Shown one piece after another: positions 1 through 64,000 of a stretch of DNA of 64,000 nucleotides. The stretch is from assembly GCF_016863515.1 (NCBI RefSeq), contig NZ_BOPA01000019.1, positions 1 through 64,000 on the forward strand. Reading direction: 5' to 3'. The DNA is from Micromonospora gifhornensis (GTDB lineage Bacteria > Actinomycetota > Actinomycetes > Mycobacteriales > Micromonosporaceae). The position numbers and the translations under genes are program-made. Within the stretch, counting starts at the first letter, position 1. Each line of letters starts with the position of its first letter. The notes beneath the pieces were generated by a model, which was given only the letters and a program-made list of their open reading frames with translations, was not told the origin of the DNA and made no database searches.

Positions 1-46
1 ATTGTTAAGCAAGAAATAGACCTGAGATTTCTGGACGGGGATTCCC

Positions 47-1459
47 ATGCGCGAAAATAACTCAAGTCGCGACTTTCAACGATTGACCTTCACCGACCGC
101 GAGATCCTGTCCACGGCCACGCACCCCGACTTCCGGGCCTGGCTGGCGCGTGTCCGGCACATCGGCGGTTGCCAACATCCCGTGCACCTGGTCGGCCACA
201 CGATGACCGTGGACGCCGCCACCGGCCGCCTGGTGCACGCGTTCACGTCGGCGGAGCAGCCGCACGGGCGGCTCACCATCGCCTGCGGCAACCGCCGCCA
301 GTCCCGCTGCGAACCGTGCGCCCGGCTGCACCAGGGCGACACGTACCAACTTGTTGTGTCGGGGCTCGCCGGCGGCAAGGGCGTCCCCGACACTGTGCGC
401 AGGCATCCGCGTGTGTTCGTGACGTTCACCGCGCCGAGCTTCGGCCCGGTCCACCGGCACACCACCGACGAGCCCTGCCGGCCGTCACGCGGTCGTCGGG
501 GCCTCGTCTGCGGTCACGGCCGGCCGTTGTGGTGCCTCGACCGGCACCCGAGCGGCGACGCGCTCACCGGCTCCCCACTGTGCCCGGAGTGCTACGACTA
601 CCCGGCCGCGGTGCTGTGGAACGCCCACACCCGCGACCTGTGGCAACGGCTGCACCGCAACCTCTACGAGGGCATCGCCACCACGCGCGGCATTTCCCGC
701 ACCGCCGCCCGCAACACGGTCCGCGTCGCCTACGCCAAGGTCGCGGAGTACCAGCGGCGCGGTTCGGTGCACTTCCACGCCGTCATGCGCTTCGACGGCC
801 CCACCCCCGACACCCCAACCCCGGCATGGGCAACCCTGCCGCTGCTGGTGCAGACCATCCGCACCGCGACGCGCCGGGTGCACCTGGCCGTGCCCGGCCT
901 CGACACCATCTTGCGGTTCGGGGCGCAGCTCGACATCCGGCCCATCCTGCCCGGTCGCGGCGGCGACGACGACTTGACCGAGCGGGCCGTGGCCTCCTAC
1001 ATCGCCAAGTACGTCACCAAGCCTGATGTCGCCGGCATCACCGTGGACCGGCCCATCCGCCACGCCATCAGCATCTCGGTGCTTCCCGTCACCGAGCACG
1101 CCCGCACCCTCATCCGCATCTGCTGGACCCTCGGCAGGCGACCCGAGTACAAGGCGCTGAACCTGCGGCGGTGGGCACACCAACTCGGCTACCGAGGCCA
1201 CATCGCCAGCAAAAGCCGCGCCTACTCCACCACCTACACCGCGCTACGCGCCGCCCGCGAACAACACCGCCGCGACCAGCACCAGGAGGACACCCACGAC
1301 GACACCCCCGACGCCATCACCGACAAACACTGGACCTACGCCGGAACCGGCCACACCGCCGGACAAGCCATGTTCGCCGACGCCATCGCAGACGACCTCC
1401 AAGCCGCCCGCGATGCCGCTCAGGACGTACGTGCGGGCGGTGACCGCGATGGGCCGTGA
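47..1459 (+). CDS. RepSA-like replication initiator protein
   Basis: A 470-residue protein resembling the replication initiators of pSAM2-type actinomycete elements, which nick and replicate the excised circle by a rolling-circle mechanism. Residues about 85-100 and 190-200 contain CxxC pairs, a probable zinc-binding region. The metal-binding HUH motif is visible as HFH in GSVHFHAV at about residue 245. The YIAKYVTK stretch at about residue 330 supplies candidate catalytic tyrosines. The C-terminus is charged and low-complexity. The start follows a weak GGGGAT and fits the family. The gene overlaps the next start by 11 bp, suggesting coupled translation. The family call rests on motifs and context. 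Confidence 0.85.
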   Translation: MRENNSSRDFQRLTFTDREILSTATHPDFRAWLARVRHIGGCQHPVHLVGHTMTVDAATGRLVHAFTSAEQPHGRLTIACGNRRQSRCEPCARLHQGDTYQLVVSGLAGGKGVPDTVRRHPRVFVTFTAPSFGPVHRHTTDEPCRPSRGRRGLVCGHGRPLWCLDRHPSGDALTGSPLCPECYDYPAAVLWNAHTRDLWQRLHRNLYEGIATTRGISRTAARNTVRVAYAKVAEYQRRGSVHFHAVMRFDGPTPDTPTPAWATLPLLVQTIRTATRRVHLAVPGLDTILRFGAQLDIRPILPGRGGDDDLTERAVASYIAKYVTKPDVAGITVDRPIRHAISISVLPVTEHARTLIRICWTLGRRPEYKALNLRRWAHQLGYRGHIASKSRAYSTTYTALRAAREQHRRDQHQEDTHDDTPDAITDKHWTYAGTGHTAGQAMFADAIADDLQAARDAAQDVRAGGDRDGP

Positions 1460-1643
1460 AACCGCACCCGCCCGCGCAAGTCGCCACCCTCGGGCTCTCC
1501 CAGGCGGCCAGACGGGCGGACGGACTCGACGCCACAACGCCGAGTACGTACGCAAGCTGCTTGACGGGTGGCCCCCGTTGACAGAGGAACAACGCTCGGC
1601 GCTCGTCCTCCTTATCCGACGATCGGATCGGCCGGCAGCATGA
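1449..1643 (+). CDS. Small element-associated protein
   Basis: A 64-residue basic protein beginning inside the end of rep. Its N-terminal half is rich in Arg, Gly and Ala. Its C-terminal half reads YVRKLLDGWPPLTEEQRSAL, a pattern I recognise in small proteins next to rep/int genes of actinomycete elements. Function unknown; no helix-turn-helix like that of an excisionase is evident. A start 36 bp upstream at 1413 is possible but would lengthen the overlap with rep. The stop codon lies inside the left arm of the terminator hairpin at 1631-1671. Confidence 0.6.
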   Translation: MGRETAPARASRHPRALPGGQTGGRTRRHNAEYVRKLLDGWPPLTEEQRSALVLLIRRSDRPAA

Positions 1644-1671
1644 CAAGCCGATCACTCGTCATGCTGCCGGC
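1631..1671. terminator. Bidirectional hairpin between rep and int
   Basis: A perfect 14-bp inverted repeat (GCCGGCAGCATGAC at 1631-1644, its complement at 1658-1671) with a 13-nt loop. It lies between the ends of two convergent genes and covers the stop codon of the small gene. No T-run follows, as is common in high-GC actinobacteria. A recombination or regulatory role is not excluded. Confidence 0.7.
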
Positions 1672-1676
1672 GGTCG

Positions 1677-3095
1677 TCAGCTCGCCCGACGCGCCGAATC
1701 CTTCGGCGTGATTCTCACCGTCTCGGGGTCGAACCCCTTGCGCCCCCGAACGGCGGGAAGGATGGTGACGTCCATGAGCGTGCCGATGATCTCGCGGCGT
1801 TGGTCGTTGGTCACCTCGTCGGAGTACCACCACTCCCGCACGTTCGGGGCGGCAACAGCCGGGCCGAGGACGTCAACGCGGCCCGCATCGGCCATTTTCG
1901 CCTCGATCTCGGCAATATCTGCCTCGGCTGCCTCGGTGCCAGCGAGCATCGTTGACCTCGGAATGCGTTTCTTGGCGTAGTCGATCCCGAGTTGCTTGAG
2001 CAGAACGCGGCTCGCCTCCAACTCCTCACGCAGCGCGTCCACGTCCGGGCGATCGTGGTCGACCAGCAGATCAGCCCCGTCACGCTCGATGATGGCGATC
2101 ACGACATCACTCACCAGCTCGTCCACGGGCTCAACCGCCCGGCTGACATGCTTACCCGTGCGGCACGTGTAGTTCTTCGCCCCGGTCTTCGACTGGCCGC
2201 TCATGTTGACCGTCTCACCGCAGACACCACAACGGGCCAGCCCGGTATTCATCCCCTTGGCGGACTTACCGGTCCTCTTGCGAGATGGGTTCTCCAAGAT
2301 CGCCTTGACCGCCCGCCATGTCGCCTCGTCCACCAGGGCCGGCCAGGCTGCCTTGGTGACCACCTCGCCCCGGTGCGAGCGCAGACCGGCGTTACGTGGG
2401 CTGGTGAGCCACTTGCGCAGCGTCTCCGTCCGCCACAGGTTTCCCTGCCCGGTTCGCAGCCCGGCATCGTTCAACATGCGAACCTGCGCCGCGAGCTTGC
2501 CCTTGGCGAGAATTGCCCGATAGACCGCCTCCGCCGCCTTGGCCTCCGCTTCGCGCTTCGTCACGCGGTCAGGCTCGTAGCCGAACGGCCGGGGACCGGG
2601 GGCCGGGCGTCCCTTCTCGGCGTGCTGGCGGTTCGCCCGCTTCTGGCGCTCCGACTTCAACTCCGTCTCGTACCGCGCGTCACTCGCCGCGTTGTCGAAG
2701 AATTTGCGCCCCTGCGGAGTCGAGAGGTCGAAGGTCATCCCGCGAGCGTAAGAGACGATCACCGGCTGAGGTGCGGCAAGACACGTCTCGTAGAACCGAT
2801 ATTCGTCGGTCTTCGTCTTCAGCAGCCGCTCGCTCGACCACGCGATAACCACGTTGATCTCACCGGCGGCAATGAGCTTCAGCAGCTTCTCGAAGCCGGG
2901 CCGCCGACGCATCGCGGACTTGTCGTTGTCAACAAGCCGATGCGCTACCGGCCACCGGTTGTACTCCGCGTGGCCATCGCAGTCCTCACCCTGCCGGGCG
3001 ATGCCCTCGCCCTCGCGGCTCGTGCCCTTGTGCGGGTCGTCGGAGAGGCGGAGACAGATCGCGGCTCGCCGGTCCTGGCTGCTCAGCAACGTCAT
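1677..3095 (-). CDS. int: Serine recombinase (integrase) of the element
   Basis: A 472-residue large serine recombinase that would catalyse integration and, with a directionality factor, excision. The resolvase domain comes first, with the presumed nucleophile Ser18 in ICLRLSDD and the conserved AWSSERLL segment near residue 88. A recombinase domain follows at about 155-275. A zinc-ribbon has CGVCGE (about 295) and a later YTCRTGKHV, then a coiled-coil-like Glu/Leu-rich stretch (about 355-405). The length is typical of the shorter large serine recombinases. It is convergent with rep. The ATG at 3095 has no Shine-Dalgarno. Its upstream region crosses the attachment junction, so its promoter would change when the element excises. 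Confidence 0.92.
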   Translation of the reverse strand: MTLLSSQDRRAAICLRLSDDPHKGTSREGEGIARQGEDCDGHAEYNRWPVAHRLVDNDKSAMRRRPGFEKLLKLIAAGEINVVIAWSSERLLKTKTDEYRFYETCLAAPQPVIVSYARGMTFDLSTPQGRKFFDNAASDARYETELKSERQKRANRQHAEKGRPAPGPRPFGYEPDRVTKREAEAKAAEAVYRAILAKGKLAAQVRMLNDAGLRTGQGNLWRTETLRKWLTSPRNAGLRSHRGEVVTKAAWPALVDEATWRAVKAILENPSRKRTGKSAKGMNTGLARCGVCGETVNMSGQSKTGAKNYTCRTGKHVSRAVEPVDELVSDVVIAIIERDGADLLVDHDRPDVDALREELEASRVLLKQLGIDYAKKRIPRSTMLAGTEAAEADIAEIEAKMADAGRVDVLGPAVAAPNVREWWYSDEVTNDQRREIIGTLMDVTILPAVRGRKGFDPETVRITPKDSARRAS

Positions 3096-3105
3096 GCATC
3101 AATAC

Positions 3106-3120
3106 TAGCAAGATCATACC
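3106..3120. other. Attachment-site junction of the integrated element
   Basis: Reading upstream in the frame of the methyltransferase remnant, similarity to the family appears to begin near 3118 (codons Thr-His-Pro-Met-Arg-Trp), while an in-frame TAG sits at 3106-3108. Crossover should therefore lie within this short interval. Serine integrases use very short common cores, so the exact base cannot be set without the other end of the element or an empty site. Confidence 0.55.
3113..3118 (-). promoter_or_regulatory. Possible -10 element for the integrase at the junction
   Basis: On the minus strand the sequence reads TATGAT, a near-perfect -10 hexamer, 17 nt before the integrase ATG. Any -35 would lie in the chromosomal methyltransferase remnant (about 3136-3141) and is not convincing. 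Position and match are seen directly; promoter activity is inferred. Confidence 0.35.
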
Positions 3121-3426
3121 CACCCGATGCGCTGGGTCTTCCTGGACGACCCGGGCGAGGGGGGTCTGCTGGCGGTGCACTCCTACTTCGACCGCCGTCC
3201 GTACATCGAACAGGATGCGACGGGGGTGCCCACCTACATCGAGGCGCACCGTACCTTCGGCGATCGGATCCGGGAGTTGACCGCCGCCGGTTTCGTCCTG
3301 CGTGACGTGATCGAGCCGGAGTGGCCGCCCGGGCACGAGCAGATCTGGGGCCAGTGGAGCCCGCTGCGCGGGCGGCTGTTTCCCGGTACCGCCATCTTCG
3401 TGGCCCAGCGGCCGACCACCGGGTGA
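3118..3426 (+). pseudogene. C-terminal remnant of a SAM-dependent methyltransferase
   Basis: About 100 codons encode the C-terminal part of a class I SAM-dependent methyltransferase: THPMRWVF, a Tyr-Phe-Arg substrate-side strand, a heptad-like HRTFGDRIRELTAAGF helix, and WGQWSPLRGRLFPGTAIFVA at the end. The glycine-rich SAM-binding half is absent and the frame is closed upstream by TAG at 3106. An ATG at 3127 exists but has no ribosome-binding site. The 5' part should lie at the other end of the element, left of the window. Its place just before rpsA matches my recollection of a methyltransferase gene there in related genomes. Confidence 0.8.
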
Positions 3427-3620
3427 TCCGATCCGTGCGTGCCGATCGCGCACGGGGACGCGGCCGGGCCCGGCGGGTGATCCGGCCCACGCCGGACGGG
3501 GACACCGCGTCGCTGGCGTGGGGGCGTGGCTGGTGGGAGCCAGCGGGAAGGGCGGAGAAGGCACCTCTGGTCGAAATCTCCGCTTTCGCGGGTGGTGCGG
3601 TGATGAGGAGACGGGAGGGC

Positions 3621-3651
3621 TTGCACGCTGTGGTAATGCAGCGGGTAGGGT
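3621..3651 (+). promoter_or_regulatory. Putative rpsA promoter
   Basis: TTGCAC (3621-3626) and TAGGGT (3646-3651) form a housekeeping-type promoter with a slightly long 19-bp spacer. The implied 5' leader of about 170 nt before rpsA could hold autoregulatory structure, but I see no clear motif. The rest of the 3427-3828 gap shows no supportable gene. Confidence 0.4.
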
Positions 3652-3828
3652 AGAGGATGCGCTCGCGGATCGTGTGCCTCGGCAGGGAGCAGGTGCGCGG
3701 TCGACGGAGTCACATCAAGATCTCGTTCAGCGATTTTTGGGTGGGCCCGCCGGCGGATCCGTTGGCGCGCACAGGTCACCGCGACACCAGCCTGCTGTGA
3801 CACACATCCGACCGGAGCAACCGCCCAC

Positions 3829-5316
3829 ATGACGAGCAGCATCGAGGCCCCCTCGAGCGCCACCAAGGTCACCATCGACGATATCGGCTCTGAGGAAGCT
3901 TTCCTCGCCGCGATCGACGAGACCATCAAGTACTTCAACGACGGCGACATTGTCGAAGGCACCGTCGTCAAGGTCGACCGGGACGAGGTCCTGCTCGACA
4001 TCGGCTACAAGACCGAGGGTGTCATCCCCTCTCGTGAGTTGTCGATCAAGCACGATGTGGACCCGGCAGAGGTCGTCTCGGTCGGTGACCACATCGAGGC
4101 CCTGGTCCTCCAGAAGGAGGACAAGGAGGGGCGGCTGATCCTCTCCAAGAAGCGGGCGCAGTACGAGCGGGCCTGGGGCACGATCGAAAAGATCAAGGAC
4201 GAGGACGGCGTCGTCCGCGGTTCGGTCATCGAGGTGGTCAAGGGTGGCCTCATCCTCGACATCGGGCTGCGTGGCTTCCTGCCGGCCTCGCTGGTCGAGA
4301 TGCGGCGGGTGCGCGACCTGCAGCCGTACGTCGGCCGCGAGCTCGAAGCCAAGATCATCGAGCTGGACAAGAACCGCAACAACGTGGTTCTGTCCCGCCG
4401 GGCGTGGCTGGAGCAGACGCAGTCCGAGGTGCGCACCGAGTTCCTCAACAAGCTCCAGAAGGGGCAGGTCCGCAAGGGCGTCGTCTCCTCGATCGTCAAC
4501 TTCGGCGCGTTCGTCGACCTGGGCGGCGTGGACGGCCTGGTGCACGTCTCCGAGCTGTCCTGGAAGCACATCGACCACCCGTCCGAGGTCGTCGAGGTGG
4601 GCCAGGAGGTCGAGGTCGAGGTCCTGGACGTCGACCTGGACCGCGAGCGGGTCTCGCTGTCGCTGAAGGCGACCCAGGAGGACCCGTGGCGGCAGTTCGC
4701 CCGCACCCACGCGATCCAGCAGATCGTGCCGGGTAAGGTCACCAAGCTGGTGCCGTTCGGTGCGTTCGTCCGGGTGGACGACGGCATCGAGGGCCTGGTC
4801 CACATCTCCGAGCTGGCCGAGCGTCACGTGGAGATCCCGGAGCAGGTCGTCCAGGTCGGCTCCGAGGTCATGGTCAAGGTCATCGACATCGACCTGGAGC
4901 GCCGCCGGATCTCGCTGTCGCTCAAGCAGGCCAACGAGGGCTTCGTCGAGGGCGAGGAGCACTTCGACCCGACCCTCTACGGCATGGCCGCGACCTACGA
5001 CACCGAGGGCAACTACATCTACCCGGAGGGCTTCGACCCGGAGACGGGCGAGTGGCTCGAGGGGTACGACAAGCAGCGCGAGACCTGGGAGAACCAGTAC
5101 GCCGAGGCGCGGCAGCGCTGGGAGGCGCACCAGAAGCAGGTGCAGACCTCTCGGGCCGCCGAGGCCGAGGCCGCTGCCAACCCGCAGCCTGCGCCCACCG
5201 GCACCACCACCACGACCAGCGCGGCCCCCAGCCGCCAGGCCGAGGAGCCCGCTGGCACGCTGGCCACCGACGAGGCGCTCGCCGCTCTGCGCGAGAAGCT
5301 CGCCGGCGGTAAGTGA
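3829..5316 (+). CDS. rpsA: 30S ribosomal protein S1
   Basis: A 495-residue bS1 protein that tethers mRNA to the small ribosomal subunit. Four S1 RNA-binding domains can be read, at about residues 40-108, 125-190, 210-280 and 297-365, each with the Gly-x-Val...Gly-Phe/Leu...Leu-Val-His pattern (GLVHVSELSW, GLVHISELAE). Four domains is the usual actinobacterial number. After residue 380 comes an acidic/aromatic segment and then an Ala/Thr/Pro/Ser-rich tail, likely disordered. Start ATG with GGAG 11 nt upstream. It is monocistronic in appearance, followed by a strong hairpin. Confidence 0.97.
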   Translation: MTSSIEAPSSATKVTIDDIGSEEAFLAAIDETIKYFNDGDIVEGTVVKVDRDEVLLDIGYKTEGVIPSRELSIKHDVDPAEVVSVGDHIEALVLQKEDKEGRLILSKKRAQYERAWGTIEKIKDEDGVVRGSVIEVVKGGLILDIGLRGFLPASLVEMRRVRDLQPYVGRELEAKIIELDKNRNNVVLSRRAWLEQTQSEVRTEFLNKLQKGQVRKGVVSSIVNFGAFVDLGGVDGLVHVSELSWKHIDHPSEVVEVGQEVEVEVLDVDLDRERVSLSLKATQEDPWRQFARTHAIQQIVPGKVTKLVPFGAFVRVDDGIEGLVHISELAERHVEIPEQVVQVGSEVMVKVIDIDLERRRISLSLKQANEGFVEGEEHFDPTLYGMAATYDTEGNYIYPEGFDPETGEWLEGYDKQRETWENQYAEARQRWEAHQKQVQTSRAAEAEAAANPQPAPTGTTTTTSAAPSRQAEEPAGTLATDEALAALREKLAGGK

Positions 5317-5333
5317 CCCGCTAGCAACACCGC

Positions 5334-5378
5334 AGGGCCCCGCTTCGACCCGGATCTCCGGGTTCGAGGCGGGGCCCT
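5334..5378 (+). terminator. rpsA terminator
   Basis: A long imperfect inverted repeat 18 bp after the rpsA stop. The arms begin and end with AGGGCCCCGC and GCGGGGCCCT, pair through about 20 bases with one mismatch and one bulge, and enclose an ATCT loop. It has the shape of the strong GC-rich terminators of actinobacteria; no T-tract. Confidence 0.75.
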
Positions 5379-5510
5379 CGCCGTTACGGATGCGGCGCAC
5401 CGGAGCCCACCGCAGGCCCTCGCCGTCGTGGGTGCCGGTATGGCGCACCGGGCACGGACTTGGCGGGCTCCTGTTTGGCGGTACGGCGATGATCGGGTTG
5501 ACTGAGTGCC

Positions 5511-6692
5511 GTGCTGAAGGTGGGGTTGACCGGCGGGATCGGTTCGGGCAAGAGCGCGGTGGCGCGGCGGTTGGTCGAGCGCGGCGCGGTGCTCGTCGAC
5601 GCCGACCAGCTCTCCCGGGAGGTGGTGGCCCCGGGCACCGACGGGCTGGCCGAGGTGGTGGCCGCCTTCTCCACGCGGGTACTGGACGCCGATGGCGCCC
5701 TCGACCGGGCCGCGCTCGCCGACCTGGTCTTCACCGACGAGGCGGCCCGCCGCCGGTTGGAGGCGATCGTCCACCGCCGGGTGCGGGCGCGTACCGCCGA
5801 GCTGGTCGCTGCCGCGGCACCCGACGCGGTGGTGGTCAACGACGTACCGCTGCTGACGGAGGTGGGGCTGGCACCCACGTACCACCTTGTGGTCGTGGTG
5901 CAGACGGCGCTGGCGACCCGGTTGGAGCGGTTGACCCGCGACCGGGGGATGAGCCGCGCGGACGCCGAGCGGCGCATCGCCGGTCAGGCCGACGACGCCG
6001 GTCGGGCCGCGGTGGCGGACGTGCTGCTCAGCAACGACGGCAGCCTGGCGCAGCTGCACGCGGCGGTCGACGCGCTCTGGTCCGACCGCCTGGTGCCCTT
6101 CGAGGAGAACGTGCGGCATCGGCGGGCGGTGCGGGCGCAGCGGGTGACGCTTACCGAACCGGATCCGACCTGGCCGCAGCAGTACGCCCGGCTGGCCGCC
6201 CGGATCCGGCACGCGATCGCCCCGGCGGACCTGCGGATCGACCACATCGGCTCCACCGCGATGCCGGGTCTGGCCGCCAAGGACGTCATCGACATCCAGC
6301 TCGGCGTGCCGTCCCTGGCCGAGGCCGACGGGCCGCTGGCGCAGCGGCTCGCCGACGCCGGCTTCCCCCGGATGCCGGGCGACTGGTGGGACACCCCACG
6401 AGGGGCGGGCACCGGGCGGTGGGAGAAGCGCCTGCACGGCAGCGCCGATCCGGCCCGCCCGGTCCACCTGCACCTGCGGGTGACCGGGTCACCCGGTTGG
6501 CGGTACGCCCTGCTGATGCGTGACCACCTGCGGGCCGACCCGGACCGGCGGGCCGCCTATCTGATGCTCAAACGGGAACTGGCGGCCTCGGCGCCGGACA
6601 GCGGGACGTACGCGACGGCGAAGGACCCGTGGTTCGACGAGGAGCACCTGCGGGCGGAGGAGTGGGCGGCCAGCACCGGATGGCGTCCGTAG
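5511..6692 (+). CDS. coaE: Dephospho-CoA kinase fused to a GrpB-like domain
   Basis: A 393-residue two-domain protein. Residues 1-200 are dephospho-CoA kinase, which phosphorylates dephospho-CoA in the last step of CoA synthesis. The P-loop GGIGSGKS is at 8-15, a DADxLSRE motif near 32, and the lid arginines near 140-150. Residues about 205-393 match the GrpB/UPF0157 family (HIGSTAMPGLAAKDVIDIQL), a nucleotidyltransferase-fold domain of uncertain role. The same fusion is known in mycobacteria and other actinobacteria. A GTG start is chosen because the P-loop strand begins immediately; no Shine-Dalgarno is obvious. The 3' end faces the next gene with only 16 bp between. Confidence 0.93.
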   Translation: MLKVGLTGGIGSGKSAVARRLVERGAVLVDADQLSREVVAPGTDGLAEVVAAFSTRVLDADGALDRAALADLVFTDEAARRRLEAIVHRRVRARTAELVAAAAPDAVVVNDVPLLTEVGLAPTYHLVVVVQTALATRLERLTRDRGMSRADAERRIAGQADDAGRAAVADVLLSNDGSLAQLHAAVDALWSDRLVPFEENVRHRRAVRAQRVTLTEPDPTWPQQYARLAARIRHAIAPADLRIDHIGSTAMPGLAAKDVIDIQLGVPSLAEADGPLAQRLADAGFPRMPGDWWDTPRGAGTGRWEKRLHGSADPARPVHLHLRVTGSPGWRYALLMRDHLRADPDRRAAYLMLKRELAASAPDSGTYATAKDPWFDEEHLRAEEWAASTGWRP

Positions 6693-6708
6693 CCCGCGCA
6701 GGACGCGG

Positions 6709-8346
6709 TCAACGAGCCTTGGCCGGCCTGGTCAACGGGGGCACCCGGCCGGGTGTCAGGTCGAGTTGGGCCCAGGCGCCGGCCCTGCTCGGCAGCTCCA
6801 ACCGGCGCAGCAGGCCGGACCGGTCGATCCAGTAACGGGTCCGGCCGGCCCCGGTGCCGACCTCGATGACGTCGACCACGGTGCCGGCGAGGTTGTCGCC
6901 GCGTACCCGGTGCGGGCTGCCGGTCGGACCACCGCTGCGGGCGGCGCGCAGCGCCCGCGCCACGAGTGGGTCCAGCGCGTCGGTGCGGTGCGCGCCGGCC
7001 CGCCATCCGGTGGCCGGTGGTGGCAGCGGCGGCGGACCCGCCGGGTCGCCCGACGCCGACGCGTCGATCCGGGTGACGCCGGTGCCGTCCCGGCGGACCA
7101 GGGTGCGGGGGGAATCGGGGTTGTCCAGGTCGGTGACGCCGAGGTAGGCGGTGCCCGAGGTCCAGCTCAACCAGCCGGTGCCGCGCAGATTGGCGTCGGC
7201 CGACGCGGGCAGGGTCACGGTGACGGCGGCACCACCGGCGGCCCGTAACCGGGCGGGTAGGCGCTGCCACCTGTCGCGTTCGGCGGTGGTGAGGGCGCGG
7301 GGCAGGCCGGGACGGCCGCCCAGCGCGTCGACCGGCCGCAGAGTCGGCCGATCGGTGCGGTTCAGGTGTACGGTGACCCGCCCGAGCACGGCGACCGTGG
7401 TCTCCAGCCGGTGCAGCCGTCCGGCGGTGTCCAGCCAGTAGCGGGTGGCGGCGGCCGCGTCGGTGCCCGCTGCTGCGGTGCCCGGCGGGGCGGCCTCCAG
7501 GATGTCGACGTCCTCCCCGTTTCGTCGGTCCCGACCGACCCACCGGCCGGACAGGTCGTCGGCCGGGTCGGGACGTTCGGCGCTGAGCGCGAAGATCATG
7601 GTCAGCAGCGGGGCGAGCCGTTGCTCCGCAGGGATCCGCCAGCCGTCGACCGGAGGGATCAGCGGTGGCATCGCGGGTGCCGGTACCGCGGTGGGGTCGG
7701 GCCGGGACACCAGAACGGCGGGGCTGGCCTGCGCCAGGCCACGCAGCGCGCCGGCACCGGGCCCGCCCACGTCGACGTAGACCAGTTGCCGGGACCAGTC
7801 GACCCAGCCGAGCAGGTCGGTGCGGTTCGTGCCGGCGCCGATCGTGACGTGCAACCCGGCGCGCAGGTCGCGTTGGTTGGTCACCCGCATGACCGCCAAC
7901 CGGTCCCGTTCGGCCGAGGTCATGTCACGTGCCGCGGGCTCGTCCGGGGGCCAGGTGATAAGGGTGACCACCAGCATGACGGCGGAGAGCACGGCGGTGA
8001 GCGCGAGCCCGGTCAGGGTGAGCCGACGTCGTCGGGCGGACCTCTGCCGGGCCTCGTCGGCCTCCTCGTCGGCCCCGGCGAGGTCGTCGTCGGCTGCGTC
8101 CGCGCCGGTGGGGTCGGTGGCTGCACCGAGTAGGCGGTGGGAGAGCCCGGCCCGGCGGGTGCCGGCCCGTCCGGGCAGGCCGGCGGTCGGCGAGCCGTCG
8201 AGGCCGATGCCGGCGGGGGGCCCGATGCCGGCGCGATGTCGGCGCGGGCCGGCGCGGTGCCGATTGTCGCTTCGGGCACCGGACGTCGGTCGCGAACTGT
8301 TCTCCACGGAGGGTGAACGCCTCGGACCGGGATCGGGTGACGACAT
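6709..8346 (-). CDS. Membrane-anchored protein with two extracytoplasmic repeats
   Basis: A 545-residue protein of unknown function. A charged, Pro/Arg-rich cytoplasmic N-terminus (about 1-110) precedes one hydrophobic segment (LTLTGLALTAVLSAVMLVVT, about 125-145), so most of the protein should be outside the cell. The exported part has two related units: each has a Trp-x-Asp/Ser strand, a Pro-rich turn with GW, and a TRYWLDxxGxLxRLE signature (TRYWLDTAGRLHRLE and TRYWIDRSGLLRRLE). That signature recalls lipoprotein carriers of the LppX/LprG/LolA fold, but this is inference. ATG 8346 is a reasonable but unproven start; the open frame continues upstream into uvrB, which I reject. Confidence 0.72.
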   Translation of the reverse strand: MSSPDPGPRRSPSVENSSRPTSGARSDNRHRAGPRRHRAGIGPPAGIGLDGSPTAGLPGRAGTRRAGLSHRLLGAATDPTGADAADDDLAGADEEADEARQRSARRRRLTLTGLALTAVLSAVMLVVTLITWPPDEPAARDMTSAERDRLAVMRVTNQRDLRAGLHVTIGAGTNRTDLLGWVDWSRQLVYVDVGGPGAGALRGLAQASPAVLVSRPDPTAVPAPAMPPLIPPVDGWRIPAEQRLAPLLTMIFALSAERPDPADDLSGRWVGRDRRNGEDVDILEAAPPGTAAAGTDAAAATRYWLDTAGRLHRLETTVAVLGRVTVHLNRTDRPTLRPVDALGGRPGLPRALTTAERDRWQRLPARLRAAGGAAVTVTLPASADANLRGTGWLSWTSGTAYLGVTDLDNPDSPRTLVRRDGTGVTRIDASASGDPAGPPPLPPPATGWRAGAHRTDALDPLVARALRAARSGGPTGSPHRVRGDNLAGTVVDVIEVGTGAGRTRYWIDRSGLLRRLELPSRAGAWAQLDLTPGRVPPLTRPAKAR

Positions 8347-8595
8347 AGGGGCGCTCGCGGCGGCCGGTCTGCGCGTCGTCCGCGCGACCACGTCGGGTGC
8401 GCACGCCGCAAATCCGGGTGCTGCGACCCCACAGCGCCGGCGGCGGCATGACCTGTGCGGCCCGCCACCTGCCCGGTCGGCCGCCGCGAGCGGCCTACGG
8501 GGAAAGGGTAGCCGGGTGAGAAGAACCACACAATGCGAATATTGAGGCCGGTCACGTGCGGTGCGTACTCGCCGCGGAGTGTCAGGCCCCCCGCG

Positions 8596-8601
8596 TACCG
8601 T
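8596..8601 (+). promoter_or_regulatory. -10 element of uvrB (leaderless architecture)
   Basis: TACCGT lies exactly 7 nt before ATG 8609, placing transcription start at or next to the start codon. No separate Shine-Dalgarno is needed or seen. I see no convincing LexA-type palindrome nearby. Confidence 0.5.
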
Positions 8602-8608
8602 GGATGGT

Positions 8609-10717
8609 ATGGCGCTCGACATTCCCCGGCTCGACGGTCGCTTCAAGGTCATCAGCGAGTTCCAGCCGGCCGGCGACCAGCCGGCCGCGATCGACGAGCT
8701 GGAGCGGCGGGTGCGTCGCGGCGACCGGCACACGGTGCTGCTCGGCGCGACCGGCACCGGCAAGAGCGCCACCACCGCCTGGTTGATCGAGCGGATGCAG
8801 CGCCCCACGTTGGTGCTGGCGCCCAACAAGACGCTCTGCGCGCAGCTTGCCAAGGAGTTCAGCGAGCTGCTGCCGGACAACGCGGTGGAATATTTCGTCT
8901 CCTACTACGACTACTACCAGCCCGAGGCGTACATTCCGCAGACCGACACCTACATCGAGAAGGATTCCTCGGTCAACGAGGAGGTCGAGCGGCTGCGGCA
9001 CTCGGCGACGATGTCGTTGCTGACCCGCCGCGACGTGGTGGTGGTGGCCACCGTGTCGGCGATCTACGGCCTCGGCACGCCGGAGGAATATCTCGATCGG
9101 GCGGTGCGGGTCGCCGTCGGCCAGGAGCTGGATCGCGACCAGTTGCTGCGTCGGCTCGTCGACATCCAGTACACCCGCAACGACATGGCCTTCCAGCGCG
9201 GCACGTTCCGGGTCCGCGGCGACACGCTGGAGATCATTCCCGCGTACGAGGAACTGGCCGTCCGGATCGAGCTCTTCGGTGACGAGGTGGAGAAGCTCTA
9301 CTACCTCAACCCGCTCACCGGTGACGTGGTGCGCGAGGTGGAGAACCTGCTGATCTTCCCGGCGACGCACTACGCGGCCGGGCCGCAGCGGATGGAGCGG
9401 GCGATCCGCGACATCGAGACCGAGCTGGCCGAGCGGCTGGCCGAGCTGGAGCGCCAGGGCAAGCTGCTGGAGGCGCAGCGGTTGCGGATGCGCACCACGT
9501 ACGACATCGAGATGATGCGGCAGGTCGGTTTCTGCTCCGGCATCGAGAACTACTCGATGCACATCGACGGGCGGTTGCCTGGCAGTCCGCCGCACTGCCT
9601 GCTCGACTACTTCCCCGACGACTTCCTCACCGTCATCGACGAGTCGCACGTGACCATCCCGCAGATCGGCGGCATGTACGAAGGCGACGCCTCCCGCAAG
9701 CGGATGCTCATCGACCACGGTTTCCGGCTGCCCAGCGCCGCCGACAACCGGCCGTTGCGGTTCGACGAGTTCCTGGAGCGGGTCGGTCAGATGGTGTTCC
9801 TGTCGGCGACTCCGGGGCCGTGGGAGCTGGAGCACGCCCAGGGCGAGTTCGTCGAGCAGGTGATCCGCCCGACCGGTCTGGTGGATCCGGAGGTCGTGAT
9901 CAAGCCCACCAAGGGCCAGATCGACGACCTGATGCACGAGATCAAACTGCGGACCGAGCGCGACGAGCGGGTCCTGGTCACCACGTTGACCAAGAAGATG
10001 GCCGAGGATCTGTCGGATTATCTGCTGGAGAACGGCATCCGGGTGCGTTACCTGCACTCCGAGGTCGACACGTTGCGCCGGGTGGAGCTGCTGCGGGAGC
10101 TGCGGCGGGGCGACTACGACGTGCTGGTCGGCATCAACCTGCTGCGGGAGGGTCTCGACCTGCCGGAGGTCTCGCTGGTGGCGATCCTCGACGCGGACAA
10201 GGAAGGCTTCCTGCGCAGCGGCCGGTCGCTGATCCAGACCATCGGTCGGGCGGCCCGCAACGTCTCCGGTCAGGTCCACATGTACGCCGACAAGATCACA
10301 CCGTCGATGGCGGACGCGATCGACGAGACGAACCGGCGTCGGGCCAAGCAGATCGCGCACAACGAGGCGCACGGCATCTCACCCGAGCCGCTGCGGAAAA
10401 AGATCCACGACATTCTCGACGACATCTACCGCGAGGCGGAGGACATCGAGGCGACCCGGGTGGGCGGTGCGGTGCGGCAACTGTCCCGGGGCAAGGCACC
10501 GGTGAAGGAGACCCGCAGTCGGGTCCGGGCCGGTGCCGGCACGCCTGCTCGGGAAGGCATGGCGCGGGCGGAGTTGGCGCAGCTCATCCAGGACCTCAGC
10601 GACCAGATGCTGGCCGCCGCGCGGGAGCTTCAGTTCGAGTTGGCCGCCCGGATCCGCGACGAGGTCTCGGAGCTGAAGAAGGAGCTGCGGGGGATGGACG
10701 CGGCCGGCGTGCGGTGA
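8609..10717 (+). CDS. uvrB: Excinuclease ABC subunit UvrB
   Basis: A 702-residue DNA helicase-like subunit of nucleotide excision repair, which verifies damage handed over by UvrA and recruits UvrC. Walker A is GATGTGKS (46-53). The beta-hairpin region with [12 protein letters not shown] follows near 100. DESH (Walker B) appears in [14 protein letters not shown] (about 350), and helicase motif VI in the [10 protein letters not shown] segment (about 555). A C-terminal UVR motif ([20 protein letters not shown], about 670-690) is the UvrC contact. Length is normal. ATG 8609 is chosen over an upstream in-frame ATG (8561) because family similarity starts here and a -10 motif sits 7 nt before it. 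Confidence 0.97.
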
Positions 10718-10788
10718 TCCGGGCCGACGGCGCACTTCTCGGTGAAAGCTGATCCGGCCGGGGAGGATAGCGGAATGCGAGCATCCTA

Positions 10789-10817
10789 TTGCGCTGGGTG
10801 ATCGTCGTGCGTACTCT
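10789..10817 (+). promoter_or_regulatory. Promoter of the Scr1-type regulator gene
   Basis: TTGCGC (10789-10794) and TACTCT (10812-10817) are separated by exactly 17 bp. A GGGGAGG ribosome-binding site follows at 10826-10832, just before ATG 10838. Confidence 0.5.
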
Positions 10818-10837
10818 CCCTGCGTGGGGAGGCGGGA

Positions 10838-11692
10838 ATGCCGTTGCCAACGAGTCCGGTCATTCGACGAGCGCGGCTCGGAGCCGAGCTGCGACAGCTG
10901 CGGCGACGAGAGACATTGACACTGGAACAGGTGTGTGACCGGCTCGGTTGGGCATCCACTTCCAAGCTGTCCCGCATCGAGTTGGGGCAGAGCCGCCCCG
11001 ATCTGGCCGACGTGCTGGATCTGCTCGACATCTACCAGGTGCCGCCGTCGCAACGCGATGCGTTGATCGTCATCGCCCGCGACGCCGCGACCAGCCGCGG
11101 CTGGTGGAAGGCGCTGGGCGAGATGGGGGAGCGGCAGCGCACCTACGCCGAGCTCGAAGCCGGCGCGGCGGGCATAGTGGAATACCAGCCCTGCGTCGTG
11201 CCGGGTCTACTTCAGAGCCCGGCGTACGCCCGCCTGCGCATCGCCGCCGGTCAGCTCATCGATCCCCAGGTGGATGTGGAGGCCGACCTGCGGGCCCGGT
11301 CGGCCCGGCACGCGGTGCTGCGTCGGGTCGAGCCGCCGCGCTACACGGCGCTGATCACCGAGGTGGCCTGCGCGTCGGCCGGTGATCCCGTCGAGGTCTG
11401 GCGCGGTCAACTGCGGCACCTGCTCGACCTGACCGAGTTGCCGCACGTGACGATCCGGCTGTTGCCGAGCGGGGCCGGGGCCGGGCCGCTGCCGCTGACT
11501 CCGTTCTCCTCCTACTCCTTCCCCGATCCGGCCGATCCTCGGACGGTGATGCTGGAGGCGCTGACCACGGACGTGCGGTTGACCACCGCGACCGACGTCG
11601 ACCGGTACGAGCGGATGACGCAGCAACTGCTGGAAGCGGCGTTGCCGGAGCAGGAGACGGCACGGGTGCTGGCCGGCTGGCTCGACGGGTGA
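10838..11692 (+). CDS. XRE-family regulator with DUF5753 domain (Scr1-type)
   Basis: A 284-residue transcriptional regulator. An N-terminal helix-turn-helix (about 12-66; LTLEQVCDRLGWASTSKLSR contains the recognition helix) is followed by a DUF5753 domain from about 95, recognised by EYQPCVVPGLLQSPAYAR and the ending PEQETARVLAGWL. Such proteins are abundant in actinobacteria and usually paired with a short DUF397 gene. None is adjacent here, so this is an orphan member. Start ATG follows a strong GGGGAGG. It converges on the next gene across two hairpins. Confidence 0.9.
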   Translation: MPLPTSPVIRRARLGAELRQLRRRETLTLEQVCDRLGWASTSKLSRIELGQSRPDLADVLDLLDIYQVPPSQRDALIVIARDAATSRGWWKALGEMGERQRTYAELEAGAAGIVEYQPCVVPGLLQSPAYARLRIAAGQLIDPQVDVEADLRARSARHAVLRRVEPPRYTALITEVACASAGDPVEVWRGQLRHLLDLTELPHVTIRLLPSGAGAGPLPLTPFSSYSFPDPADPRTVMLEALTTDVRLTTATDVDRYERMTQQLLEAALPEQETARVLAGWLDG

Positions 11693-11699
11693 GCTGGGT

Positions 11700-11752
11700 G
11701 CGTCGGCACCTCGCCCGGCGCCCCCGTAGCCCGTCGGGAGTGGTGCCGACGC
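11700..11752 (+). terminator. Hairpin after the Scr1-type regulator
   Basis: GCGTCGGCACC (11700-11710) is complementary to GGTGCCGACGC (11742-11752). The 31-nt interval is itself GC-rich. It starts 8 bp after the stop codon. Confidence 0.55.
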
Positions 11753-11781
11753 GAGGCGCAGGATAGGCGAGGGGTACGACA

Positions 11782-11808
11782 GAACTCCGACGCCGGAGTT
11801 CGGCGTCG
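11782..11808. terminator. Two overlapping, mutually exclusive hairpins
   Basis: GAACTCCG-ACGC-CGGAGTTC (11782-11801) and CGACGCCG-GAGTT-CGGCGTCG (11788-11808) are both perfect 8-bp stems that share bases and cannot form together. They lie in the gap between two convergent genes, 14 bp beyond the monooxygenase-like stop. A bidirectional terminator is the simplest reading. Confidence 0.5.
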
Positions 11809-11822
11809 GTGTCCCGGCGCGG

Positions 11823-12116
11823 TCAGGCCGGCACGTCCATGAAGTGCTCGACCCGGGGCGGGCTGGCGAAGTACGGGCCGATCAACTCCCGCCACCTGAC
11901 GAACCTGTCGCTGGCCCGGAAGTTCTCCTCGTGCGCCTGGACCGAGTCCCATTCGACGAGCAGCACGAAGCGGGAGGGCGATTCGACGCCCCGGGTCATC
12001 CGTACCGAGCGGCAGCCGGGGGTGCCGGCCAACACGGGATGTCCCTCGGCGTACGCGGCGGCGAAGGCGTCTTCCTGGCCGGGTACCACGTCGATCAGCG
12101 CGACCTCAAGAACCAT
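11823..12116 (-). CDS. Antibiotic biosynthesis monooxygenase-like (ABM) domain protein
   Basis: A 97-residue single-domain protein of the dimeric alpha/beta-barrel (ABM) fold: MVLEVALIDVVPGQEDAFAA, then a GCRSVRMTR strand, FVLLVEWDSVQAHEENFR, and a C-terminal helix ending at the interface residues PRVEHF. Members are small cofactor-free oxygenases, heme-degrading enzymes or simply dimeric binding proteins, so the substrate cannot be assigned. ATG 12116 is chosen over an upstream ATG because the fold begins at this Met. No operon partner. Confidence 0.8.
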   Translation of the reverse strand: MVLEVALIDVVPGQEDAFAAAYAEGHPVLAGTPGCRSVRMTRGVESPSRFVLLVEWDSVQAHEENFRASDRFVRWRELIGPYFASPPRVEHFMDVPA

Positions 12117-12209
12117 GCCGGCAGCCTGCCATGGCGGGCCGCGCCGCGGTGGGCGGCCGCCGGCGATTCTCACACCCCGGTCGGGCACGGCGAATGACAC
12201 CTAGCCTCC

Positions 12210-12215
12210 TAGGAT
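12210..12215 (+). promoter_or_regulatory. -10 element upstream of terC
   Basis: TAGGAT (12210-12215) would start transcription near 12223, giving a leader of about 140 nt before the Shine-Dalgarno-led start. An in-frame GTG at 12223 is 7 nt from this hexamer, so a leaderless, about 47-residue longer form is formally possible. Its sequence (Gly/Arg-rich) is unlike TerC proteins. Confidence 0.35.
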
Positions 12216-12363
12216 GCCGAGGGTGGGTGGCTCAGGGCAACCCCGAGGCGGCACCGCTGGACGATCGACGGCTGTCGTACGCCAGAATGGTCGGCGCTCG
12301 GCCCCGTCTCCGGCGAGGCGTGCGTGTGCCGGTTGCTGGGGCCTTGCCAGGAGGATGAGACTG

Positions 12364-13362
12364 TTGAACGTGTCCGGAGTCGTGTGGGCGATCACGCTCG
12401 TCGCGCTGACCGCGGTGCTCCTGGTGGATCTGTTCATCATCGGGCGTCGGCCGCATGAGCCGAGCGTGCGTGAGTCGAGCCTCTGGGTCGCCTTCTACGT
12501 GGGGCTGGCCCTGCTCTTCGGCGTCGGGCTCTGGCTCACCGCCGGGGGGAGCGTGGCCGGGCAGTTCTACACCGGCTGGCTGACCGAGTACAGCCTCTCG
12601 GTGGACAACCTCTTCGTCTTCATGATCATCATGGCCCGTTTCGCGGTGCCCCGGCAGTACCAGCAGAAGGTGCTGCTCGTCGGCATCGTGCTGGCGCTGA
12701 TCATGCGCGGTGGCTTCATCGCGCTGGGCGCGGCGTTGATCTCACAGTTCAGCTGGGTCTTCTACATCTTCGGCGCGTTCCTCATCTACACCGCGATCAA
12801 CCTGGCCCGGCAGGGCGAATCGGCCGAGGACGAGTTCCAGGAGAACGTGCTGATCCGGTGGAGCCGGCGCGCGCTGCCGATCTCCCGAGGCTACGACGCA
12901 GCGCGGCTGACCACCCGGGAGCACGGCCGCCGGATGTTCACCCCGATGCTCATCGTCATGATCGCGATCGGGACGACCGACCTGCTCTTCGCGCTGGACT
13001 CGATTCCGGCGATCTTCGGCATCACCCACGAGCCGTACCTCGTCTTCACCGCAAACGTCTTCGCGTTGATGGGGCTGCGGCAGCTGTACTTCCTGCTCGG
13101 CGGACTGCTGAACCGCCTGATCTACCTGAGCTACGGCCTGGCCGTGGTGCTCGGTTTCATCGGGGTCAAGCTCATCCTGGAGGCGCTGGCGGAGAACTCG
13201 TTGTTCTTCCTCAACGGTGGCGAGCCAGTGGGTTGGGCGCCGCACATCCCGATCTGGCTGTCCCTGCTGGCGATCGTGGGCATCCTGGCCGTGGCGACGG
13301 TGGCCAGCCTGGTGAAGTCGTCGCGGGACCGGCGACGCGATCTCACCGGGGCAGGACGCTGA
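12364..13362 (+). CDS. TerC family integral membrane protein
   Basis: A membrane protein of about 332 residues with eight or nine predicted hydrophobic segments. TerC proteins are linked to tellurite resistance and, in studied bacteria, to manganese export or metal loading of exported proteins. The diagnostic acidic residues are present in SLSVDNLFVFMII (about 75-90) and in the second half in TTDLLFALDSIPAIFG (about 200-215). GGAGG at 12350-12354 fits TTG 12364 (9 nt) better than ATG 12355, which directly abuts it. A hydrophilic loop (GESAEDEFQENV) divides the halves. No adjacent ter genes, so a housekeeping metal role is more likely than a tellurite operon. Confidence 0.9.
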   Translation: MNVSGVVWAITLVALTAVLLVDLFIIGRRPHEPSVRESSLWVAFYVGLALLFGVGLWLTAGGSVAGQFYTGWLTEYSLSVDNLFVFMIIMARFAVPRQYQQKVLLVGIVLALIMRGGFIALGAALISQFSWVFYIFGAFLIYTAINLARQGESAEDEFQENVLIRWSRRALPISRGYDAARLTTREHGRRMFTPMLIVMIAIGTTDLLFALDSIPAIFGITHEPYLVFTANVFALMGLRQLYFLLGGLLNRLIYLSYGLAVVLGFIGVKLILEALAENSLFFLNGGEPVGWAPHIPIWLSLLAIVGILAVATVASLVKSSRDRRRDLTGAGR

Positions 13363-13363
13363 C

Positions 13364-13453
13364 GCGAGGCCGCCGGCGGGCGCAGCGCGGGTCGGCCGTG
13401 GTGAGGATGCGAGGCCGCCGGCGGGCTCAGCGTAGGTCGGCGGTGGTGAGGTC
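13364..13453. repeat. Tandem duplication of 45 bp
   Basis: Two adjacent 45-bp copies (13364-13408, 13409-13453) differ at only a few bases. The right copy contains the last codons (TTADLR) and stop of the beta-lactamase-like gene. The left copy is a decayed duplicate still readable on the minus strand as TTADPR without the stop. Confidence 0.8.
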
Positions 13454-14302
13454 GTGGCGAGCCTGCCAGACCTGCGCCGAGATGTCGGCGACCAGTTCGC
13501 GGGCGTCGGCATCGGTGTCCTGGCTGCGCTGATCGTCGTCGAGCGACGTGGTGGTGCAGACGACGAGCAGGTACGGGGCGGTGTCGTCGGGGAAGACCAC
13601 GGCGGCACCGTGCCGGACGCCGCGTACCCAGCCGTTCTTGTGAGCCAGCCGGGTGCCGGCCGGCAGCCCTTCGGCGATGTCCTGCCGGATCTGCTGCCCG
13701 CAGAGCACGTCGAGCATCGCCGCGCAGCCGGCCGGTGAGGCGATCGGTCCGGGCCGGGTGACGCCGGTGGCGACGGCGTCGAGCAGGGCGGCCAGGTCGG
13801 CGGCGGTGACCAGGTTGCTGATCCCGGCCTCCCGGGCGGCGAAGTCCTCGATGCCCCGCCTGGTGACGCTGTGCCGGGCACCGACGCGCGCCCAGATCTC
13901 CGCCACGGCGGGCAGCCCGACGTGCTCGATGAGCAGGTTCGTGGCGAGATTGCTGGATCGTACGATCATCCGCTCGGCGAGCCACCGCAGCGGCACCCGC
14001 TGGCCGAGTCGATCCCAGACCTCGGTGTCGTTGTCGTACGCCGGGGCGCAGGAGAAGGGGGCGGCGCCCGCGCGGGCCGAGGTGAACAGGTTCGTCACCT
14101 CGATCGTGGTGTCCAGGTCCGGGCCGTCGGTCTCCGCCGTGTGGTGCACCGCGGCGAACACTGCCAGTTTCATCGTGCTCGCCGCGTAGTGGGTGACCTC
14201 GGCGTGTCGGGTCCAGGTGGGCGGCGCGCCGAGCCGACCCGCGTACACCGAGATCGTCCCGGGCACCTCATCGAGTCGCGCGTCCAACCCGTCGAAGATC
14301 AC
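13427..14302 (-). CDS. Class A beta-lactamase-like serine hydrolase
   Basis: A 291-residue protein of the class A beta-lactamase/transpeptidase fold. The SxxK motif is STMK (Ser42-Lys45), the second motif is SSN (116-118, in place of SDN), and the third is KNG (222-224, in place of KTG). The omega-loop glutamate is not certain. No signal peptide or membrane segment is visible, unlike secreted beta-lactamases, so it may act inside the cell on an unknown amide or ester. Start GTG 14302 is supported by TACCCT 6 nt upstream. Resistance should not be assumed from the fold. Confidence 0.85.
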   Translation of the reverse strand: MIFDGLDARLDEVPGTISVYAGRLGAPPTWTRHAEVTHYAASTMKLAVFAAVHHTAETDGPDLDTTIEVTNLFTSARAGAAPFSCAPAYDNDTEVWDRLGQRVPLRWLAERMIVRSSNLATNLLIEHVGLPAVAEIWARVGARHSVTRRGIEDFAAREAGISNLVTAADLAALLDAVATGVTRPGPIASPAGCAAMLDVLCGQQIRQDIAEGLPAGTRLAHKNGWVRGVRHGAAVVFPDDTAPYLLVVCTTTSLDDDQRSQDTDADARELVADISAQVWQARHDLTTADLR

Positions 14303-14308
14303 CCGCCG

Positions 14309-14314
14309 AGGGTA
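14309..14314 (-). promoter_or_regulatory. -10 element of the beta-lactamase-like gene (leaderless)
   Basis: On the minus strand TACCCT ends 6 nt before GTG 14302, and no Shine-Dalgarno is present. Confidence 0.45.
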
Positions 14315-14318
14315 ACGG

Positions 14319-14371
14319 AAAGGAAGGGCCCCTTCTTACCGTCTGGTGAGGTGAAGGGGCCCCTTCTTAAC
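14319..14371. repeat. 53-bp bipartite palindromic repeat, copy 1
   Basis: Two GC-palindrome modules, AAAGGAAGGGCCCCTTCTTA (from 14319) and GAAGGGGCCCCTTCTTAAC (14353-14371), separated by 14 bp. The same unit occurs inverted at 50100-50152 with the same 53-bp length (43 of 53 positions equal by hand alignment). It begins 13 bp beyond the typA stop. Confidence 0.8.
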
Positions 14372-14384
14372 ATCCGTGCGAGGG

Positions 14385-16253
14385 TCAGCCGGCGTGCTTG
14401 CGGCGGGCGGTGGCGCGGGCCCGCTGGGTCTGGTCGAGGGTCACCTTGCGGATGCGTACGGCGGCCGGGGTGACCTCGACGCACTCGTCCTCGCGGCAGA
14501 ACTCCAGGGCCTGCTCCAGCGACAGCTTGCGCGGCGGGATCAGCTTCTCGGTCTCGTCAGCGGTCGACGAGCGCATGTTGGTGAGCTTCTTCTCCTTGGT
14601 GATGTTGACGTCCATGTCGTCGGAGCGGGAGTTCTCCCCGACGATCATGCCCTCGTACACCTCGGTGCCGGGCTCGACGAAGAGCTGGCCGCGTTCCTGG
14701 AGGTTGGTCATCGCGAACGCGGTGACGCTGCCGGCCCGGTCGGCGACCAGCGAGCCGTTGTTACGGGTACGCAGCTCGCCGAACCAGGGCTCGTAGGACT
14801 CGAAGACGTGGTGCAGGATGCCGGTGCCCCGGGTCTCGGTGAGGAACTCGGTGCGGAAGCCGATCAGGCCGCGCGCCGGGACCAGCCACTCCATCCGGAT
14901 CCAGCCGGTGCCGTGGTTGACCAGCTGCTCCATCCGGCCCTTGCGGGTGGCCAGCAGCTGGGTGATCGCGCCGAGGTATTCGTCCGGGGCGTCGATGGTC
15001 AGCCGCTCCACCGGCTCACAGGTCTTGCCGTCGATCTCCCGGGTCACCACCTGGGGCTTGCCGACGGTCAGCTCGAAGGACTCGCGGCGCATCTGCTCGA
15101 CCAGGATGGCCAGCGCCAGTTCGCCTCGGCCCTGGACCTCCCAGGCGTCCGGTCGCTCGGTGGGCAGCACCCGCAGCGAGACGTTGCCGACGAGTTCCTT
15201 GTCCAGGCGGTCCTTGACCATCCGGGCGGTGACCTTGGCACCCTTGACCCGGCCGACCAGCGGCGAGTTGTTGGTGCCGATGGTCATCGAGATCGCCGGC
15301 TCGTCGACGGTGATCAGCGGCAGCGGCTGCGGGTTCTCCGCGTCGGCCAGCGTCTCGCCGATCATGATCTCGGGGATGCCGGCGACCGCGATGATGTCGC
15401 CCGGCCCGGCCGAGTTGGCGGGCTTGCGCTCCAGGCCCTCGGTCATCAGCAGCTCGGAGATGCGTACCCGCTGGGTGCTGCCGTCGGTGCGGCACCAGAC
15501 CACGGTCTGGCCCTTGGCGATGGTGCCCTGCCGGACCCGGCACAGCGCCAGTCGGCCGAGGAACGGGGAGGCGTCGAGGTTGGTGACGTGGGCCTGCAGC
15601 GGCGCCTGCTCGTCGTAGGCGGGCGGCGGGATGGTGTCCAGCAGGGTACGGAACAACGGCTCCAGGCTGGTGCTGTCCTGCGGCACGGAGCCGTCGGCGG
15701 GCTGGGTCAGCGAGGCGATGCCGTCGCGGGCGCAGGCGTAGACGATCGGGAAGTCGATCTGCGACTCGTCGGCGTCCAGGTCGAGGAAGAGTTCGTACGC
15801 CTCGTCGACGACCTCTTTGATCCGGGCGTCCGGACGGTCCACCTTGTTGATCACCAGGATGATCGGCATGCGGGCCTTGAGGGCCTTGCGGAGCACGAAC
15901 CGGGTCTGCGGCAGCGGGCCCTCGCTGGCGTCGACCAGCAGCACCACGCCGTCGACCATGGTCAACCCGCGTTCCACCTCGCCACCGAAGTCGGCGTGAC
16001 CGGGGGTGTCGATGATGTTGATGGTGACCGGGTCGGAGCCGTCGGCGGGCAGGTAGCGCACGCCGGTGTTCTTGGCCAGGATGGTGATGCCTTTTTCTCG
16101 TTCGAGGTCCATCGAGTCCATCACCCGCTCGGTCACCTCGCCCCGGGCGCCGTAGGCGCCGGCCTGCCGCAACATGGCATCGACCAGGGTGGTCTTGCCG
16201 TGGTCGACGTGAGCGATGATGGCGACGTTGCGGAGGTCGGTGCGAAGCTGCAT
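14385..16253 (-). CDS. typA: Translational GTPase TypA/BipA
   Basis: A 622-residue ribosome-binding GTPase needed for ribosome assembly or translation under stress and cold. G1 is AHVDHGKTT (14-22), G3 DTPGHADF near 75, G4 NKVDRPDA near 132. An EF-Tu-like domain 2, EF-G-like domains (III and V), and the BipA-specific C-terminal domain with a conserved Lys/Arg-rich end follow. GGAGG 9 nt upstream selects the second Met of MELMQLRTD (ATG 16253). Length is standard (about 610-630). Confidence 0.96.
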
Positions 16254-16364
16254 GAGTTCCATCCTCCCGCCTGTGCCGACGAGTTGCCGCGTCGGGGTCG
16301 CCGATGGGCGAGTGCGCTGCGCCACATGTCGGTGCTGTCACACTGACGGGGCAGCCTTGCTGAG

Positions 16365-17765
16365 GTGACCCGGGGGGCCGGCGTGCATGAACTGCTGAGT
16401 TCGGTGCAACACCTGCCGTCCTGGCTGATCTACGTGGTGGCGGCGCTTGTGGTCGCGGCGGAGACCGCGGTGATCGTCGGGTTGGTCGCTCCGGGCGAGG
16501 CCACCCTGCTGCTCGTCGGTTTCCTCGCGTACACCGGCACCCTCCGGCTCGGTCCGGCGCTGCTGGTGATGATTGTCGCGGCCACGGTGGGGGACGCGGT
16601 GGCGTTTCGCGCCGGTCGCCGGTACGGGCCTCGGCTGCGGGCCAGTCGGTGGGGTGCGCGGGTGGGGCCGCACCGGTGGGCGCGGGCCGACGCGATGGTG
16701 GCGCGGATGGGCGGCCGGGGCGTCTTCACCGCGCGGTGGGTGGCCTTCGCCCGTACGTTGGTGCCGCGGCTCGCCGGGGCGGCGGGCATGCCGTACCGGC
16801 GGTTCGCGCCGTGGAACCTGGCCGGGGTGATCACCTGGGTCGGCGCGTCGGTGCTGGCGGGCCGGTTGGCGGGCGAGTCGTACCACACGGTGTCCCGGCT
16901 GCTGGGCCAGGCGACCGGGGCGGTGCTGGCCCTGGTGGCGGCGCTGGTGGCGGTGGTGTTGGCGGGCCGGTGGCTGGGCCGCAACCCCGACCCGGTGCGG
17001 GCGCTGCTGAAACGTGCCGCCCGGCTGCCGCCGGTGCGCTGGTTGTCGGCCCGGTACGGGCTGCTGTTCTTCCTGCTCAGCATGCGGTTCGGGCCGACCT
17101 GGGCGTTGCTGGCCAACCTGACCGCCGGGGTGGGTCTGCTGTTCCTGGTCGCGTTGGCGGTCGCCGGGACGATGCGGGTGGCGGTACGGCACAGCGGGCT
17201 GGCCCTGGTCGACGGTGTGATCGGCGGGTGGTTCGCGGCCCGCCGGACGCCCGACGCGGTGGAGGTGACGCAGCTTGCCGTCTCGGTGCTGCGTGGCTCG
17301 GTGCTGATCGCGCTGGTGGCCGTGGTGGCCGCGGTGCAGGCCTGGCGGCACCGGCCGTGGCAGGCCGACCTGCTCAGTGTGGTCGGCACGATCGGCGCGT
17401 TCGTGCCGCTTGTGGTGCTGGCGCTGGTGACCGAGCTGGCCGCCGACGGCCGGGTGGCGCAATTCTCCACGCAGAGCGCGGTGGTGACGGCCAGCCTGTG
17501 CATGCTGGCCTGGCTGTTGTCCCGCGAGGCACGGTGGCCGGTCGCGGTGGCCCTGTGGACCACCGCCGTGGCCGGCGTGGTCGGCATCGGTGGCGCCCGC
17601 CTCTACCTGGGACTGAGTACGGCCAGCGGCACCGTCGCCGCGGTGTTGCTGGGTGCGGCGTGGACGGCCGTGTTCATGGTCGCCTGGGCCACCCGGGACC
17701 GTGCCCTGGCCGCCGGCAACGCGCCCCGGCGCGGCCCGCGAGGGGACCACCTCGCCGATCGCTAG
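16365..17765 (+). CDS. DedA-family membrane protein with a degenerate PAP2-like C-terminus
   Basis: A 466-residue multi-pass protein. Residues 1-210 are a DedA (SNARE-associated) domain: VAPGEATLLLVGFLA, a GRRYGPRL loop, and a FARTLVPRLAGAAGMPYRRF segment typical of these putative phospholipid flippases. The remaining half has about six hydrophobic segments and resembles a PAP2 phosphatase in layout. At the expected SRxxxxxH site, however, it reads GGARLYLGLSTASG, lacking the catalytic His and following Asp. The second half is therefore probably not an active phosphatase. GTG 16365 is used; GTG 16383 is an alternative. Divergent from typA by 111 bp. Confidence 0.82.
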   Translation: MTRGAGVHELLSSVQHLPSWLIYVVAALVVAAETAVIVGLVAPGEATLLLVGFLAYTGTLRLGPALLVMIVAATVGDAVAFRAGRRYGPRLRASRWGARVGPHRWARADAMVARMGGRGVFTARWVAFARTLVPRLAGAAGMPYRRFAPWNLAGVITWVGASVLAGRLAGESYHTVSRLLGQATGAVLALVAALVAVVLAGRWLGRNPDPVRALLKRAARLPPVRWLSARYGLLFFLLSMRFGPTWALLANLTAGVGLLFLVALAVAGTMRVAVRHSGLALVDGVIGGWFAARRTPDAVEVTQLAVSVLRGSVLIALVAVVAAVQAWRHRPWQADLLSVVGTIGAFVPLVVLALVTELAADGRVAQFSTQSAVVTASLCMLAWLLSREARWPVAVALWTTAVAGVVGIGGARLYLGLSTASGTVAAVLLGAAWTAVFMVAWATRDRALAAGNAPRRGPRGDHLADR

Positions 17766-17808
17766 CTGTTAGGGTGCGGCCGTTCGTCGCTGCCGAAGGG
17801 GGATCGAC

Positions 17809-18699
17809 ATGGGACGCAACGTCGGGCGTTTCACCGTGGCGCTGGTCGCCGGCCTGCTGCTGGCCACCGGGGGTGCGTGCGCCACGGTGGACACTCCGGC
17901 CGTCGAGTTGCCCGCCCCGGTCGCCCTGCCCGAGGAGCAGGCGCAGCCGTCGAGCGAGTCGGTCGAGCCGAGCCCGACGCCTGAGGCGGTGGAGGCGATG
18001 GGGGCCGCGCCGAAGGTCAGCCGCAGCCCCAGCGCGAGTCCCAAGGCCTCGGCCTCGCCGAAGTCGTCGCCGAAGCCCAAGCGCACCAGCACCGCGCCGC
18101 GCGCCGTGCCGAAGCCGCCGACGGAGACGAAGGTGCCGCCGGCGCCGCCCAAGCCCGCGCCGAGCAGTTGCAAGCCCAGCTACAAGGGTGACCAGGCGAG
18201 TCGGGCGCAGGCCAAGGCCGCGCTGACCGAAGCCGCCGGCCGGGTCTACTGGCCGACGTCGGCGCCGGACATCCGGGTCCCGGTTGACCTGATCAAGGCG
18301 ACGGCGTGGCAGGAGAGTGGCTGGCAGTCCAACATCGTCGCCTGCGACGGCGGTATCGGCCTGATGCAGGTGATGCCGGACACCGCGACCTGGATGAACC
18401 AGCGGTTCGGCCAGAACTACGACGTGTGGGACTACCGGGACAACGCCTACCTGGGTGGCACCTACCTGGCCTGGCTGACCAAGTACATCGGCGACATGTA
18501 CTTCGACGCCGACTACCGGCTCGACACCGACCTGTGCACCAGCGAGCTGAACTCCTGCCTGCTCAACGCGGTCATCGCCGCCTACAACTACGGCCATGGC
18601 GCGGTAGCTCGGGAGGGGCAGCCGTTGGCCATCCCCAACCCGAGCTACGTGCGCAACGTGCGAGCCCTGATGACGGAGTGCGTCTGCCTGGGCTACTGA
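17809..18699 (+). CDS. Secreted lytic transglycosylase domain protein
   Basis: A 296-residue exported protein. An N-terminal signal sequence (about 1-25, ending near Cys24 in GGAC; the lipobox is imperfect, so lipidation is uncertain) is followed by a Pro/Ser/Lys-rich spacer (about 35-120) suited to crossing the cell wall. A goose-lysozyme/SLT-like catalytic domain then occupies about 125-296. The probable catalytic Glu169 lies in AWQESGW, followed by GLMQVMP (184-190) and AYNYG, all typical of transglycosylases cleaving peptidoglycan glycan strands. A TAGGGT hexamer lies near 17769. The 3' end overlaps the convergent MMPL gene by 7 bp. Confidence 0.9.
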   Translation: MGRNVGRFTVALVAGLLLATGGACATVDTPAVELPAPVALPEEQAQPSSESVEPSPTPEAVEAMGAAPKVSRSPSASPKASASPKSSPKPKRTSTAPRAVPKPPTETKVPPAPPKPAPSSCKPSYKGDQASRAQAKAALTEAAGRVYWPTSAPDIRVPVDLIKATAWQESGWQSNIVACDGGIGLMQVMPDTATWMNQRFGQNYDVWDYRDNAYLGGTYLAWLTKYIGDMYFDADYRLDTDLCTSELNSCLLNAVIAAYNYGHGAVAREGQPLAIPNPSYVRNVRALMTECVCLGY

Positions 18700-20780
18700 G
18701 CCTGCTCGGGGGTGATCCGACCGGGCCACCAGAACCGCTCGCCGAGCATGAACGCCAGGGCCGGGACGACGACCGTACGCACCAGCAGGGTGTCCAGCAG
18801 GACGCCGAGGCAGACGATGATGCCGATCTGGGTCAGGGTGATCAGCGGCAGCACCCCGAGGACGGCGAAGACCGCCGCGAGCAGGATGCCGGCGCTGGTG
18901 ATCACCCCGCCGGTGACGCGGAGGGCGGAGAGCATGCCCTTGCGGGTGCCGGTGCTGCGGGCGTCCTCCCGGGCGCGGGTGACGAGGAAGATGTTGTAGT
19001 CGACCCCGAGCGCGACGAGGAAGACGAAGGCGAGCAGCGGCACGCCGGTGTCCATCGCCGGGAAGTTCAAGACGTGTTCGAAGATCAGCCAGGCCCCGCC
19101 GAGGCTGGCGAAGTACGAGGCGACGACCGTGGTGACCAGCAGCACCGGGGCGAGCAGGCCGCGTAGCAGCAGGACCAGTACCGCGCCGACGAGCAGCAGG
19201 ATGAGCGGCAGGATGAGGCGCAGGTCCTTGGCGTCGGCGGCGGCGGAGTCGTACCGGCCGGCGACGGTGCCACCGACGACCGCTCCGGACGGTTGGTCGA
19301 CCCCGGCGGTGGCGGGCGGCGCCGAGTTGTCGACGGCCCCGACGGTGTCGCGGAGTTGCTCCAGGGTCCGGTCGGCGGCGGCGGTGCCCGGCTCGGCGTC
19401 GAGCACCACGTCGACCTGGGCCACGTCGGCGCCGGCGGGACCGGGTCGGGCGGAGGCCACTCCCGGCACCTCGGCGGCGGCCGCGGTGACCGCCTGCACG
19501 GCGTCGGGGTTGGTCATCACCGCGAGCGGCTGGGTGGTGCCGGCGGGGAAGGCGCCGGCGAGGGTCTGTGCCCCGGCCACCGCCTCCGGCTTGACCCGGA
19601 ACTGCTCGGTCTCCGACAGCCCGGTGCGGATGCCGAGGCCACCGAGGGCGAGCCCGGCGAGCAGCAGGGTGGCGAGCACCGCGACGGGAACCGGGCGACG
19701 GATCACGGCGGCACCGAGGCGGCCCCAGATCCGGCCCTCCCGGCCGACGCTGCCGACGGTCGGCACGAACGGCCAGAACAGGCGGCGGCCGAGCAGCACC
19801 AGCGCGGCGGGCAGCACGAGCAGGGCCGAGGCCATGGCGAGCAGGATGCCGGTGGCGCAGGCCACGGCGAGCGCACGGTTCGTCTCCTGCTGGCTCAACA
19901 ACAGCGTGAGTACGCCGAGCATGACGGTGCCGCCGCTGGCCAGGATCGGCTCGGCGGTACGGCGCAGGGCGGCCCGCATCGCCGCGAAGCGGTCCTCCTC
20001 GCGGCGCAGTTCTTCCCGGTAGCGGGCGATCAGCAGCAGCGCGTAGTTGGTGGCGGCACCGAAGACGAGAACGCTGGCGATGCCGGTGACGGCGCCACCG
20101 GCGAAGTTGATGCCGACCGCCGGGATGATCGTTTCGAGCGCGCGCAGGGTGATCTGTTCGGTGGCGGCCACGATGACCAGGGGAACCAGCCACAGCACCG
20201 GACTGCGGTAGGTGATCAGCAGCAGTACGGCGACGACGGCGGCGGTGAACGCGAGCAGGGTGACGTCGGCGCCCTCGAAGACCTTGGTCAGGTCGGCGGT
20301 GAAGGCGGGTGGGCCGGTCACCTGGACGGTCAGGTCCCCGGGAAAGTCGGCGAGTTCGGCGCGTACCTCAGCCACCCGTTCGGCGACGGCCTCCTGCCCT
20401 CCGGTGGCGTCCAGCGGTACGGCGACAAGGGCCACCGTGTTGTCGGGGGACAGCTGCGGCGGGGCGACCTGACCGCCGGCGGCGAGCCGACTGAGGCTGC
20501 TGGTGTCGGCGGTGATCGCCGCCCGGTCCGCCTCGCTCAGTGGTGCGCCGTCGTCGCGGCTGACCACCACGACGGCCGGCTGGACGCCGCTGGCGGGCAA
20601 CTCCCGTTGCAGGCGCTCGACCTGGGTGGACTGCCACTGCTCGGACAGGCCGGTGGCGGAGACCGGTGCCGGGTTGCTGGGAATGGGTAGCCCGAAGACG
20701 GCCACGCCGACGAGGACGGCCGCGGCCACGGTGAGCCAGGCGGTCCGGCGGCTGCGGGCGACGCGGGTGAACAGAGACAT
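18693..20780 (-). CDS. MMPL family transporter
   Basis: A 695-residue RND-superfamily membrane protein of the MMPL type, which exports lipids or hydrophobic compounds using the proton gradient. It shows the two-fold layout: TM1, a large extracytoplasmic loop (about 40-165), a TM2-6 cluster, a second TM (about 365) and loop (about 385-505), then TM8-12. VFGAATNYALLLIARYREEL and ALGVDYNIFLVTRAREDA are the paired signature helices carrying the proton-relay Asp/Tyr; in the first the Asp is replaced by Asn. Start ATG has GGAG upstream. The divergent MarR gene and operator-like repeats suggest substrate-induced expression. Confidence 0.93.
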   Translation of the reverse strand: MSLFTRVARSRRTAWLTVAAAVLVGVAVFGLPIPSNPAPVSATGLSEQWQSTQVERLQRELPASGVQPAVVVVSRDDGAPLSEADRAAITADTSSLSRLAAGGQVAPPQLSPDNTVALVAVPLDATGGQEAVAERVAEVRAELADFPGDLTVQVTGPPAFTADLTKVFEGADVTLLAFTAAVVAVLLLITYRSPVLWLVPLVIVAATEQITLRALETIIPAVGINFAGGAVTGIASVLVFGAATNYALLLIARYREELRREEDRFAAMRAALRRTAEPILASGGTVMLGVLTLLLSQQETNRALAVACATGILLAMASALLVLPAALVLLGRRLFWPFVPTVGSVGREGRIWGRLGAAVIRRPVPVAVLATLLLAGLALGGLGIRTGLSETEQFRVKPEAVAGAQTLAGAFPAGTTQPLAVMTNPDAVQAVTAAAAEVPGVASARPGPAGADVAQVDVVLDAEPGTAAADRTLEQLRDTVGAVDNSAPPATAGVDQPSGAVVGGTVAGRYDSAAADAKDLRLILPLILLLVGAVLVLLLRGLLAPVLLVTTVVASYFASLGGAWLIFEHVLNFPAMDTGVPLLAFVFLVALGVDYNIFLVTRAREDARSTGTRKGMLSALRVTGGVITSAGILLAAVFAVLGVLPLITLTQIGIIVCLGVLLDTLLVRTVVVPALAFMLGERFWWPGRITPEQAQ

Positions 20781-20848
20781 GCTCGGCGCTCCGGTCGTTG
20801 AGATCGGCCCGGCTCCCGCCGAGGGAGCCGATAGTTTGATTTTCGAGA

Positions 20849-20915
20849 TTCTTGCTTATCAAGAAACGACGCGCAACAGGTCTCCGTTGTCGAGTATCTT
20901 GACTGTCGAGAGATA
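20849..20915. promoter_or_regulatory. Two inverted repeats, likely MarR operators
   Basis: TTCTTG-CTTAT-CAAGAA (20849-20865) is a perfect 6-bp dyad, and TATCTTGACTGTCGAGAGATA (20895-20915) is an imperfect one. Both lie in the AT-richer 189-bp gap between the divergent MMPL and MarR genes, the typical location of MarR-family operators. TATAAC (20914-20919) and TATGCT (20929-20934) are possible -10 elements, so binding would block one or both promoters. Confidence 0.55.
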
Positions 20916-20969
20916 TAACACCCTGGGCTATGCTGCGCACCCGGGGACCTTGGGAGGAAGCGGCGGAAC

Positions 20970-21503
20970 GTGGCAGGGCACGGGATGTACCGGCGGCGTG
21001 ACACCCGTCGGGAGATGTTGGTCGCGGAGATCACCGCCGAGCTGCGGCGCTACTGCGTGGACGCGCAGCACGTCGGGCACGCCTTCGCCGGCCAGCACGG
21101 CCTCAACGGCACCGACCTGCAGGCGTTGATCGCGGTGATGGACGCCGAGTTGTCGGGTGAGCCGATCACTCCTGGCCGGCTCGCTGAACATCTGGACCTC
21201 TCCTCCGGCTCCGTCACCGCGCTTATCGACCGGTTGGAGCGGGCCGGGCACCTGCGGCGCGACCGGGACACCACCGACCGGCGCAAGGTGCTGCTGCACT
21301 ACGCGGAGCAGGGCGCCACCGTTGCCCGGGACTTCTTCCGCCCGCTCGGTGAGCGTACCGACGGTGTGATGGACGAGTTCCAGGACGAGGAACTTGAGAT
21401 CGTGTACCGGTTCATCACGGCGATGGGCGTCTCCCTGCGGGAGCACCGCGACGCGATCCGCGACGGCCGGGTCACTCCGCCGCCGCGGCACCGGGCGGGT
21501 TGA
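20970..21503 (+). CDS. MarR family transcriptional regulator
   Basis: A 177-residue winged-helix regulator. The HTH lies at about 68-95 (PITPGRLAEHLDLSSGSVTA) and the wing carries the conserved DTTDRRKVLL (about 103-112). Helices at both ends serve dimerisation. It is divergent from the MMPL exporter and immediately followed by a hydrolase gene, so it probably controls both. GTG 20970 follows GGGAGGAA; ATG 20985 is an alternative. Confidence 0.92.
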   Translation: MAGHGMYRRRDTRREMLVAEITAELRRYCVDAQHVGHAFAGQHGLNGTDLQALIAVMDAELSGEPITPGRLAEHLDLSSGSVTALIDRLERAGHLRRDRDTTDRRKVLLHYAEQGATVARDFFRPLGERTDGVMDEFQDEELEIVYRFITAMGVSLREHRDAIRDGRVTPPPRHRAG

Positions 21504-21508
21504 GGCCC

Positions 21509-23347
21509 GTGCTGGATCGGGTGGCGTCCCGGCTCGCCGTGGCCGCGTTGCGGCTGCCCCGGGCGCGTACCCGAAGGATCACCGTCCGCCGCGACATCGC
21601 GCTGCGGGCCCGGGACGGGGTGATTCTGCGTACCGACCACTACGCGCCCGACCTGCCGGACGCGCCCACCGTGCTGATCCGTACCCCGTACGGCCGGGGT
21701 GGGCCGATGCGGCTGCTCTGCCGGCTCGCCGCCGAGCAGGGGTTCCACGTGGTCATCCAGGCGTGTCGCGGCACCGACGGCTCCGGCGGCACCTTCGATC
21801 CGTTCGTGCACGAACGCGAGGACGGGCTGGACACCCTCGACTGGCTGCGCCGGCAGCGGTGGTGGTGCGGCGCGTTCGGCATGTTCGGCGCGAGCTACCA
21901 GGGTTTCGTGCAGTGGGCGCTGGCCGCCGACGCGGGCGAGGACCTGCGGGCCATGGTCGCCGTGGCCACCGCGTCGACCACCCGTGACTCCACCTACGCC
22001 GGGGAGTCGTTCGCCCTGGACACCGTGCTGACCTGGGTGGAGTTGCTGGAGGCGCAGACCGTGCCCTGGCTGGCCCGGCAGTGGGAACTCAAGCGGGGAC
22101 AGCCGCGACTGGCCGCCGCCCTGTCCCACCTGCCTCTGGTCGAGGCCGACCGGGTCGCCACCGGGGTCACCGTGCCGTTCTTCCAGGAGTGGCTGCGCCA
22201 CCACACCCCGCAGGCGGACTACTGGCGCAGCCGCGTCTTCGACGACCGGCTGCACCTGGTCCAGGCGCCGGTGGCGATGGTCAGCGGCTGGCACGACATC
22301 TTCCTCCCCGCCCAACTGCGCGACTACGCCGCGCTGCGCGCCCTCGGTGCCCGCCCGCGTCTGATCATCGGCCCGTGGACCCACGGCAGCCCCGGCCTGT
22401 TCGTCGCGGCACTGCGCGAGGGACTCGACTGGCTCGGCACCCACCTGCCCACCGCCGCCACCGCCCAGCCCACCACGCCGGCCGCCGCCACCGGCGGGCC
22501 CACCACGCCGGCTGCCGGCACCGACCAGGCCGCCACTCCGCCTGCCGCCAGCGACCGGCCCTCTACTGCGGCTGCCGGCACCGACCAGGTCGCCGTCCCG
22601 GCCGTTGGTGTCCGTCGCGCGGTGGCTCCGGAGCCGGAGCCGGCGGGTGGGCCGGTGCGGATACATGTGGGTGGCGTCGGGGGCGGTTGGCGCGACCTGC
22701 CGGACTGGCCGCCGCCGGCCGAGGCCACCCGGTGGTATCTGCACCCGCAATCGGCGCTGCGCACCGCCGCGCCGGTGCCGTCGCCGCCGGACGGGTTCTG
22801 GTACGACCCGGCCGACCCGACGCCCTCGCTTGGTGGCCCGCTGCTGGTGGCCCAACGGTCCGGGCCGGTGGACAACCGACCCGTCGAGGCGCGACCCGAC
22901 GTGCTGACCTGGACCAGCGAGTCGTTGACCGGCCCGCTGGAGGTGATCGGGCCGGTGCAGGCGGACATTCACGTACGCAGCGAACTCGAACACTTCGACG
23001 TCTTCGTGCGATTGTGCGATGTGGACCGCCGGGGCCGGTCCTGGAACATCTGCGACGGGCTGGTCCGGATCGATCCGCGGCGCTTCCCGACCGACGGCTC
23101 CGGCACGGTGACGGTCACCGTGCCGATGTGGCCGGTCGCCCACCGGTTCGCCGCCGGACACCGGCTACGGCTACAGCTCTCCGGCGGTGCCCATCCCCGG
23201 TACGTCCTCAACCCCGGCACCGGTGAACCACTCGGCACGGCGGTCACTCTTCGTGGCGGCTTCCGAGAGATTCTGCACGACCCGGAGCGGCCGTCCGCAG
23301 TGGTCCTACCTGTCGTCCACTCTGGCTCTCAGCTTGTTCCAAGCTAA
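21509..23347 (+). CDS. CocE/NonD family hydrolase (X-Pro dipeptidyl-peptidase-like)
   Basis: A 612-residue alpha/beta hydrolase of the cocaine esterase/glutaryl-acylase/X-Pro peptidase group. The nucleophile is Ser129 in GASYQG, Asp is in SGWHDIF (about 270) and His in GPWTHGSP (about 298). The C-terminal part is the usual jelly-roll domain (about 385-612; DVLTWTSESL, SELEHFDVFV). A roughly 70-residue Pro/Thr/Ala-rich linker separates the two, which is unusual. GTG 21509 is used; TTG 21500 would overlap the MarR stop. Probably co-transcribed with marR. Substrate unknown: ester or amide, possibly the same compound the MMPL protein exports. Confidence 0.88.
   Translation: MLDRVASRLAVAALRLPRARTRRITVRRDIALRARDGVILRTDHYAPDLPDAPTVLIRTPYGRGGPMRLLCRLAAEQGFHVVIQACRGTDGSGGTFDPFVHEREDGLDTLDWLRRQRWWCGAFGMFGASYQGFVQWALAADAGEDLRAMVAVATASTTRDSTYAGESFALDTVLTWVELLEAQTVPWLARQWELKRGQPRLAAALSHLPLVEADRVATGVTVPFFQEWLRHHTPQADYWRSRVFDDRLHLVQAPVAMVSGWHDIFLPAQLRDYAALRALGARPRLIIGPWTHGSPGLFVAALREGLDWLGTHLPTAATAQPTTPAAATGGPTTPAAGTDQAATPPAASDRPSTAAAGTDQVAVPAVGVRRAVAPEPEPAGGPVRIHVGGVGGGWRDLPDWPPPAEATRWYLHPQSALRTAAPVPSPPDGFWYDPADPTPSLGGPLLVAQRSGPVDNRPVEARPDVLTWTSESLTGPLEVIGPVQADIHVRSELEHFDVFVRLCDVDRRGRSWNICDGLVRIDPRRFPTDGSGTVTVTVPMWPVAHRFAAGHRLRLQLSGGAHPRYVLNPGTGEPLGTAVTLRGGFREILHDPERPSAVVLPVVHSGSQLVPS
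22447..22650 (+). repeat. Degenerate in-frame repeats encoding a hydrolase linker
   Basis: Four imperfect units of about 30-36 bp encode PTTPAAATGG, PTTPAAGTDQA, ATPPAASDRP and STAAAGTDQV, which together form the low-complexity linker of the CocE/NonD hydrolase. The pattern suggests recent expansion by slippage. Confidence 0.65.
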
Positions 23348-23511
23348 AACAAAGCCGCTCTGAGCTGGGCATTCATCGGTTTTGCGGGCTATCGTGGTGA
23401 CACGCCCGGCGCCGTGCAGCTGACAGTCGGGCTCGCCTGTGAGGCTTCCCTACCGCGTCACGCGGTGTCACGGTCGCGCCCGACTCCGACGAGACCGCGA
23501 AGGGGGACCCC

Positions 23512-24408
23512 ATGACGCGGGCACCAGACAACCTGATGGCCGTCCGCCGGTTACTGCTCGACCACCTCAACCGCGACCCCAACCGGGCGCGCGACGAGGA
23601 TCTCGAACCCAACGAGGTAGGCATCGTCGGCGATGCCAACCACCGCGGCGGATACCACTGTGGGTCCGACCGGGTGGTGACAAACGACTACTCGGTGGTC
23701 GAGTCGTCGCGGGACCGCAACGGCCTGACCCTCGATGCCGCCGCGCTCGACGTGGGCATGTTCCAGGTCACTGTCGACGGCCGTCGACACAACCTGGCGA
23801 GCTTCTCGACCTGGTGTGTGGCGCAGTGCGTCGCCAACGCCGCCGACACCCGCGACATCCGGGAGATCATCTACTCGCCGGACGGCAAGGTGGTGCGCCG
23901 CTGGGACCGGCTCGGTCGGCGTAACACCGGCGACCGCTCCCATCTGTGGCACACCCACTTCAGTTTCTTCCGCGACTCGATCAAGGCGAACCGCGACCAG
24001 AGGCCGCTGTTCCGCCGGTACCTGACCAGCATCGGTCTCATCACCCAGAAGCCGGAGGCGAACGACATGACACCCGAGGAGCACAACTGGCTCAAGACCG
24101 TGCACCGCAACCTGACCGTCCTGGACGGACGCAATCCGATCGGTCAGACGTACACCCGGATGGCCATGGGGGAGGACCACACCGACCCGAAGTTCCAGGT
24201 GGGGCATCCGACCCTGCGCACCATCGGAGCGCAGCTGACCGCGCTCCAGACGGCGATGGACGCGCTGATGAAGCGCGACTTCACCGACGAGCAGGCGATC
24301 GTCGCCGGGGTCCTCGCCGGACTCACCCCGCAGGAGATCGCCGCGGCGATTCCGCCCACCGTCGCCGAGCAGGTGGTGCGGGAGTTGGGTCGACGGCTGG
24401 CCGCCTGA
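23512..24408 (+). CDS. Orphan protein resembling a phage-type cell-wall peptidase
   Basis: A 298-residue cytosolic-looking protein with no signal peptide. The first 165 residues contain HRGGYHCGSD, SSRDRNGLTLDAAALDVGMF and HLWHTHFSFFRD. This spacing of His/Asp and a late His-x-His recalls M15-type zinc D,D-peptidases found in phage endolysins, but I cannot confirm it. The second half (from about 185) is helical, with QTYTRMAMGEDH and a C-terminal DEQAIVAGVLAGLTPQEIAA helix pair. No other phage genes are nearby. ATG has AGGGGGA upstream. A perfect dyad ACCGCGT-C-ACGCGGT (23452-23466) lies 45 bp before the gene. Confidence 0.7.
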   Translation: MTRAPDNLMAVRRLLLDHLNRDPNRARDEDLEPNEVGIVGDANHRGGYHCGSDRVVTNDYSVVESSRDRNGLTLDAAALDVGMFQVTVDGRRHNLASFSTWCVAQCVANAADTRDIREIIYSPDGKVVRRWDRLGRRNTGDRSHLWHTHFSFFRDSIKANRDQRPLFRRYLTSIGLITQKPEANDMTPEEHNWLKTVHRNLTVLDGRNPIGQTYTRMAMGEDHTDPKFQVGHPTLRTIGAQLTALQTAMDALMKRDFTDEQAIVAGVLAGLTPQEIAAAIPPTVAEQVVRELGRRLAA

Positions 24409-24434
24409 CCGCGGCCGGGCGACGTAGGTTACGG

Positions 24435-24464
24435 GTGGCGGCGGCCGGAACCGGCCGCCGCCAC
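24435..24464. terminator. Bidirectional terminator
   Basis: A perfect 14-bp stem (GTGGCGGCGGCCGG and its complement) around an AA loop, midway between two convergent genes. Confidence 0.85.
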
Positions 24465-24473
24465 AGGCACCGG

Positions 24474-24677
24474 TTACAGCGCGCGAACGTTGTCCGCCTG
24501 TGGACCCTTCTGTCCCTGGGTCACATCGAACTCGACCTTCTGGCCCTCGGTCAGCTCCCGATATCCGGAGCTGGCGATCGCCGAGTAATGGACGAACACG
24601 TCAGGTCCGCCGCCGTCCTGCTCGATGAAACCGAAGCCCTTTTCCGAGTTGAACCACTTCACGGTGCCGGTTGCCAT
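24474..24677 (-). CDS. Cold-shock protein (CspA family)
   Basis: A 67-residue single OB-fold protein binding single-stranded RNA/DNA as an RNA chaperone. RNP1 is KGFGFIEQ (about 13-20) and RNP2 is VFVHYSAI (about 27-34); it starts with the standard [20 protein letters not shown] upstream decides the ATG at 24677. The roughly 100-nt gap upstream could give a structured leader, common for cold-shock genes, but I see no clear motif. Paralogues are usual in actinobacteria. Confidence 0.96.
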
Positions 24678-24899
24678 GCGTTCTCTCTCCCTGTTCCAGC
24701 AGGCGACCCCCGACTGCGCGCCGGTGATCGCCCGATACTTTCCCGACATTAGCCGGTGAAAGGCCGATTTGCCGGGTGAAGTGCCTCAGGTGTCGGAGGA
24801 GCGACGCATAAGACTGCCCTGCGCGTCTCCGGGATCACCCGGAGGTGATCTCCGTCAACGTCGGGTGGAAACCCGATGTTCGTCGTGGCGGTCAGGCCA

Positions 24900-24905
24900 T
24901 AGCGT
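24900..24905 (+). promoter_or_regulatory. -10 element of the second DedA gene (leaderless)
   Basis: TAGCGT ends 7 nt before ATG 24913; no Shine-Dalgarno is present. Confidence 0.4.
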
Positions 24906-24912
24906 ACGAGGC

Positions 24913-25521
24913 ATGGCAGACGAGCTGGCCCAGGTCGGAGAGTTACCCGTCGCTCTGCTGATGGCCGTGCTCGGGGTTGTCATGCTCTTCGACGCGGTGC
25001 CGCTGTTCGGCGTCCTGGTCCCCGGTGACGTGGCGGTGCTCGCCGCGGTGGCCGTCGGCACGCCCAGCACCGGCCTGGCGACCTTCGTCTCCGTGGTCAC
25101 CGGCTGCCTCGTCGGCTGGTCGCTGACGTTCCTCGTCGGCCGGCGCTGGGGTGAGCGGCTGCGGTACAGCCACGTCGGCGCCTGGGTCGGGGAACCCCGC
25201 TGGGCGGCGGCCGAACGCATCCTGCGCCGCGACGGCGGGCGGCTGGTGCTGATCGCGCCGTTCCTGCCGGTGTTCAACGCGCTGCTGCCGCTGGCCGCGG
25301 GCGGTCTGCGCATGTCGTACCCCCGGTTTCTCGGTTTCGCGGCGCTCGGCGCGGGCGCCTGGGCGGGCCTCTACCTGGCGGTGGGCACCGCGTCACGGTC
25401 GCTGGCCGGCCTGCTGCCCAAGGGCATGAACCCGTTGCTGGTCACCATGGTCGGAGGTCTGCTGCTGGCCGCGATCGTGCTGCTCGGCACCCGCCGTCGA
25501 CTGCGTACGGTCACCAACTGA
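24913..25521 (+). CDS. DedA family membrane protein
   Basis: A 202-residue DedA/SNARE-associated membrane protein: hydrophobic segment near 15-35, LVPGDVAVLAAV, a GRRWGERLRYS loop (about 78-88), then RLVLIAPFLPVFNALLPLAA (about 113-132), the segment that holds the family's conserved Arg/Pro, and two further hydrophobic helices. Members are thought to move phospholipids or undecaprenyl phosphate across the membrane. It is shorter than the DedA fusion at 16365, without the phosphatase-like half. ATG 24913 is chosen because an upstream in-frame ATG (24769) would add an unrelated charged region. Confidence 0.88.
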   Translation: MADELAQVGELPVALLMAVLGVVMLFDAVPLFGVLVPGDVAVLAAVAVGTPSTGLATFVSVVTGCLVGWSLTFLVGRRWGERLRYSHVGAWVGEPRWAAAERILRRDGGRLVLIAPFLPVFNALLPLAAGGLRMSYPRFLGFAALGAGAWAGLYLAVGTASRSLAGLLPKGMNPLLVTMVGGLLLAAIVLLGTRRRLRTVTN

Positions 25522-25539
25522 CCCCCGACCATGCGGCGT

Positions 25540-26193
25540 TCACCAGCCGCGCGCCCGCCACTCACCGAGGTGGGGGCGCTCCGCACCGAGCGTCGAGTCC
25601 CGACCGTGACCCGGGTAGAACCACGTCTCGTCCGGCAGCCGGTCGAACAGCTTGTGCTCCACGTCGTCGATGAGCGCCGCGAACCGCTCCGGATCCTGAT
25701 CCGTGTTGCCCACCCCGCCCGGGAAGAGGCTGTCGCCGGTGAACAGGTGCGGGATGCCGTCGGGGTCGCGGTAGAGCAGCGCCACCGAGCCCGGCGTGTG
25801 CCCCTTGATGTGGATGACCTCCAGGGCGCAGTCGCCGACCGGCACGGTGTCGCCGTCGGCGAGGGTCTGCGCCTCGATCGGCAGCCCGGCCGCATCGTCG
25901 GCGTGCACCAGCGCGCGGGCGCCGGTCTTGGCGACCACCTCCTCCAACCCCACCCAGTGGTCCATGTGCTGGTGGGTGGTGACCACCGCGGTCAGCCCGG
26001 CGTCACCGACCAACTCCAGCAGGCGGGGCGCCTCGTTGGCGGCGTCGATCAGCACCTGCTCACCGGTGGTGTGGCAGCGCAGCAGGTACGCGTTGTTGTC
26101 CATCGGCCCGACCGACACCTTGGTGATGCTCAGCCGGCCGAGTTCGCGTACCGCGGCAGGTCCGCCGGGGGTGACTTCTCCGTCATAGGTCAT
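25540..26193 (-). CDS. MBL-fold metallo-hydrolase (glyoxalase II-like)
   Basis: A 217-residue metallo-beta-lactamase-fold hydrolase. The zinc motif THQHMDHW (about 73-80; HxHxDH), then GHTPGS (about 130), FTGDSLF with the bridging Asp, and a late PGHGRDS His complete the binuclear site. This set is typical of glyoxalase II and related thioester hydrolases. It starts 6 bp after the stop of the mycothiol-dependent gene, so the two form an operon, and a mycothiol thioester substrate is plausible (inference). Confidence 0.9.
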   Translation of the reverse strand: MTYDGEVTPGGPAAVRELGRLSITKVSVGPMDNNAYLLRCHTTGEQVLIDAANEAPRLLELVGDAGLTAVVTTHQHMDHWVGLEEVVAKTGARALVHADDAAGLPIEAQTLADGDTVPVGDCALEVIHIKGHTPGSVALLYRDPDGIPHLFTGDSLFPGGVGNTDQDPERFAALIDDVEHKLFDRLPDETWFYPGHGRDSTLGAERPHLGEWRARGW

Positions 26194-26199
26194 GTCTGA

Positions 26200-26916
26200 C
26201 TAGATCCATTCAGGTGGGTGGGGCAGTTGACCGTCGGGGGTGACGGTCAGGGTGGCACCGGGGCTGCGGCCGGTCAACCAGGCCGCGATCTCGACCGCCG
26301 GCCCGGAGACGACGGGCGCCTGCGCGCGGTCGCCGATCACTAGTTCGTGACTCGTACCGTCGAATCGCAGCACCAGCGCCGGCGCGTCGTCGCGCGCGGC
26401 CAGGTCGGTGGCCACCTCGTGCAGCAGCCGGTGACCGAAGGCCGGCGACCAGTCCCGCGGCCGGTAGTCGGCGGCCAGGTCGACGTGATGGATCTCCACC
26501 TCCCGTAGCCGACGCCAGACCAGCAGCGACGCCGGCAGGGGACCGCGCCGGGTCTGCACGGTGGCGGCCCACGCCGGTGCCGGCATCGCCGCGACCGCCT
26601 CGGCGTACCGGTCGGCGCTGCGCCGCAGGTCGTCCAACTGCTCCTCGGGCGGCCGGGGTGCGCCGGCTGCGATGTCGGCGGTCCGGGACTCGGTGCTGGC
26701 GTACATCGGGATCAACTCGCCGGTTCGGGCCGAGGTGAGCGCGTTGACCAGGGCGTCGGCGTTGCGGGACAGGTGGGCCAGGACGTGACCGCGGGTCCAC
26801 CCCGGCAGCAGCGACGGCTGCGCCAGGTCGGCGGCGTCGAACCGGGCCGCCGTACGGATCAGACGGGTCGTGGCGTCGTCCACGTCACCGGTCAACAGCA
26901 GAGGGTCCGTGGTCAC
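26200..26916 (-). CDS. Mycothiol-dependent maleylpyruvate isomerase family protein
   Basis: A 238-residue DinB-fold enzyme of the mycothiol-dependent maleylpyruvate isomerase family. The N-terminal four-helix bundle shows LPGWTRGHVLAHLSRNADAL with the first metal His. EIHHVDLAADYRP carries the second and third, giving the family's three-His zinc site. A small C-terminal domain (from about 175) binds mycothiol in characterised members. Real substrates vary. GTG 26916 is supported by a TAGGGT hexamer 6 nt upstream. First gene of a two-gene operon with the MBL hydrolase. Confidence 0.88.
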   Translation of the reverse strand: MTTDPLLLTGDVDDATTRLIRTAARFDAADLAQPSLLPGWTRGHVLAHLSRNADALVNALTSARTGELIPMYASTESRTADIAAGAPRPPEEQLDDLRRSADRYAEAVAAMPAPAWAATVQTRRGPLPASLLVWRRLREVEIHHVDLAADYRPRDWSPAFGHRLLHEVATDLAARDDAPALVLRFDGTSHELVIGDRAQAPVVSGPAVEIAAWLTGRSPGATLTVTPDGQLPHPPEWI

Positions 26917-26922
26917 GATTCG

Positions 26923-26928
26923 ACCCTA
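26923..26928 (-). promoter_or_regulatory. -10 element of the mycothiol-dependent enzyme operon (leaderless)
   Basis: On the minus strand TAGGGT ends 6 nt before GTG 26916; no Shine-Dalgarno is present. Confidence 0.45.
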
Positions 26929-27083
26929 GTCCGCCGCGCCGACCGCGTCGCCAGGGAATTCACTTCCCGCCCGGCACCACGCCTCCTACCGTGGGGGTGT
27001 TCGCGGCGCCGGAGCGGAGGGGGTGGTGGTCATGCCGGTCACCGCACGCCTGTATCACCCGCAGCGACCCTGAACGAGGAGCC

Positions 27084-28115
27084 TTGGACATCACACTGAC
27101 CGCCCTGGGTTGGGACAACGACCGGGCGGCGCACCTGAGCCGTATCCACACCGATCACCGCCCGGGCCGGGTCGCCCGGGTCGACCGTGGCGTCTGCACC
27201 GTACTCACCTCCGACGGCCCGGTCCGCGCCTCCTGCGGCGGCGCCGTGCTGGCCGCGGCCGTGGGCGACGCCACCCGGCTACCCGGCGCGGGCGACTGGG
27301 TGCTGCTCGGCACCTGGCCCGACGCGCGGGTCACGGTGGAGGCGGTGCTGCCCCGGCGTACCGCGCTGATCCGGCGCACCGCCGGCAAGGACGCCAGCGG
27401 TCAACTGCTGGCCGCCAACCTGGACACCGCCGCCGTGGTGGAGCCGGTGCACCCCGAGCCGAACGCCGCCCGCATCGAGCGGCTGCTCTCCCTGGTGCAC
27501 GAGTCGGGCGCCCGGCCGCTTGTCGTACTCACCAAGACCGACCTGGCCGCCGACCCGGCGGCGGTGGCACGTCAACTCGCGGCCCTCGCACCCGGGGTGC
27601 CGGTGCTGCCGGTCAGCGCCGAGACGGGCACCGGGCTGGACCCGCTGCGCGCCGAGGTGGCCCCGGGCCGGACGCTCGGCCTGCTGGGGCCCTCCGGCGC
27701 CGGCAAGTCGAGCCTGGTCAACGCGCTGGTCGGGGCCGTGGTCATGCCGACCCAGTCGATCCGTCGGGTCGACGGCAAGGGCCGACACACCACCACCTGG
27801 CGGGCGTTGGTGCCGCTGCCCGGCGGCGGCGCGGTGCTGGACACCCCGGGGGTACGGGCCGTCGGCCTGCTCGACGGCGAGTCCGGCCTCGACCGGGCCT
27901 TCGGCGACATCGCCGACCTCGCCACCGACTGCCGCTACGGCGACTGCGGGCACGAGGCCGAGCCGGGCTGCGCCGTGCAGGCCGCCCTGGCCTCCGGTGA
28001 CCTGTCCACCCGCCGCTGGCAGAGCTGGCGTCGCCTCCACCGTGAGCTCACCCACGAAACCCACCGTCACACCACCCGCCCCACCCGCACCCGCCACCCC
28101 CGCCACCCCCGCTGA
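27084..28115 (+). CDS. rsgA: Ribosome small subunit-dependent GTPase A
   Basis: A 343-residue circularly permuted GTPase acting late in 30S maturation. An OB-fold domain (1-80) precedes the GTPase, whose motifs appear in permuted order: TKTD (G4) near 153, GPSGAGKSSLVNAL (G1) near 206, DTPGVR (G3) near 255. The C-terminal zinc knuckle CRYGDCGHEAEPGC is near 283. TTG 27084 starts the conserved DITLTALGWD; GAGGAG lies just upstream but close. The last 20 residues (HRHTTRPTRTRHPRHPR) are encoded by the pyrimidine-rich tract that continues into the intergenic region and are unlikely to be functional. Confidence 0.92.
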   Translation: MDITLTALGWDNDRAAHLSRIHTDHRPGRVARVDRGVCTVLTSDGPVRASCGGAVLAAAVGDATRLPGAGDWVLLGTWPDARVTVEAVLPRRTALIRRTAGKDASGQLLAANLDTAAVVEPVHPEPNAARIERLLSLVHESGARPLVVLTKTDLAADPAAVARQLAALAPGVPVLPVSAETGTGLDPLRAEVAPGRTLGLLGPSGAGKSSLVNALVGAVVMPTQSIRRVDGKGRHTTTWRALVPLPGGGAVLDTPGVRAVGLLDGESGLDRAFGDIADLATDCRYGDCGHEAEPGCAVQAALASGDLSTRRWQSWRRLHRELTHETHRHTTRPTRTRHPRHPR

Positions 28116-28207
28116 CCCACCCCCACCCTCGCTCCTCACCCTCTCGCCCTCGCTCCTCCCTCCGCCCTTCCGCCCTCGTCCCCCCGCCCTCGCCCTCCGC
28201 CTCCTCG

Positions 28208-28289
28208 CCCCGTCGATCTTGCACTTGCGGTCGCCTGAATGTCGCTTTCGTATAGCTTTGCCCCGACCGAAAGTGCAAGATCGACGGGG
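28208..28289. repeat. 82-bp MITE-like inverted repeat between rsgA and uvrA
   Basis: Perfect 19-bp arms CCCCGTCGATCTTGCACTT (28208-28226) and its complement (28271-28289), extending inward to 26 bp with one mismatch, enclose about 30 bp. The left flank (about 28085-28207) is almost purely C/T and the right flank (28290-28380) nearly free of C. The arms resemble a repeat I believe is dispersed in Micromonospora genomes, but copy number cannot be checked here. The gap 28116-28513 contains no credible gene. Confidence 0.8.
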
Positions 28290-28338
28290 TGAGTCGGCGG
28301 GGCGAGAGGGCGGGAGAGAGGGGGGAGGGGTGGTTGGT

Positions 28339-28360
28339 GGGGAGGGAGTGTGGGGTGGGG
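28339..28360 (+). other. G-quadruplex motif upstream of uvrA
   Basis: Four G-runs of 3-4 with loops of 1, 5 and 1 nt (GGGG-A-GGG-AGTGT-GGGG-T-GGGG) meet the canonical intramolecular quadruplex rule. It lies on the uvrA coding strand within a longer G-rich tract, about 155 bp before the start codon. Confidence 0.6.
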
Positions 28361-28433
28361 TTGTGTGGCGGGGGGAAGTTGTCGTAGGGCGGGTCTACAG
28401 TTGCCGGGGCGCGCTCTCCGCGCTGGCACAACC

Positions 28434-28469
28434 GCTGGGTTGATCCCAAAGGCTGGGTTGATCCCGAAG
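28434..28469 (+). repeat. Tandem 18-bp repeat in the uvrA leader
   Basis: GCTGGGTTGATCCCAAAG is followed directly by the same 18 bp with a single A-to-G change, ending 44 bp before the uvrA start. It could be a doubled protein-binding site or a slippage product. Confidence 0.7.
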
Positions 28470-28513
28470 CGGACAGATTCTCCTCGTCATCCTCACCCGG
28501 GAGTACACGGACC

Positions 28514-31528
<3,015 letters not shown>

Positions 31529-31654
31529 CCGGGCCTCCGGCCAATGGCGTATGCGCAAGCGAGTGGTCGATCGGGTGAACCGCCAGGCAGAGTGGTCCGG
31601 GTTGCGAAAACCTGACGAGGATCATGCACGGTGGTAGCCGAGGAGGGTGCGGGG

Positions 31655-32134
31655 ATGACTGACGACCAGGTGGCGGGGGTGCGGCCGGTGCGGACACGGC
31701 GGGCGCTGCTGGCCGGTGCGGGTGCGGCCGGGGCGGCGGCGATGTTGGCCGCCTGCGGCGGCGGGGACGACGACGGCGCGGCGAACACCAGCCCGGGGCC
31801 GCAGGTGACGAACACCGGCGACGCGGGCGGGGGCGGCCGCCAGGACAGCCAGTCCCTGGCCCGGACCAGCGACATTCCGGTCGGCGGGGGCGCCATCCTG
31901 TCCGCCCAGGGGATCGTGATCACCCAGCCGTCGCCTGGCGAGTTCCGTGGCTTCGACCCGAAGTGCCCGCACCAGGGGTGCAACGTGACGACAATCGAGG
32001 GCGGCACGATCAACTGTGTCTGCCACAACAGCCGGTTCTCGATCGAGGACGGCTCGGTGCAGTCCGGTCCGTCCCCCGCGCCGCTGGGACGCAAGGACGT
32101 CAAGGTCTCCGGCGACCAGATCGCGCTCGCCTGA
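31655..32134 (+). CDS. Exported Rieske 2Fe-2S protein (Tat lipoprotein)
   Basis: A 159-residue Rieske protein. The N-terminus has twin arginines (RTRRALLAGAGAAGA) and a lipobox LAAC, so it is probably exported folded by Tat and lipid-anchored. After a Gly/Asp/Asn-rich linker, the Rieske fold carries CPHQGC and CVCHNSRF, giving the two Cys and two His ligands of the 2Fe-2S cluster. No oxygenase, cytochrome b or other redox partner is adjacent, so its electron donor and acceptor are unknown. ATG 31655 follows GAGGAGG by 8 nt; an upstream GTG (31631) lacks such a site. Confidence 0.88.
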   Translation: MTDDQVAGVRPVRTRRALLAGAGAAGAAAMLAACGGGDDDGAANTSPGPQVTNTGDAGGGGRQDSQSLARTSDIPVGGGAILSAQGIVITQPSPGEFRGFDPKCPHQGCNVTTIEGGTINCVCHNSRFSIEDGSVQSGPSPAPLGRKDVKVSGDQIALA

Positions 32135-32232
32135 CCCGCCGGCCGGTGGGCCGTCGACGAGACGACCCACCGGTACGGATCCAGCCGCAGCGGCCGTGGC
32201 CAGGGGAAGCCCCGGGCCACGGCCGATCGCGT

Positions 32233-35200
32233 TCAGTGGGCGTACACGGACAGCTCCCACAGGGAGAAGCCGTAGGAGGTGCCGCGGGTCAGGCCGGTCA
32301 TCCGGACGTAGCGGGCCTGCTGCGGGGTGAAGGCCACCACGTCGGTGCCGCCGTCGCCCGCCGTGGTCGACCACACCGGCCGCCAGGTGCTCCCGTCGCT
32401 GGAGACCTCGACCCGGTACGACCGGGCGTACGCCGCCTCCCAGGCCAGCACCACCCGGCCGACCTGCCGGACGCTGCCCAGGTCCACCCGGATCCACTGG
32501 TTGTCCGACCAGGAACTCGCCCAGCGGGTGCCGAGGTTCCCGTCGACGGCCCGGGCGGCGCCGTTGCCGAGTTGGCTGCTGGAGGCGGTCACCGACCGAC
32601 CGGCGGCCAGGTTGGTCAGGTCGTCGCCGCGGCGCGCCGGGAACGAGACCACCTGCTGGTAGGTGGGCCGGTTCTGCCAGGCGATGGTGGCGTGCTTGAT
32701 GCCGCCCAGCGGCGACTGGATGATCGCGTCGGCGCACCACTGGTCGCCGGCCGCGCAGCTGGCGTCGCCCGGGTAGGTCGTGGTGGCCGGGGTGGCCGCC
32801 GCCGTGCGCAGGGTGTCCAGCAGGATCTGCCGGCACGCGCCCAGGTTGCCGTTGCCGCAGAAGGTACGCCCGGGGCCACCGGCGACCGGGGCACCGAGCA
32901 CCGCCCGCAGGTCCTTGTCGACGTAACCCCACCAGCCGTACTGGAACGCCGATCCCTTGTGGGTCTGTGCCCCGTTGGCCGAGGACGGCAGGTTCGACAC
33001 GTCACCCTCTTGCAGGCCCGACGGTGACTCGTTGACCTGCAGGGTGTTGATCAGCGACTGGTAGAGGTCGGGGCCGAGCGGGTCCCGGAACATCCCCCGC
33101 ACCAGCAGCGGCCACCAGGCGTCGAAGGTACGGATCGCCTCGGCGTGCTGGTACACCTTGCTGCCCTTGGCGGTCTCCACCCGCAGCGCCCCGGCCTGCC
33201 GCCAGGCCTTCAACCGGTTGATCTCGGCCGTGAGGGCAGCGTCGGTGACCGGCTGGCTCTCCAGCACCCGGATCAGCTCGTCGAGCACCTCCGCGCCGCG
33301 CAGGTCGGTCAGCCCGGCCCGCTGCACCAACTCGGTGAGCGAGGCCCGGTCGAACTTGCGGCCCGCCGTGATGGCCGCCTTCACCGGCTTGTCCAGCAGG
33401 TCACCCCGGTGTACGGCGCCGAAGCTGAAGTTGCCGTCGGCCGCCCCGAAGTCCTTGGCCTGCTTGTTGTTCCAGCTGATGTAGTAGTCCTGGTCGATCG
33501 ACTGGGGGTGGGCCGACCGTGGCGCGTACCGGGCGGTGCGGGTGTCCGGGTCGAAGTCCTGCCACTCGTAGGCCCGATCGGCGCGCATCGGCAGGTTCGG
33601 GTTGCTGCCGGCGGCCCGCACCGGGTTCAGCCCGGAGTTGAAGTACGCCGACTGGGTCGAGTTGACGTAGAACCAGTTGAAGGCGTACTCGACGTTGTGG
33701 GCCGACTCCAGGAACGCCGAGGCGGTGCCCATCTGGGTCGGGTCGTTGAACATCTGGAAACCGATCGCCGAGTCGGCCTCCCGCCCGTAGGTGGAGCGCA
33801 GTTGGGTGAAGGCGTGCGGGACGCCGCCGACGGTGCCGCGCCAGGCCACCAGGCCCAGCTTCGTACGCCAGGCGACCAGCTTGTACGACCCGGCCGGGGT
33901 GCTGTCGGCGACTGTCGGGTTCCACCTGTTGACGTGCGACAGTTCCTCCATCGCCAGGCACTGGCCGCGGAACAGGTAGTGGTTGCTGGCCAGGCTCGGC
34001 GTGCCGCCACCGGGTACGCACAGCGGCACCGCGTACGTGTCGGTGATGTCGTGGACGGCGGAGGTGGCGCTCCAGGCGTAGTCCTGGCCCCGGCCGAGCA
34101 GCACGTACAGGTTGAGTCCGGCGAAGGCGGCGCCCCGGGCGCTGATGCCGGGGCCCTGCAGCTCCTGGACCATCAGCAGTTGCGGGGAGAAGTAGCCGGT
34201 CTGCGGTCCGAACACGGCGATCGGGTGGCCGGTCGCGGAGTGCTCGGCGGAGATCACCGCCGCGTTGGACATGCCCCGGTTGGCCGGGGTGATGGTCAGC
34301 CCGGACAGCGCGGCGGCCAGCTCCGAGGAGCTGTTGGTGCCGGCGGTGGTGGCGGAGCCGGTGGGGTCGGTGACGACCGGCTCGACCCGGGCGGAACCCG
34401 CGTCGGGCAGCACCACGCTGGGGGCGTCGGGGGAGGCGTCACCGTACGGGAAGCTCTGCCCGTCGTGCAGGGTCAGCACGGTCTCCGGGTCGTTCTGGCC
34501 CCGGAAGCCGTTCCACACCCGGTCGCCCTCGACCGGTCCGTACTTGGCGCGGGCGGCGATGCGGACCAGCGCGGACTGCATCTCGTTGCCGCCACCGCCG
34601 CCGAACAGGCCGCCGACCACCCCGGCGATGGCGATCAGGTCGGTCATGGTGAACGGCTTGGGTCCACCGGCGTTGGTGATCGCATCCATGTGACCGGTCA
34701 GCACGTACTCGCCGGGGCAGTTGCGACCCGACATGCAGGTGCGGATGTACGCGTTGATGCCGGCGATGTACTCCTGCACGTCGGCGTAGAGCTGCTCGCC
34801 GCGCGCCCCGCCCTTGCGCCGCAGCGCCTCGACCTGGGCGGCCAGGTCGGCCTCGGTGTAGGGGGAGGTGCGCCAGACGCTCTGTTCCAGGGCGCGGTTG
34901 CCGGGGGCGCCGCCGGCGAAGGAGGTCAGCGTGCCCCGGCCGACGTGGCGCAGCAGGTCCATGGTGAACAGTCGGTCCTCGGCGCCGGCGTAGCCCGCGC
35001 CGTACATGGTGCCGGCCCGGGTGCTCCCGGTGATGTGCGGTACGCCGGTGGCCTTGTCCCGCACGATGCGTACGTCGGAGCGCGGGGAGTAGTCGCGTTC
35101 GACCTGGTTGGGGGCGACACCGAAGGCGGCGTCGTGGAAGAAGTTGCCGATCTGCTCCTCGCGCAGCCCGGCGTAGCCGTAGACGAGGTTGGCGTACTTG

Positions 35201-35493
35201 TCGAGTTGGTCGGCGGAGTGTCGGGGCAGGGTGCCGAAGGCCTGGTTGCCGAGGATCTCGACAAGGGTGGCGTTGCCGTTCTGGCCGGGCGGCAGGATCT
35301 CCGAGCATTCGCCGAGGCAGTAGTCGTTGCCGGCGAAGGCGCTGGCGACGTTCACCGCGAGGGTGTTGTTCGCGGGCGCGGCTGCGGTGGTGGTGGCGGT
35401 GGCGCTGGGCGGGACGGCGACCAGCAGGGCGGCGACGGCGATGGCGCCGGTCGCACCGGCGAACAGCCGGCGGGTGGCGGTACGAGCAGACAT
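32233..35493 (-). CDS. Penicillin acylase family protein with C-terminal discoidin domain
   Basis: A 1086-residue secreted N-terminal-nucleophile amidohydrolase. A signal peptide (about 1-35, ending near SATA) is followed by the alpha chain. The autocatalytic site is probably GMSNAAV near residue 410, the Ser becoming the N-terminal nucleophile; ISAEHSATGHPIAVFGPQ follows as in the family. The beta chain runs to about 945. Residues about 955-1086 form an F5/8 type C (discoidin/CBM32-like) domain: TASSSQLGNGAARAVDGNLG, WIRVDLG, and ARYVRMTGL. Related actinobacterial enzymes cleave N-acyl groups from lactones, lipopeptides or beta-lactams; the substrate here is unknown. ATG 35493 has AGG upstream. 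Confidence 0.9.
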   Translation of the reverse strand: MSARTATRRLFAGATGAIAVAALLVAVPPSATATTTAAAPANNTLAVNVASAFAGNDYCLGECSEILPPGQNGNATLVEILGNQAFGTLPRHSADQLDKYANLVYGYAGLREEQIGNFFHDAAFGVAPNQVERDYSPRSDVRIVRDKATGVPHITGSTRAGTMYGAGYAGAEDRLFTMDLLRHVGRGTLTSFAGGAPGNRALEQSVWRTSPYTEADLAAQVEALRRKGGARGEQLYADVQEYIAGINAYIRTCMSGRNCPGEYVLTGHMDAITNAGGPKPFTMTDLIAIAGVVGGLFGGGGGNEMQSALVRIAARAKYGPVEGDRVWNGFRGQNDPETVLTLHDGQSFPYGDASPDAPSVVLPDAGSARVEPVVTDPTGSATTAGTNSSSELAAALSGLTITPANRGMSNAAVISAEHSATGHPIAVFGPQTGYFSPQLLMVQELQGPGISARGAAFAGLNLYVLLGRGQDYAWSATSAVHDITDTYAVPLCVPGGGTPSLASNHYLFRGQCLAMEELSHVNRWNPTVADSTPAGSYKLVAWRTKLGLVAWRGTVGGVPHAFTQLRSTYGREADSAIGFQMFNDPTQMGTASAFLESAHNVEYAFNWFYVNSTQSAYFNSGLNPVRAAGSNPNLPMRADRAYEWQDFDPDTRTARYAPRSAHPQSIDQDYYISWNNKQAKDFGAADGNFSFGAVHRGDLLDKPVKAAITAGRKFDRASLTELVQRAGLTDLRGAEVLDELIRVLESQPVTDAALTAEINRLKAWRQAGALRVETAKGSKVYQHAEAIRTFDAWWPLLVRGMFRDPLGPDLYQSLINTLQVNESPSGLQEGDVSNLPSSANGAQTHKGSAFQYGWWGYVDKDLRAVLGAPVAGGPGRTFCGNGNLGACRQILLDTLRTAAATPATTTYPGDASCAAGDQWCADAIIQSPLGGIKHATIAWQNRPTYQQVVSFPARRGDDLTNLAAGRSVTASSSQLGNGAARAVDGNLGTRWASSWSDNQWIRVDLGSVRQVGRVVLAWEAAYARSYRVEVSSDGSTWRPVWSTTAGDGGTDVVAFTPQQARYVRMTGLTRGTSYGFSLWELSVYAH

Positions 35494-35674
35494 GGCGATC
35501 CTCTGTGGACGGGGGGCCATCGGGCGGGATCATTACATGAAGAACATTCGGTTACTGGATGGTAGGCCGCGCCGGTCGATATTGGAAGACGTCAATCCGG
35601 ATGGTCGGCGCTGTCGACGCAGTCGGGCGGGAAGGCGTCGACCAGGGACGATTCGGGCTGTCGGGGGCGGCGGA

Positions 35675-35680
35675 TAGGCT
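35675..35680 (+). promoter_or_regulatory. -10 element of uvrC (leaderless)
   Basis: TAGGCT ends 6 nt before GTG 35687, with TTCGGG (35652-35657) as a weak -35 at a 17-bp spacing. No Shine-Dalgarno. Confidence 0.5.
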
Positions 35681-35686
35681 CGGAGC

Positions 35687-37624
35687 GTGGCTGATCCGTC
35701 GACCTACCGTCCCGCCCCCGGCACCATCCCGGAGTCCCCAGGGGTCTACCGGTTCCGCGACGGCACCGGCCGGGTGATCTACGTCGGCAAGGCGAAGAAC
35801 CTCCGCAGCCGCCTCAACTCCTACTTCGCCGACCTGCTGGGGCTGCACGACCGCACCCGGCAGATGGTCACCACCGCCGAGGTGGTCGACTGGGTCACCG
35901 TCGGCACCGAGGTCGAGGCGCTCCAGCTCGAATACACCTGGATCAAGCAGTACGACCCGAGGTTCAACGTCCGCTACCGCGACGACAAGTCGTACCCCTA
36001 CCTCGCGGTCACCCTCGACGAGGAATATCCGCGGTTGCAGGTCATGCGCGGGGCCAAACGCAAGGGGGTGCGCTACTTCGGGCCGTACTCCCATGCCTGG
36101 GCGATCCGCGAGACGCTCGACCTGCTGCTGCGGGTCTTCCCGGCGCGGACCTGCTCCGCCGGGGTGTTCAAGCGCGCCGGCCAGGTCGGTCGGCCCTGCC
36201 TGCTGGGCTACATCGACAAGTGCTCCGCGCCCTGCGTCGGCAGCGTCACCGCCGAGCAGCACCGCGAGATCGTCGACGGGTTCTGCGACTTCATGGCCGG
36301 GCGCACCGACAGCATGGTGCGCCGGCTGGAACGCGAGATGGCCCAGGCCAGCGCCGAGTTGGAGTTCGAGCGGGCGGCACGGCTGCGCGACGACGTCGCC
36401 GCGCTGCGCCGGGCGATGGAGAAGCAGACAGTCGTGCTCGGCGACGGCACCGACGCCGACGTGGTCGCCTTCGCCGACGACCCACTGGAAGCCGCGGTGC
36501 AGGTCTTCCACGTCCGCGGCGGCCGGGTGCGGGGCCAGCGCGGCTGGGTGGTGGAGAAGACCGAGGACCTCACCACCGGCGACCTGGTGCACCACTTCTG
36601 CACCCAGGTCTACGGCGGTGAGCGCGGCGAGGCCGACGTGCCGCGCGAACTGCTGGTGCCGGAGCTACCCGCCGACGCCGAGGCGCTGGCCGACTGGCTG
36701 GCCACCCACCGGGGCAGCCGGGTCAGCCTGCGGGTGCCGCAGCGCGGCGACAAGCGTGCCCTGCTGGAGACGGTGGAGCGCAACGCCAAGGACGCCCTGG
36801 CCCGGCACAAGCTCAAGCGGGCCGGCGACCTGACCACCCGCAGCAAGGCCCTCGACGAGATCAGCGAGGCGCTCGGCATGCGGACCGCGCCGCTGCGCAT
36901 CGAGTGCTTCGACGTCTCCCAGATCCAGGGCAGCGACGTGGTGGCCAGCATGGTCGTCTTCGAGGACGGCCTGCCCCGCAAGAGCGAGTACCGCCGCTTC
37001 ATCGTCCGGGGCGCCACCGACGACCTGTCGGCGATGTCCGAGGTGCTGCGCCGCCGCTTCGCCCGCTACCTCGACGTGCGCGCCGAGACCGGCGAGATCG
37101 GCGAGGAGACCGCCGTGGATCCGGACCGCCCCGGCGTCGACCCGACCACCGGGCGACCGCGCAAGTTCGCGTACCCGCCGCAGTTGGTGGTGGTCGACGG
37201 CGGTGCGCCGCAGGTCGCCGCCGCCGCGCAGGCCCTCGCCGAATTGGGCATCGACGACGTGGCGCTGTGCGGTCTGGCCAAGCGGCTGGAGGAGGTGTGG
37301 CTGCCCGACGACGACTTCCCGGTCATCCTGCCGCGCACCTCGGAAGGGCTCTACCTGCTGCAGCGGGTACGCGACGAGGCGCACCGCTTCGCCATCACCT
37401 TCCACCGGCAGCGTCGCTCCAAGCGGATGACCGCCTCCGCCCTGGACGACATCCCCGGGCTGGGCGACGTCCGCCGCAAGGCCCTGCTGCGGCACTTCGG
37501 CTCGCTCAAGCGCCTCTCGGCGGCCACCGTCGAGGAGATCACCGAGGTTCCCGGCGTCGGCCCCCGCACCGCCCAGGCGATCCTGTCCGCCCTCAACGGC
37601 GACAAGGAACCGTCCACCGACTGA
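35687..37624 (+). CDS. uvrC: Excinuclease ABC subunit UvrC
   Basis: A 645-residue dual endonuclease that makes both incisions in nucleotide excision repair. An N-terminal GIY-YIG nuclease ([20 protein letters not shown], about 19-38), a CxxxxC-containing linker, a UVR motif (about 210-245), a degenerate RNase H-like 5'-nuclease (about 400-560; [10 protein letters not shown] and [10 protein letters not shown] carry catalytic Asp residues) and C-terminal helix-hairpin-helix DNA-binding repeats ([20 protein letters not shown], then [11 protein letters not shown]) are in the expected order. Convergent with recQ. In many actinobacteria uvrC directly precedes rapZ; here about 5.3 kb intervenes. Confidence 0.97.
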
Positions 37625-37662
37625 CCGCCGTGCCTGTGACACAGCGGTGTTCGGTACTGCCC

Positions 37663-39567
37663 TCAGTCGGCCCCGGAGAGCACTTCGAGGATCTGCTCGC
37701 CGTACTTGGCGAGCTTGTTCTCGCCGACGCCGCTGATCCGGGACAGCTCGGCCAGCGAGGACGGGGCGTCGGCGGCGATCTGGCGCAGCGTCGCGTCGTG
37801 GAAGATGACGTACGCGGGCACGCCCTGGTCCTTGGCGGTCGCTCCCCGCCAGGCGCGCAGCCGTTCGAAGGTGCCGGTCGCCTCGGGGGTCAGTTCGGCG
37901 ACCATGGTGGCCGCACCCCGCGGCTTGGCGGTGCGCGCCGCACGCGCCGGGCGGGCCGCCTCGCGGCGCAGCATCACGGTACGCCGCCGGCCCAGCACCT
38001 CGGCGCTGGCGTCGGTGAGCGCCAGGGTGCCGTAGTCGCCCTCGACGGCCAGCAGCCCCTCGGCCAGCAGTTGCCGCACCACGCCACGCCACTCGGCCTC
38101 GCTGAGCTCACCGCCGATGCCGAACACGGTGAGCGAGTCGTGCCGATGTTGAGTGATCTTGTCGTTGCTGCGGCCCAGCAGGATGTCGATGCAGTGCCCG
38201 GCACCGAAGCGCTGGTTGCGTTCCCGATCGAGCCGGAACACCGTGGAGAGCAGCTTCTGCGCGGGCACCGTGCCGTCCCACGACTCCGGCGGCTCCAGGC
38301 AGGTGTCGCAGTTGCCGCAGTTCCCGGTGGCCGGCTCGCCGAAGTACTCCAGCAACTGCACCCGACGGCAGCGGACCGTCTCGCAGAGCGCCAGCATCGC
38401 GTCCAGGTGGGCGGCGAGGTTCCGTCGGTGCGCCAGGTCGCCCTCGGACGTGTCGATCATCTTGCGCTGCTGCACGACGTCCTGCAGTCCGTACGCCAGC
38501 CAGGCGGTCGACGGTAGCCCGTCGCGGCCCGCGCGCCCGGTCTCCTGGTAGTAGCCCTCGACCGACTTGGGCAGGTCGAGGTGGGCGACGAAGCGGACGT
38601 CCGGCTTGTCGATGCCCATCCCGAAGGCGATGGTCGCCACCATCACCACCCCGTCGGCCCGCAGGAACCGCTGCTGGTTGGCCGCGCGCGTCGCCGCGTC
38701 CAGACCGGCGTGGTACGGCAGCGCGTCGACGCCGTTGGCGACCAGGAACTCGGCGGTCTTCTCCACCGAGGCGCGGGACAGGCAGTAGACGATCCCGGCA
38801 TCCCCCGGATGCTCGTCGCGCAGCAGAGCCAGCAGTTGCTTGCGCGGCTCCCGCTTCGGCACGATCCGGTACTGGATGTTGGGCCGGTCGAAGCTGGCCA
38901 CGAAGTGCCGGGCCTCGGTCAGGTTGAGCCGGGTGGCGATCTCCGACCGGGTGGCGCTGGTCGCGGTGGCGGTCAGCGCGATGCGCGGCACCCCAGGCCA
39001 CCGCTCGTGCAGCATCGACAGGTTGAGATAGTCGGGGCGGAAGTCGTGCCCCCACTGCGACACGCAGTGCGCCTCGTCGATGGCGAACAGGCTGATCCGC
39101 CCCCGGTCCAGCAGGCTCAGCGTGGCCCGGCTGGCCAGCGCTTCCGGGGCCAGGTAGAGCAGGTCGATCTCCCCGGCCACGAACTCCGCCTCGACCAGCC
39201 GACGGGTGTCCAGATCGAGGGTGGAGTTGAGGAATCCGGCCTTCACGCCGACCGCGGTCAACGCGTCCACCTGGTCCTGCATCAACGCGATCAGCGGCGA
39301 GATAACCACCGCGACGCCGTCGCGGACCAGCGCCGGGATCTGGTAGCACAGCGACTTGCCGCCCCCGGTCGGCATCAGTACCAGCGCGTCCCCGCCGTCG
39401 ACCACGTGGTCGATGACCTCGCGCTGGAAACCCCGGAAGGCGTCGTACCCGAAGACTCGCCGCAGCACCTCCAGCGCCGCCGTCACCTTCTCACCGGCGG
39501 GCGCGTCGCTGTCGGTCACGTCCGCGATGCTCAGGTCACTGGTGCTCACGTCGGCGGGAGAGGCCAT
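37663..39567 (-). CDS. recQ: ATP-dependent DNA helicase RecQ
   Basis: A 634-residue 3'-5' helicase for fork repair and recombination. Walker A MPTGGGKS (65-72), motif II IDEAHC (about 165), SAT-like TATAT (about 200), and motif [12 protein letters not shown] (about 340). A RecQ-Ct zinc module (CRRVQ...CGNCDTC, about 385-410), a winged helix, and a C-terminal HRDC domain ([20 protein letters not shown], about 560) complete the full-length E. coli-type architecture. ATG 39567 has TAGAAT 6 nt upstream. Full-length RecQ is not universal in actinobacteria. Confidence 0.95.
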
Positions 39568-39573
39568 CCGAGG

Positions 39574-39579
39574 ATTCTA
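39574..39579 (-). promoter_or_regulatory. -10 element of recQ (leaderless)
   Basis: On the minus strand TAGAAT ends 6 nt before ATG 39567; no Shine-Dalgarno. Confidence 0.5.
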
Positions 39580-39601
39580 TGAGCAGCCGCTCGCCGGGCC
39601 G

Positions 39602-40096
39602 CTACGCCGGTTCGATGGGCAGCCAGAGATCGCAGGTCGCGGTGCTGAAATCGTTCGCCGGATCGGGCACCGCGACGATCTCCGGGCCTCGCCGCAGCCG
39701 CCACGGATTGAAGGGAAACCATTCGGCTGCGGCCGTGGCCCAGGCATTCTGAAGGGTCTGCGGATGCGGCCCCGCCGTACGGATGACCACCCATGTGCCG
39801 GCCGGGACCTCGATGATGTCGAGGCCGCCCGGGATTGGCGTGCTGGGGGACACGGCGACCCCATGCAGGTAGGTCAGCTCGCTGCCCTCGCCGTAGTCGG
39901 CGTCGAGGTCGTCGCTGACCGCGAGCAGGCCGCTCGGCTCAGCGTTGCCGAGTGCCTTCAAGCGCAGGTGCTCCTCGGCCGGCAGCGCGGCGATGTGCTG
40001 CTGGATGTACGGGTTTATGCCTCGGTGGATCAGCGGAACGCGAGCAGCGTGCCCCACGAGCCGGAACGCGGGATGGTCGACGATGCGAGTGTCCAT
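39602..40096 (-). CDS. GyrI-like / AraC effector-binding domain protein
   Basis: A 164-residue stand-alone GyrI-like (SHS2-fold) domain: an opening VDHPAFRLVGHAARVPLIHR strand, ADYGEGSELTYLHGVAV, VPAGTWVVIRTAGPHPQT (the family's AGxYAVF equivalent), AWATAAAEWFP and a closing DLWLPIEPA. Such proteins bind small hydrophobic or cationic compounds, and some have hydrolase activity. It lacks a DNA-binding domain. AAGGAA upstream decides the ATG. Divergent from the dioxygenase gene across 179 bp. Confidence 0.85.
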   Translation of the reverse strand: MDTRIVDHPAFRLVGHAARVPLIHRGINPYIQQHIAALPAEEHLRLKALGNAEPSGLLAVSDDLDADYGEGSELTYLHGVAVSPSTPIPGGLDIIEVPAGTWVVIRTAGPHPQTLQNAWATAAAEWFPFNPWRLRRGPEIVAVPDPANDFSTATCDLWLPIEPA

Positions 40097-40275
40097 GTGT
40101 TCGCTTCCTTCGACAGGTAGGCGGAACCTGAGCTGGGGTGATCGACGGCGTACCGGTCGCGGCTGATCGTCGTTCCTCCGATCCGATCGTGCGGCAGCGC
40201 TGCGGCAACACACCCGACAGAAGCCGCGCGGAAAGTGTCGGGTGAGCGGAATCGATGTCGCCGCATGATGAGGCC

Positions 40276-41088
40276 ATGGATGACACAACACTGGTGTCCC
40301 GCTTTCTTCGCGACGGCTTCGTCAAGTTGGCAGGTGCCGTCGCGCCGCGGGTGGCTGCGGACTGCGCGCGGCTGCTGTGGCGAGAGACGGGCTGCGACCC
40401 GGACGACCCAGCGACGTGGAGACAGCCCGTGCACTGGGTGGAGGGCATGGCGCAGGGGCCGTTCGCCGCCGCACCCAATTCCCCGTTCCTCCATCACGCG
40501 TACGACCTGCTGGTCGGCGCGGGACGCTGGGAGCCGCGCTACTCGCTGGGCACGTTCCCGCTGCGCTTCCCGCACGAAGAGGAGCCGAACGACGCGGGCT
40601 GGCACATCGAGGGCAGCTATCTGCCGGAGGGCGAGAGCTGGTACTTCACGAATGTGCTTTCCCGTGGCCGGGCGCTGCTGATGCTGTTTCTGTTCAGCGA
40701 GGTCGGTGAGGAGGACGCCCCGACCCGGCTCCGGGTCGGCTCACACCTCGACGTGCCGAGGGTGCTGGAGAAGTACGGGGAGAACGGGGCGAGCGGGCTG
40801 GAACTTGCGCCCGACCTGGTGGCGGCATCCAGCCACCGGCCACTCGCCCTCGCCACCGGGTCCCCGGGCGACGTCTTTCTGTGCCATCCGTTCCTGGTGC
40901 ACGCGGCGCAACCGCACCACGGGACACGGCCGCGCTTCATGGCCCAGCCGCCGCTGATGCCGGCCGCGCCGTACGAATTGGAGCGGGCCGACGGCGCCTA
41001 CTCACCCGTGGAGATCGCGATCCGTCGGGGTCTTGGACAGGACACCCCCGAGCGGGACGGGGTAGGTACCGACGACAATGCCGGGTAG
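40276..41088 (+). CDS. Phytanoyl-CoA dioxygenase (PhyH) family protein
   Basis: A 270-residue Fe(II)/2-oxoglutarate oxygenase of the PhyH type. A jelly-roll core has the proximal ligands in GWHIEGSY (His-x-Glu rather than the usual His-x-Asp) near 113 and a distal His in CHPFLVHAAQPH near 208, with GTRPRFM supplying the oxoglutarate Arg. Members hydroxylate diverse small molecules, often in secondary metabolism. ATG 40276 with GAGG is preferred over ATG 40255. The His-x-Glu should be noted: such variants occur in halogenase-like or altered oxygenases, so activity is uncertain. Confidence 0.85.
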   Translation: MDDTTLVSRFLRDGFVKLAGAVAPRVAADCARLLWRETGCDPDDPATWRQPVHWVEGMAQGPFAAAPNSPFLHHAYDLLVGAGRWEPRYSLGTFPLRFPHEEEPNDAGWHIEGSYLPEGESWYFTNVLSRGRALLMLFLFSEVGEEDAPTRLRVGSHLDVPRVLEKYGENGASGLELAPDLVAASSHRPLALATGSPGDVFLCHPFLVHAAQPHHGTRPRFMAQPPLMPAAPYELERADGAYSPVEIAIRRGLGQDTPERDGVGTDDNAG

Positions 41089-41136
41089 GCGTGCCAGGCG
41101 TGGCATGGGTGATGTACGACGGAGGCGGGGACAAGG

Positions 41137-41961
41137 GTGGTTCTGCGGGTGAGTGGTCGCAACGCGCGATTCCAGCAGTGGGAGGCCCTCCTGCACAATC
41201 GGACCAAGCGGCAGCGTCGCGGCGAATTCCTCGTGCAGGGCGTGCGTCCGATTGTCATGGCCGTCGAACACGGTTGGCAGATCCGAGAGTTGCTGTACAA
41301 CACAGGCGTTGCGCTGTCCGGCTGGGCACGCGACCTGCTGGAAACGGTCCGGGCCGAGAAGATCGCCGTCTCCCGTGAACTGATGCACGAGCTGGGAGGT
41401 AAGGCGGACGACGTGCCAGAGTTGCTGGCCGTGGTCGCGCTGCCGGAGGATGACCTGCGCCGTATCCCGACCGGACCGACCATGCTCACGGTCGTGTTCG
41501 ATCGGCCGACCAGTCCCGGCAACATCGGGACCCTCGTCCGGTCCGCAGACGCCTTCGGCGCCTCCGGCGTCATCATCACCGGCCACGCCGCCGACGTGTA
41601 CGACCCGAAGGCAGTCCGGGCGAGCACCGGCTCGCTGTTCGCTCTGCCAGTGGTTCGGGTGCCCGCCCGTCAGGCCGTGCTGTCCTGGGGCGTCGACGTC
41701 CGTGCGGGCGGCATCGGCATGAGCGTCGTGGGAACCGATGAGCTGGGCGCGCTGGATGTCGCCGATTACGACTTCCGGCAACCAACGCTGATCGTGATCG
41801 GCAATGAGACCACCGGTCTCAGCTCCGGCTGGCGTGAGGCATGCGACCAGGTTGTCCGGATCCCGATGTCCGGGGCAGCCAGCTCACTGAACGCGGCGAC
41901 CGCCGCGACCGTCGTGCTGTACGAGTCGGCACGGCAGCGGACTGCTGCCGCCCGCCGGTAG
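41137..41961 (+). CDS. TrmH/SpoU family rRNA/tRNA 2'-O-methyltransferase
   Basis: A 274-residue SPOUT methyltransferase. An N-terminal L30e-like substrate-binding region (1-105; TKRQRRGEFLVQGVRPIVMA) precedes the trefoil-knot domain with motif 1 (NIGTLVRSADAFGASGVII, about 130), motif 2 (VIGNETTGLSS, about 222) and motif 3 (IPMSGAASSLNAATAATVVL, about 246). It methylates a ribose 2'-OH in RNA; the target nucleotide cannot be told. Members of this type include self-resistance enzymes as well as housekeeping ones. GGAGG 11 nt upstream supports GTG 41137. Confidence 0.9.
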   Translation: MVLRVSGRNARFQQWEALLHNRTKRQRRGEFLVQGVRPIVMAVEHGWQIRELLYNTGVALSGWARDLLETVRAEKIAVSRELMHELGGKADDVPELLAVVALPEDDLRRIPTGPTMLTVVFDRPTSPGNIGTLVRSADAFGASGVIITGHAADVYDPKAVRASTGSLFALPVVRVPARQAVLSWGVDVRAGGIGMSVVGTDELGALDVADYDFRQPTLIVIGNETTGLSSGWREACDQVVRIPMSGAASSLNAATAATVVLYESARQRTAAARR

Positions 41962-42012
41962 CGCACTGGTCGTCGCGAATCGCCGCAAGGCTCTCCACCG
42001 CTGCTGACCGGC

Positions 42013-42657
42013 TCAGGAAGGCACGGGGACGGGTTTGGCCCAGCGGGGGGTGCCGGTGGGGTCGACGTAGCAGACGGCGACCAGCAGGTCGGCGGGGTCG
42101 GTGAGGGGGGTGGCGGCGGGGCCCATCCGGAACAGGGCCACCAGGTCGCCCTCGGCGGCCGCGCGGGTGCTGACCGCGCCGAGGTTGTCCGGGGTACGCA
42201 GCGAGTCGCTCGACTCCGGACGGGAGACGGCACCGGCGAGGAAGTCGTACCGGGCGGCAAGTGTCTCGTACGATTCGGCCCAGTTGAACCCGGTGCTGCC
42301 GGCGGCGTCCCAGCCACCGCTCGGGGGCACCACCCGGGGCGGGTCGAGCCGGTTGTCCAGCAGGATCACCTGATAGGTGCCGGGCTGGCCCGGGCCGGAC
42401 CACCGCAACCGCAGCAGCACGGACTGGTTGTCGGGGTCCCCGACCGGGGCGGAGCCGTTGCGCCAGCCGTACGCGCTGACCAGGTCGGCCACCTGGTCCG
42501 GCTGCGGCAGCATCGCCTCGACGGTGACGGTGACCGCGTCGGGGCCGGCGTTGTGCTCACGTTCGCGTTGCCGCACGTGGTCGATCGTGGCCAGTACCGC
42601 GACGGTGACCGAGACGAGGGCCACCACCCAGCGCAGTCGCGCTCCGTGTCTGCCCAT
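42013..42657 (-). CDS. Conserved hypothetical, membrane-anchored or exported
   Basis: A 214-residue protein of unknown function. A short basic N-terminus and one hydrophobic helix (WVVALVSVTVAVLATI, about 10-25) indicate membrane anchoring or export. The rest is hydrophilic, with strands such as NQSVLLRLRW and GTYQVILLDN and a closing DLLVAVCYVDPTG. No enzyme motif is recognised. ATG 42657 is supported by TATTCT 6 nt upstream. Divergent from rapZ. Confidence 0.75.
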   Translation of the reverse strand: MGRHGARLRWVVALVSVTVAVLATIDHVRQREREHNAGPDAVTVTVEAMLPQPDQVADLVSAYGWRNGSAPVGDPDNQSVLLRLRWSGPGQPGTYQVILLDNRLDPPRVVPPSGGWDAAGSTGFNWAESYETLAARYDFLAGAVSRPESSDSLRTPDNLGAVSTRAAAEGDLVALFRMGPAATPLTDPADLLVAVCYVDPTGTPRWAKPVPVPS

Positions 42658-42663
42658 GGCCGG

Positions 42664-42669
42664 AGAATA
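42664..42669 (-). promoter_or_regulatory. -10 element of the membrane-anchored hypothetical (leaderless)
   Basis: On the minus strand TATTCT ends 6 nt before ATG 42657; no Shine-Dalgarno. Confidence 0.45.
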
Positions 42670-42911
42670 GCGCCGTCGCCGGCCGCGCGCCGTCAGTCAG
42701 CCGACAAGGCCGAGCAGCCAACCGACAAGACCGGCGGGCAGTCCGTCGGCATGGCAGGTGGGCAGGTGGTCGACAGCCGGGTTGACCGGCGTTATCGGGC
42801 TGGCGGGGGAGCCCCGGGGCGTCGGTGGCAACGGTCCGGCAGGCCGCACTAGAGTCGCTTTGACCATGCCCGGTCGGCCTGACCGGAGCGCCACAGCTTG
42901 GGGGTTGATGG

Positions 42912-43826
42912 GTGGGCGAGGCGCACACGAACGGTCATCACGTCGGCGTCACCGGGGCGGCGGAGACGGACACCACGCTTGTCGTGGTCACCGGTCTGTC
43001 CGGTGGTGGGCGCAGCACCGTCGCCCGAGCCCTGGAGAACGTCGGCTTCTACGTCGTGGACAACCTGCCGCAGGCGTTGCTGCTGGACATGGCCGAGCTG
43101 GCGGTGAAGGCGGGCGGGGCGGCCCGGCGTACGGCGATGGTGTTGGACGTGCGGTCCCGGGCCTTTTCCACGGACCTGGCCGAGGCGATCCGGGAGCTCA
43201 AGGAGCGCGGGTACGCGCCTCGGGTGGTCTTCGTCGACGCCGACGACGAGGTGTTGATCCGCCGTTTCGAGAGCGTGCGTCGTTCCCACCCGTTGCAGGG
43301 TGACGGGCGGCTCGCCGACGGCATCGCGGTCGAGCGGGGCCTGCTGGAGGAGGCCCGCGACCAGGCCGACGTGATCATCGACACCAGCCACCTCAACGTC
43401 AACCAGCTGCGTCGGCGCATCGAGGAGCTGTTCGGTGGGGAGGACGCCCGCAAGCTGCGGGTCACGGTGATCTCCTTCGGCTTCAAGTACGGCCTGCCGC
43501 CGGATGCCGATTTCGTGCTCGATGCCCGCTTCCTGCCCAACCCGTACTGGGTGCCGGAATTCCGGGAGCACACCGGCCGCGAGGAGGCGGTCAGCGCGTA
43601 CGTGCTGGGGCAGGAGGGTGCGGACACCTTCGTCTCGGCGTACGCCGATCTCGTGGGCGCCACCACCGCGGGCTTCGAGCGGGAGGGCAAGCGGTACCTG
43701 ACCGTCGCGGTGGGTTGCACCGGCGGCAAGCACCGCAGCGTGGCCATCGCCGAGGAGTTGGCCGCCCGGTTGCGGCGTGCCGGCCTGGCCGCCAACGCGC
43801 AGCACCGGGACCTGGGGCGGGAATGA
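42912..43826 (+). CDS. rapZ: RNase adapter / nucleotide-binding protein RapZ
   Basis: A 304-residue RapZ/YvcJ family protein, which in E. coli senses cell-wall amino sugar precursors and directs RNase E, and more generally binds nucleotides. The Walker A is GLSGGGRST (28-36), with Arg in place of Lys, a common actinobacterial form. A Walker B-like VVFVDADDEVLIRRF (about 97-112) and a C-terminal half (VISFGFKYGLPPDADFVLDAR, GCTGGKHRSVAIAE) are intact. First gene of rapZ-yvcK-whiA; its stop overlaps the yvcK start as ATGA. GTG 42912 lacks a good Shine-Dalgarno. Confidence 0.93.
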   Translation: MGEAHTNGHHVGVTGAAETDTTLVVVTGLSGGGRSTVARALENVGFYVVDNLPQALLLDMAELAVKAGGAARRTAMVLDVRSRAFSTDLAEAIRELKERGYAPRVVFVDADDEVLIRRFESVRRSHPLQGDGRLADGIAVERGLLEEARDQADVIIDTSHLNVNQLRRRIEELFGGEDARKLRVTVISFGFKYGLPPDADFVLDARFLPNPYWVPEFREHTGREEAVSAYVLGQEGADTFVSAYADLVGATTAGFEREGKRYLTVAVGCTGGKHRSVAIAEELAARLRRAGLAANAQHRDLGRE

Positions 43827-44797
43827 CGATCCGGGTGGTGAGCTTCGGCGGCGGGCACGGCCTGTCCGCCGCGCTGCGGGCGTTACGCCGTTGCGCACCC
43901 GAACTGGATCTGGACATCACCGCGGTGGTGACCGTCGGTGACGACGGCGGTTCCAGTGGGCGGCTGCGCGCCGAGCGGGGTGGGCTGCCCCCGGGCGACC
44001 TGCGGCAGGCGTTGGTCGCGCTGGCCGGTGACCACCCGGCCACCCGACGCAGCGCCGGGCTGTTCCAGCACCGCTTCGCCGCGGTGACCACTGCCGGTGG
44101 CGGACCTGACGCGCTCGCCGGACACGCGGTGGGCAATCTGGTGATCTCCGGCCTGATGGAGTTGCTGGGCGATCCGGTGGCCGCGCTGGAACACGCCGGG
44201 GCGATGCTGGGTGCGGTCGGTCGGGTGCTGCCGATGTCCTGCGAGCCGGTCGACATCGAGGCGCAGGTGCGTGGCACGGACCCGGATCGACCCGACGAGG
44301 TCCGCACCGTACGCGGCCAGCACCAGGTCGCGGTCAGTACCGGTCGGGTGGAGTCGCTGCGGATCACCCCGCAGGCCCCCGAGGCCTGTCCGGAGGCGGT
44401 CACGGCGATCGGTGCGGCCGACTGGTTGATATTCGGGCCGGGCAGCTGGTACACAAGCGTCCTGCCGCACCTGCTGGTACCGCAGCTGGCCGCGGCGATC
44501 CTGGCCAGTTCCGCTCGTCGGCTGGTCACCCTCAACCTCGCCGCCGAGCAGGAGACGCTCGGTCTGTCCGTCGCCGACCACCTCGCCGCGCTGCGGTGGT
44601 ATCTGCCGGAGCTGACGGTCGACTACGTGATCGCCGATTCCAAGGCGGTCGGTGATCCCGCCCCGGTCGATCGTGCGGCAGAATCGCTGGGAGCCCGACT
44701 CGTCCTCGCCCCGGTAGCGGTCGACGACGGCACTCCCCGCCATGATCCGGCCGCCTTGGCCGCCGCGCTGGTGCCCGTACTGGGCGCCGATCGTTAG
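43823..44797 (+). CDS. yvcK: YvcK/CofD-like protein (gluconeogenesis factor)
   Basis: A 324-residue CofD-fold protein that binds UDP-sugars and supports growth on gluconeogenic carbon sources and envelope integrity. It opens with RVVSFGGGHGLSAALRALR, followed by VVTVGDDGGSSGRLR and LPPGDLRQALVAL, all hallmarks of the family, and GPGSWYTSVLPHLLVP near 215. ATG 43823 overlaps the rapZ stop (ATGA), showing translational coupling. Middle gene of the conserved triad. Confidence 0.94.
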   Translation: MTIRVVSFGGGHGLSAALRALRRCAPELDLDITAVVTVGDDGGSSGRLRAERGGLPPGDLRQALVALAGDHPATRRSAGLFQHRFAAVTTAGGGPDALAGHAVGNLVISGLMELLGDPVAALEHAGAMLGAVGRVLPMSCEPVDIEAQVRGTDPDRPDEVRTVRGQHQVAVSTGRVESLRITPQAPEACPEAVTAIGAADWLIFGPGSWYTSVLPHLLVPQLAAAILASSARRLVTLNLAAEQETLGLSVADHLAALRWYLPELTVDYVIADSKAVGDPAPVDRAAESLGARLVLAPVAVDDGTPRHDPAALAAALVPVLGADR

Positions 44798-44851
44798 ACA
44801 CGTACGTAATCTCCGGCGACACGCCGGAACCGGTCCGTGAGGGGACGCACA

Positions 44852-45832
44852 ATGGCGATGACGGCTGCGGTCAAGGACGAGCTGAGTCGGGTCGACGTGC
44901 CCAAGCCCTGCTGCCGGCGGGCGGAGATGGCCGCGCTGCTGCGGTTCGCCGGTGGGCTGCACATCGTCTCCGGGCGGGTGGTGGTGGAGGCGGAACTGGA
45001 CACCGGCGCGGTGGCCCGCCGGCTGCGCCGGGAGATCGCCGAGGTCTACGGCTACCCGAGTGAGATTCACGTGTTGGCCTCCGGTGGGCTGCGCAAGGGC
45101 AGCCACTTCATCGTCCGGGTGGTCAAGGACGGCGAGGCGCTGGCCCGGCAGACCGGTCTGCTGGACGTGCGGGGTCGACCGGTGCGGGGACTGCCCCCGC
45201 ACGTGGTCGCCGCCAACGTCTGCTGCGCGGTCTCCGCCTGGCGGGGCGCGTTCATGGCGCACGGCTCGCTGACCGAGCCGGGCCGCTCCAGTGCCCTGGA
45301 GATCACCTGCCCGGGGCCGGAGTCGGCTTTGGCGCTGGTCGGCGCGGCCCGCCGCATCGGCATCACCGCCAAGAACCGCGAGGTGCGCGGGGTGGACCGG
45401 GTGGTGGTCAAGGACGGCGACGCCATCGCCGCGCTGCTCACCCGCATAGGCGCCCACGCCAGCGTGCTGGCCTGGGAGGAACGTCGGGTCCGCCGGGAGG
45501 TGCGTGCCACGGCCAACCGGCTGGCCAACTTCGACGACGCCAACCTGCGTCGTTCGGCGCGGGCGGCGGTGGCCGCGGCGGCCCGGGTCACCCGGGCGCT
45601 GGAGATTCTCGCCGACGACGCGCCGGAGCACCTGACCTCGGCGGGTCGGTTGCGGCTGGAGCACCGGCAGGCGTCGCTGGAGGAGTTGGGCGCGTTGGCC
45701 GACCCGCCGCTGACCAAGGACGCCATCGCCGGCCGGATCCGCCGGTTGCTGGCGCTGGCCGACAAACGGGCGCGCGACCTGGGCATCCCGGATACCGAAG
45801 CGGCCGTCACGCCCGACATGCTCGTGGTCTGA
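44852..45832 (+). CDS. whiA: Sporulation regulator WhiA
   Basis: A 326-residue DNA-binding regulator required for sporulation septation in streptomycetes. The N-terminal part is a degenerate LAGLIDADG homing-endonuclease fold ([20 protein letters not shown], about 28-48); the C-terminal helix-turn-helix ([20 protein letters not shown], about 275-295) binds DNA. Start ATG 44852 has GAGGGG at 8 nt, better than GTG 44837. WhiA works with WhiB to activate division genes. Third gene of the operon, 54 bp after yvcK. Confidence 0.96.
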
Positions 45833-45959
45833 TAGGACGGTGGGGTCGTCCGGCGTGGGCGGGCCGGTGTTTCGCCGGCGCGCCCTGTCGGCGCGGTGTG
45901 ACGTCCCGTGTGGCGTGGGTGGGCAACCACCCGACGCAGCGCGGCTCGACGCGCTCGGA

Positions 45960-45965
45960 TAGGGT
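45960..45965 (+). promoter_or_regulatory. Possible -10 of the gap-pgk-tpiA operon
   Basis: TAGGGT in the whiA-gap interval would give a 5' leader of about 185 nt. No -35 is convincing. The 324-bp interval (45833-46156) otherwise shows only GC-rich short dyads and no gene. Confidence 0.35.
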
Positions 45966-46063
45966 CGCTTGCGTACGGCAAGGGGGCCGGAACCGGCGCA
46001 CCCGCCGTACCCACCGCCTCGGGCGGTCAGGTCCCTCGGACCGCGGCGGGGTGGCCGAGATGA

Positions 46064-47161
<1,098 letters not shown>

Positions 47162-47192
47162 GCGAGCAGCTCACGAACGGGAGGCTAGCTCC

Positions 47193-48416
47193 GTGAGCAT
47201 CCGTACCCTCGACGATCTGCTCGCCGAGGGGGTGTCGGGTCGGCGCGTGCTGGTGCGCGCCGACCTGAACGTCCCGCTCGACAAGCAGACCGGTGCCATC
47301 ACCGACGACGGCCGCATCCGGGCCGTCCTGCCGACCCTGGGTGCGCTCACCGAGGCCGGCGCCAAGGTGGTCGTCTGCTCGCACCTGGGCCGCCCGAAGG
47401 GCAGCCCGGACCCGCAGTTCAGCCTCAGTCCGGTTGCCGGGCGGCTGGGTGAGCTGCTCGGCGCCCCGGTGCACTTCGCCACCGACACGGTCGGCGAGTC
47501 CGCTCAGGCGACCGTGTCGGCGCTTGCCGACGGCGAGGTCGCGCTGCTGGAGAACCTCCGGTTCAACAAGGGGGAGACCAGCAAGGACGACGCCGAGCGG
47601 GGTGCGTTCGCCGACCAGCTCGCCGCGTTCGGTGACGCGTACGTCGACGACGCCTTCGGTGCGGTGCACCGCAAGCACGCAAGCGTCTACGACGTGCCGG
47701 CGCGGCTGCCGCACGTCGCCGGTCGCCTGGTGCTGCGCGAGGTGGAGGTGCTCTCCACGCTCACCGGCAACCCGGAGCGGCCGTACGTCGTGGTGCTCGG
47801 TGGTTCCAAGGTCTCCGACAAGCTCGCGGTGATCGAGGCGCTGCTGCCCACGGTCGACCGGCTGCTCATCGGCGGCGGCATGTGCTTCACCTTCCTCAAG
47901 GCGCAGGGCCACGAGGTGGGCACCTCGCTGCTGGAGAAGGACATGGTCGAGACCTGCCGCAATCTGCTGGAGCGCTCCGAGGGCAAGATCATGCTCCCGG
48001 TCGACGTGGTGGCCGCGGACGCCTTCGCCCCGGACGCCGCGCACGACGTGGTCCCGGCCAACGGCATCCCCAGCCACCGGGTCGGCCTGGACATCGGGCC
48101 GGAGACGGTGGCCGGCTTCGCCGCCGCGCTGCGCGGCTCGTCGGCCGACGGCACGGCCAACGCGCGGACGATCTTCTGGAACGGCCCGATGGGCGTGTTC
48201 GAGATGGCGGCGTTCGCCAACGGCACCCGGGGTGTCGCCGAGGCGATCGCCGAGTCCGACGCGTTCAGCGTCGTCGGTGGCGGTGACTCGGCCGCCGCGG
48301 TGCGGGCCCTGGGCCTGGACGAGAAGTCCTTCGGACACATCTCCACCGGCGGCGGCGCCTCCCTGGAGTACCTGGAGGGCAAGACCCTCCCCGGCATCGC
48401 GGCCCTGGAGAACTGA
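47193..48416 (+). CDS. pgk: Phosphoglycerate kinase
   Basis: A 407-residue enzyme transferring phosphate from 1,3-bisphosphoglycerate to [12 protein letters not shown] (about 22-30), CSHLGRPKG (about 62-70), the hinge and nucleotide site [13 protein letters not shown] (about 198) and GGGDSAAAV near 370 are all intact. GGAGG at 8 nt supports GTG 47193. It lies 31 bp after gap, and its stop codon shares a base with the tpiA start (TGATG). Confidence 0.97.
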
Positions 48417-49207
48417 TGGCGAGCGCTCCCCGCCGGCCCCTGATGGCCGGCAACTGGAAGATGAACCTCAACCACCTCGAGGCCAACCTGCTGGTGCAGA
48501 AGCTGGCGGCCAGCCTCACCGAGAAGCAGCTCACCGAGGTGGAGACGGTGGTCCTGCCGCCGTTCACCGACCTGCGGACGGTGCAGACCGTCGTGGAGGG
48601 CGACAAGCTGCTGATCGGCTACGGGGCGCAGGACCTCTCCGCGCACGCCTCGGGCGCCTACACCGGCGAGGTCGCCGGGTCGATGCTGGCCAAGCTCGGC
48701 TGCACGTACGTGGTGGTCGGGCACTCCGAGCGGCGGGAGTACCACCGCGAGGACGACGCGCTGGTGGGTGCCAAGGTGCAGGCCGCGCTGGCCAACGGGC
48801 TCACCCCGATCCTCTGCGTGGGGGAGGGGCTCGACGTCCGGGAGCAGGGCGGGCAGGTCGCGCACTGCGCCGCGCAGCTCGACGGGGCGCTCAAGGGGCT
48901 CTCCGCCGAGCAGGTGACCAAGGTCGTGGTGGCCTACGAGCCGGTCTGGGCGATCGGCACCGGCAAGACCGCCACCCCCGAGGACGCCCAGGAGGTGTGC
49001 GGCGCGCTGCGTACCCGGCTCGCCGAGACCTTCGACCAGGCCACCGCGGACCAGGTACGGGTCCTCTACGGCGGCTCGGTGAAGTCCTCGAACGTGGCGT
49101 CGATCATGGCGCAGCCGGATGTGGACGGCGCTCTGGTGGGCGGTGCCAGCCTCGACGCCGAGGAGTTCGCGAAGATCTGCCGGTTCCCGGAGCACATCAC
49201 CGGCTGA
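48416..49207 (+). CDS. tpiA: Triosephosphate isomerase
   Basis: A 263-residue TIM barrel interconverting dihydroxyacetone phosphate and glyceraldehyde-3-phosphate. Lys in GNWKMN (about 10-15), His in VVGHSERR (about 100) and Glu in [14 protein letters not shown] (about 172) form the active site; loop 6 is canonical, and GGSVKSSN binds phosphate. Overlaps the pgk stop by one base, so it is translated from the same mRNA. Confidence 0.97.
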
Positions 49208-49302
49208 TCGCTCGCTATCCTTGACTCCGCCCGTCCGCCGGTCGGTGCCGCCGTGCCCGAACTGCCCGGGCGAGGATCGTAACGAGAGGACTGACCCCCG
49301 CC

Positions 49303-49557
49303 ATGCCGATCTGGTTCGCCTACACGTTGATCGTGTTGCTGGTCATCACGAGCTTCATGCTCGTCCTGCTTATTCTGCTGCACCGCGGTAAGGGTGGTGG
49401 GATGTCCAGCATGTTCGGCGGTGGCGTCAGCTCCAGCCTGGCCGGCTCGTCAGTGGCTGAGAAGAACCTCGACCGCTACACCGTGCTGGTGGGCATCGTC
49501 TGGTTCGCCTGCATCGTCGGGCTCGGCCTCTGGCTCCGGTTGCAGGTGGGCGTCTGA
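49303..49557 (+). CDS. secG: Protein translocase subunit SecG
   Basis: An 84-residue small membrane protein of the SecYEG channel with two hydrophobic helices (about 3-26, 60-80) joined by a Gly/Ser-rich loop (GKGGGMSSMFGGGVSSSLAG) that is diagnostic. GAGAGGA upstream fixes ATG 49303. It lies 95 bp after tpiA, the usual actinobacterial position, and is followed by hairpins. Confidence 0.95.
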   Translation: MPIWFAYTLIVLLVITSFMLVLLILLHRGKGGGMSSMFGGGVSSSLAGSSVAEKNLDRYTVLVGIVWFACIVGLGLWLRLQVGV

Positions 49558-49580
49558 TCAGGCGCCGCCAGTCGTACAAT

Positions 49581-49615
49581 CTGCGCGCGGTCCGTCATCG
49601 ACGGGCCGCGCGCAG
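49581..49615 (+). terminator. secG terminator
   Basis: CTGCGCGCGG and CCGCGCGCAG pair, and the stem continues through a T-G pair into CCGTC-ATC-GACGG: about 16 bp in all, 23 bp after the secG stop. TACAAT (49575-49580), a good -10 hexamer, abuts it, so a promoter for rbpA could overlap. Confidence 0.75.
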
Positions 49616-49643
49616 TCCGTTTCACCCGCTGCACCGCGTCGCC

Positions 49644-49665
49644 CGCCGTCCACCACTGGACGGCG
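49644..49665 (+). promoter_or_regulatory. Hairpin upstream of rbpA
   Basis: CGCCGTCCA-CCAC-TGGACGGCG is a perfect 9-bp stem ending 28 bp before the rbpA start. It could be a second terminator or a structured leader element of rbpA. Confidence 0.5.
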
Positions 49666-49693
49666 GTCCCCTCCGACGACAGGAGCGAGCGCC

Positions 49694-50038
49694 GTGTCGA
49701 ACGGCAACGTCATCCGGGGCGCCCGAGTCGGGTCAGCGCCGCCACGCCACCCCGAACGCCACCGGCCGGTGCCGTGCCGGTCGGTCAGCTTCTGGTGCCG
49801 CAACGGGCACCGCACCGACATCCGCATCGCCGCCGACGCGGCGGCCCCGGAGCTGTGGGACTGCCCCCGCTGCGGGCTGCCGGCCGGCCCCGACGCCCAG
49901 GACCCGCCCGGCCGGGTCCGCGCCGAGCCCTACAAGACCCACCTGGCGTACGTGAAGGAGCGGCGTACCGACGCCGAGGGGGAGGCGATCCTCGCCGAGG
50001 CTCTCGCCGCCCTGCGCAACCGGCGTGGCGGCCGCTGA
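49694..50038 (+). CDS. rbpA: RNA polymerase-binding protein RbpA
   Basis: A 114-residue actinobacteria-specific transcription factor that binds principal sigma and RNA polymerase and stabilises open complexes. The opening NVIRGARVGSAP is the N-terminal tail, FWCRNGHRTDI and WDCPRCGLPAGPDAQDP form the core domain with its zinc-type Cys/His set, and HLAYVKERRTDAEGEAILAE is the sigma-interaction domain. GGAG 10 nt upstream supports GTG 49694. Convergent with pgl. Confidence 0.96.
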   Translation: MSNGNVIRGARVGSAPPRHPERHRPVPCRSVSFWCRNGHRTDIRIAADAAAPELWDCPRCGLPAGPDAQDPPGRVRAEPYKTHLAYVKERRTDAEGEAILAEALAALRNRRGGR

Positions 50039-50099
50039 GCCCCGCCTGAGCCCCGCCTGAGCGTCGCTCCGCCTGCGCGTCACCGTTCCGCCAGGCGAT

Positions 50100-50152
50100 G
50101 TTAGGAGGGGGCCCCTTTACTACGCGAGGCGTTAATAAGGGGCCCTTCCTTT
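50100..50152. repeat. 53-bp bipartite palindromic repeat, copy 2 (inverted)
   Basis: Inverted relative to copy 1 at 14319-14371 and the same length. Modules are GTTAGGAGGGGGCCCCTTTA (50100-50119) and the segment from 50131 containing AAGGGGCCCTTCCTTT. Its last base is the first base of the pgl stop triplet on this strand. It separates convergent rbpA and pgl, fitting a terminator role. Confidence 0.8.
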
Positions 50153-50916
50153 CACCGCAGGCTGCGGAAGCGGGCGGGGACGGTGGCTGCGGCGGCGCGG
50201 TCCAGCAGCCACAGGGTGCGGCTGGTGCCCTGCACACCGGCTGCGGGGATCTGCACCGGGCCGGCGCCGGCCAGGGCCATGCCCACCGCGTGCGCCTTGT
50301 CCGCGCCACCGGCGACCAGCCACACCTCCTCGGCCGTGTTGATCGTCGGCAGGGTGAGGGTGATCCGCACCGGTGGCGGCTTCGGGCTGCCCCGTACCGC
50401 GCTGACCGGGCGGCTCTCGTAGTGCACCGGGTGCTCGGGGAAGACCGAGGCGACGTGCCCGTCCTCGCCGACGCCGAGCATCAGCACGTCGAAGTGGGGG
50501 AGCGCGGCGGTGCCGGGCCGGGCGGCCCGGGCCAGTTCGGCCGCGTACTGCGCGGCGGCCTCCTCCGGGTCGAGACCGGCGTCGGAGGGCGGCATCGGGT
50601 GGATCCGCTCCGGCGCCACCGGCAACGCGTCGAGCAGCGCCGCGCGGGCCTGGGTCTCGTTGCGCTCCGGGTCACCGGCGGGCAGGAACCGTTCGTCACC
50701 CCACCAGAAGTCGACCCGGGACCAGTCCACCGCGTCCTTCGCCGGCAGGGCGCCAACGGCCCGGTAGACGGCGGCGGCGATCCGACCGCCGGTGAGCACC
50801 ACCGCCGCCTGCCCGCGCTCGGCCTGCGCGTCGAGCAGCTTCACCACCAACCGCGCCGCCACCGCCTGTGCCAGCAGATCGGCATCGGCGTGTACGGCGA
50901 CACTCGCCTCACTCAT
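50152..50916 (-). CDS. pgl: 6-phosphogluconolactonase
   Basis: A 254-residue hydrolase of 6-phosphogluconolactone in the oxidative pentose phosphate pathway, of the NagB/DevB fold. VVLTGGRIAAAVYRA (about 40), FWWGDERFLPAGDPERNE (about 70-87) and MLGVGEDGHVASVFP (about 147-161) with the catalytic Asp/His region are conserved. Last gene of the leftward tkt-tal-pgi-zwf-opcA-pgl block, 60 bp after opcA. AGGA precedes the ATG. Confidence 0.94.
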   Translation of the reverse strand: MSEASVAVHADADLLAQAVAARLVVKLLDAQAERGQAAVVLTGGRIAAAVYRAVGALPAKDAVDWSRVDFWWGDERFLPAGDPERNETQARAALLDALPVAPERIHPMPPSDAGLDPEEAAAQYAAELARAARPGTAALPHFDVLMLGVGEDGHVASVFPEHPVHYESRPVSAVRGSPKPPPVRITLTLPTINTAEEVWLVAGGADKAHAVGMALAGAGPVQIPAAGVQGTSRTLWLLDRAAAATVPARFRSLR

Positions 50917-50976
50917 GGTGTCCTTCCACGACCGTCACAGCGGTCGGTGTCGTGCCGTACCCCGGGGTGGGATCGG

Positions 50977-51993
50977 TCAGGGTTGAGCGCTTGTCGACGT
51001 GTGCGCGGTGACACCGGCCTCGGCCCGCTCGGCGGTGGCCGGGTCCTTCCAGACGTGCACCCGCTGGCCGGGACGACGGTCGAGGGTGGTCAGCCCGGCG
51101 AAGGCACCCAGCGCCTCCGCGTACACCTGGTCGGGGCCGAGCCGGCGCAGCTCCTCGGCCAACTCGTCGCCGAGCGGCCGACGGACCAGCGGCAGGATGC
51201 GGTCCTCCTGGCCGGTACGCCGGAAGATGGCCACGTTGTCGTCCCGGGTCAGCGTCAGCTCGTCGCTGTTGGCGCAGCGCAGCTGCACCTCGCGCATCCG
51301 GGGGAACTCCTTGGTCCGCTCCCAGCGGGGCTTGATGCCCAACCGGCTGCGCAACCAGCCGCGCATCAGCGCAGCCGTCGGGTCGCTCGGCGGCGCGACC
51401 ACCGCCGCGTCGACCAGCTGCGCCTCGGTGGTGTCGAAGGCACCCGCCACCACGGCCCGCCACGGGGTGATCCGGGTCCAGGCGAGATCGGTGTCGCCGG
51501 GCGCGTAGTCGCGGGCACGTTGCCGCAGCGCCTCGATCGGGTCGGCGGCCTGGGCCGAGTCGGTGATCCGCCGGTCGGCGACCACACCGAGGAAGTCGGT
51601 GGCGATCTCCGCCGGCGGCTCGCCGTGCCACCAGGTCACCACCGGCACGTCCGGCACCAGCAGCGGCATCACCACCGACTCGGCGTGCAACGCCAGCCGG
51701 CCGTACATCCGCATGACGACCGCCTCGCAGGGGCCCAGCCGCCCGCCGACGACGATCTCCGCGTCGAGCCGGCTGCGGTCGCGTTCCAGATCGGAGCGTA
51801 CGACCACCAGCAGCCGGCACGGGTGCGCGGCGGCGGCGATGGTGGCTGCCGCCTCCGCGTCGCGTACCCGCTTCTCGTCGACCACCACGATCAGGGTCAG
51901 CGCCATGCCGCTGGCCACCCCACCGGCGCTGCGCCGCTCGGCGGCGAGTGCCTTGACCACCTCGTTGCCGGTGGTGTCCCACAGTCCGATCAA
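50977..51993 (-). CDS. opcA: Glucose-6-phosphate dehydrogenase assembly protein OpcA
   Basis: A 338-residue protein found with actinobacterial and cyanobacterial zwf genes, needed for assembly or redox activation of glucose-6-phosphate dehydrogenase. It starts LWDTTGNEVVKALAAERRSA, with MALTLIVVVDEKRVRDAEAA and ADRRITDSAQA typical of the actinobacterial form. GGAGG 5 nt upstream supports TTG 51993, 31 bp after zwf. No catalytic motif is expected. Confidence 0.94.
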   Translation of the reverse strand: MIGLWDTTGNEVVKALAAERRSAGGVASGMALTLIVVVDEKRVRDAEAAATIAAAAHPCRLLVVVRSDLERDRSRLDAEIVVGGRLGPCEAVVMRMYGRLALHAESVVMPLLVPDVPVVTWWHGEPPAEIATDFLGVVADRRITDSAQAADPIEALRQRARDYAPGDTDLAWTRITPWRAVVAGAFDTTEAQLVDAAVVAPPSDPTAALMRGWLRSRLGIKPRWERTKEFPRMREVQLRCANSDELTLTRDDNVAIFRRTGQEDRILPLVRRPLGDELAEELRRLGPDQVYAEALGAFAGLTTLDRRPGQRVHVWKDPATAERAEAGVTAHTSTSAQP

Positions 51994-52024
51994 CGGAGCC
52001 TCCAGGTTCGCTCGTGGTGCCCGG

Positions 52025-53539
52025 TCACGCCCGCCGCCAGGCCCGGCCTTCGCGGGCCAGCATCGTGTCGGCGGCGCGGGGACCCCACTCGCCGGCCCGG
52101 TAGGGCTCGGGCTTGGTGCCCTCCCAGGCGTGTTCCAGCGGGTCCACCACGGCCCAGCTCTGCTCGACCTCGGCGGCGTCCGGGAACAGCGTCCGGTCGC
52201 CGATCAGCACGTCCAGCACGAGCCGCTCGTACGCCTCGGGGCTGGACTCGGTGAACGCCTCGCCGTACTGGAAGTCCATCGCGATGTCGCGGACCTCCAT
52301 CGTGGTGCCGGGCACCTTGGACCCGAACTTGAGCACCACGCCCTCGTCCGGCTGGACCCGGATGACCAGCTGGTTGTTGCCGAGCATCTCCATGTCGGTG
52401 GGGGTGAACGGCAGGTGCGGTGCCCGCTTGAACATCACCGCGACCTCGGTCACCCGCCGGGGCAGGCGCTTGCCGGCCCGGATGTAGAACGGCACCTCGG
52501 CCCAGCGGCGGTTCTGGATGCCCAGCCGCACCGCCACGTACGTCTCGGTGGTCGAGGTCGGCGGGACGCCGTCCTCTTCCAGGTAGCCCTTGGCGCGTTG
52601 GCCGCCGACCCAGCCGGGCAGGTACTGCCCGCGTACGGTGCCCTGGCTGACGTCCTTGGGCAGGGTGATGGCCTTGAGCACCTTGAGCTTCTCGGCCCGG
52701 ATCTCGTCGGCGTCGAAGCTGGTCGGCTCCTCCATGGCGACCAGGGCGAGCAGTTGCAGCAGGTGGTTCTGCAACACGTCGCGGGCGGTGCCGACGGAGT
52801 CGTAGAAGCCGGCCCGGGAGCCGATGCCGACGTCCTCGGCCATGGTGATCTGCACCGAGTCGACGTACTGCGAGTTCCACAACGGCTCGAAGAGGCTGTT
52901 GGCGAAGCGCAGGGCGAGGATGTTCTGGACGGTTTCCTTGCCCAGGTAGTGGTCGATGCGGAACACGTCGCGTCGGGTGAACACGTCGTCCACCAGATCG
53001 TTGAGGGCCTTCGCCGACGGCAGGTCGTGCCCGAACGGCTTCTCCACCACCACCCGGCGCCAGCCGCCGCACTTGTCGTTGTCGGCCATCCCGGTACGGG
53101 CCAACTGCTTGAGCACCACCGGGAACGCGGCCGGTGGAATGGAGAAGTAGAACGCCACGTTGCCGTGGATGCCGTGGCTGTCACGCAGGCCGTTCAGGCA
53201 CTGGGTGAGCCGGTCGAAGGCGGTGTCGTCGTCGAACGAGCCGCCGACGAACTTGATGTTGTGTTCCAGCCGTGACCAGACCTCCTCGCGCCACGGTGTG
53301 CGCGAGTGTGCCTTGGCCGCCTCCCGGGCCAGCGTCGCGAAGTCACCGTCGGCCCAGTCCCGCCGGGCGAACCCGACGACCACGAACCCGGGCGGCAACA
53401 GCCCCCGGTTGGCCAGGTCGTAGACCGCCGGGATCAGCTTCTTCTGGGCCAGGTCGCCGGTCACCCCGAAGATCACCAGAGCGCAGGGCTCCGGGATCCG
53501 GGGCAGTCGCCGGTCCTGCGGGTCGCGCAGCGGGTTCAC
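52025..53539 (-). CDS. zwf: Glucose-6-phosphate 1-dehydrogenase
   Basis: A 504-residue enzyme making 6-phosphogluconolactone and NADPH. The coenzyme fingerprint [12 protein letters not shown] (about 24-35), the substrate site [13 protein letters not shown] (about 195-207, with the catalytic His downstream), and [13 protein letters not shown] near 415 are intact. Length is standard. GAGGAG precedes GTG 53539. Followed closely by its assembly factor gene opcA. Confidence 0.97.
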
Positions 53540-53636
53540 TCTGTCTCCTCTGTTCGCGACTGCGGGGCTCGCAGGATCGGCTCACTCCTCGCGCTCACGG
53601 TGCCTTCCCGATCCTGGTCGTCCACATCGTTCATCG

Positions 53637-55274
53637 TCATGCCCGCAGCGATCCGACCGCGTCGAGCAGTTGGGCCAGGCCCGCCGATCGGTTGGTCAGG
53701 TGCAGCCGTAACAGCGGACGCTCGTGACCGGCCAGGGCCTGCCGGTCGCCGGCGGCCTGCGCCGCCTGCAACTCACCGAAGGAGTACGGCTCGCCGGGCA
53801 CCGGCAGATCAACATCGACCGTACCGGTTATCTGAAGAAAGCTACCCAACCGTGGGCCACCGTTGTGGTACTGACCGGCGGCGTGCCGGTGGCGTGGCCC
53901 CCAGTCGAAGGTGACCGGCCGGGCGGTGAGCTGCGCCAGCAATGGACGCAGCCGGGCCGCGTCGGCGTCGGCGTGCTGGTCGAGGTACGCCGTGACCGCC
54001 AGGTAGCCGCCGTCGTCCAGCCCGGACAGCAGGTGCCGGAGCGCGCCGGTCAGGTCCGCCGGTGTGCCCGCCGGGGCGTACACCTCGATCGTGCTCTCGA
54101 CCGACGACGGTGTCGGTGCCGGCGGGCGGTGCGCCAGCACGGCGGCGGTGTGTTCGTCGGCCGCGGTCACGTCCGGCCGGTCGAACGGGTCCACGCCGAG
54201 CACGTCGGCGGCCAGGGCGGTGGCGTACTGCCAGGCCAGGAAGTGGGCGCCGAGCGGGCCGTTCACCGCGATGTCGGGGGTGACGCCGAGGGCCGGCAGG
54301 TCACCCGCGGCGAGCGCGCCGCCGTAGCTGACGGTGAGTCGGTCGGGGCCGGTCAGGCGAGGGCTGTCCGGTGACTCGACCACCACCGGCAGGAGACCGA
54401 GCCCGTCCTTGCCGGTGGACTCGGCGAGCAACTGCCCGACCCAGTCGCCCAGCCCTTCGACGCCGGTGCCGTCGTCGACCAGGACGACCGTGTCCCGTCC
54501 GGTCGTGGCGGCGGTGGCCAGCGCCGCACCGAGCGCCAGGCCCGGATTCGCGTCGGCACCGTCCAGTGTGGCCGCGAACTCCTCGGCCTGGTCGAGCAGG
54601 TCGGCCACCGCGACCCCGGCGAGCGCGCAGGGGACTAACGCGTACGCGGTCAGCGCCGCGAAGCCCCCGTCGACCTCGGGGTCGGCGGGCACGGTGATCG
54701 CGCCGAGTTCGGCGGCGACCGCCGCCAGCGGCGAGCCCGGATCGGTGACCACGACGAAGTGCCGCCCCACCTCCGACTCGGCCATCCCCGAGTCGAGGAA
54801 CGCCTGCCGGTAGGCGCGCCGGAGACAGTCGGCCGCCAGCGTGCTGCCGGACGCGCCGGCCAGCACGACGACGGTGCGGACCAGCCGGTCGGCCAGCGTG
54901 GCGCGTACCCGACCAGGGTCGGTGGTGTCGAGCACGGTCAGCGCCCGACCGGTGGTCCGGGCGACGACCTGCGTCGCGAGCGACGGGCCACCCGGGCCGG
55001 CGAGCACCACGTGATCCAGGTCGGCCAGCTCCGCGCTCAGCTCGGCGAGCTGGGGGAGCAGCTCGCGGCCCCGCCGGTGGGCGTCCAGCCAGCCGAGCCG
55101 GCCGACCGCGTGCGGACCCCACAGCGTCGGATCCCTGGCGACCAGCCGGCGCGGTACGTCGGCGTCGACGAACGCCTGCCGGGTGGACGCCGGTGCGCCG
55201 GCGTCCACCGCCCGCGCGCCGTGCACCGCGAGACCGCCAGCGGCCTCGACCGGTGCGGCCAGCAGATCACCCAC
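53637..55274 (-). CDS. pgi: Glucose-6-phosphate isomerase
   Basis: A 545-residue double-SIS-domain isomerase converting glucose-6-phosphate and fructose-6-phosphate. Both sugar-isomerase halves are recognisable (VVLAGASGSTLAADCLRRAY near 135-155; GPLGAHFLAWQYATALAADV near 335-354, with the conserved Gln-Tyr), and QYHNGGPRLGSFLQIT near 470 supplies the C-terminal signature. It is the divergent type often seen in actinobacteria and in transaldolase-isomerase fusions. GTG 55274 is the first start codon after the tal stop, and it lies directly against a strong hairpin. The frame is open and in register back to the tal stop. Confidence 0.92.
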   Translation of the reverse strand: MGDLLAAPVEAAGGLAVHGARAVDAGAPASTRQAFVDADVPRRLVARDPTLWGPHAVGRLGWLDAHRRGRELLPQLAELSAELADLDHVVLAGPGGPSLATQVVARTTGRALTVLDTTDPGRVRATLADRLVRTVVVLAGASGSTLAADCLRRAYRQAFLDSGMAESEVGRHFVVVTDPGSPLAAVAAELGAITVPADPEVDGGFAALTAYALVPCALAGVAVADLLDQAEEFAATLDGADANPGLALGAALATAATTGRDTVVLVDDGTGVEGLGDWVGQLLAESTGKDGLGLLPVVVESPDSPRLTGPDRLTVSYGGALAAGDLPALGVTPDIAVNGPLGAHFLAWQYATALAADVLGVDPFDRPDVTAADEHTAAVLAHRPPAPTPSSVESTIEVYAPAGTPADLTGALRHLLSGLDDGGYLAVTAYLDQHADADAARLRPLLAQLTARPVTFDWGPRHRHAAGQYHNGGPRLGSFLQITGTVDVDLPVPGEPYSFGELQAAQAAGDRQALAGHERPLLRLHLTNRSAGLAQLLDAVGSLRA

Positions 55275-55299
55275 GCCGCCGCCCGTCGCGGGCGGCGGC
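55275..55299 (-). promoter_or_regulatory. Perfect hairpin between tal and pgi
   Basis: GCCGCCGCCCG-TCG-CGGGCGGCGGC: an 11-bp perfect stem with a 3-nt loop immediately before the pgi GTG. It would hide the region where a ribosome-binding site is expected, and could also cause partial termination, lowering pgi expression relative to tal. Confidence 0.6.
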
Positions 55300-55322
55300 G
55301 TGAGCGACGCCGGGGCGAACCG

Positions 55323-56480
55323 TCACGCAGCTCCTCCGGCCTGCGCGGCACCACCCGGGTGACCGGTGCCCTGGGCAGCGGCGACCAACGACTTGCGTAC
55401 GCCGTCGAGCAGCTCCTGCCAGCTGGCTTCGAACTTCTCCACGCCCTCACGTTCCAGCGTCTCGATCACGTCGGCCATGTCGACGCCGACCGCGGCGAGC
55501 CGCTCGAAGACCTGCCGGGCGTCGTCGTACGCGTCGGTGACGGTGTCGGGACGGGTCTCGCCGTGCTCAGCGTAGGCGTGGATGACCGCCTCCGGCATGG
55601 TGTTGACCGTTCCGGGGGCGATCAGCTCCTCGACGTAGATGACGTCCCGGTAGTCCGGGTTCTTCGTCGAGGTGGAGGCCCACAGCGGGCGCTGCGGGTG
55701 CGCCCCGGCATCGGCGAGGGCCTGCCAGCGGTCGCTGCCGAAGACCTCGCTGTAACGCTCGTACGCCAGCCGGGCGTTGGCCACGGCGGCCTTGCCGCGC
55801 AGCCCCTTGGCCTCGTCCGAGCCGATCTTCTCCAGCCGCTTGTCCACCTCGCTGTCGACGCGGGAGACGAAGAACGAGGCCACCGAGGCGATCTTGGACA
55901 GGTCGTGGCCGTTGGCCCTGGCCTGCTCCATGCCGGCGAGGAAGGCCTCCATCACCTGCGAGTAGCGGTCCAGCCCGAAGATCAGCGTCACGTTGACGCT
56001 GATCCCCTCGGCCAGCGTGGCGGTGATCGCCGGCAGGCCGTCCTGGGTCGCCGGGATCTTGATGAACAGGTTCGGCCGGTCGACCAGCCACCACAGCGCC
56101 TTGGCCTCGGCCACGGTGCGCTCCGCCTCGTGGGCCAGCCGCGGGTCCACCTCGATGGAGACCCGGCCGTCGACCCCGCCGCTGGCGTCGTACGCCGGAC
56201 GCATCACGTCGCAGGCCCACCGCACGTCGTACGTGGTGAGCATGCGGACCGCCTCCTCGACGTCGACACCCCGCACGGCCAGGTCACGCAGCTGCCCGTC
56301 GTAGGTGTCGGCGTCGCTCAACGCCTTGGCGAAGATCGTCGGGTTGGTGGTCACCCCGACCACGTGCTTGTCCCGGCGCAGCTGGTCCAGCCCACCGGAG
56401 GACAGTCGTACCCGGGAAAGGTCGTCGAGCCAGACCGCCACCTTCGCGGCGGACAGCTCACCAAGCCTGTCGGTCGTCAT
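55323..56480 (-). CDS. tal: Transaldolase
   Basis: A 385-residue TIM-barrel enzyme of the non-oxidative pentose phosphate pathway, longer subfamily. [13 protein letters not shown] (about 42-54), [16 protein letters not shown] with the Schiff-base Lys (about 138-153), and [20 protein letters not shown] (about 160-179) are diagnostic. The C-terminal residues ([15 protein letters not shown]) form a low-complexity tail. GGGGAG 11 nt upstream favours ATG 56480 over TTG 56489. It lies 17 bp after tkt. Confidence 0.95.
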
Positions 56481-56497
56481 GTGCGCCAACGCTCCCC

Positions 56498-58636
56498 TCA
56501 GTTGCCGGTGGTGAAACCGGTGATGTCCCCGACGCGGGTCAGCGCCGCGTGCGCGGCGGCGACGATCCGGTCAGGGGTGAAGCCGAACTGCTCGAACAGC
56601 ACCGAGTGCGGGGCGCTGGCGCCGTAGTGCTCCAGGCTGACGCTCTCGCCGCAGTCACCGACGATTCCGCGCCAGGACATCGCGATGCCCGCCTCCACGC
56701 TCACCCGGGCCTTTACCCCGCGCGGCAGCACCGACTCCCGGTACGCCTCGTCCTGCTCGAAGAACCACTCCTGGCAGGGCATCGACACCACCCGGGTCGG
56801 GGTGCCGTCGGCCTCCAGCCGCTCCCGGGCGGTCAGGCAGAGCTGCACCTCGGAGCCGGTGCCGATGATGATCACCTGCGGCTTGCCGTTGGACGCCTCG
56901 GCCAGCACGTAGCCGCCCTTGGCGACGCCGTCCGCACCGGCCAGCTGGGAGCGGTCCAGGGTCGGCAGCGGCTGGCGGCTCAACGCCAGCGCGGTCGGCC
57001 GGTCGGTGTGCTCCAGCGCCTGCCGCCACGCCCAGACCGTCTCGTTGGCGTCGGCCGGGCGGACCACGTCCAGGCCGGGGATGGCGCGCAGCGCGGTCAG
57101 GTGCTCCACCGGCTGGTGGGTCGGGCCGTCCTCGCCGAGGCCGATCGAGTCGTGCGTCCAGACGTAGGTCACCGGCAGCTTCATCAGCGCGGCCAGCCGT
57201 ACCGAGGGCCGCATGTAGTCGCTGAACACCAGGAAGGTGCCGCCGTACGGGCGGGTGCCGCCGTGCAGGGCGATGCCGTTGAGGATCGCGCCCATGGCGT
57301 GCTCACGGATGCCGAAGTGCAGCGTGCGGCCGTACTCGTGGCCGGGGAACTCCTTGGTGGCGTACTGGCTCGGCACGAAGGAGGGCTCGCCCTTCATCGT
57401 GGTGTTGTTGCTCTCGGCCAGGTCGGCGGAGCCACCCCACAGCTCGGGCAGCACCGGGGCGAGGGCGCCCAGCACCTTGCCCGAGGCGGCCCGGGTAGCC
57501 ACGCCCTTGGCGTCGGCCGGGAACTCCGGCAGCGCCTCCGTCCAGCCCTCCGGCAGGGCCCGCGCGGCCAGCCGGTCGTAGAGCGCGCGACGCTGCGGGT
57601 TGGCCTCGGACCAGGCGCCGAAGGCGGTGGTCCACTCCTGCTGCTCGGCCTCGCCGCGGCGCAGGGCACCCCGGGCGTGGGCGAGCACCTCCTCGGTGAC
57701 CTCGAACGAACCGGCCGGGTCGAAGCCGAGGATCTCCTTGGTGGCGGCCACCTCGTCGGCGCCGAGCGCCGAGCCGTGGATCTTGCCGGTGTTCTGCTTG
57801 TTCGGTGCCGGCCAGCCGATGATGGTGCGCAGCGCGATGAACGACGGACGGCCGGTCTCCGCCCTGGCGGCCAGCAGCGCCGCGTACAGCTCCTCGACGT
57901 TCTCGTGGTAGTCGCCCTGGTCGGCGTCGCCACGTCGCCAGTCGACCGTCTGCACGTGCCAGCCGTACGCCGCGTAGCGGGCCGACACGTCCTCGCTCAT
58001 CGCGATGCGGGTGTCGTCCTCGATCGAGATCTCGTTGTCGTCGTAGATCACGCAGAGGTTGCCCAGCTGCTGGTGACCGGCGAGGGCGCTGGCCTCGTGG
58101 CTGATGCCCTCCTCGATGTCACCGTCGGAGGCGATGCACCAGATGTGGTGGTCGAACACCGACTCGCCCGGCTCGGTCTCGGGGTCGAACAGACCACGCT
58201 CGCGGCGCGCCGCCATGGCCATGCCGACGGCGTTGCCCAGACCCTGCCCGAGCGGGCCGGTGGTGGTCTCCACGCCCGGGGTGTGCCCGTGCTCCGGGTG
58301 GCCCGGGGTGAGCGAGCCCCACTGCCGCAGCGACTTCAGGTCGTCCAGGCTGAGCGGGTAGCCGGCCAGGAAGAGCTGGATGTACAGCGTCAGGCTGGAG
58401 TGGCCGGCGGACAGCACGAAGCGGTCCCGACCGGGCCACGACGGGTCGGCCGGGTTGTGCCGCATGACCCGGTTGAACAACAGGTATGCCGCGGGGGCGA
58501 GACTCATCGCCGTACCGGGGTGGCCGTTGCCGGATTTCTCCACGGCGTCCATGGCCAGCACGCGGACGGTGTCCACGGCACGGCGGTCGAGGTCGGACCA
58601 GTCAAGTGCGGGGTGCTCGGGTCGTTTGGCAGCCAC
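56498..58636 (-). CDS. tkt: Transketolase
   Basis: A 712-residue thiamine diphosphate enzyme transferring two-carbon units. [17 protein letters not shown] (about 39-55) and [15 protein letters not shown] line the active site. The TPP motif starts at [13 protein letters not shown] (about 170, the GDG motif) and runs to the NEIS segment near 201. [19 protein letters not shown] (about 495) is the pyrimidine-domain signature. Full length. GTG 58636 has GAGGAG upstream. First gene of the leftward pentose-phosphate block. Confidence 0.97.
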
Positions 58637-58915
58637 GGTGGTTAGTGCTCCTCGGCGAGATGGGCGGAACCCTCACTGGTGACCCTATCGAGCGTCCCGG
58701 AACGTGCGCCCGAGGATCTCAGCATGCTGGTCTGTACGGTTCGCCCCGGCCGGCCGGTTCAGCTGGGACGATCAGCCTCCGGTGTGACGGTTCGCACCGT
58801 TGCCGGGTCGCCCGGGCAGCCAAAACGACAACGCGTAGTGTGTGGGGCGGTTGTGTGTGGATCCGACGGGTCCGACCGCCCGATCTCCCCTGGCGACGCC
58901 GGAAGGTGGCAATCC

Positions 58916-59872
58916 GTGAGCATGATCACCGAGCGCCCGGTCAGTGACCCTGCCGGGGAGTCGCCGGTGCGCTCGGCGGAGCACTCGCCGGCCCGGTCCC
59001 GCGACGTGCGGGCGGTGGTGGCCGCGTACGTGTCGTTGACCAAGCCGCGCATCGTCGAGCTGCTGCTGGTCACCACCGTGCCGGCGATGATGCTCGCGCA
59101 CGGCGGGCTGCCGTCGCTGTGGCTGGTCGCGGTGGTGCTCGTCGGCGGCTCGCTCGCCGCCGGTGCCGCCAGTGTCCTCAACTGCTACATCGACCGCGAC
59201 ATCGACCAGGTGATGCGGCGGACCAAGCGTCGGCCGCTGCCCGCGCACACCGTGACGCCGCGTAACGCCCTGATCTTCGGTCTGGTGCTGGCGGTGGTCT
59301 CGGTCGTGCTGATGGCGGCCTTCACCAACCTGCTCGCCGCCGGGCTGACCCTGGCCGCGATCGTCTACTACGACCTGGTCTACACGCTGTGGTTGAAGCG
59401 GACCACCACGGCGAACACCTTCTGGGGCGGGGCCTGCGGGGCCGCGCCGGTGTTGATCGGCTGGGCGGCGGTGACCGGTTCGCTGTCGCCGGTGGCCTGG
59501 GGGCTGTTCGCGGTGGTCTTCTTCTGGCAGATGCCGCACTTCTACCCCCTGGCGATGAAGTACAAGGACGACTACGCCCGCGCGGGCATTCCGATGCTGC
59601 CGGTGGTGGCCTCCGTCCGGCGGGTGAACGCCGAGATCGTGTTCTTCGCCTGGCTGACGGTGCTCTCCTCGCTGGCCGTCTGGGCGCTGGGCCTGAGCCC
59701 GGTGTACGGCGTTCCGACGCTGGTGGTGGGCGCGATCTTCATCGTCGAGGCGCACAAGCTGGCCGGGCGGGCCCGGCGGGGCGAGGCGGTCAAGCCGATG
59801 CGGCTGTTCCACTGGTCCACGACCTACCTGACCATCGTCTTCGCCGCCGCCGCCCTCGACGCGCTCCTCTGA
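58916..59872 (+). CDS. ctaB: Heme o synthase (protoheme IX farnesyltransferase)
   Basis: A 318-residue UbiA-family membrane prenyltransferase adding a farnesyl group to heme b on the way to heme a for cytochrome oxidase. The Mg-diphosphate motifs are [20 protein letters not shown] (about 95-114) and, in the second half, [20 protein letters not shown] (about 214-233). About nine hydrophobic helices are visible. GGAAGG precedes GTG 58916; an ATG two codons later is an alternative. Divergent from tkt; ctaA lies 1.6 kb away rather than adjacent. Confidence 0.95.
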
Positions 59873-59920
59873 GCGCGTTCCGCCGAGACGCCCGGTAGGT
59901 CCCGTTTCGACGCCGCAGTA

Positions 59921-59943
59921 TAGGAAGGGTTCCTTCTTATCAA
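59921..59943. repeat. Half-copy of the palindromic repeat family
   Basis: AGGAAGGGTTCCTTCTTA (within 59921-59943) matches the left module of copies 1 and 2 apart from TT for CC at the centre. It lies 48 bp after the ctaB stop. The second module is absent. From 59944 to about 60158 there is no gene; the stretch 60035-60170 is clearly richer in A/T than its surroundings. Confidence 0.6.
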
Positions 59944-60158
59944 GTGGCAGCAGTCGATGTGGGTGTCTGAATTGTCGCCGTAGGTAGGCCACGACGGGTT
60001 CCGCGTGTTCCTGGCCGATTGGGCCCCATCTGACCGGTGGTTATGGCCGATTTAGACCGGATAAATACGGGCGAAAAGGTATCCCGTTTCCCTAAACCTT
60101 TGCGTTATCGGTATCACAAAAAGCTTACGGTTCTCCTACCTTCGGCACCTTGTTTGCT

Positions 60159-60164
60159 TAGGCT
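60159..60164 (+). promoter_or_regulatory. -10 element of the 111-residue gene (leaderless)
   Basis: TAGGCT ends 7 nt before ATG 60172, at the end of an AT-rich stretch; no Shine-Dalgarno. Confidence 0.5.
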
Positions 60165-60171
60165 TCTCGTT

Positions 60172-60507
60172 ATGGCAGATGGTTCCGATACGACGCTGAC
60201 GGCTGAACAGACCCCCTCCGGCTCGGCCCCCAACGGGCTGGTCGCGGGGATCAGGTCGTTCGCCGCCGGACATGGCGGGGCGAAAGCGGTCATCGAGTAC
60301 GTCGGCAAGCGAGGTGCCCGGATCGTCCTGGTGGGTTCGGACGGTGCCTGGGGAGACCAGTTCGCAGAGGACACGGTCGTCGCCCGGGAGGCCTGCGCGC
60401 AGGCCGGGGTTGCCGTGGAGAACGCCTGGGAGCGGGAACTGATGGACCAGATGCGCCCGAGCAACGACCTTTGGCGTTCGATGGCCCGTCGCACGATGGC
60501 CCGTTGA
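60172..60507 (+). CDS. Conserved small hypothetical next to ATP-grasp enzyme
   Basis: A 111-residue soluble protein of unknown function. It shows a central beta-strand (ARIVLVGSDGAWGDQFA) flanked by helices (AKAVIEYVGKR; TVVAREACAQAGVAV) and a basic C-terminus ending ARRTMAR. No catalytic or DNA-binding motif is recognised. It lies 6 bp before the ATP-grasp gene, so the pair is surely co-transcribed. An earlier in-frame ATG (60037) is rejected because it lies in AT-rich noncoding-looking sequence. Confidence 0.75.
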   Translation: MADGSDTTLTAEQTPSGSAPNGLVAGIRSFAAGHGGAKAVIEYVGKRGARIVLVGSDGAWGDQFAEDTVVAREACAQAGVAVENAWERELMDQMRPSNDLWRSMARRTMAR

Positions 60508-60513
60508 CATAAA

Positions 60514-61440
60514 TTGACCGACCACCACCACCAGCCGGCCCGGGGGAAACCCCGGGTCGCTCTCGTCACCTGTACCGAATTCGCCGATCTCGAAGCGGAC
60601 GATCGCCTCGTGATCGCACCGCTGGCCGCCCGCGACATCGCCGCCGAACCGGTCGTCTGGGACGACCCGGCCGTCGACTGGGCCGACTACGACCTGGTCG
60701 TGCTCCGCTCACCCTGGGACTACATGTCCCGCCGCGACGACTTCGTCGCCTGGGCGGCCCGGGTGCCCCGACTGGTCAACCCGGCCGACGTGGTGCGCTG
60801 GAACACCGACAAGCGCTACCTCGACGAACTGCGTGCCGCCGGGGTGCCGACCGTACCCACCGGCTGGGTGCTGCCCGGTGAGTCGTGGCAGCCGCCCGCC
60901 GACGACGGCGAGTACGTCGTCAAACCGTCGATCAGCGCCGGCAGCCAGGACACCGGCCGCTACGACCTGACCGACCCGGAGCACCGGGACCTCGCCGTGG
61001 CGCACGTACGCCGGCTCGGCGACGCCGGTCGGATCGCCATGATCCAGCCGTACCTGCGCGCGGTGGACACCGCCGGGGAGACCGCGCTGCTCTACCTCGC
61101 CGGCCCGCAGGGGCTGGCGTTCAGCCACGCCATCCGCAAGGGGCCGATGCTGTCCGGTCCCGACCTGGGCACCGAAGGGCTGTACAAGCCCGAGGAGATC
61201 AGCCCGCGTACCGCCACCGCAGACCAGCTCGCGGTGGCCGAGCGCACCCTGGCCGTGGTGCCCGGCGGGACGGACCGCCTGCTCTACGCCCGGGTGGACC
61301 TGATCCCCGGCCCGGACGGCACGCCGGTGCTTGTCGAGTTGGAGCTGACCGAGCCGTCCCTGTTCCTCGGCTACGCCGACGGCGCTCCGGAGCGCCTCGC
61401 CGAGGCCATCCACACACACCTGACCCACGCACCCGCCTGA
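60514..61440 (+). CDS. ATP-grasp domain protein
   Basis: A 308-residue protein of the ATP-grasp ligase fold. Visible parts are an N-terminal pre-ATP-grasp domain (VALVTCTEF, VLRSPWDYMSRRDDF at about 64-78), TDKRYLDELRAAGVPTVPTG (about 98-117), the nucleotide-binding VVKPSISAGSQDTGRYDL (about 136-153), AMIQPYL, and the metal-binding VELELTEPSLFL near 278. This matches RimK/glutathione-synthetase-like ligases that join a carboxylate to an amine or thiol; the substrate is unknown. TTG 60514 follows the upstream gene by 6 bp without a strong ribosome-binding site, suggesting coupled translation. Confidence 0.82.
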   Translation: MTDHHHQPARGKPRVALVTCTEFADLEADDRLVIAPLAARDIAAEPVVWDDPAVDWADYDLVVLRSPWDYMSRRDDFVAWAARVPRLVNPADVVRWNTDKRYLDELRAAGVPTVPTGWVLPGESWQPPADDGEYVVKPSISAGSQDTGRYDLTDPEHRDLAVAHVRRLGDAGRIAMIQPYLRAVDTAGETALLYLAGPQGLAFSHAIRKGPMLSGPDLGTEGLYKPEEISPRTATADQLAVAERTLAVVPGGTDRLLYARVDLIPGPDGTPVLVELELTEPSLFLGYADGAPERLAEAIHTHLTHAPA

Positions 61441-61503
61441 CCCGCGCCGCCGCCCGACCCCTACCGCCGACTCCGTCGGCTCAGGGGCGGGCGGGAGCGC
61501 GGG

Positions 61504-62475
61504 TCAGGCGTGGGCGGTGACCGGCTCCTGGGCGGGGGTGACGCTTCCGGGCGGCGTGGCCGGGCCGGTCGGGTCGGGGTGCGCCGGGCGGCGTTCGCGG
61601 ATCGACCAGAGCACCGACAGGGTGGCCAGCCAGACCAGGCAGGAGCCGAGCATGTGGGCGCCCACCAGCAGCACCGGCAGGTTGGTGAAGTACTGCACGA
61701 AGCCGATCACGCCCTGAGCCAGCTCGACGAGCAGCAGGGTGCGGACGGCCCGTACCGCCCCGGCCGGTGCACCGAGGGCGCGCAGCGCCAGCCACAGGCC
61801 GACGGTCAGGCCGATCAGCAGGAAGACCAGGTCGGCGTGCACCTGGGAGATGGTCTGCGGGTCCAGGCCGTTGCGGACCGCGTCGGCATCTCCGGCGTGC
61901 GGACCGCTGCCGGTGACCAGCACCCCGACGACGATCACCGCCGCGCTGACCACCACCGTGATCCAGGTCAGGGCCCGCAGCGCCGGGGGGACCAGGGCGA
62001 CCTTGGGGCCGTCGGGTTCGCGTACCTGCCGCCACAGGGCGTACGAGACGAGCAGCAGCAGCATCGAGACCACGAAGTGGATGCCCACGACCGAGGGGTG
62101 CAGCTGGGTGCGTACGGTGATGCCGCCGATCACGGCCTGCGCCACGATGCCCAGCACGACGGCCAGCACGAGGGGCAGCGCTCCCCGCCGACGCGGGCGG
62201 TGCGCCAGGACGGCCAGCAGGGCGGCGCCGGCGATCAGCACCAGGACGAAGGTGAGCAGCCGGTTGCCGAATTCGATCACCCCGTGCACGCCCATCTCGG
62301 CGGTCGTGGTGTAGGAATCATCGGTGCACCTGGGCCAGGTGGGGCAGCCGAGGCCCGAGGCGGTCAGCCGGACCGCCCCGCCGGTGACGACGATCACCAC
62401 GTTCGCCACGATGTTGGCGAACGCGAGGCGGCGGAGCAGCGTGCTGGAGACCGGGAACCGGGCAGGTCGCTTCAC
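61504..62475 (-). CDS. ctaA: Heme A synthase
   Basis: A 323-residue membrane enzyme oxidising the heme o methyl to a formyl group. Eight hydrophobic helices in two bundles; the heme-ligating His residues lie in EFGNRLLTF-adjacent GVHGVIEF (about 60), HPSVVGIHFV (about 125), SQVHADLVFL (about 215) and VGAHMLGSCL (about 275). CPTWPRC (about 44-50) gives the paired Cys of the first extracytoplasmic loop. GTG 62475 is supported by TAGGAT 7 nt upstream. Divergent from sufR, linking heme and Fe-S assembly loci. Confidence 0.95.
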   Translation of the reverse strand: MKRPARFPVSSTLLRRLAFANIVANVVIVVTGGAVRLTASGLGCPTWPRCTDDSYTTTAEMGVHGVIEFGNRLLTFVLVLIAGAALLAVLAHRPRRRGALPLVLAVVLGIVAQAVIGGITVRTQLHPSVVGIHFVVSMLLLLVSYALWRQVREPDGPKVALVPPALRALTWITVVVSAAVIVVGVLVTGSGPHAGDADAVRNGLDPQTISQVHADLVFLLIGLTVGLWLALRALGAPAGAVRAVRTLLLVELAQGVIGFVQYFTNLPVLLVGAHMLGSCLVWLATLSVLWSIRERRPAHPDPTGPATPPGSVTPAQEPVTAHA

Positions 62476-62482
62476 GGAGCGA

Positions 62483-62488
62483 ATCCTA
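62483..62488 (-). promoter_or_regulatory. -10 element of ctaA (leaderless)
   Basis: On the minus strand TAGGAT ends 7 nt before GTG 62475; no Shine-Dalgarno. Confidence 0.5.
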
Positions 62489-62572
62489 CGCACCGTAGTT
62501 GTCCCCGATCGGGTGACTCCGCCCTTTCGGTGGCTCGGATCACCGGACCCCCGTTTGCAGGGCCTGGTCGAA

Positions 62573-62583
62573 TTACGTAACGT
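62573..62583 (+). promoter_or_regulatory. sufR promoter -10 overlapping a palindrome
   Basis: TAACGT (62578-62583) ends 7 nt before GTG 62591, implying leaderless sufR. It overlaps the perfect 8-bp palindrome TTACGTAA (62573-62580), a plausible autoregulatory site for SufR, which represses its own operon in studied bacteria. Confidence 0.45.
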
Positions 62584-62590
62584 GGGCGTT

Positions 62591-63382
62591 GTGAAAAAGG
62601 CGGCAGGGCTCCCCGAGCACCCGTCGGCAGCCGATTCGGCCGCCGGCAGCTCGACGCCACCCGCCTCCACCAGGCCGGTAGCGGATGCTACTCCCAGCGC
62701 CGACTCGTCGACCCGCAGCCGGGTCACCCAGCTGCTGCTGGAGCGCCGCGCCGCCACCGCCGCTCAGCTGGGCGGCGCGCTGGGGCTCAGCCCGGCGGCG
62801 ATCCGCCGGCACCTCGACGCGATGCTCGCCGATGGTGACGTGGTCGCCCGCGAGCAGACGGTACGCGGTCACCGGGGGCGGGGCCGTCCGGCCAAGGTGT
62901 TCCTGCTGACCGATGCCGCGCGTAGCCGCTGCGGCACCCACCATTACGACAACATGGCCACCGCCGCGCTGCGGTGGATCGCCCGCACCGGTGGCCCTCG
63001 CGCGGTGGAGGAGTTCGCCGCCGAGCAGGTGGCCGCCCTGGAGGCGCGCTGTCAGGCGGCCCTGGCCGACGCCGGGGACGACCCGATGGCGCGGGCGGAG
63101 GCTCTCGCCGCCGCGCTGACCGCCGAGGGTTACGCTGCCAGTGCGTCCACGATCGCTTCCGGCGGCCAGCTGTGTCAGCACCACTGCCCGGTGGCGCACG
63201 TGGCCGCCGAGTTCCCTGCGCTGTGCGAGGCCGAGACCACGGTGATCTCCCGCCTGGTCGGCACGCACGTGCAACGTTTGGCCACCATCGCGCACGGTGA
63301 CGGGGTGTGCACCACGCACATTCCCGGTTCGCCGCCTGCCCAGTCCGGTACGACCGTCACCACTGTGAGGACAGATAGATGA
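62591..63382 (+). CDS. sufR: Fe-S cluster-sensing repressor SufR
   Basis: A 263-residue winged-helix regulator. The HTH is in RSRVTQLLLERRAATAAQLG and GLSPAAIRRHLDAM (about 42-75), with the wing RGHRGRGRPAKVFLLT. Near residue 200 GGQLCQHHCPVAHVAAEF and FPALCEAET hold the three cysteines known to bind an Fe-S cluster in this family, so DNA binding should respond to cluster status. A variable, Ser/Ala/Pro-rich N-terminus precedes the HTH. It overlaps sufB (ATGA), as usual for the first gene of an actinobacterial suf operon. Confidence 0.93.
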   Translation: MKKAAGLPEHPSAADSAAGSSTPPASTRPVADATPSADSSTRSRVTQLLLERRAATAAQLGGALGLSPAAIRRHLDAMLADGDVVAREQTVRGHRGRGRPAKVFLLTDAARSRCGTHHYDNMATAALRWIARTGGPRAVEEFAAEQVAALEARCQAALADAGDDPMARAEALAAALTAEGYAASASTIASGGQLCQHHCPVAHVAAEFPALCEAETTVISRLVGTHVQRLATIAHGDGVCTTHIPGSPPAQSGTTVTTVRTDR

Positions 63383-64000
63383 CCGAGCAGATCGTCCAGC
63401 CCCTGACCCAGGAGGAGCAGCTCGCCGCCCTCGGTAACTACGAGTACGGCTGGGCCGACCCGGACGTCGCCGGCGCTGTGGCTCAGCGTGGCCTCAACGA
63501 GGCGGTGGTGCGGGACATCTCGGCCAAGAAGAACGAGCCGGCCTGGATGCTCGACCTGCGGCTGAAGGGCCTGCGGCTGTTCGAGCGCAAGCCGATGCCG
63601 GCCTGGGGCGCCGACCTCACCGGGATCGACTTCGACAACATCAAGTACTTCGTGCGGTCCACCGAGAAGCAGGCCACCAGCTGGGAGGACCTGCCCGAGG
63701 ACATCAAGAACACCTACGACAGGCTGGGCATCCCCGAGGCGGAGAAGCAGCGGCTGGTCGCCGGTGTGGCGGCGCAGTACGAGTCCGAGGTGGTCTACCA
63801 CAAGATCCGTGAGGACCTGGAGGAGCAGGGTGTCGTCTTCCTCGACACCGATACCGCCCTCAAGGAGCACGAGGACATCTTCAAGGAGTACTTCGGCACG
63901 GTGATCCCGGTCGGCGACAACAAGTTCGCCGCGCTGAACACGTCCGTGTGGTCCGGTGGCTCGTTCATCTACGTGCCGAAGGGCGTGCACGTGGAGATCC
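63379..64000 (+). CDS. sufB: Fe-S cluster assembly scaffold SufB (partial)
   Basis: The first about 207 residues of SufB, cut by the window end; no stop codon is reached. MTEQIVQPLTQEEQLAALGN is followed by YEYGWADPD, NEPAWMLDLRLKGLRLFERK and YFVRSTEKQATSWEDLPEDI, then YHKIREDLEEQGVVFLDTDT and FIYVPKGVHVEI, the start of the beta-helix core. ATG 63379 overlaps the sufR stop as ATGA, with GAGGA 8 nt upstream. SufBCD is the scaffold complex building Fe-S clusters; sufD, sufC, sufS and sufU should follow. Confidence 0.95.
   Translation, partial: MTEQIVQPLTQEEQLAALGNYEYGWADPDVAGAVAQRGLNEAVVRDISAKKNEPAWMLDLRLKGLRLFERKPMPAWGADLTGIDFDNIKYFVRSTEKQATSWEDLPEDIKNTYDRLGIPEAEKQRLVAGVAAQYESEVVYHKIREDLEEQGVVFLDTDTALKEHEDIFKEYFGTVIPVGDNKFAALNTSVWSGGSFIYVPKGVHVEI

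Follow-up and report, generated by a model that had tools for sequence, protein, structure and literature searches.

The elements closest to the one described here are the actinomycete integrative and conjugative elements (AICEs) of the pSAM2 type, with which it has in common a RepSA-type Rep, an FtsK/SpoIIIE-type transfer protein and an integrase at one end. In the consulted sections of Ghinet et al. (2011, PMC3218068), the majority of AICEs combine tyrosine integrases with tRNA genes, and 19 of 144 use serine recombinases, some of them located in protein-coding genes; unlike the present element, the AICEs are not mentioned in those sections as carrying a copy of the target gene. Insertion at a specific site within a methyltransferase gene is likewise known from serine-integrase IMEs and ICEs, which disrupt rumA, for example, and the genes broken by them are described, in the part of PMC5704250 considered here, as dispensable and simply broken, whereas the present element travels with a complete substitute. 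No description of a carried full-length copy of the target gene was found among the open-access papers searched, at the level of titles and abstract openings.

Integrating elements are usually taken either to insert into dispensable genes or to leave their target unharmed through the use of tRNA genes or gene ends; a third way is indicated here, in which the gene is cut and a whole substitute is supplied. Restoration of the end of the target gene is known from e14 in icd, SXT in prfC and pSAM2 in a tRNA gene. The present element likewise carries target sequence that would make up for the damage, but those three restore one end by fusion, whereas here the two pieces are left unjoined and the full-length gene comes as a separate unit. 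In engineered cleave-and-rescue gene drives, the resident gene is destroyed and a diverged version is supplied for its rescue, and destruction of a gene together with carriage of a diverged version is found here as well; in contrast to those drives, neither a nuclease nor biased inheritance is shown here, and spread would be by integration of a mobile element.

The window, that is, the whole 64-kb stretch analysed, is the beginning of contig C19 of a 6.8-Mb genome in 113 contigs (G000). The frame at 3118–3426 (+) is the C-terminal third of a split resident class I SAM methyltransferase gene, codirectional with rpsA (3829–5316, +; S1 domains), the host flank used as reference for gene orientation. 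A reading made from the window alone (the sequence-only reading) had described it as a headless methyltransferase C-terminus with a TAG three codons ahead, and this was borne out: the TAG lies at 3106–3108, followed by CAA GAT CAT, the similarity begins at 3118, and the frame is open down to the TGA at 3424–3426. Related genomes provided the uninterrupted gene that had been proposed as a comparison; among the best 80 of 440 loci, identity to 3118–3426 is 75–90%, and in 80/80 the frame is open for a further 91 to 936 codons upstream, into the N-terminal part, the minimum of 91 codons being a locus where the contig ends. Since the N-terminal part is present upstream in all 80, the remnant in the window is truly headless.

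The missing N-terminal half, which had been expected at the other end of the element, was found at C4:2304–2830 (+) in a whole-genome search with the methyltransferase L007. It ends in ACCCACCCGAT (C4:2820–2830), the same 11 bp that open the remnant in the window (3118–3128), and the two halves joined at this attR core give one intact protein, in frame and without stops. The likely crossover dinucleotide is AT at 3127–3128, at the dyad centre of the rejoined attP, and the attP arm GCAAGATCATA at 3108–3118 forms an inverted repeat with TATGATCTTGC at the opposite end of the element, on C4. The rejoined attP is an imperfect palindrome centred on this AT, with 17 of 24 pairs matching in G000 and 18 of 24 in the related element of G288, against 9 and 10 at the next best centres; the dyad of a further related element, in G192, is weaker (13 versus 11 at the next best centre). 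A short common core and an attP inverted repeat, as expected for a serine integrase, are thus both present. An AT-centred attP would permit integration in both orientations; a palindromic crossover dinucleotide with integration in both orientations is unusual for serine integrases. A tRNA gene as attachment site was considered and ruled out, ARAGORN having reported zero tRNA genes within the 64-kb window.

The integrase adjoins the remnant, as had been noted, with a gap of 22 bp. It is a large serine integrase of 472 aa (1677–3095, −) with a Resolvase N-terminal domain (Pfam, 1.3e-16) and a Recombinase domain (1.1e-12), and it is accompanied by a RepSA-type replication initiator of 470 aa (47–1459, +; Pfam RepSA 3.5e-144), whose NCBIfam RepSA score of 451 bits stays below the equivalog cut-off of 700 bits. 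The earlier view of a serine-integrase element with a pSAM2-type Rep inside a methyltransferase gene is in agreement with these domains. Positions 1–3117 form the integrase-side end of the element; by comparison with the collinear elements of G288 and G277, the remainder is placed on C75:1–14430 and C4:2831–5659, so that the total would be about 20.4 kb (2,829 + 14,430 + 3,118 bp), provided that these contigs are truly linked. The position of C75 between C4 and C19 is an inferred one, the C4–C75–C19 link resting on synteny rather than on reads. The element encodes an NsdA-family regulator, a TrmO-like protein, an HTH protein, two Mur ligases, a DDE transposase and an FtsK/SpoIIIE-type protein, and this predicted content is the gene set of an AICE: a RepSA replication protein, a site-specific integrase with att sites, and an FtsK/SpoIIIE-type Tra at C75:11497–12993 (PF01580, 1.2e-26; G288 homologue 6.5e-26). 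With two stops crossed by the alignment and a frame of 499 aa in G000 versus 590 aa in G288, the Tra protein may be shortened or damaged in G000. The Mur ligase-family pair, an unusual cargo, lies at C75 (L176):1916–3358 and 3368–4771 in G000 and at L121:6129–7853 and 7863–9266 in G288, and a DNA match covers the same stretch in G277.

Directly beyond the N-terminal half, inside the element and inverted, lies a complete second methyltransferase gene (C4:2920–3744, −; 274 aa) with methyltransferase domains. Its best match among solved structures is the uncharacterised methyltransferase 3bkw (4e-14), and its product shares 83% identity with the L007 protein over 286 aa. A TrmO-like protein (PF01980) is encoded beside it, at C4 (L100):3877–4569. 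The sequence-only reading held that the host had probably lost the enzyme unless the other end of the element restored a frame. At the junction itself no frame is restored: the N-terminal half reads on into Ile-Lys-Trp-Ile-stop within the element, and because it stops there and the C-terminal half has a stop upstream, neither attL nor attR holds a complete target frame made by fusion. The complete frame is separate, beside the junction, and a complete copy is likewise found in all four related elements; the supposed loss is not supported.

Among the five element copies, dN/dS is 0.079–0.150 in 10/10 pairs, at dN of 0.04–0.13. In resident genes, a TAnnnT box stands 5–8 nt ahead of an in-frame start in 75 of 79 cases, against 0.6% in shuffles, a placement that resembles that of leaderless promoters. 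The box is retained in four of the five carried copies; the G000 copy is without it and starts with TTG, which is the chief reason to question rescue in this strain. A strong hairpin (z −5.8) lies directly upstream of the G000 copy, at C4 (L100):3779–3820. Searches for a phage source of the carried copy gave 25 records, all below 60% identity and none covering 80% of the query; the best match in a search for a plasmid source was 60.6% identical, and IMG/VR scans with the carried copy and with the integrase yielded no relatives. In G220 (L185, C20:7716–8015), a broken fragment of a carried-type methyltransferase (83% over 94 aa), followed by transposase-like sequence, occupies a second place in a genome whose native gene is intact, and it is read as a relic of another element.

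Among 354 family genomes, that of the window included, only two others hold an integrase about 90% identical, G288 (93%) and G192 (89%, frameshifted), the next matches being about 45% or less. Both elements break the same gene at the same core, their split genes rejoin in frame without stops, and in both the full copy sits at the far end from the integrase; the G192 element as a whole is reversed, with its integrase end at the N-terminal half and its copy end at the C-terminal half. Two decayed elements were also found (G277, G287), in which no integrase and no Rep was detected over the 40 kb read; their carried copies are open, with the native N-terminal half next to each, and of the native C-terminal half the last 30 codons remain in G277 and none was found in G287. 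The complete copy is separate and inverted in G000, G288, G277 and G287. A copy is thus present in 5/5 elements found at this site, which, the elements being related, do not amount to five independent observations. In an evenly drawn sample of 397 genomes of the wider order, only integrase matches of about 40–46% were found besides G000, with G288 and G192 absent among the matches listed; at 21 loci with less related integrases, one of which (L116) is part of the G192 integrase, no methyltransferase fragment was found in short flanks. In G201, G318 and G320, which have two partial methyltransferase matches each, the matches stem from broken contigs or from frameshifts that lie away from the core, and G260 has a single partial match.

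The orientation of the resident gene was compared at 105 loci (the best 80 of 440 plus 25 from the best 30 of the family-genome matches), of which 91 remained after 12 duplicates and two loci without rpsA had been left out. All 80 residents with less than 82% identity to the carried copy are divergent from rpsA, whereas the 11 distinct residents with at least 82% identity are all codirectional with it, that is, inverted in place. The cut gene of the window is also codirectional, an arrangement beyond what the window alone could reveal: the gene belongs to the carried-copy lineage and has the reverse of the usual orientation at rpsA. In a 93-row protein tree, a branch supported at 100 separates the five carried copies, together with ten inverted residents that include the G000 split gene, from the rest, and the same grouping was obtained in a slower tree of 37 rows (support 100/100). 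These trees do not place the G000 resident under any particular element copy; its carried copy and its resident lineage differ. On a host tree of rpsA and coaE (both present in 71 of the 91 rows), the inverted state needs five changes, four of which are forced by well supported branches; with three long rows (G341, L044, L057) dropped, four changes are needed, and a single clade is rejected (p-AU 7.9e-7). These counts suggest about four or five replacements of the native gene by the carried version.

Behind the inverted resident gene of G341 and of G259, a fossil attL was found in which copy, attP half and native N-terminal half follow one another (local scores 79 and 74 versus shuffled maxima of 34 and 33); nine inverted residents were tested in all, and the remaining seven gave scores no higher than those of shuffles. 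For these seven, lineage, orientation and GC3 are the grounds on which the same route is inferred. The GC3 of the element copies is 0.69–0.77, that of the two fossil-bearing residents 0.74 and that of the other inverted residents 0.79–0.91; the 78 native-lineage genes have a median of 0.945, with two below 0.85. We read this series as one of invasion, decay and amelioration.

From the split gene and its in-frame join, the carried copies, the decay stages and the inverted residents of carried lineage, all documented in the genomes compared, it is probable that an AICE-like element cuts its target yet supplies a diverged full substitute, which has repeatedly become the resident gene. The serine integrase would put the element into the conserved methyltransferase gene next to rpsA, splitting it, while a complete diverged version would arrive just inside the attachment end; because of this version the cell would not be left without the enzyme. 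With an intact element, excision would reconstitute the split gene exactly. Loss of the integrase would leave the two gene pieces free to decay, and the carried version would become the resident, usually recognisable afterwards by its inverted position beside rpsA. Since the G000 split gene would itself be an inherited carried version, the locus would have been invaded at least twice. Expression of the carried copy and supply of the function by it are presumed in this scheme, as is the order of events.

Several other explanations were weighed. The second methyltransferase could be ordinary cargo without a rescue role, picked up long ago by imprecise excision at this site; the home of the copy adjoins the attachment site, as such an event would leave it, the element holds other enzymes such as the Mur ligase pair, and the start box is missing in G000. 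We regard this as unlikely, because the copy is kept at the same end in 5/5 elements with dN/dS near 0.1, outlasts integrase and Rep in both decayed elements and, in 11 distinct cases, is the version found as sole resident gene; imprecise excision may nevertheless be how the carried copy originated. That the host simply lost its methyltransferase would agree with a resident gene in two unfused pieces and with the 32 of 354 family genomes in which no methyltransferase match was found at 1e-30, but the full open copy on the same element, so similar to the L007 protein, makes this very improbable. Loss of the enzyme may still be tolerable, given those 32 genomes. In one genus (group g16), at least 20 genomes (G110–G129) are without a match at that threshold, and the gene can therefore be absent.

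Local inversion of the native gene, with no element involved, was considered as the origin of the inverted residents, the palindromic AT at the attP centre and the opposite orientation of the G192 element making flipping at these sites possible. It is the least credible of these alternatives, since the inverted residents belong by tree to the carried-copy lineage and have lowered GC3, two of them retain the fossil junction, and no inverted native-lineage gene occurs among the 80 native-type genes examined. Under the preferred reading, in which the element cuts the gene and brings its substitute, gene replacement at a fixed chromosomal site becomes traceable, with intermediate stages still in living genomes, and it is predicted that other core genes found inverted, with low GC3 and discordant trees, would be remnants left by elements of this kind.

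The attB core is altered in all five carried copies and in 19 of the 78 natives, and it is intact in the three split residents and in the other 59 natives, the split genes of G288 and G192 being counted among the natives. Self-sparing of the carried gene by its altered core is possible. Recoding of attB beyond the gene-wide level was not found, the attB window ranking only 20th of 230 windows for synonymous change. A wider proposal, on which we are evenly balanced, is that the element would spread through disruption of a conserved gene, with a diverged, self-sparing version on board; that serial invasion and decay would replace the native gene across the genus; and that host-ward codon drift (for example ACT to ACC) would regenerate the target, the locus in the window having passed through at least two rounds. 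The residents of five small genomes, G297, G204, G180, G209 and G292, have Leu in place of Met at the attB centre, with loss of the AT, and these five genes may be immune to this integrase.
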